Shown piece by piece: positions 1 through 33,680 of a stretch of DNA of 33,680 bases. Position numbers and translations under genes: made by a program. The notes under the pieces are model-generated. The model did no database searches, had not been told where the DNA came from, and was given only the letters and a program-made list of their open reading frames with translations. Each line of letters starts with the position of its first letter. Positions within the stretch are counted from its first letter, which is position 1. Origin of the DNA: a virus; IMG/VR virus record IMGVR_UViG_3300008113_000188, positions 1-33,680 of that record; one strand, 5' to 3'.

Positions 1-66
1 GGCAATGCGTTCACGTTTTTCGTGAATGTTTTTATAAAGACCGTCAGGTTTTTTCTTGTCTGCCAT
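1..66 (-). CDS. N-terminal part of a small basic cyanophage protein (partial)
   Basis: An ATG at 64-66 on the minus strand opens a frame that runs off the left edge. It reads MADKKKPDGLYKNIHEKRER and continues. The lysine-rich start followed by a DGLY-NIH-KRERI pattern resembles short basic proteins I know from cyanophages, whose function is unknown. It overlaps the end of the next upstream gene (stop at 44) by 23 nt in another frame, as is common in this compact genome. Only about 22 codons are present, so length and function cannot be judged. Confidence 0.6.
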   Translation of the reverse strand, partial: MADKKKPDGLYKNIHEKRERIA

Positions 67-253
67 TGTTATTCTTGCGTTCTTCTAACAGTTTAAGATA
101 CTTACACGGTTTAGTAGACTTAGCCCAATCCCTGCCAGGGTTGGGCATAATTCGATGTAACTCTGTAAAGTAACGCTCTAACCTATCAGCATCAGAAGGG
201 AGACGAATCTCCTTTTTCTTGGGATGCTTTTCCAAATTTCTGCATGATCTCAT
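44..253 (-). CDS. Small hypothetical protein, 69 aa
   Basis: A short, charged, lysine- and arginine-rich protein with no family I recognise. The part from about residue 14 on (RLPSDADRLERYF, then a proline-glycine turn PNPGRDW) looks like a folded helical domain. The ATG at 253 lies inside the preceding gene, giving a 62-nt overlap, and no better in-frame start is visible. The true protein may therefore be shorter, for example from the internal methionine near residue 36. It sits between two other small minus-strand genes and is probably co-transcribed with them. Confidence 0.5.
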   Translation of the reverse strand: MRSCRNLEKHPKKKEIRLPSDADRLERYFTELHRIMPNPGRDWAKSTKPCKYLKLLEERKNNNGRQEKT

Positions 254-449
254 CCATACACTCTAAAGACTCTAGGCGCACCAAGAGGTCAGAGATGGTG
301 GAGATGGTGAGGGGATGTTCCGCACGTGCAGCAAACGCAAGGGCATCACGCAGATGATTTCCTGCTTGATCAATTGCATCTTTCACCTGGTTAGATAATG
401 CCATTTCAGATACCTTAGGTCCTCTCACTATAGGAGTAATGATTAGCAT
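192..449 (-). CDS. Small hypothetical helical protein, 70-85 aa
   Basis: The frame encodes a mostly helical soluble protein with no recognised domain. Two starts are plausible. The ATG at 449 follows an AGGAGGA sequence 13 nt upstream. The ATG at 404 (starting MALSNQVKDAI) has an AAGG about 8 nt upstream and gives a more natural N-terminus. The AGGAGGA lies inside a perfect 13-bp inverted repeat (463-506), so translation from 449 could depend on RNA structure. The end overlaps the next small gene by 62 nt. Confidence 0.55.
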   Translation of the reverse strand: MLIITPIVRGPKVSEMALSNQVKDAIDQAGNHLRDALAFAARAEHPLTISTISDLLVRLESLECMDEIMQKFGKASQEKGDSSPF

Positions 450-462
450 TTGTGAATTAAAG

Positions 463-506
463 TCCTCCTGTTATTCTTGCATCTAAACAAAGAAATAACA
501 GGAGGA
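463..506 (-). promoter_or_regulatory. Perfect 13-bp hairpin containing a Shine-Dalgarno sequence
   Basis: Positions 463-475 (tcctcctgttatt) and 494-506 are perfect inverted copies separated by an 18-nt loop. In the minus-strand transcript the downstream arm carries AGGAGGA, the strongest ribosome-binding sequence in the area, 13 nt before the ATG at 449. When folded, that sequence is fully paired. The hairpin begins 23 nt beyond the stop of the methyltransferase gene at 529, so it may also act as a terminator or a 3' stabiliser. It lacks a clear uridine tail, which makes a simple terminator less likely. Confidence 0.55.
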
Positions 507-528
507 TGGCCGTACTAAATAAGTATGG

Positions 529-1146
529 TTACCGTTTTACAACGAAGATAAGATCATCGTAACGACCTTTGGTTTCGCGTACGTCATACACTTCAATGCC
601 ACTTGCTAGCTCGGCAGGCACTGCATCAGACAACACTTGAATGTGATCAATATGTTGAATGTCTTCAATGGCAAAAACACCACCCTCCTTTAGGAGAGGC
701 AAGTAATGTTTAACGGCGAAAAGCTGGCTGGGTAATGTGTGCGGACCATCATCAATAATGATGTCAAACTCTTGCCACGCTTCCTTTAACCCAGCAACAA
801 AACTAAGATCGTACGCATTTGCTTCATAAAATGTGTACGGGTTTTTGTTTTGATCCATGCAATGCCAGATCCATTGGTTCACAATGTCAGCAATATCTAC
901 AAGACACAGTTCAAACTGCGGTAAATATGTTTGCCATAGCAAAGAAGAGCCGCCATGTTGGACGCCGATCTCAAGAAGCTTTCCCTTTCGTTTTACATAC
1001 GGAGATAACAGGTGTTCATAAATACCTGTGTAATTATGAATCGTATCTTTATCTGTGCCGCCAGGGCGATCAAATCCGTTTACGCCATACTCTTCCAGGA
1101 TGTTGACCAATTTTTTGGAGGATGTCTCCCACTTGGGTGTGCTCAT
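529..1146 (-). CDS. Class I SAM-dependent methyltransferase (Methyltransf_24 / cephalosporin-hydroxylase-like)
   Basis: The 205-residue protein has the glycine-rich SAM-binding motif LLEIGVQHGGSSLLW at about residues 57-71, and an acidic IIDDGPHT segment near residue 130 typical of metal-assisted sugar or polyketide O-methyltransferases (CmcI/rhamnosyl O-methyltransferase type). Such enzymes transfer a methyl group from SAM to a sugar hydroxyl. Its ATG overlaps the stop of the upstream methyltransferase gene by 4 nt (ATGA), so the two are translationally coupled. Together with the GT2 gene this makes a glycan-modification operon. The substrate is unknown; sugar O-methylation is inferred from family and context. 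Confidence 0.8.
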   Translation of the reverse strand: MSTPKWETSSKKLVNILEEYGVNGFDRPGGTDKDTIHNYTGIYEHLLSPYVKRKGKLLEIGVQHGGSSLLWQTYLPQFELCLVDIADIVNQWIWHCMDQNKNPYTFYEANAYDLSFVAGLKEAWQEFDIIIDDGPHTLPSQLFAVKHYLPLLKEGGVFAIEDIQHIDHIQVLSDAVPAELASGIEVYDVRETKGRYDDLIFVVKR

Positions 1147-2321
1147 TGGTCGTACTCCTTAATTTCAGTGGTTGGTAACATCGTAATAATACGGCCGCGA
1201 TAGTGTGGACGCAGCGTTGTCTCGATAAAATCTTTGAAGTTATGCGCCAAGATAATTAGATTGTCTGGCTGATCTTCATATAAAAACTTACGGTCTTTGA
1301 TTTGGAACCCTGTGCCACCAATATATTTACCTTGTTTGGCGGGAGTGTCATCAACAACATAACCACCAGGAATGCTGCTTGAGTCCAGGGACAATGCATT
1401 GAGATATACGGATCCTTTAGCAGCAGCACCAAAGAATGCAGTACGGCCACGCAAGTTTTTAATCCATTCGGCATCCTGTTCGATTTTATCCTTTACTTCA
1501 AAGTGAAAATTTAAGTAATCAAACGTTGCTTCTTCTTTGATAAATCTTTCGGCTGCACCGTCAGGGGCAGACGGTTCTTTATTTGTCATCCATAGGCGCA
1601 TGCTACCGCCATGAATAGTTTGTTCTTGGGCAAAAATAATCTTTAGTCCATATTCCTTGAAGATTTCAGCCAGGGGTGTTACCAGCCAGTAGTAATAATG
1701 CTCGTGGTAAAACTGGTCGAATTGATACGTCTGGAGGGTGCGTAACGTATAAGGGAACTCCAGGATCCAGATGCCGTCTAGAAACTTGACAATCCCTCGC
1801 AAAAATTTATGGATGTCTTTGGTATGTTGGAAAACATTTGTTGATGTAATGACGTTTGCCTTGGGAAGATCCAACTCGTCAGAGAAGAATCCATTAACAA
1901 ACTCAATGCCACTGGCCTCATTCACTGTCTTGAAAATTGCACTGGCATCTACGTTGATGCAACGTATGTCACGTTCACTGCATTCCTTAAATGTTTTTAA
2001 GAGGGTGCCGTCATTGCCGCCAATGTCAATGATGGTTCCATGGTTGAGATGCTTGAAAGAATCAAACATCTTTTGGCAGTGCTCTTGGTATGGCTTGCTT
2101 ACGCCAGAGTTATATGCATAATTTGCATACAGTTCTTCAGGGGGTACCGCCAGGTCTAGGTGGATCGTGCGATTTAAATCTTGAATAGCATGCAGGCGGT
2201 ACCGCTTGGCATAAATAGAATCACTGCGGGTTTCATGCAATTGATTTGCAAGCGGCATACGCCCTAGATCTAACAACGTATTGCTAGACCCAGCGGAGAT
2301 CCTCAGTGCGCTTGGGATCAT
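1143..2321 (-). CDS. NDP-hexose C-methyltransferase-like protein with degenerate zinc site
   Basis: The protein follows the three-part plan of TylC3/NovU-type sugar C-methyltransferases. It has an N-terminal segment (LLDLGRMPLANQL), a central SAM fold (IIDIGGNDGTLL; FDQFYHEHYYYW; HGGSMRLW) and a C-terminal Methyltransf_14 region (FFGAAAKGSVYLNAL). The two CxxC pairs that bind zinc in this family are absent: LRIS-AGSSN and QDLNRT stand where they should be. The ATG at 2321 (392 aa) is preferred. An extension to a GTG at 2375 would overlap the GT2 gene by 92 nt instead of 38. The methyl acceptor is probably a nucleotide sugar, but the lost zinc site may have changed function. Confidence 0.8.
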   Translation of the reverse strand: MIPSALRISAGSSNTLLDLGRMPLANQLHETRSDSIYAKRYRLHAIQDLNRTIHLDLAVPPEELYANYAYNSGVSKPYQEHCQKMFDSFKHLNHGTIIDIGGNDGTLLKTFKECSERDIRCINVDASAIFKTVNEASGIEFVNGFFSDELDLPKANVITSTNVFQHTKDIHKFLRGIVKFLDGIWILEFPYTLRTLQTYQFDQFYHEHYYYWLVTPLAEIFKEYGLKIIFAQEQTIHGGSMRLWMTNKEPSAPDGAAERFIKEEATFDYLNFHFEVKDKIEQDAEWIKNLRGRTAFFGAAAKGSVYLNALSLDSSSIPGGYVVDDTPAKQGKYIGGTGFQIKDRKFLYEDQPDNLIILAHNFKDFIETTLRPHYRGRIITMLPTTEIKEYDQ

Positions 2322-3012
2322 AGTGCCAATAGTTGATTGGATATCCGAGATCAAAGGGTGTTTGGTAAAGCTCACGGTCTGGGAATCCTCCCCATTTATC
2401 TACATAGTAGTTAAAATTTTTGGCAAACGTAATTTGATTACGTTCTTCAAATGTTTTGCAGCTATGCAATGTACTGCTTGTAATGTGCGTATTTTCTAAA
2501 GGGAAAGACGACATCGTTACACCGGCTAGCTTTTGGCGATACCGATAGTCATTGTCTTCAAAGTACCCTGGATAAAAATTTTCATCCAAGTACCCAACAG
2601 TGTTCAGCAAATGTGGGGTAATTACAATGCCGCACATTTCGTCATTGCCAAGTCCCAAGGTCATGCCATTGGGGTGATCGTCGATAACGTCAGATAGACG
2701 CTTCAATTCTCCTTTGTCCGGATACCAATCAAATCCTGTAAATACCCAATGACGGCAATCAGTGTTTTGACGGATGGCTAGGTTAACGGCACCCGGATAA
2801 CCAGTATTTTGTACTGTTTTCAGGACTGAAACCTCACCAATATGCTTTGGTTTTTCTTGGTGAATGCGGTTAAGGGCAGTTGCTACTGATTTGTCCTGAC
2901 CGCAGGAGTTATCAATAATAAAATAACGCTTGATTGGATGGTCAATTGTTTTGAAATGCTGATATAACTTGGGCCCATCACGCAAAACAGCTGTGCAAAG
3001 TACATCAATCAT
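2284..3012 (-). CDS. Glycosyltransferase family 2-like protein
   Basis: The 242-residue protein has the layout of rhamnosyl-type GT2 enzymes. There is a Rossmann-like start (VLCTAVLRDGPKL), YFIIDNSC near residue 30, a NTGYPGAVNLAI segment, a central WVFTGFDWYPD in place of the usual DDD/DxD metal site, and YFEDNDYRYR, matching the EDxD motif near the catalytic base. It would transfer a sugar from a nucleotide donor to a glycan in the host cytoplasm. It is the first large gene of an operon with two methyltransferases, and its ATG overlaps the end of a 40-codon gene by 8 nt. The linkage formed is unknown. Confidence 0.8.
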   Translation of the reverse strand: MIDVLCTAVLRDGPKLYQHFKTIDHPIKRYFIIDNSCGQDKSVATALNRIHQEKPKHIGEVSVLKTVQNTGYPGAVNLAIRQNTDCRHWVFTGFDWYPDKGELKRLSDVIDDHPNGMTLGLGNDEMCGIVITPHLLNTVGYLDENFYPGYFEDNDYRYRQKLAGVTMSSFPLENTHITSSTLHSCKTFEERNQITFAKNFNYYVDKWGGFPDRELYQTPFDLGYPINYWHYDPKRTEDLRWV

Positions 3013-3127
3013 TGTTTGGGTTCCTGTTTAAAACTGTTTGGATACTGTTGGCAATGGCGCCAGGGATCCAGGAGAGGCATGAATACCAACCTTTGATCCA
3101 ATACCAGGCTTTTTGTAGGCCGTTCAT
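3005..3127 (-). CDS. Micro-ORF, 40 aa, aromatic-rich, coupled to GT2
   Basis: A 40-codon frame (MNGLQKAWYWIKGWYSCLSW...) begins with an ATG that overlaps the stop of the preceding 33-aa gene by 4 nt (ATGA). It ends 8 nt inside the GT2 gene. The overlaps on both sides argue that it is translated. It is rich in tryptophan and tyrosine, with an amphipathic or membrane-peripheral look, and ends in polar residues (NRNPNND). No family is recognised. It could serve as a membrane anchor or partner for the glycosyltransferase, or act only to couple translation. Confidence 0.5.
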   Translation of the reverse strand: MNGLQKAWYWIKGWYSCLSWIPGAIANSIQTVLNRNPNND

Positions 3128-3225
3128 TGGTTAGGTGCTACTACAAAAATAAGGTAAACGTCAAGAGCTACCACTGTCATCATCGCCAGTAAGATGCTGG
3201 CCACTGCATACTCAAATCCTTTCAT
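3124..3225 (-). CDS. Micro-ORF, 33 aa, single-pass membrane peptide
   Basis: A 33-codon frame begins MKGFEYAVASILLAMMTV. Almost the whole peptide (residues 6-30) is hydrophobic, so it is a predicted single transmembrane segment with a short KGFE N-terminus and a polar PNQ tail. Its TGA overlaps the ATG of the next 40-aa frame. It is the first gene of the glycosyltransferase-methyltransferase operon, which diverges from the nuclease gene at 3278. No clear Shine-Dalgarno sequence is visible. Function is unknown. Confidence 0.5.
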   Translation of the reverse strand: MKGFEYAVASILLAMMTVVALDVYLIFVVAPNQ

Positions 3226-3277
3226 TCGCGTTTCGTTAGTAAAGGGAGTAACCTGAGAATAATATACAAAACCACTA

Positions 3278-4120
3278 ATGGTTGCTAAGATTGAATCACA
3301 AGATCCTTGGGTAAAAGTCCAGGATCAGCAACCAGAACTCATGCGGAACCTTAACAGGGCCGCAACCAGAATTACGCTTAACGGCAAAAGGCATTACACC
3401 ACACCGTTACCCACTGGTCCAGCCCCGTCCGTAACTACTATCATTTCTGAGACAGCTTCCGAAGCAAACAAACGGAAGCTTGAAATGTGGTCCAAAGCAA
3501 ATCCAGGGGTGAAAGAAGCAGCTGCAGAACGTGGCACTGCAATCCATTATGGTATGGAACAGTACCTCAAAGGTAACAAAACTCCGGACATTGCTGATGA
3601 GTACCAAGAGTTTTGGCAGGGTATGCCGTCGATTTTGGATCAGTTTGACGAAGTTTTATGGGCGGAAACACCTATTGCTGATCGTTTTAAATTTACTGTT
3701 GGTGCTGATGACGTTGCTCGTGTGTGGGGTTGCGATCCTGACGGGCGAGCTTGGGCTGGTGCTCCCGACATCATTGGTGTGGTTAATAATAAGCTCACTC
3801 TGGCTGACTTAAAAACCAGCGTCAAACCCTATAGCCGTAAGTGGCCCAAGGACCTGGAGAAAGGTTCGCCTGAATGGCGTGATCTCCTGGGTGGTCACAT
3901 GAAATTTAAAAAAACTCTTAAGCAATTAGCTGCATACGATCTTGGTATTCAACAAACACTTGGAATGACGGTCCAGCAGGCAGCCATCTTGGTGTCAACG
4001 CCAGTACGTACGCAGGTCTTTAAGATCTCCAGGAGGTTTCTGGATGCACTGCATGCTGACTGGTATAAGCTCGTTGATGAGTACTACACTCAGCTGCAAA
4101 CTATAGAAGAATTAAATTAA
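3278..4120 (+). CDS. PD-(D/E)XK superfamily nuclease (Cas4/RecB-like exonuclease)
   Basis: This 280-residue protein shows the ordered motifs of phage PD-(D/E)XK exonucleases. They are RGTAIHYGMEQYL (H90), an acidic residue at E130, GAPDIIGVV with D164, LADLKTS with D177 and K179, and QLAAYDLG at 216-223. These make the metal site used to degrade DNA ends, and related phage proteins act in replication, recombination or host DNA breakdown. It is the first gene of the plus-strand replication block, about 0.8 kb before the primase-helicase. Its end overlaps the convergent minus gene by 4 nt. No adjacent cas genes exist, so a CRISPR role is not supported. Confidence 0.85.
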   Translation: MVAKIESQDPWVKVQDQQPELMRNLNRAATRITLNGKRHYTTPLPTGPAPSVTTIISETASEANKRKLEMWSKANPGVKEAAAERGTAIHYGMEQYLKGNKTPDIADEYQEFWQGMPSILDQFDEVLWAETPIADRFKFTVGADDVARVWGCDPDGRAWAGAPDIIGVVNNKLTLADLKTSVKPYSRKWPKDLEKGSPEWRDLLGGHMKFKKTLKQLAAYDLGIQQTLGMTVQQAAILVSTPVRTQVFKISRRFLDALHADWYKLVDEYYTQLQTIEELN

Positions 4121-4494
4121 ATATCTTTCTTTTTGCTGCGGACATCTTTCAGTTTGTCGCGCAAACCTGCAATCTTTTCCTTGATGCGAGCTTCTTGGCC
4201 CATTGAGGTTTTTCCTGCACTTGACTTACCACTTAAACGTTCTTCACGTTTTTCACGGCGGCGCTCCGAAGTTTGTGCTACTTTACGACGCTCTAATTCT
4301 TTTTCACGACGAGCTTTTTCTCTACGGCGTTCTTCCCTTTGGCGTAAAGCGTCTGCTTGATATGCTTCGGAACGTGTAACACCTTCTCCGCGACGCTTTT
4401 GGCCCATTTCAGAACCTTGGCCCGCGCTGCGTCCTCGGCCACCTTTGGGCCCTTTGCCACTGCCACCGCTGGAGTACCTACCTGCTAAAGCCAT
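4117..4494 (-). CDS. Highly charged coiled-coil hypothetical protein, 125 aa
   Basis: The protein starts with a glycine-, serine- and lysine-rich tail (residues 1-40), followed by a long run of arginine, lysine and glutamate (about 45-95) that should form a single extended helix or coiled coil. A second basic helix ends in KKKDI. It is strongly basic, so nucleic acid binding or packing inside the virion is possible, but no family is recognised. The opposite strand also has an open frame here, which I consider a shadow of the repeated Arg/Glu codons. It converges with the nuclease gene. Confidence 0.6.
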   Translation of the reverse strand: MALAGRYSSGGSGKGPKGGRGRSAGQGSEMGQKRRGEGVTRSEAYQADALRQREERRREKARREKELERRKVAQTSERRREKREERLSGKSSAGKTSMGQEARIKEKIAGLRDKLKDVRSKKKDI

Positions 4495-4544
4495 TGTTTA
4501 CTTTTGATTCTTTGTATATTATATGTCAAATTGTCTAACTAAAA

Positions 4545-4718
4545 ATGCGTTGGAGTGAACTGTCGTCAGAGGACAAGCAAAAGCGCATTGCGTGGTCTGT
4601 TGCAACATCATGTGCAATTGAAACACGGCAAGATCCAGTAGATATATACAACAGACTTATGGATGAATATCAATCTATGTCTAAGTCTAATGAGACTCAG
4701 ATCTCTGGAAAGCCATAA
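4545..4718 (+). CDS. Small hypothetical protein, 57 aa
   Basis: The frame begins MRWSELSSEDKQKRIAWSV and ends with TAA at 4716. It reads as a compact acidic-basic helical protein (DPVDIYNRLMDEYQ). It lies between the divergent charged protein at 4117-4494 and the 62-aa gene at 4772, on the same strand as the primase-helicase, so it is probably part of that transcript. A TATATT sequence 25-30 nt upstream could be a -10 element. Function is unknown. Confidence 0.55.
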   Translation: MRWSELSSEDKQKRIAWSVATSCAIETRQDPVDIYNRLMDEYQSMSKSNETQISGKP

Positions 4719-4771
4719 CCTTCTTCATGGATTGCCAGGCGTAGGATAAGAAGACACTCAAAACCCTCCTC

Positions 4772-4960
4772 ATGGATATCCACGTTTCCGTGGGTGAGTG
4801 GACGAATAGTCTCAGGAACCGCATGGATAGTGCGGTGGAAGGGGACGTTTTTTGTCTGCCCACCAGTATGCATCTCCATGTTTTCTCATTGCTTCAGGAG
4901 GGTTATTTCCCTGACCGGGACTTTAAAGTAAAGCTTGATTCCTCACTGAACGCACGATGA
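4772..4960 (+). CDS. Small hypothetical protein, 62 aa, coupled to primase-helicase
   Basis: The protein reads as a soluble alpha/beta fold (for example YFPDRDFKVKLD near the end). Its TGA overlaps the ATG of the primase-helicase by 4 nt, strong support that it is translated and coupled to that gene. The region 4719-4771 just upstream carries a near-duplicate of its start (cttcatggattgcc against ctcatggatatcc), probably a small local duplication. No domain is recognised; a role as a small replication accessory is only a guess from position. Confidence 0.55.
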   Translation: MDIHVSVGEWTNSLRNRMDSAVEGDVFCLPTSMHLHVFSLLQEGYFPDRDFKVKLDSSLNAR

Positions 4961-7596
4961 ATACAAACCAATATTCCCTTAAGCCAGGCGAAATTCGTAT
5001 TGATTTCATTCCTGTTGACTGGCCTCTCACCCCACTTGGTGCCAACAAGGATCCGTATGTTGTTGGCTGGCAAGCCAAGCCATTTAGTGTTGGTGAAATT
5101 GAAGAGGAGCTAACAACTGGAGACTGTAAAGCAATTGGTTTGCTTGGTGGTCCTGTCTACAACCATCCCTACGGTTTGATCTGGGTTGATATTGATGGCC
5201 CCAGCGTTTACAAACTTGTAGAGGAACTGGCGGGTGTTTCATTTAAAGAAGCATTACCACCCACGCTGACAGTCTTCAGTGGTAAAGAAGGTCGTGAGAG
5301 GCGGCTGTACAAAATAGATCGCGATTCTCACAAGCACATCATCCGTAATAAATACACATGGCATGGTGAAGAAAACAAAGAGAAACTAGAGATTCTTTGG
5401 AAGCGGCACCAGGGTGTTCTCATGGGTCTACACCCTGAGACTGATGGTTATTACACCGTTGAAGGACATGGTTTTGAATGGGCGCAAGACCTACCGCAAT
5501 TCCCTGCTTGGTTGTTGACTTGCATCATCAATAAAAATGTCAAGCACGGGAAGCCAGCCACAGAAACAACACGTATGGCTGGTGCCAACTTCGTGATCCA
5601 GGCGCAGATTGGACTTGATCGTGACATCCAACTCGCCAAGGAAGCAACGTGGGGTATGCCTCCAGAGGCTGCAGATGATTACGACATCTGGATCACGGTC
5701 GGACAATCACTCCACTCATTAGACGAATCATTGCTTGATGAGTGGGATAACTGGTCAAAACAGTCGAGTAAATACAAGGACGGTGAATGTCACCGTCGCT
5801 GGCTTTCGTTTAGTCGTGGTGGCGGCAGAACGCTTGGGTCATTGGTTCATATTGCTCAGGAGAATGGCTGGCAACCTTCTCAGGAACACAAGGTAATGAC
5901 TGTTGATGATGCGACACTTGATCATGTGTCTGCATTGGTTGAAGAAATTGAAAACGATTTAGGACTGACTGAGATGGCACTGGCTGAAAAACCGCGCACC
6001 CTTCACACAACTGATACATGGAATACGCAGTCGCGGCCGCAGGCTGAGCGCAAAAAAAACAAGGAAGACAAAGAAGATAAGAAACGTTCCAGAAACCCCG
6101 CATCGAGTGAGATCACCGACAATGTGCTCAACATGTATACAGGTGATCTACGGTACAGTCAACCCCATGGTCAGTTTTTCTTATACAACAAAACCAATGG
6201 TTTGTGGGAGCCACTGACCAAAGTTGAAATGATGGGTGACCTCCGCAACAAACTTAAATATCAAGATTTGCCAGCGGGGTTTACGCACAATCTCATGAAA
6301 GATATATACGCTCAACTTCAATCGGAAGTTCCATTTGAAGATTGGTGTGATGGCTCTGAGTACCTTCTGTTTACTAATGGTGTATTAGATGTCAAAGCAA
6401 AAGAACTTCTGGCATTCAACCGCAATTACTACCTCATACAACAAATGCCATACGAGTATGATCCTTCCGCTACATGTGAAGAGATCGTCACTTGGCTAAC
6501 GCACACCCAACATGCAAGCTGGAATCGAACTCAAGTCCTGCGCGCCTGGCTGCGTGCCACACTTCTGGGTCGTTATGAGATCCAGAAGTTTGTAGAGATT
6601 GTGGGCCCTGGTAAATCAGGTAAATCTACATACGCCAACCTTGCTGTTGCACTGGTAGGTAAACAGAATACTTACTCCACTGACTTTGAAAACCTGGAGA
6701 AGAACAGGTTTGAAGCTGCTAGTTACATGGGTAAAAAGCTGTTGCTCTTCCAGGATGCTGACCGTTGGGGCGGCTCCGTTTCCAAGCTGAAAGCAATCAC
6801 GGGTAATGATTGGATTCGTTCTGAACGTAAGTATCAAACTGAAAGTCAAGATCCATTTCAGTACCATGGGGTGGTAATGATCACAGCTAATGAAGCAATT
6901 CAATCAACTGATTACACTTCTGGCCTTGCGCGTCGCCGTCTTACTATCCCGTTCGACCGTCCATTTGAAGGCGGCCAAGCTGAACAAAAGGAACTGATTA
7001 AGTTTGATGCCAAGGGCAATCCGCAGGGTGTTTTTGCACCGTTGCTGTCGGGGTTGGTGAACTGGCTGTTGGATATGACAGAAGATGACATGCGCTCTTA
7101 CTTGATGGAGACCAGTAAGAATGTCTCCTTCTTCCAGAAGTATGAGAAGACGCAATCACTTCGTTCTAACCCACTGTTGGATTGGATGGACCACAAGATT
7201 ATTTTTGATCCAGGTGTGTCAACACCCGTTGGTTTTTGTAAGGCACAACCTGCTGGTGGCTCTGGTTACTTTATGAATTGGACGGAATGGTTGTACGCCA
7301 GCTATGCCGAATTCTGTAAAAGCAGTAATGTCAACACCATGTCTCGTGGCCGTTTCGAACCACTGTTCCTTGATATCTGTAAGCACCAGCTCAAACTAAA
7401 TGTCTACGGCATTAAAACCAGTCGTGGCATGCGTATCGTTAATGCTGCAGTGCGTGAGTCTAATAAGACTAAATATGATAACTATCCATCCATTGTAGAA
7501 GTTGCTGCTAAACCAGAAGAATATGAACAACTCTACGGAGCTGTGCTAACTGCAACTACTGATGCCATAATGGATGAAAATGCTATCGATATGTGA
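4957..7596 (+). CDS. Primase-polymerase / D5-type SF3 helicase fusion
   Basis: An 879-residue replication protein with three parts. Residues 1-190 resemble an archaeo-eukaryotic prim-pol domain, with catalytic acids in WVDIDG (D78, D80) and a GLHPETDGYY segment near 157-166. Residues about 225-305 look like PriCT (WGMPPEAADDYDIWITVG and SFSRGGGRTLGSL). After a lysine-rich linker (366-379) come a D5-N region and an SF3 helicase: Walker A GPGKSGKST (550-558), Walker B LLLFQDAD (595-602), sensor MITANE (N645) and LARRR as arginine finger. It would unwind the origin and make primers. It overlaps the genes on both sides by 4 nt. Confidence 0.9.
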   Translation: MNTNQYSLKPGEIRIDFIPVDWPLTPLGANKDPYVVGWQAKPFSVGEIEEELTTGDCKAIGLLGGPVYNHPYGLIWVDIDGPSVYKLVEELAGVSFKEALPPTLTVFSGKEGRERRLYKIDRDSHKHIIRNKYTWHGEENKEKLEILWKRHQGVLMGLHPETDGYYTVEGHGFEWAQDLPQFPAWLLTCIINKNVKHGKPATETTRMAGANFVIQAQIGLDRDIQLAKEATWGMPPEAADDYDIWITVGQSLHSLDESLLDEWDNWSKQSSKYKDGECHRRWLSFSRGGGRTLGSLVHIAQENGWQPSQEHKVMTVDDATLDHVSALVEEIENDLGLTEMALAEKPRTLHTTDTWNTQSRPQAERKKNKEDKEDKKRSRNPASSEITDNVLNMYTGDLRYSQPHGQFFLYNKTNGLWEPLTKVEMMGDLRNKLKYQDLPAGFTHNLMKDIYAQLQSEVPFEDWCDGSEYLLFTNGVLDVKAKELLAFNRNYYLIQQMPYEYDPSATCEEIVTWLTHTQHASWNRTQVLRAWLRATLLGRYEIQKFVEIVGPGKSGKSTYANLAVALVGKQNTYSTDFENLEKNRFEAASYMGKKLLLFQDADRWGGSVSKLKAITGNDWIRSERKYQTESQDPFQYHGVVMITANEAIQSTDYTSGLARRRLTIPFDRPFEGGQAEQKELIKFDAKGNPQGVFAPLLSGLVNWLLDMTEDDMRSYLMETSKNVSFFQKYEKTQSLRSNPLLDWMDHKIIFDPGVSTPVGFCKAQPAGGSGYFMNWTEWLYASYAEFCKSSNVNTMSRGRFEPLFLDICKHQLKLNVYGIKTSRGMRIVNAAVRESNKTKYDNYPSIVEVAAKPEEYEQLYGAVLTATTDAIMDENAIDM

Positions 7597-7946
7597 GCAA
7601 TGGTCGGCATCTAATCCTTGATCTCTATGACTGCGATCATGACATCCTGGATGATTACGATGAACTACAGCGTTTGCTAGAAGCTTCGCTTGTTATGGCT
7701 AATGCAACAATTCTTCGTATCTTTGGAGAAAAGTTCCAGCCGCAAGGAGTGACGCTTCTGGCATTACTGGCAGAATCTCACGCATCTATTCATACCTGGC
7801 CCGAGATTGGGTACTGTGCTATCGACTTATATACCTGTGGAGATAAAACACAAACTCATAGAGCTGCTGAATTCTTGAAGAAAAAATTACAAGCAAAAAC
7901 AACAGAGCAAAAAGAGATCGTTCGATCAGTAACTCCGCAAAATTAG
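7593..7946 (+). CDS. speD: S-adenosylmethionine decarboxylase (proenzyme)
   Basis: This 117-residue protein matches short prokaryotic AdoMet decarboxylases. The self-cleavage site is LLAESHASIHTWPE, with Ser62 expected to become the pyruvoyl group, His67 as the processing residue, and Cys82 in DLYTCGD as the proton donor. The enzyme makes decarboxylated SAM, the aminopropyl donor for spermidine. It starts with GTG and overlaps the primase-helicase stop by 4 nt (GTGA), so it is produced together with the replication machinery. speD is a known auxiliary metabolic gene in cyanophages; spermidine may help pack or replicate phage DNA. No spermidine synthase gene is in the window, so a host enzyme would be needed. 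Confidence 0.9.
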   Translation: MSNGRHLILDLYDCDHDILDDYDELQRLLEASLVMANATILRIFGEKFQPQGVTLLALLAESHASIHTWPEIGYCAIDLYTCGDKTQTHRAAEFLKKKLQAKTTEQKEIVRSVTPQN

Positions 7947-7960
7947 GTATACTAAAACGA
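7947..7960 (+). promoter_or_regulatory. GTATACT-AAAACGA promoter-like element before GT4 gene
   Basis: The sequence gtatactaaaacga lies 22 nt (from the final T of TATACT) before the GT4 start at 7976. Almost the same motif stands 21 nt before the dCTP deaminase gene (17738-17753). TATACT fits a -10 box, and no -35 box is visible at either site. The shared downstream AAAACGA and near-identical spacing suggest a phage promoter class or a common leader. Confidence 0.4.
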
Positions 7961-7975
7961 GTCTTTATTAGATAA

Positions 7976-9256
7976 ATGAGTAAGAAGGCCAAGATCCTTT
8001 GGTGTGGTGACATTGTTGCCATGACTGGATTTGCACGTGTAACCGAAAATGTCATCAGCCGTCTGAAAGATGATTTTGACATTGTTGTATTAGGCCATAA
8101 CTGGTGGGGTGACCCATGCCCTCAGCAGAAGGATTTCACCATGTATCCTTCCTCTAATCGATTCCAAACCGCACCATTTGGTGAGCAACGCATTCGTGAA
8201 ATTGTTGAACGTGAAAAACCTGATGTGGTTTTTACGATCAATGATATGTGGATTATTAATGCGCAATACGAACAAATTAAAGATCTGCACCAGCGGGGGG
8301 ACTTTAAATTTGTGGGTTATGCACCCATGGATTCTTATAACTGGATTGGTTGCCTTGCAGATACAGCTAACAACTGGGATGCGGTTCTTTCTTACACGGA
8401 ATTTGGTGCGCACGAATTCCTTGCAGGTGGTATTACAAAACCAATCTCTGTGATTCCGCATGGCGTGACGCCTGGTCAGTTCTATCCCAAGGACAAGTCC
8501 GAATGTCGTAAGAACCTTGGACTGACAGATGACACATTCATTGTGTTTAATGGAAATCGCAATCAATTCCGCAAACGGATTGACATTACTATCACAGCAT
8601 TTGCTCAATTTGCTGTAGATAAACCTGATGCACGCCTTTACCTACACATGGGTATGAAGGACCAGGGCTGGGATGTTATGAATCTTTTTGGTCGGGAAAT
8701 GCGTAAGGTTGGCCTTGATCCCAACGGTCGCATTATCATGACAACACAATCGGATGGACCACCTAACGTCTCAGTTGAGATGCTAAATGACATCTATAAC
8801 GCTGTTGATGTGGGTGTTAATACCTGCAAGGGTGAAGGCTGGGGTCTCGTTAACTTTGAACACGCTGCCGCACGTGTTGCTCAGGTGGTGCCAGACCATA
8901 CGTCCTGTAAGGAAATTTTTGATGGTTATGGCGAGCTGATCCGTTGCGATCACATTGATGTCGACACCAATTACGCACGCGAAATGCCGTGCCCATCTCC
9001 TGAACACCTGGCAGAACTACTGACGAAGCTGTACCACGATCGCAATGAACTAGATCGTGTGGCCCAGAAGTGCTATCAGCGGGCAACCGACGCTGAGTTT
9101 GCATGGGACACAGTTGCGTCTCAGTTTGGTGGCATTTTTGAAGAGGTGCTCTCCCAGGAGCAGACCGTTGTTGCTGCCTTGCCGGAACCAAAACGTACTA
9201 AGAAAACAAAGAAAAACAAAAAGGGAATGGCGCGTGAGCTTGCCGGTGTAAGCTGA
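7976..9256 (+). CDS. Glycosyltransferase family 4-like (GT-B) protein
   Basis: The 426-residue protein has a GT-B fold layout. The N-terminal half has MTGFARVTENVIS near residues 16-28 and SVIPHGVTPGQFYP at 158-171. The donor-binding half has IVFNGNRNQFRKRID at 189-203 and GEGWGLVNFEHAA at 286-298, containing the glutamate that holds the nucleotide-sugar. It would transfer a sugar in the cytoplasm. The C-terminal tail is very lysine-rich (PKRTKKTKKNKKG) and may bind nucleic acid or another acidic partner. It follows speD by 29 nt with its own promoter-like motif and is followed by a strong terminator. Acceptor and sugar are unknown. Confidence 0.85.
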   Translation: MSKKAKILWCGDIVAMTGFARVTENVISRLKDDFDIVVLGHNWWGDPCPQQKDFTMYPSSNRFQTAPFGEQRIREIVEREKPDVVFTINDMWIINAQYEQIKDLHQRGDFKFVGYAPMDSYNWIGCLADTANNWDAVLSYTEFGAHEFLAGGITKPISVIPHGVTPGQFYPKDKSECRKNLGLTDDTFIVFNGNRNQFRKRIDITITAFAQFAVDKPDARLYLHMGMKDQGWDVMNLFGREMRKVGLDPNGRIIMTTQSDGPPNVSVEMLNDIYNAVDVGVNTCKGEGWGLVNFEHAAARVAQVVPDHTSCKEIFDGYGELIRCDHIDVDTNYAREMPCPSPEHLAELLTKLYHDRNELDRVAQKCYQRATDAEFAWDTVASQFGGIFEEVLSQEQTVVAALPEPKRTKKTKKNKKGMARELAGVS

Positions 9257-9273
9257 TCGGGTGGAATATCTTC

Positions 9274-9302
9274 AGCCCCTGCTCCGGCGGGGGCTTTTTT
9301 GT
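9274..9302 (+). terminator. Rho-independent terminator after the GT4 gene
   Basis: A GC-rich stem (agcccctgc with gcgggggct, one T.G pair) closes on a TCCG loop of the stable UNCG type. It is followed by six thymines at 9295-9300. It lies 18 nt after the GT4 stop and should end the 3278-9256 transcript. Confidence 0.85.
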
Positions 9303-9311
9303 TGGCTATTT

Positions 9312-9340
9312 CCCCCCCTGGCTGCCGCCACCGGGAGGGG
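9312..9340. repeat. GC-rich imperfect hairpin next to the terminator
   Basis: A run of seven cytosines plus TGG at 9312-9321 can pair with ccgggagggg at 9331-9340 with two mismatches. It sits between the terminator and the long inverted repeat, so this non-coding stretch is unusually structured. It has no T tail and is unlikely to be a second terminator. Confidence 0.35.
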
Positions 9341-9352
9341 TGTGTGCAGAAA

Positions 9353-9567
9353 ATTCGCAAGGATAGGTCAATTATCCCTAATGTTGGTGCGGATTACACT
9401 TTGGAGTAAAAGTGTATGAAATTGCTTCAGAACGATAGCTTGAGTCTCAGGTTGAGATTACTGATCTCAGGTTGATCTCATTTGAGAATTACTGACAAAA
9501 CAATACACTTTTACCTTGAAGTGTAATTCGGAGCAACCTTAAGTAGAATTAATACATCCTTGCGAAT
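9353..9567. repeat. 65-nt collinear imperfect inverted repeat flanking an 85-nt core
   Basis: Left arm 9353-9417 and right arm 9503-9567 are inverted copies with no insertions or deletions. By hand I count about 51 of 65 positions matching. The perfect blocks are attcgcaaggat (9353-9364 with 9556-9567), attacactt (9393-9401 with 9519-9527) and gtaaaagtgtat (9406-9417 with 9503-9514). The 85-nt core holds short direct repeats. No gene fits in 9257-9637. It could be a replication origin, a MITE-like element, or the template of a long structured RNA. No target-site duplication is evident. Confidence 0.7.
9445..9495. repeat. Iteron-like direct repeats in the core of the inverted repeat
   Basis: tctcaggttga occurs at 9445-9455 and again at 9465-9475, exactly 20 bp apart. 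Each copy is followed by a variant of gagattactga (9454-9464 and about 9484-9495). The 20-bp spacing, about two helical turns, resembles iterons for a replication initiator or paired operator sites. Confidence 0.5.
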
Positions 9568-9637
9568 ATTACGCACTCTTGCTTCCCTGCCCCAGGGGCC
9601 ATCCCCCTTGGTACTGTTCAGTCAGTCGTTATCGCAC

Positions 9638-10015
9638 ATGGAACAGACGTATCGGGAGCTGCTACCGCTCTGGCACCTACAGGAGAAGATTGCGTTATCA
9701 GACCGGTATCCCAGTGGTTTGGAGTGGGTGGAGAGCAATGGCTGGCATCAGGCGGGTGAGATGGCTGGCAAGTACAACAAGCACACTGGTTACTACGCCG
9801 TACACCTGGGGGGAGCACCGTATGTCGCACACCGTTTGGTGTACTACCTGCGTACTGGCGAGGATCCAGGGTCTGCAGATGTGAGACACACCCAAGACAA
9901 CAGAGAGAAAGACAACCGTAAAGAGCTAGTGCTGTACAAACGCAAACCGCCCAAACTCAACAAACGTCTCTATGTCAAAAGCGGTTTGTATTCCAAAAAA
10001 CTCGATTGCAATTAA
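9638..10015 (+). CDS. HNH-type endonuclease (homing-like), 125 aa
   Basis: The core matches phage HNH homing nucleases: an AP2-like strand region (YNKHTGYYAVHLGGAPYVAHRLVYYLRTGE, residues about 46-75 with H65) followed by RHTQDNREKDNRKEL carrying H84, N88 and N93. The first acidic residue of the usual DHxDG motif appears as arginine, so activity is uncertain. An in-frame TTG at 9560 would add 26 residues and start inside the inverted repeat, but the ATG at 9638 is preferred. It is followed 2 nt later by a second nuclease-like gene. Such genes are often selfish elements inserted between phage genes. Confidence 0.65.
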   Translation: MEQTYRELLPLWHLQEKIALSDRYPSGLEWVESNGWHQAGEMAGKYNKHTGYYAVHLGGAPYVAHRLVYYLRTGEDPGSADVRHTQDNREKDNRKELVLYKRKPPKLNKRLYVKSGLYSKKLDCN

Positions 10016-10017
10016 CC

Positions 10018-10767
10018 ATGGCCAACCTTCCCAAGAAAGCAATTCAAGCTCTTCAGACATTGCCTGGATTTACTTGGATTCCTGATATTGACCGTTTATC
10101 AGAAAAACAACTAAATGAAATTGGTTATTACAACGGTTTCCCTTGTGCACACGACCATGTCATTCGCGACAAGCAGTTGCATTGGTGCTACCACTGTGCA
10201 TTAAAGATTCGAGACAATATCTGTGGTTTTGACATCAACTACATGAACAGTAACTACAAGCACAAATATGCAGATATCTGGAACCAAGTACCGGTAGGTC
10301 ACTTGGAAGATTGTTGGGATGCGCCGTCTTTAACAAAGAAGCGGTTGTGCATGCCATCATATCGTTCTGATTATGCCACTCAAAATTCTTCCAATGTTAC
10401 TGTGCACAAAATCATTTACCAATGCGCGTGGGGAGATATCGGTTCAATGTTTGTGACTAGGGTATGTGGCAATAAAAATTGTTTAAATCCACTGCATTTA
10501 ATCTCTAGCTGGAACCGTACATTCCCTCCTGGTTTAATTAGTCCATTTGAATATGAATTCAAACCAGAAAAGTTAATGCAGTTTGCCAGGATGAAAGAAG
10601 ACAGAAAACTAAAAGTACTAAGAGAACAGAAATATAAACAGACGATTCAACATCCTTTAGTGCATCGGAATTGTCCCGATTATGATGATGAGTACAGGCA
10701 GTATTACAAGATAGAATGTCCAGAAATCAAACCAGCCAACCCCAACGAACTCAAAACAATCCTTTAG
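10018..10767 (+). CDS. Zinc-binding HNH endonuclease-like protein
   Basis: The 249-residue protein has two metal-type clusters. The first is FPCAHDHV...WCYHC near residues 42-60 (C43, C57, C60). The second is VHKIIYQCAWGD...VCGNKNCLNPLHLI at 129-162, which matches the zinc-bound His-Me/HNH finger of phage homing endonucleases (H130, C150, C155, N157, H160). The rest is basic and may contact DNA. The ATG at 10018 follows the upstream stop by 2 nt. The last 52 nt overlap the next gene in another frame. It could be a free-standing homing nuclease or a structure-specific one; the target is unknown. Confidence 0.6.
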   Translation: MANLPKKAIQALQTLPGFTWIPDIDRLSEKQLNEIGYYNGFPCAHDHVIRDKQLHWCYHCALKIRDNICGFDINYMNSNYKHKYADIWNQVPVGHLEDCWDAPSLTKKRLCMPSYRSDYATQNSSNVTVHKIIYQCAWGDIGSMFVTRVCGNKNCLNPLHLISSWNRTFPPGLISPFEYEFKPEKLMQFARMKEDRKLKVLREQKYKQTIQHPLVHRNCPDYDDEYRQYYKIECPEIKPANPNELKTIL

Positions 10768-11624
10768 TTCTTGGTACGTTTAGTTCAACGGCTTTGCGTT
10801 ATTTACACGGAAGCCTTGGTCCTAAGCACCAGGTTATTGGTCGTGCTGATACACGTACGCAATCTAATGGTGGCTTTGGTGGCGGCACATATAACCATTG
10901 GTTTCAAATTAATTTAGCAAGGCCCGGTTGGATTATTGTCACCAAGGGTCCGCCAAGACCCAAATATATTCAAGTCTCAACTTATGAATTAGATAAAACA
11001 CCTATCCAAGGTGAATCAATTTTTGATGCTGATTCTGTTACAACAAATGGAGAAGTGTACATCCCGTATTTAAATACGATGATGAGCGCTCAGTCTGATT
11101 TATACAATAGTTTTTCACGGTTACGGTTAGACCGTGGTGACGAACGATACTACCCTCTTGGTGTAGGCAGCTATCTGCTTTGTGTATCTACAACACGCAA
11201 TGAACCTTTAGATTACGGAATTGGTGTTGTTATTGAATTTACGACTACGGAAGGTTTCTTTGAGCTAGAAGATTCAGACGGTAGTTTTGTACTACAAGAA
11301 ACAGATAATACAACCGAAAGTATTGTTAGTCCTGTAACCGTTAATACGACAATTCCTTTCCCCGGAGCATTTACCCAGTCACTATGCGCAATCAACCCTG
11401 GGGTTACCTTGACTGTTGCCGATAATGCTACTTGGTTGATTGGCACAGCAATTAATACTGTTGACTACGATGATTATCGGTTTATCCTGGAGCCAGGAGA
11501 CGACACGTACTTTGACACCATCCACGATCATTCTTTGTCAGAATGGCGTCGTGCATGGGAGGAATCACATCAAGATACTGATGTATTCCCAGAAATTTTT
11601 GTTCCTTTAACCAATAGATCATGA
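10716..11624 (+). CDS. Hypothetical beta-rich protein, likely virion-associated
   Basis: A 302-residue protein rich in Gly, Thr, Ser and Tyr, with many short beta strands (for example GGGTYNHWFQINLARPGWIIV and YPLGVGSYLLCVSTT). It has no signal peptide or membrane segment. Composition resembles phage tail or appendage proteins, but I recognise no domain, and mass-spectrometric evidence would be needed to call it structural. It begins inside the nuclease gene with a 52-nt overlap and shares its TGA with the ATG of the next gene (ATGA). The tight overlap implies co-translation. Confidence 0.6.
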   Translation: MSRNQTSQPQRTQNNPLVLGTFSSTALRYLHGSLGPKHQVIGRADTRTQSNGGFGGGTYNHWFQINLARPGWIIVTKGPPRPKYIQVSTYELDKTPIQGESIFDADSVTTNGEVYIPYLNTMMSAQSDLYNSFSRLRLDRGDERYYPLGVGSYLLCVSTTRNEPLDYGIGVVIEFTTTEGFFELEDSDGSFVLQETDNTTESIVSPVTVNTTIPFPGAFTQSLCAINPGVTLTVADNATWLIGTAINTVDYDDYRFILEPGDDTYFDTIHDHSLSEWRRAWEESHQDTDVFPEIFVPLTNRS

Positions 11625-11737
11625 TTAAATTTTTCTTACGTTTCTTCCGAAAGAAAACAAAAACTACGGTCCATGACTGGCATCAATATTGTTCTGACCA
11701 TCCTTATGATGCAGCTTGCCGCATCTATGATGTTTAA
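11621..11737 (+). CDS. Small basic protein, 38 aa
   Basis: The frame starts with an ATG overlapping the upstream stop by 4 nt. It encodes MIKFFLRFFRKKTKTTVHDW and then a polar tail with two cysteines (YCSDHPYDAACRIYDV). The N-terminal FF/RKK amphipathic stretch followed by a conserved-looking HDWxxYC...DHP motif suggests a real small protein. The coupling supports this. Function is unknown. Confidence 0.6.
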   Translation: MIKFFLRFFRKKTKTTVHDWHQYCSDHPYDAACRIYDV

Positions 11738-11779
11738 CTAAGTATTACAACTTTAGAATAATAGAAACAGGAAATAACC

Positions 11780-11944
11780 ATGTCTCACCTCAACCAGTAT
11801 TTAGAAGTTGCACTTGCTGTTCACGCGGCATGTTCTGCAATTTGCGCATTAACCCCGACTCCTAAAGATGATCGGATTGTGCGTAAAGCTTATCGTCTTA
11901 TTGAAATCGGTGGTTTGTTAATTGGTCGAGCCAAGCAACGTTGA
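11780..11944 (+). CDS. Small hypothetical protein, 54 aa
   Basis: An AGGA sequence 8 nt before the ATG supports this start. The protein has one mildly hydrophobic helix (EVALAVHAACSAICAL), a TPTPKDDRIV turn, and a second helix (AYRLIEIGGLLIGRAKQ). It may be a peripheral membrane or dimeric helical-hairpin protein; a holin-like role was considered because an endolysin lies close by, but the hydrophobic segments are short. The stop is immediately followed by the end of a convergent gene at 11945. Confidence 0.6.
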   Translation: MSHLNQYLEVALAVHAACSAICALTPTPKDDRIVRKAYRLIEIGGLLIGRAKQR

Positions 11945-12106
11945 TTAGTCAGGCAACGCCTGAAACCAAAACGTTGTGCCACCCCGTTCTTCAACCCAAT
12001 CTCTTGTTGCGTAAGCCTCTTCTTTACTGAGGGTTACGCATTTTTTTTCGTCACCAATTTCCCAACAGATATTTACCCTGATGCAGGGCTCTTTATATTT
12101 CTTCAT
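11945..12106 (-). CDS. Small hypothetical protein, 53 aa
   Basis: The ATG at 12106 gives MKKYKEPCIRVNICWEIGDE and so on, beginning 4 nt after the endolysin stop. An AAAGA precedes it. A longer frame reaching 12181 would overlap the endolysin by 71 nt and has no natural start context. The sequence reads as a small beta-beta-alpha protein (KKCVTLSKEEAYATRDWVEERGG). It is probably expressed with the endolysin; function is unknown. Confidence 0.55.
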   Translation of the reverse strand: MKKYKEPCIRVNICWEIGDEKKCVTLSKEEAYATRDWVEERGGTTFWFQALPD

Positions 12107-12110
12107 TTCT

Positions 12111-13142
12111 TTAGTAATCCCACCTGACTTTGGGTTTGCCTTGCCTGATACCGACATGAACGAATCCTTTTGGCGCACCATAGCCTAGGCTGTATGGCCA
12201 GTTGCGATCGCACCAGTCCTGCAGACTCCATACACTGACACCTTCAATGTAAAAGTCAACTGCGCCAACATCCGGCGCTGAGTATAAATGCTCAGAGTTT
12301 GATGCACCTCCTACGGATTTATTAACGGCAGGTGGTCGATTACCACTGGTAATGATCAATGGTTTATTACCGAACTGTGTCCTTGCTTTTTCAAGAAACT
12401 GACAAAGTTCTAATGCTGTTTCGCATTGATATTGTTTATTGAAACGACGATTTTCTTGGTTTAATGTCAATTCACCGTATGTAATGTGTGGTGTAATCTT
12501 GTATGTGAATGGGCTCCAGGGGTTGAATTCTTTTGTTGGTGTTGGTGCTGGTGTTGGCGTGGGCTTTGGTGGTTCTGTTTTTTTCTCAGGACCAAGCTGA
12601 CGGTCCATGATCTGCATAAGCTTATTAGCGTATGTAGGGTCAGTTGCGTAACCTTCTTTGACTAATAATTGTGCGCACTCATTGCGATTAGTAGCACGAT
12701 TAACACCTTTGAATTGACCAAAATCTTTGTACCACCGATCAGCTAAATAAGAGGTACATGTAAGCAGATCAGGGAAATCAATAAAACCAGCTTTAATTGT
12801 GATCCATTGACCGTTGATAAATTCTTGCGTGTTGACGTTACTGCCAGATCCTTTCAGGCCATAAAAATTGTTTTTACCTGAGGTGTGTTTTCCCCAACCA
12901 GACTCTAATGCCCATTGAGCGCAAACAACTTCTGGGAATTTGGCACCAGCATCTTTTGCTGCTGTGTAAATACCATCCCAATCGTTGTTATATTTTTCAG
13001 TTGACTTAGGTGCATTGCGATATTTGACAGCAAAAGACTCCAGGGTCTCAGAAGAAATCTGAGCCTGGAGCCATTCCCATGCATCAATCTGATGTGATTG
13101 TTCTTTGAAGTAACGTGCTGCTTCAACAAGTTTTATGGACAT
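12111..13142 (-). CDS. Two-domain endolysin: GH73 glucosaminidase + M15 peptidase
   Basis: Residues about 35-185 match N-acetylglucosaminidases of GH73, with the catalytic Glu80 in CAQWALESGWGKH and the conserved NNFYGLKG and DFPDLLTCTSYLADRWY segments. A proline-threonine linker (188-205) joins a peptidase M15-type domain (about 210-343), with SGNRPP, SEHLYSAPDVGAVDF (H285, D296) and FVHVGI (H329) as zinc ligands. One enzyme can thus cut both the glycan strands and the peptide stems. There is no signal peptide, so it would need a holin or act from the virion. It could instead be a virion-associated lysin, since fibre genes lie upstream on the same strand. Confidence 0.85.
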   Translation of the reverse strand: MSIKLVEAARYFKEQSHQIDAWEWLQAQISSETLESFAVKYRNAPKSTEKYNNDWDGIYTAAKDAGAKFPEVVCAQWALESGWGKHTSGKNNFYGLKGSGSNVNTQEFINGQWITIKAGFIDFPDLLTCTSYLADRWYKDFGQFKGVNRATNRNECAQLLVKEGYATDPTYANKLMQIMDRQLGPEKKTEPPKPTPTPAPTPTKEFNPWSPFTYKITPHITYGELTLNQENRRFNKQYQCETALELCQFLEKARTQFGNKPLIITSGNRPPAVNKSVGGASNSEHLYSAPDVGAVDFYIEGVSVWSLQDWCDRNWPYSLGYGAPKGFVHVGIRQGKPKVRWDY

Positions 13143-13146
13143 CGAC

Positions 13147-13169
13147 CTAGAGCTTTTTATTAACTCTAG
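13147..13169 (-). repeat. Short inverted repeat before the endolysin start
   Basis: ctagag at 13147-13152 and ctctag at 13164-13169 are perfect inverted copies around an AT-rich 11-nt loop, only 4 nt before the endolysin ATG. No strong ribosome-binding site is visible there, so the hairpin could influence translation. It is short and may be chance. Confidence 0.3.
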
Positions 13170-13184
13170 ATTAGGTGTACCAAA

Positions 13185-13361
13185 TTACTCAACAAGTTCA
13201 GTCTTTACTGTCTCAATAGGTTCTTCTGGACCAAACTCAATAGTTTCAATAAGTTGACCAATCAAGTTACCAGCAAAAGAAATTAAATTTCCATCGCCAG
13301 TAGCACGTGCAGAACCAAATGAATTGATAGCAGAAATAAGTTCGGACTTTTTGCAGGTCAT
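13185..13361 (-). CDS. Small hypothetical protein, 58 aa
   Basis: The ATG at 13361 is chosen; the only longer start is a TTG 9 nt upstream. The protein (MTCKKSELISAINSFGSARA, then GDGNLISFAGNLIGQLIETIEF and an acidic tail) is a two-helix amphipathic protein with an acidic C-terminus. It resembles small conserved cyanophage proteins of unknown role. It sits between the fibre gene and the endolysin on the same strand. Confidence 0.6.
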   Translation of the reverse strand: MTCKKSELISAINSFGSARATGDGNLISFAGNLIGQLIETIEFGPEEPIETVKTELVE

Positions 13362-13436
13362 TTTAAACAAGTAGTTTTACAGATACTATAGCCAAAGGAC
13401 ATCAACCGCTGATGTTGGTTTTGATTTTTACCAAGA

Positions 13437-15056
13437 TTAAGCAGTCTCAAGCACCGAAAGCCTGTCCTCAAGGTCTTTGATCCGATTTTCTTGGCGTTGA
13501 ACAACGCTAAGCAAAAGGACTGTCAGGCGGTCATAAGCCACGCCGTTTGGCACTTTCTGGGCACCCTGTTTAAGACGGCGCTCTTGTTTGGTGATTTTTT
13601 CGGTCTCTTGTCCTGACTCACGGCGAGGGTCATTAGGTTGTAGTTCAACTGTTTCTTTGACATTAACCAGTTCATAAGCATCATCTTGATAACCATAATG
13701 AACAAGGCGTGGTTCAATTGCTGCCACCTCTTCTGCGATTAAACCGAACCAAGACCAATCTGAGCGATCTGTTTCGCATTTTGACCTGTACCAAACAGTG
13801 CGAAATTGATGGATATTGTCTGCAAGTGCATAATCTAGATCTTCAACATCTTTTTTGTAAACGATAGAAGAAGTAGATATATAAAGTCTGTTTGAATCTG
13901 CACTGTCTAAGAAAGCGTTGGCTCCTGATGCTGATGCAGTGATATTGGGGTACTGATTAGATGCACCAGCAAACCAATTTTTTGCGCTGCTCCATTCTTG
14001 TCTAATGCCCCAGTTGTTTGTAATTGTTAAGCCGGTGGAAGACGTTGGAGCAATAAGGCGCAAACCATAGAGGTTTGTGATTGTCGCATTTAGTGTTCCC
14101 GTTGTTCCAACGACACCCCATGATGAAGAAGTGCTAAAAAACGCGTGATTAGTTATGTTTACTGTCTTTGTTCCGGCGCTAGTGTTAAGAACACTTAGAT
14201 TACTTACATTATTTAGAGAGTTAGTTACATTGATAGTGCTTGTACCTACTGGTGTATATCTAACTTCTCTGCGACCTTCAAGATTCGCTATAGTTTGGGT
14301 TCCGCCATCAGGAGGAGCTAAGTTAATATATTCTGCTTGCAAATAAGAAGAAGTGCGGCCATTTGCGTTGATACCTGCGTAAACAAAAGTATCTTCTATT
14401 CCAACGTATTGCTTGCACGTATTTGCGTCACTCCAAAAGAACGTCTGCTTAAAGCCCCCAAAATTAAGCCTTTCAATGTCCTGCGTATTGCCAGTAGATT
14501 TTGATAGTTCGTTCCATATTCCATAGACAAAGCTAAAGCCCCCTGGGGTTACGGAATTTATCGTTTGAGCAGTGTCAAAGTCTATTTTTTGTTTAAATCC
14601 AAGCGTTATATTAAAGCCGGACGTGGTTGGGTAAGTTTTTGTGGAGGTGTTGTATATAAGAACACCAGTGTCTGCTACTGTTGTAGTAAATGTGGTTGGT
14701 GTTTTAACTTGAAGAGGTGCATTTCCAGATGCACTAGGAGTACCGACTAAAAGCAATCCGCTACCGTCAATGCGGGTTACTTCGCTGTTATTAATATTTA
14801 CAACAAGAGGCGCAGTAGCTGCGGGGGAATTAGCTGTTACAATACCGCCGGTAATAGTTGCACCTGATATTGTTTGTCCTTGAATGGTTACACCTGATAT
14901 TGTTTGTCCTTGGATTGTATTACCAGAAACAGTACCAGTTACTGTAACATTTCCGCTAAATGTAGGATTTTGTATTAAACCAGAAAGTGTGACGCTTTTA
15001 TCAACGTTATTATCAGTAAAAGTAACTGTATCTATTTTGATAGTTCCGTACGGCAT
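13437..15056 (-). CDS. Tail fibre protein with C-terminal S74 intramolecular chaperone
   Basis: A 539-residue fibre. Residues about 40-80 carry hexapeptide-like beta repeats (IQGQTISGVTIQGQTISGAT) that suggest a trimeric beta-helix stalk. The middle is Ser/Thr/Asn-rich and beta-stranded. The last 144 residues match the endosialidase-type chaperone (Peptidase_S74): TSSIVYKKDVEDL with the self-cleaving serine, WSWFGLIAEEVAAIEP, and a C-terminal coiled coil (VVQRQENRIKDLEDRLSVLE). The chaperone assembles the trimer and is then cut off. The fibre probably binds the host surface. The stalk repeat is also a direct repeat in DNA near 14867-14916. Confidence 0.85.
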   Translation of the reverse strand: MPYGTIKIDTVTFTDNNVDKSVTLSGLIQNPTFSGNVTVTGTVSGNTIQGQTISGVTIQGQTISGATITGGIVTANSPAATAPLVVNINNSEVTRIDGSGLLLVGTPSASGNAPLQVKTPTTFTTTVADTGVLIYNTSTKTYPTTSGFNITLGFKQKIDFDTAQTINSVTPGGFSFVYGIWNELSKSTGNTQDIERLNFGGFKQTFFWSDANTCKQYVGIEDTFVYAGINANGRTSSYLQAEYINLAPPDGGTQTIANLEGRREVRYTPVGTSTINVTNSLNNVSNLSVLNTSAGTKTVNITNHAFFSTSSSWGVVGTTGTLNATITNLYGLRLIAPTSSTGLTITNNWGIRQEWSSAKNWFAGASNQYPNITASASGANAFLDSADSNRLYISTSSIVYKKDVEDLDYALADNIHQFRTVWYRSKCETDRSDWSWFGLIAEEVAAIEPRLVHYGYQDDAYELVNVKETVELQPNDPRRESGQETEKITKQERRLKQGAQKVPNGVAYDRLTVLLLSVVQRQENRIKDLEDRLSVLETA

Positions 15057-15092
15057 TTTCTTGTTTCTTTTTGTTTATTTTAACCGAAAAAA

Positions 15093-15473
15093 TTAAGAAA
15101 GAATAATCAAAGGTCCTTGAATTACAAAGCCATTTGTACTACCAGATACAATGCCAGAGCAAACAATAGCCGGCGTCACGCCAGATGGTGTTGTGACTCT
15201 GAGAGTGCTTCCGGTTATATCGGTAAATGTGCCGGTTGCGCCACTGATAGTACCGCTGACAATAGCGTTGTTTTGAACGACAATTCCACTAAAAGTTGCG
15301 TCACTAGTGGGTGCGTAATACTCGTTAAGATATTCTTTAAATTGCGTAAAAGTAATTTTTTTGTTGCGCAGCGTAGGGTCCACTTCAAAAACGTGGACTA
15401 GCGTCAAAAGATCTTGTTCGTCAAGATCAACCCCGTTAATAGCTGGAAATTCGCTTATTTTTCGGTTTGACAC
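15093..15473 (-). CDS. Virion/fibre-associated protein, 126 aa
   Basis: The N-terminal half (NRKISEFPAINGVDLDEQDLLTLVHV then KKITFTQFKEYLNEYY) matches an attachment module that recurs at the start of phage fibre proteins. The C-terminal half is a short beta-repeat stretch (SGTISGATGTFTDITGST). It looks like a stand-alone connector for the fibre encoded just downstream, 36 nt away. A stop codon lies directly before the GTG at 15473, so GTG is the first possible start and there is no ATG alternative. It could also be the broken N-terminus of the downstream fibre. Confidence 0.65.
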   Translation of the reverse strand: MSNRKISEFPAINGVDLDEQDLLTLVHVFEVDPTLRNKKITFTQFKEYLNEYYAPTSDATFSGIVVQNNAIVSGTISGATGTFTDITGSTLRVTTPSGVTPAIVCSGIVSGSTNGFVIQGPLIILS

Positions 15474-15518
15474 CTACTTGTACTGCGCAATCTATATGTC
15501 AATTATAGGTCCGTTTAT

Positions 15519-15839
15519 TTAGTGCACCCTAACCTCAACACGAGGCAAAACTTCAGATAAACCACGCCAAATCAATTGAATTCCTGTTACAATTCCGCAA
15601 GATAGCAAGAGGACTAACAGTAATTCTGCGACAGTCAGGTTACGTCGCACGTAAACAATCCGAGGCTGCTGGACTGGTTGCAGCATTTGCGTTTGTTGTG
15701 CCAGGTTCTGCTGGACTGTTTGCCGAACTGCCAGCTCTTTCGCTCTTGCCTTCATCTCTGCAAGTTGCTCAGGCGTGATCTGGGGTTCCAGGGGGGCTTG
15801 ATAAGCGGGCTGGCTGGGGGGCACTTGTTGTTCTTCCAT
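15519..15839 (-). CDS. Gln/Pro-rich protein with one membrane segment
   Basis: From the ATG at 15839 the protein has a proline- and glutamine-rich N-terminal half and an arginine-bearing stretch (PRIVYVRRNL). A strong transmembrane segment (LLLVLLLSCGIVTGIQLIW, about residues 72-90) is followed by a short positively charged C-terminus. It could be a holin, a spanin-like anchor or a virion membrane protein; the single segment and long soluble tail do not fit one class. A GTG at 15860 would add seven residues. It heads the minus-strand fibre/lysis block and diverges from the gene at 15889. Confidence 0.6.
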   Translation of the reverse strand: MEEQQVPPSQPAYQAPLEPQITPEQLAEMKARAKELAVRQTVQQNLAQQTQMLQPVQQPRIVYVRRNLTVAELLLVLLLSCGIVTGIQLIWRGLSEVLPRVEVRVH

Positions 15840-15888
15840 AATCGCAAATGATTTTCCCACACATTAGCATTTAAAAAACGTTGTTGTT

Positions 15889-16314
15889 ATGCAGTACGGA
15901 ATACGGAAAGGATTTGAAGATGTCGCACATGAGCTGAAGGGTATCAAAAATATCCTTGCATCTATGTGGCACAGTCGTTATGCGGATGGTGAAACTGACG
16001 TTTTAAACCCGGAAGCATTTGCCGACGAATATGTTTCGACAGAAGAATGCGGCAGACGTTTAGGTGTATCTGATCAAACCGTGCGTAACTGGATTGCTAT
16101 TGGTAGGAAATCACCGGACAAAGGCTGGGTAGAAGGCATCCATTATGTCAATATCTCGCCTGACCACAAACGTAAGGCAGTCATCAGGATTCCGTGGAAT
16201 ATGTTGGTGCGTTCTTTTGCCAGGAACAAGGAAACGGACCTGACTGACCTTAGGGGCAAAGAAAATCGTAATGATAAACAGTATCAGACCAAGCCATTTG
16301 GACGTTTAGAGTAA
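15889..16314 (+). CDS. Helix-turn-helix DNA-binding protein (excisionase/MerR-like)
   Basis: Residues about 48-70 (YVSTEECGRRLGVSDQTVRNWI) form a helix-turn-helix, followed by a wing with GIHYVNISPDHKRKAVIRIPW. This is the plan of excisionase-type or MerR-like binding domains. The first 30 residues form a separate amphipathic helix and the C-terminus is basic and polar. It is the first gene of a plus-strand operon with stop-start overlaps, so it may regulate it. The small protein at 23615-23836 has the same two-part motif. No integrase is visible in the window. Confidence 0.65.
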   Translation: MQYGIRKGFEDVAHELKGIKNILASMWHSRYADGETDVLNPEAFADEYVSTEECGRRLGVSDQTVRNWIAIGRKSPDKGWVEGIHYVNISPDHKRKAVIRIPWNMLVRSFARNKETDLTDLRGKENRNDKQYQTKPFGRLE

Positions 16315-16772
16315 TGGCACATCGTTTTAAAGGGTTTGAAATATCGAATGTAACGATTGAAAACCAGGGGGAGGTGCTACCTAAATCCTTGTGCTTACAG
16401 GTGGAAATGTTTTTACCTCCCGAGGGTTCGTTTGATGACGATTGCTTGCGGAGATATTTAGAAAACCTTAAGGCTTTTGAGGAGGAAGATGAAAATTCTG
16501 GTATGACATTGGCGAATCGATTGCGTTTAGCATTTCGTGATATGGAACCGGACACAATCTGTGGTAAATTCCCCCAGGCTGAATTGCCCTTAAAGAGGAG
16601 ATTGCGTTGTGTTGCTGAGTATTTAATCAGATCTGGTGAATTTAGTAAGGTGCGAGATCAATGTGGGAAGTTGGTTAAAAAACGAGGTGTACTCGGCAAG
16701 TTAGTTGTGATGTATCAGCCAACCGCTAAACTCATGGAAGCACTTTATAAGCAAGGATTGATTGAACGATGA
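16314..16772 (+). CDS. Hypothetical protein, 152 aa
   Basis: Its ATG overlaps the stop of the DNA-binding gene (TAATG), and its stop overlaps the next ATG by 4 nt. The protein has an acidic middle (FEEEDENSGMTL) and a C-terminal helical region that looks like a winged helix (KLVKKRGVLGKLVVMYQPTAKLMEALYKQGLI). DNA binding is possible, but no family is recognised. The central position in the operon suggests it works with its neighbours in regulation or DNA modification. Confidence 0.6.
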   Translation: MAHRFKGFEISNVTIENQGEVLPKSLCLQVEMFLPPEGSFDDDCLRRYLENLKAFEEEDENSGMTLANRLRLAFRDMEPDTICGKFPQAELPLKRRLRCVAEYLIRSGEFSKVRDQCGKLVKKRGVLGKLVVMYQPTAKLMEALYKQGLIER

Positions 16773-17158
16773 GTCGTCGCGAACAGTTAATTGCATCTGT
16801 CATTGGTCCCAAGATGGATCAAACGAAAGCCAAGATGCTTGATGCCACCGTAAAGCTCGTTCTTGGTGACATGGGACAGCAATACTGTAAGTTTTGGGAG
16901 CTGGAAGGTCCAGGGGTGATGGTGTTCCAGCCAGAAAGCGGGGAGCGCTCCATGTTTTTTCTGACGCTAAAAGAGCTGCATGCGGCACAAGAAGAATGTG
17001 AACGAGCCAATGATGGTGACATGGCGGAAAGCTTTAGGCGCATCCTGGGAGCAGCGCAAAAGATTAATCCACAAGAAAAAGCTGGATATGTTATTAACGA
17101 TTCTGACGGGATGCGTTATTTTGAAGTGGACTATAACAAGGTAAATGACAGTATTTAG
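16769..17158 (+). CDS. Hypothetical protein, 129 aa
   Basis: Starts in an ATGA overlap with the upstream gene and ends 14 nt inside the Dam-like gene. The sequence is alpha/beta (QYCKFWELEGPGVMVFQPESGERSMF, then a helix LKELHAAQEECERAN). The C-terminus (GYVINDSDGMRYFEVDYNKVN) looks like a small sheet. No domain is recognised and there is no membrane segment. The tight overlaps show it is translated with its neighbours. Confidence 0.6.
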   Translation: MSRREQLIASVIGPKMDQTKAKMLDATVKLVLGDMGQQYCKFWELEGPGVMVFQPESGERSMFFLTLKELHAAQEECERANDGDMAESFRRILGAAQKINPQEKAGYVINDSDGMRYFEVDYNKVNDSI

Positions 17159-17732
17159 CGCTGGTTTACGTAATGAAAACTCTGAATTGATTACCAGTAC
17201 AGATCTTGTCAATTCAGCCAATGCCTTAATGGAAGGTATTGATTTGGATGTGGCAAGTTCTGCGCTGGCAAACAAGTATGTTGGCGCAAAAGCGTTTTAC
17301 ACACCATCGGATGATGGCTTGAATGTACAACCATGGTACGGAAAGGTTTATTTGTTTCCGCCCAGTGGTTGTTATTTTTGGGAAGAGAAGAACCAAAGGT
17401 GGAAAATGACACGGTCATCATCTAATACTTTGACATCATCACATGCTGTGTGGTTTCGGCGTCTTTACCGAGAGTGGATGGCTGGTGAAATTGAACAAGG
17501 TTTATATTTCTCCAATTGTCCTGACATGATTCGATACGAACAAAAAATCTTTGATCTTCCTTTATGCATTCTTAAGATTGCACCTATTTTGTTGCGTCGT
17601 GTTAATGACGAGGTAAAAAACCATAAAACCTGTACGTCAATCTTGGTATACTTGCCGCCCACAAACGATACTGCAAATGCGATCGATCGATTTGTAGACA
17701 TCTACTCAGAAAAAGGTCGTATCCTCTGTTGA
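17145..17732 (+). CDS. Phage Dam-like (N6-adenine methyltransferase family) protein with altered catalytic motif
   Basis: The layout follows phage-type DNA N6-adenine methyltransferases (PF05869 type). IDLDVASSALANKYVGAKAF (from residue 32) corresponds to the family FDLDPAS...AN segment, then DDGLNVQPWYGKVYL, and after it the catalytic site where NPPY is expected. Here the site reads FPPS (residues 71-74), so the essential Asn/Asp and Tyr are missing. The AVWFRRLYREW and LPLCIL segments also match the family. It may be inactive, act as a binding protein, or use a different chemistry. It overlaps the upstream gene by 14 nt. Confidence 0.55.
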   Translation: MTVFSAGLRNENSELITSTDLVNSANALMEGIDLDVASSALANKYVGAKAFYTPSDDGLNVQPWYGKVYLFPPSGCYFWEEKNQRWKMTRSSSNTLTSSHAVWFRRLYREWMAGEIEQGLYFSNCPDMIRYEQKIFDLPLCILKIAPILLRRVNDEVKNHKTCTSILVYLPPTNDTANAIDRFVDIYSEKGRILC

Positions 17733-17737
17733 TTTCT

Positions 17738-17753
17738 GTATACTGAAAAACGA
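17738..17753 (+). promoter_or_regulatory. GTATACT-AAAACGA promoter-like element before dcd
   Basis: gtatactgaaaaacga lies 21 nt (from the final T of TATACT) before the dCTP deaminase ATG. It repeats the motif at 7947-7960 with almost the same spacing to the gene. It begins within the 33-nt gap after the Dam-like gene, so dcd may have its own transcript. Confidence 0.4.
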
Positions 17754-17765
17754 TTACAGGCAATC

Positions 17766-18353
17766 ATGAGCATCCTTGCAGACTGGGAAATTCGCGAGCG
17801 GGCACTTGAGGATGGCATGATCGAGCCATTTGTTGATCACTTGGTCAGCAAAGAAAACGGACGTAAACTTCTGAGCTACGGTCTTAGCTCATACGGTTAT
17901 GACATTCGCTTATCTCCCAGCCAGTGCTTGATTTTTGGTCGTGTGCAAGCTGGGGATTGTGATCCAAAGAACTTTGATCCTGAAATCTTAAAGCCAGCTG
18001 AGCTTCAAGAAGACAAGCGTGGGCAATACTTTTTGCTTCCTCCGTATGGCTATTGTCTTGGCGTTGCTTATGAACGATTAAATTTGCCTGGCAACGTTAG
18101 TGTTGTTGCCGTTGGGAAATCTACGTATGCACGATCGGGAATTATGGTTAATATCACACCAGCAGAAGCTGGCTGGGAAGGATACCTTACGCTTGAAATC
18201 AGTAATTGTACTGGTTTATTCAATCGCATTTATGCGAATGAAGGTATTACACAACTCTTGTTTCATTCAGGAAATCCTTGTGAGGTTACTTACCAGGACC
18301 GGAAGGGCAAGTATCAAGACCAACCTAACAATGTTGTGTTTTCCCAGGTTTAA
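17766..18353 (+). CDS. dcd: dCTP deaminase
   Basis: The 195-residue protein matches dCTP deaminases of the dUTPase fold: SSYGYDIRL (41-49), the triphosphate-binding GKSTYARSG (117-125), and VNITPAEAGWEGYLTLEISN (128-147) with the catalytic glutamate E144, then EGITQLLF. It turns dCTP into dUTP and ammonia, feeding dTTP synthesis. The first arginine of the usual GRSS motif is lysine, seen in other phage forms. No dUTPase or thymidylate synthase gene is visible in this window. It has a separate promoter-like motif. Its stop overlaps a convergent gene by 3 nt. Confidence 0.9.
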   Translation: MSILADWEIRERALEDGMIEPFVDHLVSKENGRKLLSYGLSSYGYDIRLSPSQCLIFGRVQAGDCDPKNFDPEILKPAELQEDKRGQYFLLPPYGYCLGVAYERLNLPGNVSVVAVGKSTYARSGIMVNITPAEAGWEGYLTLEISNCTGLFNRIYANEGITQLLFHSGNPCEVTYQDRKGKYQDQPNNVVFSQV

Positions 18354-18724
18354 ACGAAGGGTTTACCAAATTGTGGCTTAGGGCTGCGTGCATATCCAAC
18401 AGTGCCCGTACGCCCTCCAGAATCTCCGCGAGTAGGTAATTCAACTCCGTCAATCTGAGCACCAGCACGCGGCGTCCTGCCGTTAATCATTGGCTCATCA
18501 ATACTTGCACGTTGTTTATATGCGCCAGCGGTCTTGGCTGCACGCATAAATTTACCGACACGCTCTTGATTGTCGTTTACAGATTCAGCAGATGAACGTT
18601 CTTCTGGATCTAAACGCCTTAAGTCTGTGTCATAAGCCTGTTCCGGACGAAGATCTGATACTTCAGCTCCAGAGGTACCAGCGTTAATGCTGGGGTCGTA
18701 ATTAGGTCTATATATGTTTGCCAT
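18350..18724 (-). CDS. Hypothetical low-complexity protein, 124 aa
   Basis: The ATG at 18724 (MANIYRPNYDPSINAGTSGA) is preferred; the open frame continues to 18859, but that part lies over the divergent gene. The protein is polar and rich in Gly, Arg, Ser and Pro, with a central helix (ERVGKFMRAAKTAGAYKQR) and a disordered glycine-arginine C-terminus. This composition suits a scaffold, virion-associated or disordered adaptor protein. No family is recognised. Confidence 0.55.
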   Translation of the reverse strand: MANIYRPNYDPSINAGTSGAEVSDLRPEQAYDTDLRRLDPEERSSAESVNDNQERVGKFMRAAKTAGAYKQRASIDEPMINGRTPRAGAQIDGVELPTRGDSGGRTGTVGYARSPKPQFGKPFV

Positions 18725-18764
18725 CTTATTATTGTAGAAGCAATAAATCGTTGTATTAGCTGTG

Positions 18765-19106
18765 ATGCATTCCGCTGCCGGGTTTCTAGATTCTTTTGTA
18801 CAAGATGAAATTGATTGTCGTTGTCTCATGGAAGACAGCTTTGGCGCACCGTTAGACAATGCAGAAAACGATGTGCCGCTGTACGATATGTATAATCGCG
18901 GGTTAGTTGCATGCGAACAAGGACTGGAGAGGAATCCACTGAATCTAGAGGGGGCACGGCCCGGAATGACGGGTTACATTCCTTCGATGGAGCAGGGCTT
19001 ACAGATGGGGGCGTCACCGAAGCCCAGGGCATTAGTGCTGGACCTGGAGGGTCCCAACGAGGGGATGCTGGAACAATCACGCAAACGTCGTGGTTTGACT
19101 CGGTAG
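18765..19106 (+). CDS. Hypothetical acidic protein, 113 aa
   Basis: The ATG at 18765 gives MHSAAGFLDSFVQDEIDCRC and an acidic helix-rich first half. The second half is proline-glycine-rich and ends in a basic RKRRGLTR tail. A GTG three bases earlier is the only alternative start. It ends 11 nt before the ATG of the DUF3310 gene, so the two are probably co-transcribed. From 18911 on, another frame is also open, and that frame becomes the DUF3310 protein. I judge this one to be the coding frame there because the other is low-complexity. Confidence 0.5.
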   Translation: MHSAAGFLDSFVQDEIDCRCLMEDSFGAPLDNAENDVPLYDMYNRGLVACEQGLERNPLNLEGARPGMTGYIPSMEQGLQMGASPKPRALVLDLEGPNEGMLEQSRKRRGLTR

Positions 19107-19117
19107 AACCAGTGCCA

Positions 19118-19435
19118 ATGCCGTTTTTCAAACCGGTAGAAGAAGATTCCGGTTGCAAGGACGGTGTTTGTCCGGTACCCTGGCTAACAAAAGAAGAGGC
19201 CCCTGTGCTCCAGGAAGATGTGGTTAATCATCCATCGCACTACACAGATGGAAGCATTGAATGCATCGAAGCAATTGAAGCGGCTTTAACCACTGAAGAA
19301 TTCCGTGGTTACTGCAAAGGAAATTGCATAAAGTATATTTGGCGTGAGTCGCATAAAGGCGGGACAGAATCACTCAAAAAAGCACAGTGGTACCTCAACC
19401 GCCTTATTGATTTAGATGAGATTCAAAAAGGTTGA
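19118..19435 (+). CDS. DUF3310 protein (T7 gp1.7-like nucleotide kinase family)
   Basis: The core NHPSHYTDGSIECIEAIEA, then GYCKGNCIKYIWRESHKGGTESLKKAQWYLNRL, is the diagnostic DUF3310 pattern, found in T7 gp1.7 and many phage proteins linked to nucleotide metabolism. The ATG at 19118 gives 105 residues with a short N-terminal CKDGVCPVPW segment. The same frame is open back to 18911, but that stretch is Gly/Thr/Ser-rich and overlaps the preceding gene. It lies near dcd, which fits a role in nucleotide supply. Its end overlaps the convergent NblA-like gene by 13 nt. Confidence 0.8.
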   Translation: MPFFKPVEEDSGCKDGVCPVPWLTKEEAPVLQEDVVNHPSHYTDGSIECIEAIEAALTTEEFRGYCKGNCIKYIWRESHKGGTESLKKAQWYLNRLIDLDEIQKG

Positions 19436-19725
19436 AGCTCATCTTCATCTTCGTCCTCGTCGTCGTCAATACAGGCGGCGGCGAGTTCCGCTAACTCAAT
19501 TTCTGTTGGGATATCAAAATCAATGGAGATGTTCTCATCTTCCATCAAAGATTTAATTGCGTACCATTCCATCAGCCGCTGGTGGTACAGATTGAGGAGT
19601 GCGCAGTAAAGTTCCTCCCATGTCATCTCTTGCGCAGAAAGTTCTGCCTTACGCATTGAGAACTGCAGTTCTAATGGAAGTTCAAATTCCCTTGGCTCTA
19701 CTGAACGCTCCATTCCGCTCTGCAT
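19423..19725 (-). CDS. nblA: NblA-like phycobilisome degradation protein
   Basis: Residues about 15-62 (ELPLELQFSMRKAELSAQEM, then TWEELYCALLNLYHQRLMEWYAIKSLM) align without gaps to the NblA consensus as I remember it: LSLEQEF-LR, an LSLEQA-like helix start, LLVELY-Q and a terminal helix. NblA is a small helical adaptor that brings phycobilisome proteins to the Clp protease. Phage copies are known in freshwater and some marine cyanophages and would free amino acids or alter light harvesting. The protein is longer than usual (100 against about 60 residues), with a C-terminal acidic run (DDDEDEDEDE). No HMM search was possible, so this remains a strong resemblance. Confidence 0.6.
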   Translation of the reverse strand: MQSGMERSVEPREFELPLELQFSMRKAELSAQEMTWEELYCALLNLYHQRLMEWYAIKSLMEDENISIDFDIPTEIELAELAAACIDDDEDEDEDELQPF

Positions 19726-19749
19726 GTTCTAAATGCAATTATTCTAAGC

Positions 19750-20409
19750 CTAGCCGCTAAATACAAGATCTGCGTCATCGTGGCTGAAATCAGACCAGGG
19801 GTTTTCGTCAATACAAAAATCGTTGGCAAATTGCGACAGGATATAAGGACTGATGCTTTCTTCCAACTGTCTGATGGCACGTACTTCGTGTGGCGCTGCG
19901 GTGTAATTGCGGAATGCCGTCAGCAAAATTTCGGTTGAGGACCAGGGATTAGCATCAATTTCTTGGAGGAACAAGCTAATTTCTTCGCGGCGACGGTCCA
20001 GAAGACCGCCAACAACCCTGTGTTCTGCGTTAAATATCCAACGTCCCATTTCTTCAGTTACATTACAAAAATCTTCGTGTTCAATTGCATCGATAACATG
20101 GCTGTAAAGGAAAGATTCCCAGCCGATGGAATGAACAAAAGAGATCAATGCTTGCCTCATGGAAACATCTAATCCCAAATTAAGTTTTAAGAGTTGAGTG
20201 TCAATGACGCTGACTTCGTGAAACAAATACTCCAGTGCTTTTTGTTTACTGCAACACTGTCCTTTTTTAACGGGAGAACCATCGGGATAGAATTGGCTTC
20301 CATACCCGATGGTATAAGGTTCTGCACCAGTGGTCGGATCTGCGTAAGCCTTCTCGTTAAATCCTTCGTATTTACGAATGATGTTGATAGCTGCAGAAAA
20401 ATCCGACAT
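19750..20409 (-). CDS. GH24 phage lysozyme (T4-type)
   Basis: From the ATG at 20409 the protein begins MSDFSAAINIIRKYEGFNEK. The catalytic E15 in KYEGF is followed by D24 in AYADP and T33 in PYTIGYG, the E-D-T triad of T4-type lysozymes, with a few extra residues between D and T. GWESFLYSHV and RWIFNAEHRVVGGLLDRRREE match the family later region. It cuts peptidoglycan glycan strands. There is no signal peptide or SAR segment. An acidic C-terminal extension of about 60 residues is extra to the catalytic core. A TTG at 20433 could add 8 residues but lies within a hairpin. Confidence 0.85.
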   Translation of the reverse strand: MSDFSAAINIIRKYEGFNEKAYADPTTGAEPYTIGYGSQFYPDGSPVKKGQCCSKQKALEYLFHEVSVIDTQLLKLNLGLDVSMRQALISFVHSIGWESFLYSHVIDAIEHEDFCNVTEEMGRWIFNAEHRVVGGLLDRRREEISLFLQEIDANPWSSTEILLTAFRNYTAAPHEVRAIRQLEESISPYILSQFANDFCIDENPWSDFSHDDADLVFSG

Positions 20410-20431
20410 GGAAGTAACTGTAATTACTTCC
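20410..20431 (-). promoter_or_regulatory. Perfect 8-bp hairpin directly before the lysozyme ATG
   Basis: ggaagtaa (20410-20417) and ttacttcc (20424-20431) are perfect inverted copies around 6 nt, immediately upstream of the lysozyme start codon. Read as RNA, the 3' arm touches the ATG. It may control translation of the lysis gene or be an operator site. Confidence 0.45.
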
Positions 20432-20444
20432 AATCATACACAAT

Positions 20445-20570
20445 TTATTTACCTTGGCCGCGATTTAATTTGCGGCCATGGCTTGCTTTTGAGTGCTTGC
20501 CGTCTCCCTGTCTCGTGAGCTTAGGCTTGGACTCAATTTTAATTGATGAGGATGACTTGGGCTTCGCCAT
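20445..20570 (-). CDS. Small basic protein, 41 aa
   Basis: The frame MAKPKSSSSIKIESKPKLTR then QGDGKHSKASHGRKLNRGQGK is complete and strongly basic. The KPKLTR-GDGKHS pattern resembles a small conserved protein I associate with cyanophages. Such proteins have no known role; binding DNA or RNA is plausible from charge. Its 3' end contains a perfect hairpin (tggccgc at 20455-20461 with gcggcca at 20472-20478), which may double as an RNA signal between this gene and the lysozyme. Confidence 0.6.
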   Translation of the reverse strand: MAKPKSSSSIKIESKPKLTRQGDGKHSKASHGRKLNRGQGK

Positions 20571-20588
20571 GAATCTAGATGATTAGCC

Positions 20589-20888
20589 CTACCACTTTAC
20601 ACGGTGACTCCAGTATCTGGCAGACATGATGCTTGGGTTTGAATCTTGGGCATTATGCCTGGCATAGTACGATTTTTTTCTTGCTTTATCTTTGGCGCTC
20701 TGTGGATTTTTGCCAGCGCCTTCTACACCCTGCTGTCCAAAACGGATAATTTTTTCCTCCCTACCTTTACACGCTTTAACAACATGCGATTTGGTTGAGT
20801 GCCCAGGGGTACGCCTGGGCTTATTGCAAGACATTGAGTCTTTGTGTATTTTTGCGGCTTTTGATGCTTTACGTGCTTTATCAGACAT
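20589..20888 (-). CDS. Conserved cyanophage basic protein (DUF6321-like)
   Basis: The C-terminal part (KSHVVKACKGREEKIIRFGQ, then GAGKNP...KDKARKKSYYARHNAQ and MSARYWSHRVKW) closely matches a small family recurring in cyanophages, which I recall as DUF6321. The protein is basic with an N-terminal lysine/serine-rich arm. The SYYARHNAQ and ARYWSHRVKW segments are the diagnostic ones. Its start overlaps the stop of the large structural-type gene by 3 nt (TAATG). Function is unknown; nucleic acid binding is possible. Confidence 0.75.
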   Translation of the reverse strand: MSDKARKASKAAKIHKDSMSCNKPRRTPGHSTKSHVVKACKGREEKIIRFGQQGVEGAGKNPQSAKDKARKKSYYARHNAQDSNPSIMSARYWSHRVKW

Positions 20889-23125
20889 TATTTAAAACCA
20901 CTAAACATAGATGTGAACTCATCCAAGATGTTTTGCCCTGACTTGGATTTTGTCGTAGTTTCATCTCCAAATAGTCTAAAATAAGAATCCGTTGTATCCT
21001 CTTCTTCTTCTGTTGTTGCTTTTTTTGTTTTAGGTTTTGTTTCTTCTTCATCCTCAAGCAAACCGGAAAAACTTGTTACAGCTGCAAAGGGATCAGAGGT
21101 GTCAATTTTTGTTCCTATTTTTCCACTCGTAGCTGCTTGCGTTAAAGTAACTTGTTCTTTCCTGTCAATATCTGGGAAAAACTCAGTATAAAATTCATCT
21201 TCCGTACCGCCATATCCTGCATTTTTAAATACTGAATATAGTTGCGTTTCTCCTTTGGCATCTATTGTTTTGTAGTCTTCAGGTCGTTGGATATATTCAA
21301 TACCCAACAATTTCTGTGTAGGTTTTTTCTTTTGTTTGTTTAACTCTTCAATTGAAGAACGGATGGTTTCCGCTGGGGCAGTACGCACTGTTTGGATAAG
21401 AAGTTTTTTCACTTCTTCCACAGGCTGCCCCACATCGCTGATGTTGTATTTTTTTAAAGTTTCTTTCCATTGTTCGGGTGTTTTAACTGGGTCTATATTT
21501 CCAAGTAACCCTTCTGCAATCTGCTCTGGAGTAACAAATTCCAAAAATACATTTGAGCCGTATGTTTGATCTGCCGCTGTTAATGCAGTTGCCAAATCTC
21601 CTTGGATAAAATTGACTAAATCATCACCTGTAACAGTGTCAGAAGCACCGTCATAATTTTGAGTTTTACCTAGTGTTTCATAGTGTAACTTGGCAAATTG
21701 ATCTTTATTATTCAAGTCAATTCCATATTGATATGCCAACTGTCCCCAAGTGCGCCCATCTTCTCTTGATGCTTCTGTACCCGTATTAACCAAAGTATCG
21801 GGATTTGTTTTTGCTTTTTCCCATGCCGTGTTAACATCTTGCGCCTGACGCGAATACGCATCTTGTTTATTTGGATTCCCAGTGGGATTGAAATAAAACT
21901 CTGGATCAAAATAACGTAACGAACCCTGTGCGCCTAAGTTGCCAATATATGACTCCGCTTTTATTGTCGCAAGTTCTTTCAATTTGTTTGACACTGTTTG
22001 TGTTTGCAAAACGTTCTCTTCATTTGCCTGTACATCCATGTAGCTTATAAACTCCGACATGGATTTTGATGTATTAAACCTAGGCTTTAGGTAGTCATTG
22101 ACATATTTAGTTGCAAATTCTTTATCAAGTTTGTATTGAGTATTGACATCTCCAGGATCCGCAATTGATTCCATGGTTTCATATCGTTTTGCCAATGCGT
22201 TGTCAAACCATTGTTGCCAGTTGTACTCAACGTTATTACCAAATCCAATTGCTTTTGAAATACTGGTTTTAAATTTTTGCTCAGATTCTGCCCCTCCAGT
22301 TAGGTTTAAATAACCTCCAATGCCCGAATCTCCCATGATGGAGTCAGTCAATGAAGTATTGAGGTTATAAATCTCAGAAAATTCAGGCATGGTTTTGAGC
22401 ATGTCATATTGCGTTTCCTTTGCTTTTGCTTTTTTTAATTCCTTGATTGTTTCTTTTAACGAGTCAGAGACGAGTGAACGAAAACGTACTTCTCCTGATT
22501 CGTCAACATATTGTTGAACACTTTGCTCTAATAAAGAAACACCTGTTTCTGTAGGTCGAGCCAATGCATCACGCATCAACTGTTGTTCACGGTCTGTTGG
22601 TACCCAGTTTTCTTTATATGCTTTAGCCGCTGCTGTTTCCTGCACTGGATTTGCCCTCAACCCATCGTATTTTCCGGTTGTTGTGTAATGGTATTGAAGG
22701 TATGTATTTGGATCATACCGTTCCGTAATATCTAAATCAGGCAACTCTTGGCCGCCAAATTTCACTGACTTCTGTGCATCATTCCAACTTTGTACAACTT
22801 GTGGAGCCTGCTGTCCGTAATAAGTTGAATCAAATTCGCCGGCAGGGGGCTTTGCCGCCTGGGACGGGTCCCATTTAACCGATACATTCTTTTGTTTGTA
22901 AAACTGATTGAGCGTGTTTAGTGCACCTGTATCAACATATTTTTTAACTGTTTCTTCTCCATATTTATTTTGAATACTTGACAAGATTTGTTTGTATGTA
23001 CCAGGGGTCGAATTATTTAAACGTGATACAAGTTCAGAGGCTATTGCATTTTCTTCCGCGTCTTCTGTTTCGACGTAAGTTAATAATGGCTTCTGGTCAG
23101 TAGCTGCGATATTAAAAGAGGCCAT
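20888..23125 (-). CDS. Large hypothetical protein, 745 aa, probably virion-associated
   Basis: The ATG at 23125 is 2 nt after the HNH stop. The protein is long, helix-rich and polar, without signal or membrane segments. It contains two related motifs: YDPNTYLQYHYTTTGKYDGL near residue 150 and a later DPEFYF ... KLHYETLGKTQNYDG near 495, each with the pattern HY-x3-GK. The C-terminal 80 residues are acidic and disordered (LLEDEEETKPKTKKATTEEE). This size and composition suit an internal virion or tail protein, but no domain is recognised. It belongs to a minus-strand run with small basic proteins and the lysozyme. Confidence 0.6.
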   Translation of the reverse strand: MASFNIAATDQKPLLTYVETEDAEENAIASELVSRLNNSTPGTYKQILSSIQNKYGEETVKKYVDTGALNTLNQFYKQKNVSVKWDPSQAAKPPAGEFDSTYYGQQAPQVVQSWNDAQKSVKFGGQELPDLDITERYDPNTYLQYHYTTTGKYDGLRANPVQETAAAKAYKENWVPTDREQQLMRDALARPTETGVSLLEQSVQQYVDESGEVRFRSLVSDSLKETIKELKKAKAKETQYDMLKTMPEFSEIYNLNTSLTDSIMGDSGIGGYLNLTGGAESEQKFKTSISKAIGFGNNVEYNWQQWFDNALAKRYETMESIADPGDVNTQYKLDKEFATKYVNDYLKPRFNTSKSMSEFISYMDVQANEENVLQTQTVSNKLKELATIKAESYIGNLGAQGSLRYFDPEFYFNPTGNPNKQDAYSRQAQDVNTAWEKAKTNPDTLVNTGTEASREDGRTWGQLAYQYGIDLNNKDQFAKLHYETLGKTQNYDGASDTVTGDDLVNFIQGDLATALTAADQTYGSNVFLEFVTPEQIAEGLLGNIDPVKTPEQWKETLKKYNISDVGQPVEEVKKLLIQTVRTAPAETIRSSIEELNKQKKKPTQKLLGIEYIQRPEDYKTIDAKGETQLYSVFKNAGYGGTEDEFYTEFFPDIDRKEQVTLTQAATSGKIGTKIDTSDPFAAVTSFSGLLEDEEETKPKTKKATTEEEEDTTDSYFRLFGDETTTKSKSGQNILDEFTSMFSGFK

Positions 23126-23127
23126 TA

Positions 23128-23481
23128 TCAAGCAACGTGATAAGAAATGAAGCTAGATAGATCGATGATTTCATTTTCTACCCAGTTTTTTATTTTAGCG
23201 AATTTTTCTTCTGTAAAGAACTCTTGTTGTTTGTACCATGCTTCCATTGCATTAGATGCTTTGTTTGCATTGCATCTCCTACAGCAAGGAATTAGATTAT
23301 TCCGATTAGAGGACCCTGATTTAAACCTGGGAATAATGTGGTCCAAACTTGTGGCGGCACTTTCGCAATATCCACATTTATGGTCCCAGGCTTTATATAT
23401 TTCTTCACGAAATCGTTTCTTGGCAAGACTTGGTTTTAATTCAACTAGCAGGGCGAGAGGCTCATGCTGGCTGCAAAACAT
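23128..23481 (-). CDS. HNH endonuclease (McrA-like)
   Basis: The 117-residue protein has a complete HNH zinc-finger nuclease motif: CGYC (C36, C39), LDHIIPR (D47, H48), NNLIPCCRRCNANK (N62, C67, C70, N71). Such enzymes cut DNA at a metal site. Phage forms act as free-standing homing nucleases or in DNA packaging. A packaging role is unlikely here because no terminase gene is adjacent. It ends 2 nt before the start of the 745-residue gene, so the two are co-transcribed. Confidence 0.85.
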   Translation of the reverse strand: MFCSQHEPLALLVELKPSLAKKRFREEIYKAWDHKCGYCESAATSLDHIIPRFKSGSSNRNNLIPCCRRCNANKASNAMEAWYKQQEFFTEEKFAKIKNWVENEIIDLSSFISYHVA

Positions 23482-23563
23482 ACTCTGGGTTGCCGTTAAT
23501 TTATTCTAATTTCACTTCATGTTTCCTTGCATAAACAAAGAGATAAAGCTTTTCTTAAATCCC

Positions 23564-23603
23564 TTGACAAGATGTTGACGGGCTATAGGGTATGCAAGTA
23601 CAC
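23564..23603 (+). promoter_or_regulatory. Promoter/operator region with TTGAC direct repeats
   Basis: ttgaca (23564-23569) and ttgacg (23575-23580) stand 11 bp apart, one helical turn, upstream of the small DNA-binding gene at 23615. TTGACA is a consensus -35 box, but the matching -10 boxes (tatagg, tacaca) are weak or at poor spacing. Tandem half-sites for autoregulation are therefore as likely as a simple promoter. Confidence 0.35.
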
Positions 23604-23614
23604 AATGCTTACCT

Positions 23615-23836
23615 ATGGCGAAGCATCCCGGCTGGGTCTCCATCCAGCAAGCCGAAGAACTTCTCGGCATTGACAAAAAGACCCTGTTTAAGTACCGGGA
23701 TGATGGCACCCTTAAGCTGGGGCCCCATTATGCCGCATTTCCTGAGACTCGCTCCAGGGACAGCTACTGCTGGAATGTAGCAGCAGTGAGGAAGCATCTG
23801 CGTAAACAGCAACTGCAAGCAGAGGTTACTGTCTGA
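23615..23836 (+). CDS. Small helix-turn-helix DNA-binding protein, 73 aa
   Basis: WVSIQQAEELLGIDKKTLFKYRDDG (residues 7-31) is a helix-turn-helix, followed by KLGPHYAAFPETRSRDSYCW, a beta-wing, and a final helix VAAVRKHLRKQQLQ. It has the same plan as the protein at 15889-16314 (VSTEECGRRLGVSDQTVRNW, GIHY, IPW). It stands alone on the plus strand between two minus-strand blocks, with its own upstream TTGAC repeats and a terminator, so it is a good candidate for a transcriptional switch or an excisionase-like protein. Confidence 0.7.
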   Translation: MAKHPGWVSIQQAEELLGIDKKTLFKYRDDGTLKLGPHYAAFPETRSRDSYCWNVAAVRKHLRKQQLQAEVTV

Positions 23837-23869
23837 ACCAACTGGTTTACGATGGGAATCGAGGGAACT

Positions 23870-23900
23870 AAACGGTCTTGTGTTTGCAAGGCCGTTTTTT
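23870..23900 (+). terminator. Rho-independent terminator, possibly bidirectional
   Basis: aaacggtcttg (23870-23880) pairs with caaggccgttt (23887-23897), with one T.G pair, around a tgtttg loop and followed by thymines to 23900. It ends the small DNA-binding gene. On the other strand it starts at the stop of the GT4-methyltransferase gene (23899) and has a weaker T-run, so it may serve both directions. Confidence 0.8.
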
Positions 23901-25515
23901 ATTTGCGATAGACCAAAAGGTTTTGAATAAACCAACCCATGTGATAACCTTTCTCAATAAACGAGATCAGTTCGGTTTCAATCTCTGGTTCGCGAATCAA
24001 TCCAGTGTTGTCTAGCATTTCCGCCCAGTATTCTTTGGTTTGGCAGTTAATGTGACCAACACCTCCCTGGCCAGGTTTGGCGGCAGTCCAAATTAACAGG
24101 CCATCAGGTTCCAGTGCTTGATGCATTGTGTCAACAATTTGCTGGTTCTTACTTCCATCAATGTGCTCTGCCACTTCCATGCAAAGGACGACAGGTGCAG
24201 AATGCTCAAGATCAAAAAGACTTTTGCAAAGAAGGCGATCTTTACCTTCGACACGAATATCAGTGTCGTAACCAATGCAATCGACTCCAAGATCAGTAAA
24301 ACAATCAACATAAGTACCTGGTCCGCATCCAAGATCTAATACGTGTGATGGATAAAGGTTGTCGTTAATCCAACTTGCCAAACGCTTGGCGAACGGACGT
24401 TCTTCTACATCAAGATCATCGTAATTAATCTGTGATGTAGCACGCAATTCATACCATCCTTTACGCCATAAAGTATTGATATCCTGGAAAATCTTGTCAT
24501 ACTTTCTGCCGCATGCTTCCAGGCTGTACCGGTTGCGTGCAGCAAACGAAACAACGGTGCGATCTAGGTCATCAACTTTAACAATCGCATCAAGCCAGTC
24601 CTGGAGCGTATGACACCTAAATCCGGTAATGCCATCTGCAATTGTTTCAGTAAACGCACCATAATCAACTGCAATCAACGGTGTGCCACATAGCATTGCT
24701 TCCACGCCACTGCCACCAAATGGTTCGGTAAAGTTTGTTGGCATTAACGCAGCTCGTGCATTACGCAGAAAGTCGGAACGCGCTTTACCGGAAATCGGGC
24801 CACCGTAATGAATGTTGGGATGACTCCAAGGGGACGGATCACCTTGACCATGGATAACAATTGGCCATGGGCTGTGTTTGGCAATTTCTAGTATGGTGTC
24901 CATCCCTTTAACGGAACAAATGCGTCCAAGGAAAGCAAGGTATTTACCCGGTTCATGCTTTGGTTCCCACTCATCAATGTCAAAGTAGTTTGGAACAACC
25001 CACTCATAATTTTTTCCTTGTCGGTTTTCTTGCCCTTGGTGATGATGCATCCAGGCGTATGACTCAAAAATGCGAAAGCTATTTGGCATAAGAGTCGGAT
25101 ATCCAATCCCTGTTTCTACGTGATGATTGTTAGGGAATTCGGACATTAAAATCTGATGTGCATGGCCAAATGGATGGCAGATGATATCTTCTTTTTCCAC
25201 ATATTGCTTCATCTCTTTGATTAATTTTGTTTCAAACACTTGATGAGCTTCGCTTCCAACCGTAGCGTCATCTCCATAGAAATCTACTTTCTTCCTTTCG
25301 CCATAAAAGAAGTCATATTCATCGTGTGTAAGCATGGTGATGTGCTTTGTGGCACCAGCTTCACTTCCTTCGTTTGCGTACTCAAAAACTTCATAGCCTT
25401 GCGCTTGCATCATCTTTGGAAAGCGCAATGCTTTTCCCGTGAATGCACAGTGAGAAAAAGCAAGTTGTGCTTTGGTATGAAAAATACCAACCAAATGCAA
25501 ACGCGGTTTTGCCAT
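23899..25515 (-). CDS. GT4 glycosyltransferase fused to a SAM methyltransferase
   Basis: Residues about 1-355 are a GT-B glycosyltransferase: KYLAFLGRICSVKGMD (191-206) and EPFGGSGVEAMLCGTPLIAV (264-283) with the nucleotide-sugar-binding glutamate. Residues about 365-538 are a class I methyltransferase: HVLDLGCGPGTYVDCF (391-406), CMEVAEHI (445-452) and a C-terminal EKGYHMGWF end. One polypeptide could add a sugar and methylate it, or modify the same glycan twice. It lies 9 nt from the structural gene at 25525 on the same strand, next to the collagen-like fibre. The frame is continuous, so the fusion is not an assembly artefact within this window. Confidence 0.85.
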   Translation of the reverse strand: MAKPRLHLVGIFHTKAQLAFSHCAFTGKALRFPKMMQAQGYEVFEYANEGSEAGATKHITMLTHDEYDFFYGERKKVDFYGDDATVGSEAHQVFETKLIKEMKQYVEKEDIICHPFGHAHQILMSEFPNNHHVETGIGYPTLMPNSFRIFESYAWMHHHQGQENRQGKNYEWVVPNYFDIDEWEPKHEPGKYLAFLGRICSVKGMDTILEIAKHSPWPIVIHGQGDPSPWSHPNIHYGGPISGKARSDFLRNARAALMPTNFTEPFGGSGVEAMLCGTPLIAVDYGAFTETIADGITGFRCHTLQDWLDAIVKVDDLDRTVVSFAARNRYSLEACGRKYDKIFQDINTLWRKGWYELRATSQINYDDLDVEERPFAKRLASWINDNLYPSHVLDLGCGPGTYVDCFTDLGVDCIGYDTDIRVEGKDRLLCKSLFDLEHSAPVVLCMEVAEHIDGSKNQQIVDTMHQALEPDGLLIWTAAKPGQGGVGHINCQTKEYWAEMLDNTGLIREPEIETELISFIEKGYHMGWFIQNLLVYRK

Positions 25516-25524
25516 AGCTACAAA

Positions 25525-26250
25525 TCAAGTAGCTAAAACATAGCGCTTCCGAACGTAAAATGCAGCAGCAACCATGACATGACGGGAGGAGTTACCTGCC
25601 GTACATATGATGTTGCCTGTGCTACCTGTTGTTGCTTTCACACCATCTGCAATACCTAAAGCAGTGTCAGCACCTGTGGCGGTGTTGCTATCAGCTCGTT
25701 CGTACCAGTTACCTGCCGTTGGTGGAGTCGTTGTATCTGTTGCTGCGCTCGCAGTAGCTGGATCTGTAGCATCAAAAATGGATACTGTCGTGTTGTCTGC
25801 TCCGCAAAAACCAGCAATGATCAACGTATCTTTACTGATTACGTTAATAGCAGCAGTTGATAATGCGGTAGCGTTTGCTGCAGCAGTACTGGAAGATGAT
25901 GCCATAAAAACAGGCCTTCCATTGCTTGCTCTATAAATTAGTATGCGTCCCAAGGCAACATCACCCGCTGTTCTTGTAAAGACATTACCAGGTGCAGCGT
26001 CACCTCTAACAATTGAGGCAATCAAACCAGAGCCAATCGATGTGTTTGTTGTTGTGCTTGTATTACCTAATGACTGTTGTTGGTGGATTGTCCAGCCTGC
26101 TGGACCTGTAAATGCTGGCGTGCTCCTATAGGCAATCACCGCCACATAAAGATCTCCCTTTTGACCACCTGCTGGCAGTGTGATGGTTAAGTTACCACCA
26201 ACAGCGGATGTTGATGCGGCACCTACTGCAACTAACGTCCAAGCTGTCAT
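25525..26250 (-). CDS. Virion structural protein, beta-sandwich type, 241 aa
   Basis: A Ala/Thr/Ser/Gly-rich protein whose first part (WTLVAVGAASTSAVGGNLTI, then LPAGGQKGDLYVAVIAYRST and FTGPAGWTIHQQQ) matches a module that recurs in phage virion appendage proteins. It has no signal peptide. It starts 2 nt after the stop of the collagen-like fibre and is probably a cap, tip or decoration protein for the same structure. The remainder is beta-stranded with many threonines. Exact position in the particle is unknown. Confidence 0.65.
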   Translation of the reverse strand: MTAWTLVAVGAASTSAVGGNLTITLPAGGQKGDLYVAVIAYRSTPAFTGPAGWTIHQQQSLGNTSTTTNTSIGSGLIASIVRGDAAPGNVFTRTAGDVALGRILIYRASNGRPVFMASSSSTAAANATALSTAAINVISKDTLIIAGFCGADNTTVSIFDATDPATASAATDTTTPPTAGNWYERADSNTATGADTALGIADGVKATTGSTGNIICTAGNSSRHVMVAAAFYVRKRYVLAT

Positions 26251-26252
26251 AA

Positions 26253-29387
<3,135 letters not shown>

Positions 29388-29437
29388 TCGTACTTATTGC
29401 GCTAATTACCCATTTAAACCATTTTAGTGGAAAAAGC

Positions 29438-31105
29438 TCAAGTGCTGGGCTTCTCTCCAAGTGATGGCACATAAGGTAATCCGTTTTTGTCATACATGGT
29501 AAATCCGTCAATCTTGATATACGTCAAAGGTATGTTAAATAAACGTTGCAACATTGGTTGCATGGCTTGTGCTTGACAGTTATAGGGAGGTACATCCATA
29601 TAAGACAAAGCTTCTGTCGATAATGAACGAGATGCTTTCTCTTGATCATTCTCTGTTTTATCGACCAAGTTTTGTTCCCAATTCACCATACTGCCATTTT
29701 CCACGGGGAAATCAGAAGGCTCGGGCGGGAATACATCATCCTGGAACCGCATCGCATAAATGTGTTTGCAGTAACGCATCTCATCCAGGACTGGGGACCA
29801 GAAGTCGTTAAGGGAGGTGATTTCTTTTTGTGGTATTGATTGAGAGTCTGGGTTTGTGATCAAAGATGTGTAATCTTCGTAGCTTGGCATACCCTCAGCA
29901 GAAGATCCGGTTAAGCCTGGATTGTCCGTGGAACGCAAATAGATATAACCAAATTCTGAATAAACACCAGGATTGTCTCGTCCTGCATTTAAATCAATGG
30001 CTGACTCTGTGGTAATGGAATCAGGTAAAACAAATTGTGAGCCAGGGGAAATAATTTGCAAGATGCGATTCACATCTGCATCTGTCATTGAAGAGTTATC
30101 GACAATGCCGAGACGTTTTAGTATTTCGTAACGACCTGGCTTGATACTACCAAGACCAGCACGTGGGAAAGCGCGTTTGTTAGATGCGCCTAAGTTACGC
30201 ATATAACTGTACTGTCGCCTTGTAAAATCCTGGCAAGTACAACAATATCGCGGGCCTGTAATTAAATACCTACCAATAAGTGGTGGCCTGGTCGCAGGAG
30301 TAACGAGAGCACGATCAGGAGTGGCCTCAACAGAACCCGCCTTCTTTAATTTCAATATACCAGTTTCTTCATTGGTATCAACAAGAACAGCTTGAACGTA
30401 ACCGTAGCGTTTTTGCGTGAGTGGGTTAACTGTATCCCGGTCAATGATGGCACCATTCTTAGTAAGAATCCGGTCTTCCAGAATTTCGCCATTTAATGGT
30501 TTGAGTCCTTCCAGTGATCCCCCCATGTCAATATAAAAAGGTGGAGGAAGCTTGTTGGCTGGGGACCAAGTACCATGTAATTTCACGTACCAATAACTAG
30601 CATCTTCAGTAACAGATTCAACGTATAAATCTGAGTCATATGCCAAGGTATCTTCGTCTAACCAATATCCAATATTCTCATAATCCTTAAATCCAGCATC
30701 AATCCAATCGTCACTAACTAAACGTGATGCAGGACTAATTTGATCTGAACGTACGCTACCTTCTGTTTTTTTTGCTGCCCAATGAACACGAAATTCCTTG
30801 TTTAGGGTGGGGAAACCCTGGAACACGCCAAGGATGTCTGGATATGACGTACCAGCGGGCAGGAACCCTTCCTCAAAAGGTACTGCATATTGAAATGGAT
30901 AAACGTAATTATTGCTGTATGACGTAGCCGTAGCTAGCTCATAACCTCGTCGCCACCTTGTCCAAGCTGATTCTCTGTTGATTGCATACAGAGAGTTTGG
31001 TACTGAACCTTTTGAAAATTCAGTGGTGATTGGTTTTAATCCGTTGATCTTATATGAAGTATTACCCTGAAAAGTACCAAAGGAGTTTCCACCCTTTGTT
31101 GCCAT
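29438..31105 (-). CDS. Hypothetical virion protein with Cys cluster, 555 aa
   Basis: A 555-residue protein in the fibre gene run, starting 2 nt after the upstream stop. The first 70 residues are polar; the middle has regular beta strands (DASYWYVKLHGTWSPANK). RYCCTCQDFTRRQYSY at about 286-301 carries three close cysteines that could bind a metal. The C-terminal part is rich in proline and aromatic residues (DVPPYNCQAQAMQPMLQRLF). I recognise no domain. Genome position between fibre genes suggests a baseplate or tail component, but this is inference. Confidence 0.6.
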   Translation of the reverse strand: MATKGGNSFGTFQGNTSYKINGLKPITTEFSKGSVPNSLYAINRESAWTRWRRGYELATATSYSNNYVYPFQYAVPFEEGFLPAGTSYPDILGVFQGFPTLNKEFRVHWAAKKTEGSVRSDQISPASRLVSDDWIDAGFKDYENIGYWLDEDTLAYDSDLYVESVTEDASYWYVKLHGTWSPANKLPPPFYIDMGGSLEGLKPLNGEILEDRILTKNGAIIDRDTVNPLTQKRYGYVQAVLVDTNEETGILKLKKAGSVEATPDRALVTPATRPPLIGRYLITGPRYCCTCQDFTRRQYSYMRNLGASNKRAFPRAGLGSIKPGRYEILKRLGIVDNSSMTDADVNRILQIISPGSQFVLPDSITTESAIDLNAGRDNPGVYSEFGYIYLRSTDNPGLTGSSAEGMPSYEDYTSLITNPDSQSIPQKEITSLNDFWSPVLDEMRYCKHIYAMRFQDDVFPPEPSDFPVENGSMVNWEQNLVDKTENDQEKASRSLSTEALSYMDVPPYNCQAQAMQPMLQRLFNIPLTYIKIDGFTMYDKNGLPYVPSLGEKPST

Positions 31106-31107
31106 GA

Positions 31108-31887
31108 TCAGAAGAATCCGCCTTCTGCAATCACGTGAACGCCAGGGGTGTAACCAGCTGAATTAACAGCATCTGGGAAAACACCAACGTAAATACGGTC
31201 GCCACGTTCTAAATAAATACCTTTATTACGTAATGGAGAAGTTGGCCCAAGACCATTGGTATTACCTGCACTAACAACTGGAGTTGCTAATTGTGGCATC
31301 ACATCAGAACAGTCGACAGTGCCACTGCCGGCAGGGATGGTTTTAGCGAACAACACCTTGTAATCACCAGAGGCTGGAATAGGTACTGTTGTATTGCGTG
31401 TGTGATAAAAAACAAAAGTTGCAGCAGGTTGTGCACCGTACGCAACACCTTTGTAATCAAAGCCTGTTGCAGTGCCACCAGAGTAAAGCAGCGCAGTATT
31501 AATGCCTGTTAATGTTGTCGCACCAGTGTATGCGTAGTAGCCATAACCACTTGCAGCGGCAGTGCTTAGGACCCCAGTGGCAGCAACAAAAACAATCTGA
31601 CCACTGACAAGAGATACAACAGTACCAGAAGTTGAAGCATTAACCGTGTAATCTGCGGCCCTGTAAAAATCATTCCGTGTAATTGTGATGGAATCAACAA
31701 CACCGCCATTATTGTTATCTTCTTGTAAATTGGCATCCATATCCACCAAGATCGATGGTGCCTGGCCCCCCTGCACAAATAGTGTGTTGGATGAGGCACT
31801 ACCCACTGTCTGCGTTGTGACTCTTACAGCATCAAACAATGGGCGGTCAACCAGCATTGGTTGTTTATTTGTAGATGTCGATGCCAA
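31108..31887 (-). CDS. Virion structural protein, 259 aa
   Basis: A beta-rich protein dominated by Ala, Gly, Thr, Ser and Val, typical of phage decoration or tail-sheath-side proteins (for example SGYGYYAYTGATTLTGINTA and PLRNKGIYLERGDRIYVGVF). The start appears to be TTG at 31887, which has an AGGA 9 nt upstream; the first ATG would be ten codons later (31857). No signal peptide is present. It is separated by 2 nt from the 555-residue protein and belongs to the same transcript. Confidence 0.65.
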   Translation of the reverse strand: MASTSTNKQPMLVDRPLFDAVRVTTQTVGSASSNTLFVQGGQAPSILVDMDANLQEDNNNGGVVDSITITRNDFYRAADYTVNASTSGTVVSLVSGQIVFVAATGVLSTAAASGYGYYAYTGATTLTGINTALLYSGGTATGFDYKGVAYGAQPAATFVFYHTRNTTVPIPASGDYKVLFAKTIPAGSGTVDCSDVMPQLATPVVSAGNTNGLGPTSPLRNKGIYLERGDRIYVGVFPDAVNSAGYTPGVHVIAEGGFF

Positions 31888-31911
31888 TGTTCTATGTCCT
31901 GTTTTTATTTA

Positions 31912-32583
31912 TTATAAACCTTGATTGAGCAAACCAGGGATTATGTCTGAAAGAATAGACTGCCTTGGCCTGAACATTTCTTGCATTAAATAGTTACCAA
32001 CAAATTCTTGTGGCGTTGGCTGAGCTGGTCGTAACATTGCAGAAATTTGATTTAATACGGCGTTTGTTGATATTTCCGTAGATGGTTGCTGTGTGGGAGT
32101 TGGAGCTTTAGACGCATCAGTTGGAATATCTCCAAGTACACGTTGCGCATTCTTGTAAAGATCCCCACCTTTTCTAAAACGTGGCAAAGCACCGGCAACT
32201 GACGTACCAAAAGAATCTTTGGCGTTCAAAGAAACATTCGGATTTCCGCCAAGAACTGTTGCATATGCACGATCAATTCCCATCTGACCAGGCTTAAAGC
32301 CTCGATCAAGCAAGAACTGAACAGCTTGGGGCATTTGTTCAGCACGGGTGTACTTACCAATCTTGTTTGGATCTAAATACTGTTGGCGTTCAGTGGGGCC
32401 AAATTGAATCATGCCGTAGTAATTTTTACCAGCACCGCCACGGATATTAGGATCCATGTTGGGGCCAGATTCCAAAGACAAGAATCCGCCTAGTTCATAT
32501 GGATCTAATTTCAAGCGTTTGGCAGCATCAAAAATTGCTGTCCGATCAGCTGAAGGAAGAATACCAACGCGAGGTGTTGCCAT
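31912..32583 (-). CDS. Lytic transglycosylase-like (SLT) virion protein
   Basis: Residues about 12-75 resemble a transglycosylase SLT domain: AAKRLKLDPYELGGFLSLES with Glu38 in the catalytic position, and NYYGMIQFGP at 54-63 as the conserved GLMQ-type segment. Such domains cut peptidoglycan during DNA injection when part of the tail. The C-terminal half is a proline/threonine linker (PTPTQQPST) and a helix-rich end (FVGNYLMQEMFRPRQSILSDI). Its place among structural genes fits a virion-associated lysin. It is distinct in family from the GH24 and GH73/M15 lysins in this window. Confidence 0.7.
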   Translation of the reverse strand: MATPRVGILPSADRTAIFDAAKRLKLDPYELGGFLSLESGPNMDPNIRGGAGKNYYGMIQFGPTERQQYLDPNKIGKYTRAEQMPQAVQFLLDRGFKPGQMGIDRAYATVLGGNPNVSLNAKDSFGTSVAGALPRFRKGGDLYKNAQRVLGDIPTDASKAPTPTQQPSTEISTNAVLNQISAMLRPAQPTPQEFVGNYLMQEMFRPRQSILSDIIPGLLNQGL

Positions 32584-32599
32584 ATTAGTTTCCGGTTTA

Positions 32600-32716
32600 T
32601 CAATCTCCTACCCAATTTGAACTTGCCTTGAGACCAGGGATAAATACTGTTTGCAGCGTTAACGCAGCTGCTAAGTGCGTCAAGGTTCGTTTAACAAATT
32701 TCGGGCAGAGAATCAT
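32600..32716 (-). CDS. Possible micro-ORF, 38 aa
   Basis: In the 221-nt gap between the transglycosylase and the next gene, one frame encodes MILCPKFVKRTLTHLAAALT then LQTVFIPGLKASSNWVGD. It is amphipathic, with a hydrophobic middle. No clear ribosome-binding site is seen and the gene is short, so it could be chance. The rest of the gap holds only short inverted repeats, such as gcgttaacgc near 32660. Confidence 0.35.
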   Translation of the reverse strand: MILCPKFVKRTLTHLAAALTLQTVFIPGLKASSNWVGD

Positions 32717-32804
32717 TGGTTTAAAGCAACAACGCTGGTCTCCGTAGATCGTTGATCTGTTATCCAGCTGGCTGGGCTTACATGCAATGCAATGCCAGGA
32801 TTTT

Positions 32805-33680
32805 TTATTTTACCCCACTTAATAATGCGCTCTTATACATCTCAGCCATTTGGCGTGCTTTATCTGTTTTAAATGCTTCGTCTGTTACTAGACCGCCAAT
32901 AGGTGCAACAGAGCTTCCATAACCAACTTGACCTAAAGAACCAGTGTCACCAAGTGGGGAAACTTGCAGTGGTGTTTGGTTTAAAAAGGTTTGAAACATC
33001 CCTGGACGCACATTACCAAATGCATTAGTTGGTAATGCTGCGCCAGGGGGTAATTGCGCTGGTGTGGTGCTGCCATATTCAGCTGTTGCTGGTACTGGTG
33101 TAGTGCTTAATGGATTTGATGTATTGAATGGCAAGTCAATGGGGGCACCCATTTGCCCTGCATTTAGTACACCTTGGATTGCATCATATCCAGATTGACC
33201 GGACTTAACTTTTGCAGCAAGGGTTGGATTGCGTTGGGCCCAGATCTGCATACCAATGTCCCGTGCAGAATCCATTTTGCTTTGATCACCAGACTTTGCA
33301 GCAGCTGCACGTGCAGTTTCGTAACGCTGAAGATCTGGGTTTTGCGCCGCCATCTGTGCGGTACGAGAAGCTTCTTGTTGATACGCACGTTCTGCAGCTG
33401 GGGTGCCGCCGCCAGAAAAACCGCTGCTTGCATAAGGAATGAAACTAGCGGCATTACCTCCTCCAAGTCCACCACCAGCAGCTGGGCCACCAGCAGCACG
33501 AGCAGCAGCACTCAAACGAAGCTCAGCATCTCGATAAGATTCGCCCGTTTTATCCCTGGGGGGAATACTACCTACGCTATTTGAACGACGAGCCGTATCA
33601 GCAGTTAAGCCAGCCCCAAGTAAAGAGCCTAATCCCAAAGCATAACGACCCAATTGAGATGCACCGCCAATTACACGAGC
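32805..33680 (-). CDS. Virion-type protein, partial (N-terminus off the edge)
   Basis: The frame is open to the right edge: upstream of the TTG at 33653 it continues as ARVIGGASQLGRYALGLGSL and further. That TTG is therefore probably not the start, and the real N-terminus lies outside. The protein is rich in Ala, Gly, Ser and Pro, with a glycine-alanine hydrophobic stretch near the visible start and a long central helix (QQEASRTAQMAAQNPDLQRYETARAA). The composition suits an internal virion or tail-adaptor protein. It belongs to the minus-strand structural run; function unknown. Confidence 0.6.
   Translation of the reverse strand, partial: ARVIGGASQLGRYALGLGSLLGAGLTADTARRSNSVGSIPPRDKTGESYRDAELRLSAAARAAGGPAAGGGLGGGNAASFIPYASSGFSGGGTPAAERAYQQEASRTAQMAAQNPDLQRYETARAAAAKSGDQSKMDSARDIGMQIWAQRNPTLAAKVKSGQSGYDAIQGVLNAGQMGAPIDLPFNTSNPLSTTPVPATAEYGSTTPAQLPPGAALPTNAFGNVRPGMFQTFLNQTPLQVSPLGDTGSLGQVGYGSSVAPIGGLVTDEAFKTDKARQMAEMYKSALLSGVK

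Follow-up and report, generated by a model that had tools for sequence, protein, structure and literature searches.

The S-EIV1 lineage of cyanophages carries a small gene whose product very probably shares ancestry with NblA and which, in the two main clades of its family, ends in the same Pro-Phe tip as the SSB of these phages. We studied this gene in a viral DNA stretch of 33,680 nucleotides (IMG/VR record IMGVR_UViG_3300008113_000188), hereafter the window. It occupies positions 19423–19725 on the minus strand as an open reading frame of 100 amino acids (aa); translation may in fact begin at M5 (19713), where most relatives start, which would give 96 aa. Its assignment draws on the ORF call, the Pfam NblA match and 47 distinct close relatives (80 distinct proteins overall). 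Our best explanation, to which we give about an even chance of being right as a whole, is that the protein would be a distant NblA-superfamily adaptor for ClpC, with the phycobilisome as its most likely cargo and the SSB-like tip as a tether.

The original prediction described a gap-free resemblance to NblA over about 48 residues. Residues 15–61 of the window protein aligned without gaps to positions 1–47 of the 50-position Pfam NblA profile (PF04485), with E = 4.4e-4, or 8e-6 when the same match is scored for the single 33.7-kb record. The resemblance thus holds over 47 residues and exceeds chance, but at 21.1 bits the window protein taken alone lies below the curated cut-off of 25 bits. The profile search proposed as a check gave a clearer answer for the family than for this marginal member: 28 of 29 aligned family proteins matched PF04485, the best with E = 2.8e-6. 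Ten of 18 related phage records hold a copy above the curated cut-off; in one of them (G003) that copy is a second, different NblA, and the tailed copy exceeds the cut-off in nine. The runner-up Pfam family for the window protein, DUF4030, reached E = 0.0034, below its own cut-off, and was treated as a chance or compositional match. A PHROGs search with the window protein returned no match, and neither did Pfam for SSB (PF00436), whose OB-fold domain is absent.

Comparisons of profiles pointed the same way. When a profile of the 29 family members was searched against 177,635 PDB sequences, Anabaena NblA ranked first (E = 8.7e-6), followed by Synechococcus elongatus NblA (2.3e-4); this profile includes one bridging sequence (L083) that had been recovered with S. 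elongatus NblA. Without the bridge, Anabaena NblA still ranked first (E = 0.0016), and S. elongatus NblA (3CS5) fell to E = 0.31. Using hhalign, with the bridge and the tail left out and a small host alignment of seven sequences, the family core scored 41.6 against host NblA, where 200 column shuffles reached no more than 18.5. Its score with the L083-type phage family was 47.7 (shuffle maximum 19.3); host NblA and the L083-type family scored 42.6 against each other. The three families agree gap-free and in register. Searches of the phage collection by tblastn with Anabaena NblA and with an L083-type protein gave no match because the sequences are too distant. Taken together, we consider it very probable that the window family is homologous to NblA.

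An AlphaFold2 monomer model of the window protein (mean pLDDT 75, pTM 0.45) placed helices at residues 18–32, 36–63 and 75–87, with a tail of low confidence. The first two helices, within the core defined by the Pfam span and the hhalign comparison with host NblA (residues 15–61, positions 19543–19683), correspond to the two helices of NblA. The third (19465–19503), predicted by the model and supported by conservation, is extra; it follows a conserved DIPT motif and is lacking in classic NblA. Foldseek searches of this short helical monomer against PDB and BFVD yielded no usable match, and none to NblA. For the proposed structural check, a two-helix NblA dimer, the outcome was therefore divided: the monomer model has a two-helix hairpin at the right places, but Foldseek did not link it to a known structure. 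Beyond the third helix, the acidic run at residues 87–96 (DDDEDEDEDE, 19438–19467), evident in the sequence and modeled with low confidence, is probably disordered; its length varies among relatives.

The two ends of the NblA core have fared differently. At the N terminus, residues 15–25 (ELPLELQFSMR, 19651–19683) are the counterpart, by column comparison, of the host consensus ELSLEQEFSLR, with E, L, L, E, F, S and R in common. This motif of NblA has been reported to bind ClpC (PMC4103541). As read from the alignment, the phage protein keeps the ClpC-binding region of NblA, and it would be expected to bind ClpC. For the opposite end, we take Leu-51 and Lys-53 of Anabaena NblA to be the residues needed for phycobiliprotein binding. 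The Leu-51 column is L or I in the phage family. The Lys-53 column, represented in the window protein by E62 (19540–19542), is basic in host NblA, whereas the family has A in 64 and E in 15 of 79 members. Nor does K or R occur at columns 48–52 in any of the 79. A basic residue is present in all seven host NblAs (K/R) and in all 35 L083-type phage proteins (K). On this alignment, the basic residue of the C-terminal phycobiliprotein-binding region has been lost in the phage family, which would speak against ordinary phycobilisome cargo.

A tail of some 35 residues foreign to classic NblA had been anticipated, and an added region plus acidic tail does extend beyond the NblA core. It had also been described as ending in a run of Asp and Glu, which is incorrect: after the acidic run D87–E96 the window protein continues with L97-Q98-P99-F100 and then the stop codon (LQPF, 19426–19437). 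In the two main clades, each of the 71 distinct proteins has an acidic tail closed by -PF. The stretch before -PF differs among them in length and composition, and the tip itself is encoded variably, with four codons used for Pro, two for Phe and seven pairings of them in all. Nine of the 80 distinct proteins (clade 3, L261 and L117) end otherwise, in FL, LL, AV, VG, VA or SV. The -PF tip is hence a trait of the two main clades and not of the whole family; clade 3 lacks it but has retained both the core and the region following the core.

The same tip is found on the separate SSB of this lineage (Pfam SSB, E = 1.9e-8), whose endings include DEPF, EEVPF, DDQPF and DENAPF. The possibility that -PF is simply common in these genomes was rejected: in S-EIV1 it ends two of 129 annotated proteins, the NblA-like protein (ELAPF) and the SSB (TDEPF), and among 743 distinct ORFs of at least 150 aa in the loci examined, it ends only 14 SSBs. 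Four further SSBs from main-clade genomes also end in -PF, and both tips occur in 18 of the 18 main-clade genomes in which an SSB was found. A passage of PMC5872125 describes the tip of Escherichia coli SSB, DDDIPF, as a highly conserved docking peptide. The simplest reading of these endings is that the phage tail imitates the C-terminal tip of SSB, and in SSB-binding proteins it would then dock at the pocket that normally receives the SSB tail. The original prediction had proposed the tail as a targeting signal for a Clp subunit or a phycobilisome component; what it resembles instead is the SSB tip borne by the same phages.

In the window, a convergent DUF3310 gene (18911–19435, plus strand; Pfam E = 3e-20) shares 13 bp with the 3' end of the NblA-like gene. 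We considered whether this overlap could force the -PF ending and rejected the idea, as the ending is also found with an overlap of 4 bp (the stop codon) or none, and its Pro and Phe codons vary. Strict co-variation of the two tips across all clades was not established: clade-3 NblA-like proteins lack -PF, and among clade-3 SSBs, L288 ends in DDNEHF and L287 runs past that point. L287 (L287/L217) is 97% identical to L288 and reads on for 17 residues, possibly through a frameshift or an assembly error. A more distant SSB (L289) ends in DDDNQPF, and no NblA-like gene was seen on its contig. Two cyanobacterial SSBs, both plasmid-borne, end in ANF and AQF and not in -PF.

The family has a cultured representative. 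Cyanophage S-EIV1 encodes a homologue annotated as hypothetical (AHV82245, in KJ410740; 61% identity over 70 residues) directly after its lysozyme gene. Relatives were present in at least 216 of 600 candidate IMG/VR stretches in one scan and at least 580 of 599 in another, and the family set comprises 80 distinct proteins from 176 loci. In the window, a phage lysozyme gene (19750–20433, minus strand; Pfam Phage_lysozyme, E = 1.5e-18) lies directly upstream on the same strand, across a 24-bp gap. A strict count places lysozyme ahead of the NblA-like gene at 155 of 164 loci. It is in position at the other nine too: at eight, a longer predicted N terminus overlaps it, and the ninth is the window locus, on the other strand. 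The DUF3310 gene is convergent in 151 of 158 loci. Because these neighbors are conserved, we infer that the NblA-like gene belongs to the syntenic genes of the S-EIV1 lineage and is not a sporadic metabolic gene. The idea that host cyanobacteria carry the gene found no support: a scan of genome contigs identified a single carrier, L117 (PAZU01000015.1), in a MAG labeled Euryarchaeota; its protein ends in ESV, and the contig is probably a stray, misbinned cyanophage contig.

Other features of the window and lineage were recorded. The product of positions 26253–29387 (minus strand) has 1044 aa and an extended collagen-like repeat (Pfam Collagen, E = 8e-74); it is likely to be a tail fiber. A speD gene (S-adenosylmethionine decarboxylase; 7593–7946, plus strand) directly follows the primase-helicase gene, as in S-EIV1, whose annotated speD is shorter. 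An 89-kb prophage of S. elongatus UTEX 3055 is most similar to S-EIV1 (PMC9239245), so a temperate laboratory relative of S-EIV1 may exist.

NblA proteins on phages are already known, and those of several other lineages have been reported to bleach cells (PMC9602691, summarizing earlier work). For the S-EIV1 group, a table in PMC5332604 lists hli and ptoX and no nblA, and we found no assignment of nblA to S-EIV1 in the papers accessible to us. Within that scope, the tailed, SSB-tipped variant appears to be undescribed. Our searches also turned up further NblA-like genes. ORFs of this kind, all unannotated, lie at the 3' end of an exonuclease gene in S-TIP37, S-RIP2, S-SBP1 and uvMED S28-C3 (L297, L299, L300, L301), and the S-CBP4 counterpart is annotated as hypothetical. 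The L083-type proteins (L083 and L124–L203), found using S. elongatus NblA, form a large family from uncultured phages; they are about 70 aa long, distantly NblA-like, and share the extension GID-A-I--F--ST. Finally, the 125-kb phage contig G003 holds both the tailed form and the second NblA (VELTLEQQFRVAAIERD...; L294, G003:C1:35500-38000, minus strand, from 1036 onwards; Pfam NblA, 30.6 bits), the latter near HNH and terminase-like genes; either two NblA types share one contig or the contig is chimeric.

How might such a protein act? During infection of phycobilisome-bearing cyanobacteria, this distant member of the NblA superfamily would serve as an adaptor for the host ClpC protease, presumably expressed late, together with the lysis gene. 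Its NblA-like core, with the N-terminal motif kept, would bind ClpC, and its -PF tip would dock in the SSB-tail pocket of SSB-binding proteins, tethering the adaptor to proteins of DNA replication or repair. The phycobilisome would be the single most likely cargo by descent, and this is the least certain step of the scheme. Phycobilisome breakdown by the NblA-like protein is plausible, and we place this cargo slightly ahead of a retargeted one because of the descent from NblA and because NblAs of other phage lineages bleach cells.

It is very unlikely that the protein is no NblA at all, and instead an unrelated helical hairpin with a chance resemblance and an SSB-like tail, acting as a decoy for SSB partners or as a replisome accessory factor. 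The window member's subthreshold Pfam match and the empty Foldseek searches would fit that view, but it would leave unexplained why three families align gap-free and in register beyond shuffle controls, why several members exceed the Pfam curated cut-off and why NblA ranks first among PDB sequences by profile. If the homology is accepted, the protein might be an ordinary phage NblA for phycobilisome breakdown, with an acidic tail for solubility or self-degradation and a -PF unrelated to SSB. Besides the homology itself, the other endings in nine of 80 members agree with this, as does the reported ability of Clp to co-degrade NblA (Baier 2014, cited in PMC7966870). We nevertheless find this version doubtful: -PF is invariant in the main clades despite a variable tail and synonymous variation at both codons, it coincides with the SSB ending inside the same genomes, and the basic residue is lost.

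A further alternative, tentative although less doubtful than an ordinary NblA, is that the adaptor has been retargeted: the ClpC half is kept, the cargo end is replaced, and the SSB-like tip captures SSB-binding host proteins, such as RecQ, RecO, RecJ, ExoI or PriA, for destruction by ClpCP, so that phage DNA is protected or replication redirected and phycobilisomes are not the cargo. Three features favor retargeting: the basic residue is lost, the tip resembles that of SSB, and the genomic position is fixed. The ClpC motif persists while K and R are absent from columns 48–52 in 79 of 79 proteins, and those residues are kept in host NblA, the L083-type family and the examined cyanopodovirus proteins; the tip is common only to the NblA-like protein and the phage's SSB; and the gene is a fixed neighbor of lysozyme. 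Against it stand the bleaching caused by NblAs of other phage lineages (PMC9602691), the retention of L or I at the Leu-51 column, and clade 3, which has no tip and has still kept the core and the region that follows. In its evolutionary form, the idea is that the S-EIV1 lineage reshaped an NblA-type ClpC adaptor to degrade repair and replication proteins that bind SSB, keeping the ClpC-docking half, giving up the antenna-binding residue and using a copy of the phage SSB's tip as bait; this seems to us possible but rather unlikely.

A phage-borne NblA is usually a metabolic story, in which the antenna is broken down and amino acids are freed. In the S-EIV1 lineage, known from hundreds of environmental sequences and one cultured phage, either the action of NblA would be tethered to DNA replication and repair, or an antenna adaptor would have been redirected to DNA-repair proteins. 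A protein whose sole annotation is "hypothetical" thereby gains a hypothesis of function, and both readings can be tested with one small gene and the cultured phage S-EIV1.

Among known systems, the closest is NblA/Ycf18 (PF04485; 1OJH, 3CS5), the cyanobacterial proteolysis adaptor. The phage family shares with it the length and register of the core without gaps, the motif ELxLExxFSxR, two predicted helices and L or I at the Leu-51 column; it differs in having A or E in place of the basic residue at the Lys-53 column, in the added DIPT, third helix, acidic tail and -PF tip, and in its overall length (about 96–108 aa, versus about 60). With the phage NblAs of Ma-LMM01, MaMV-DC, PaV-LD, marine cyanopodoviruses, S-TIM5 and S-SCSM1, it has in common an NblA core on a cyanophage genome. 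Unlike the tailed family, the cyanopodovirus proteins of S-TIP37, S-CBP4, S-RIP2 and S-SBP1 lack the acidic -PF tail, and their column 49 or 50 still holds a Lys, as read by eye against the host and family columns. The bacterial SSB C terminus (DDDIPF in E. coli) resembles the phage tail in its acidic run, hydrophobic residue or residues and terminal Pro-Phe; the NblA-like protein lacks the OB fold of SSB, and it usually places two residues (LQ, LS, LA or VT) between acid and -PF where SSB has one. Bacteriophage T7 gp2.5 and gp4 likewise have acidic C-terminal tails with a terminal Phe that dock on a replication partner. Those tails are similar in being acidic, disordered and Phe-terminated, but they are not homologous to the tail described here, which is borne by an adaptor-like fold.
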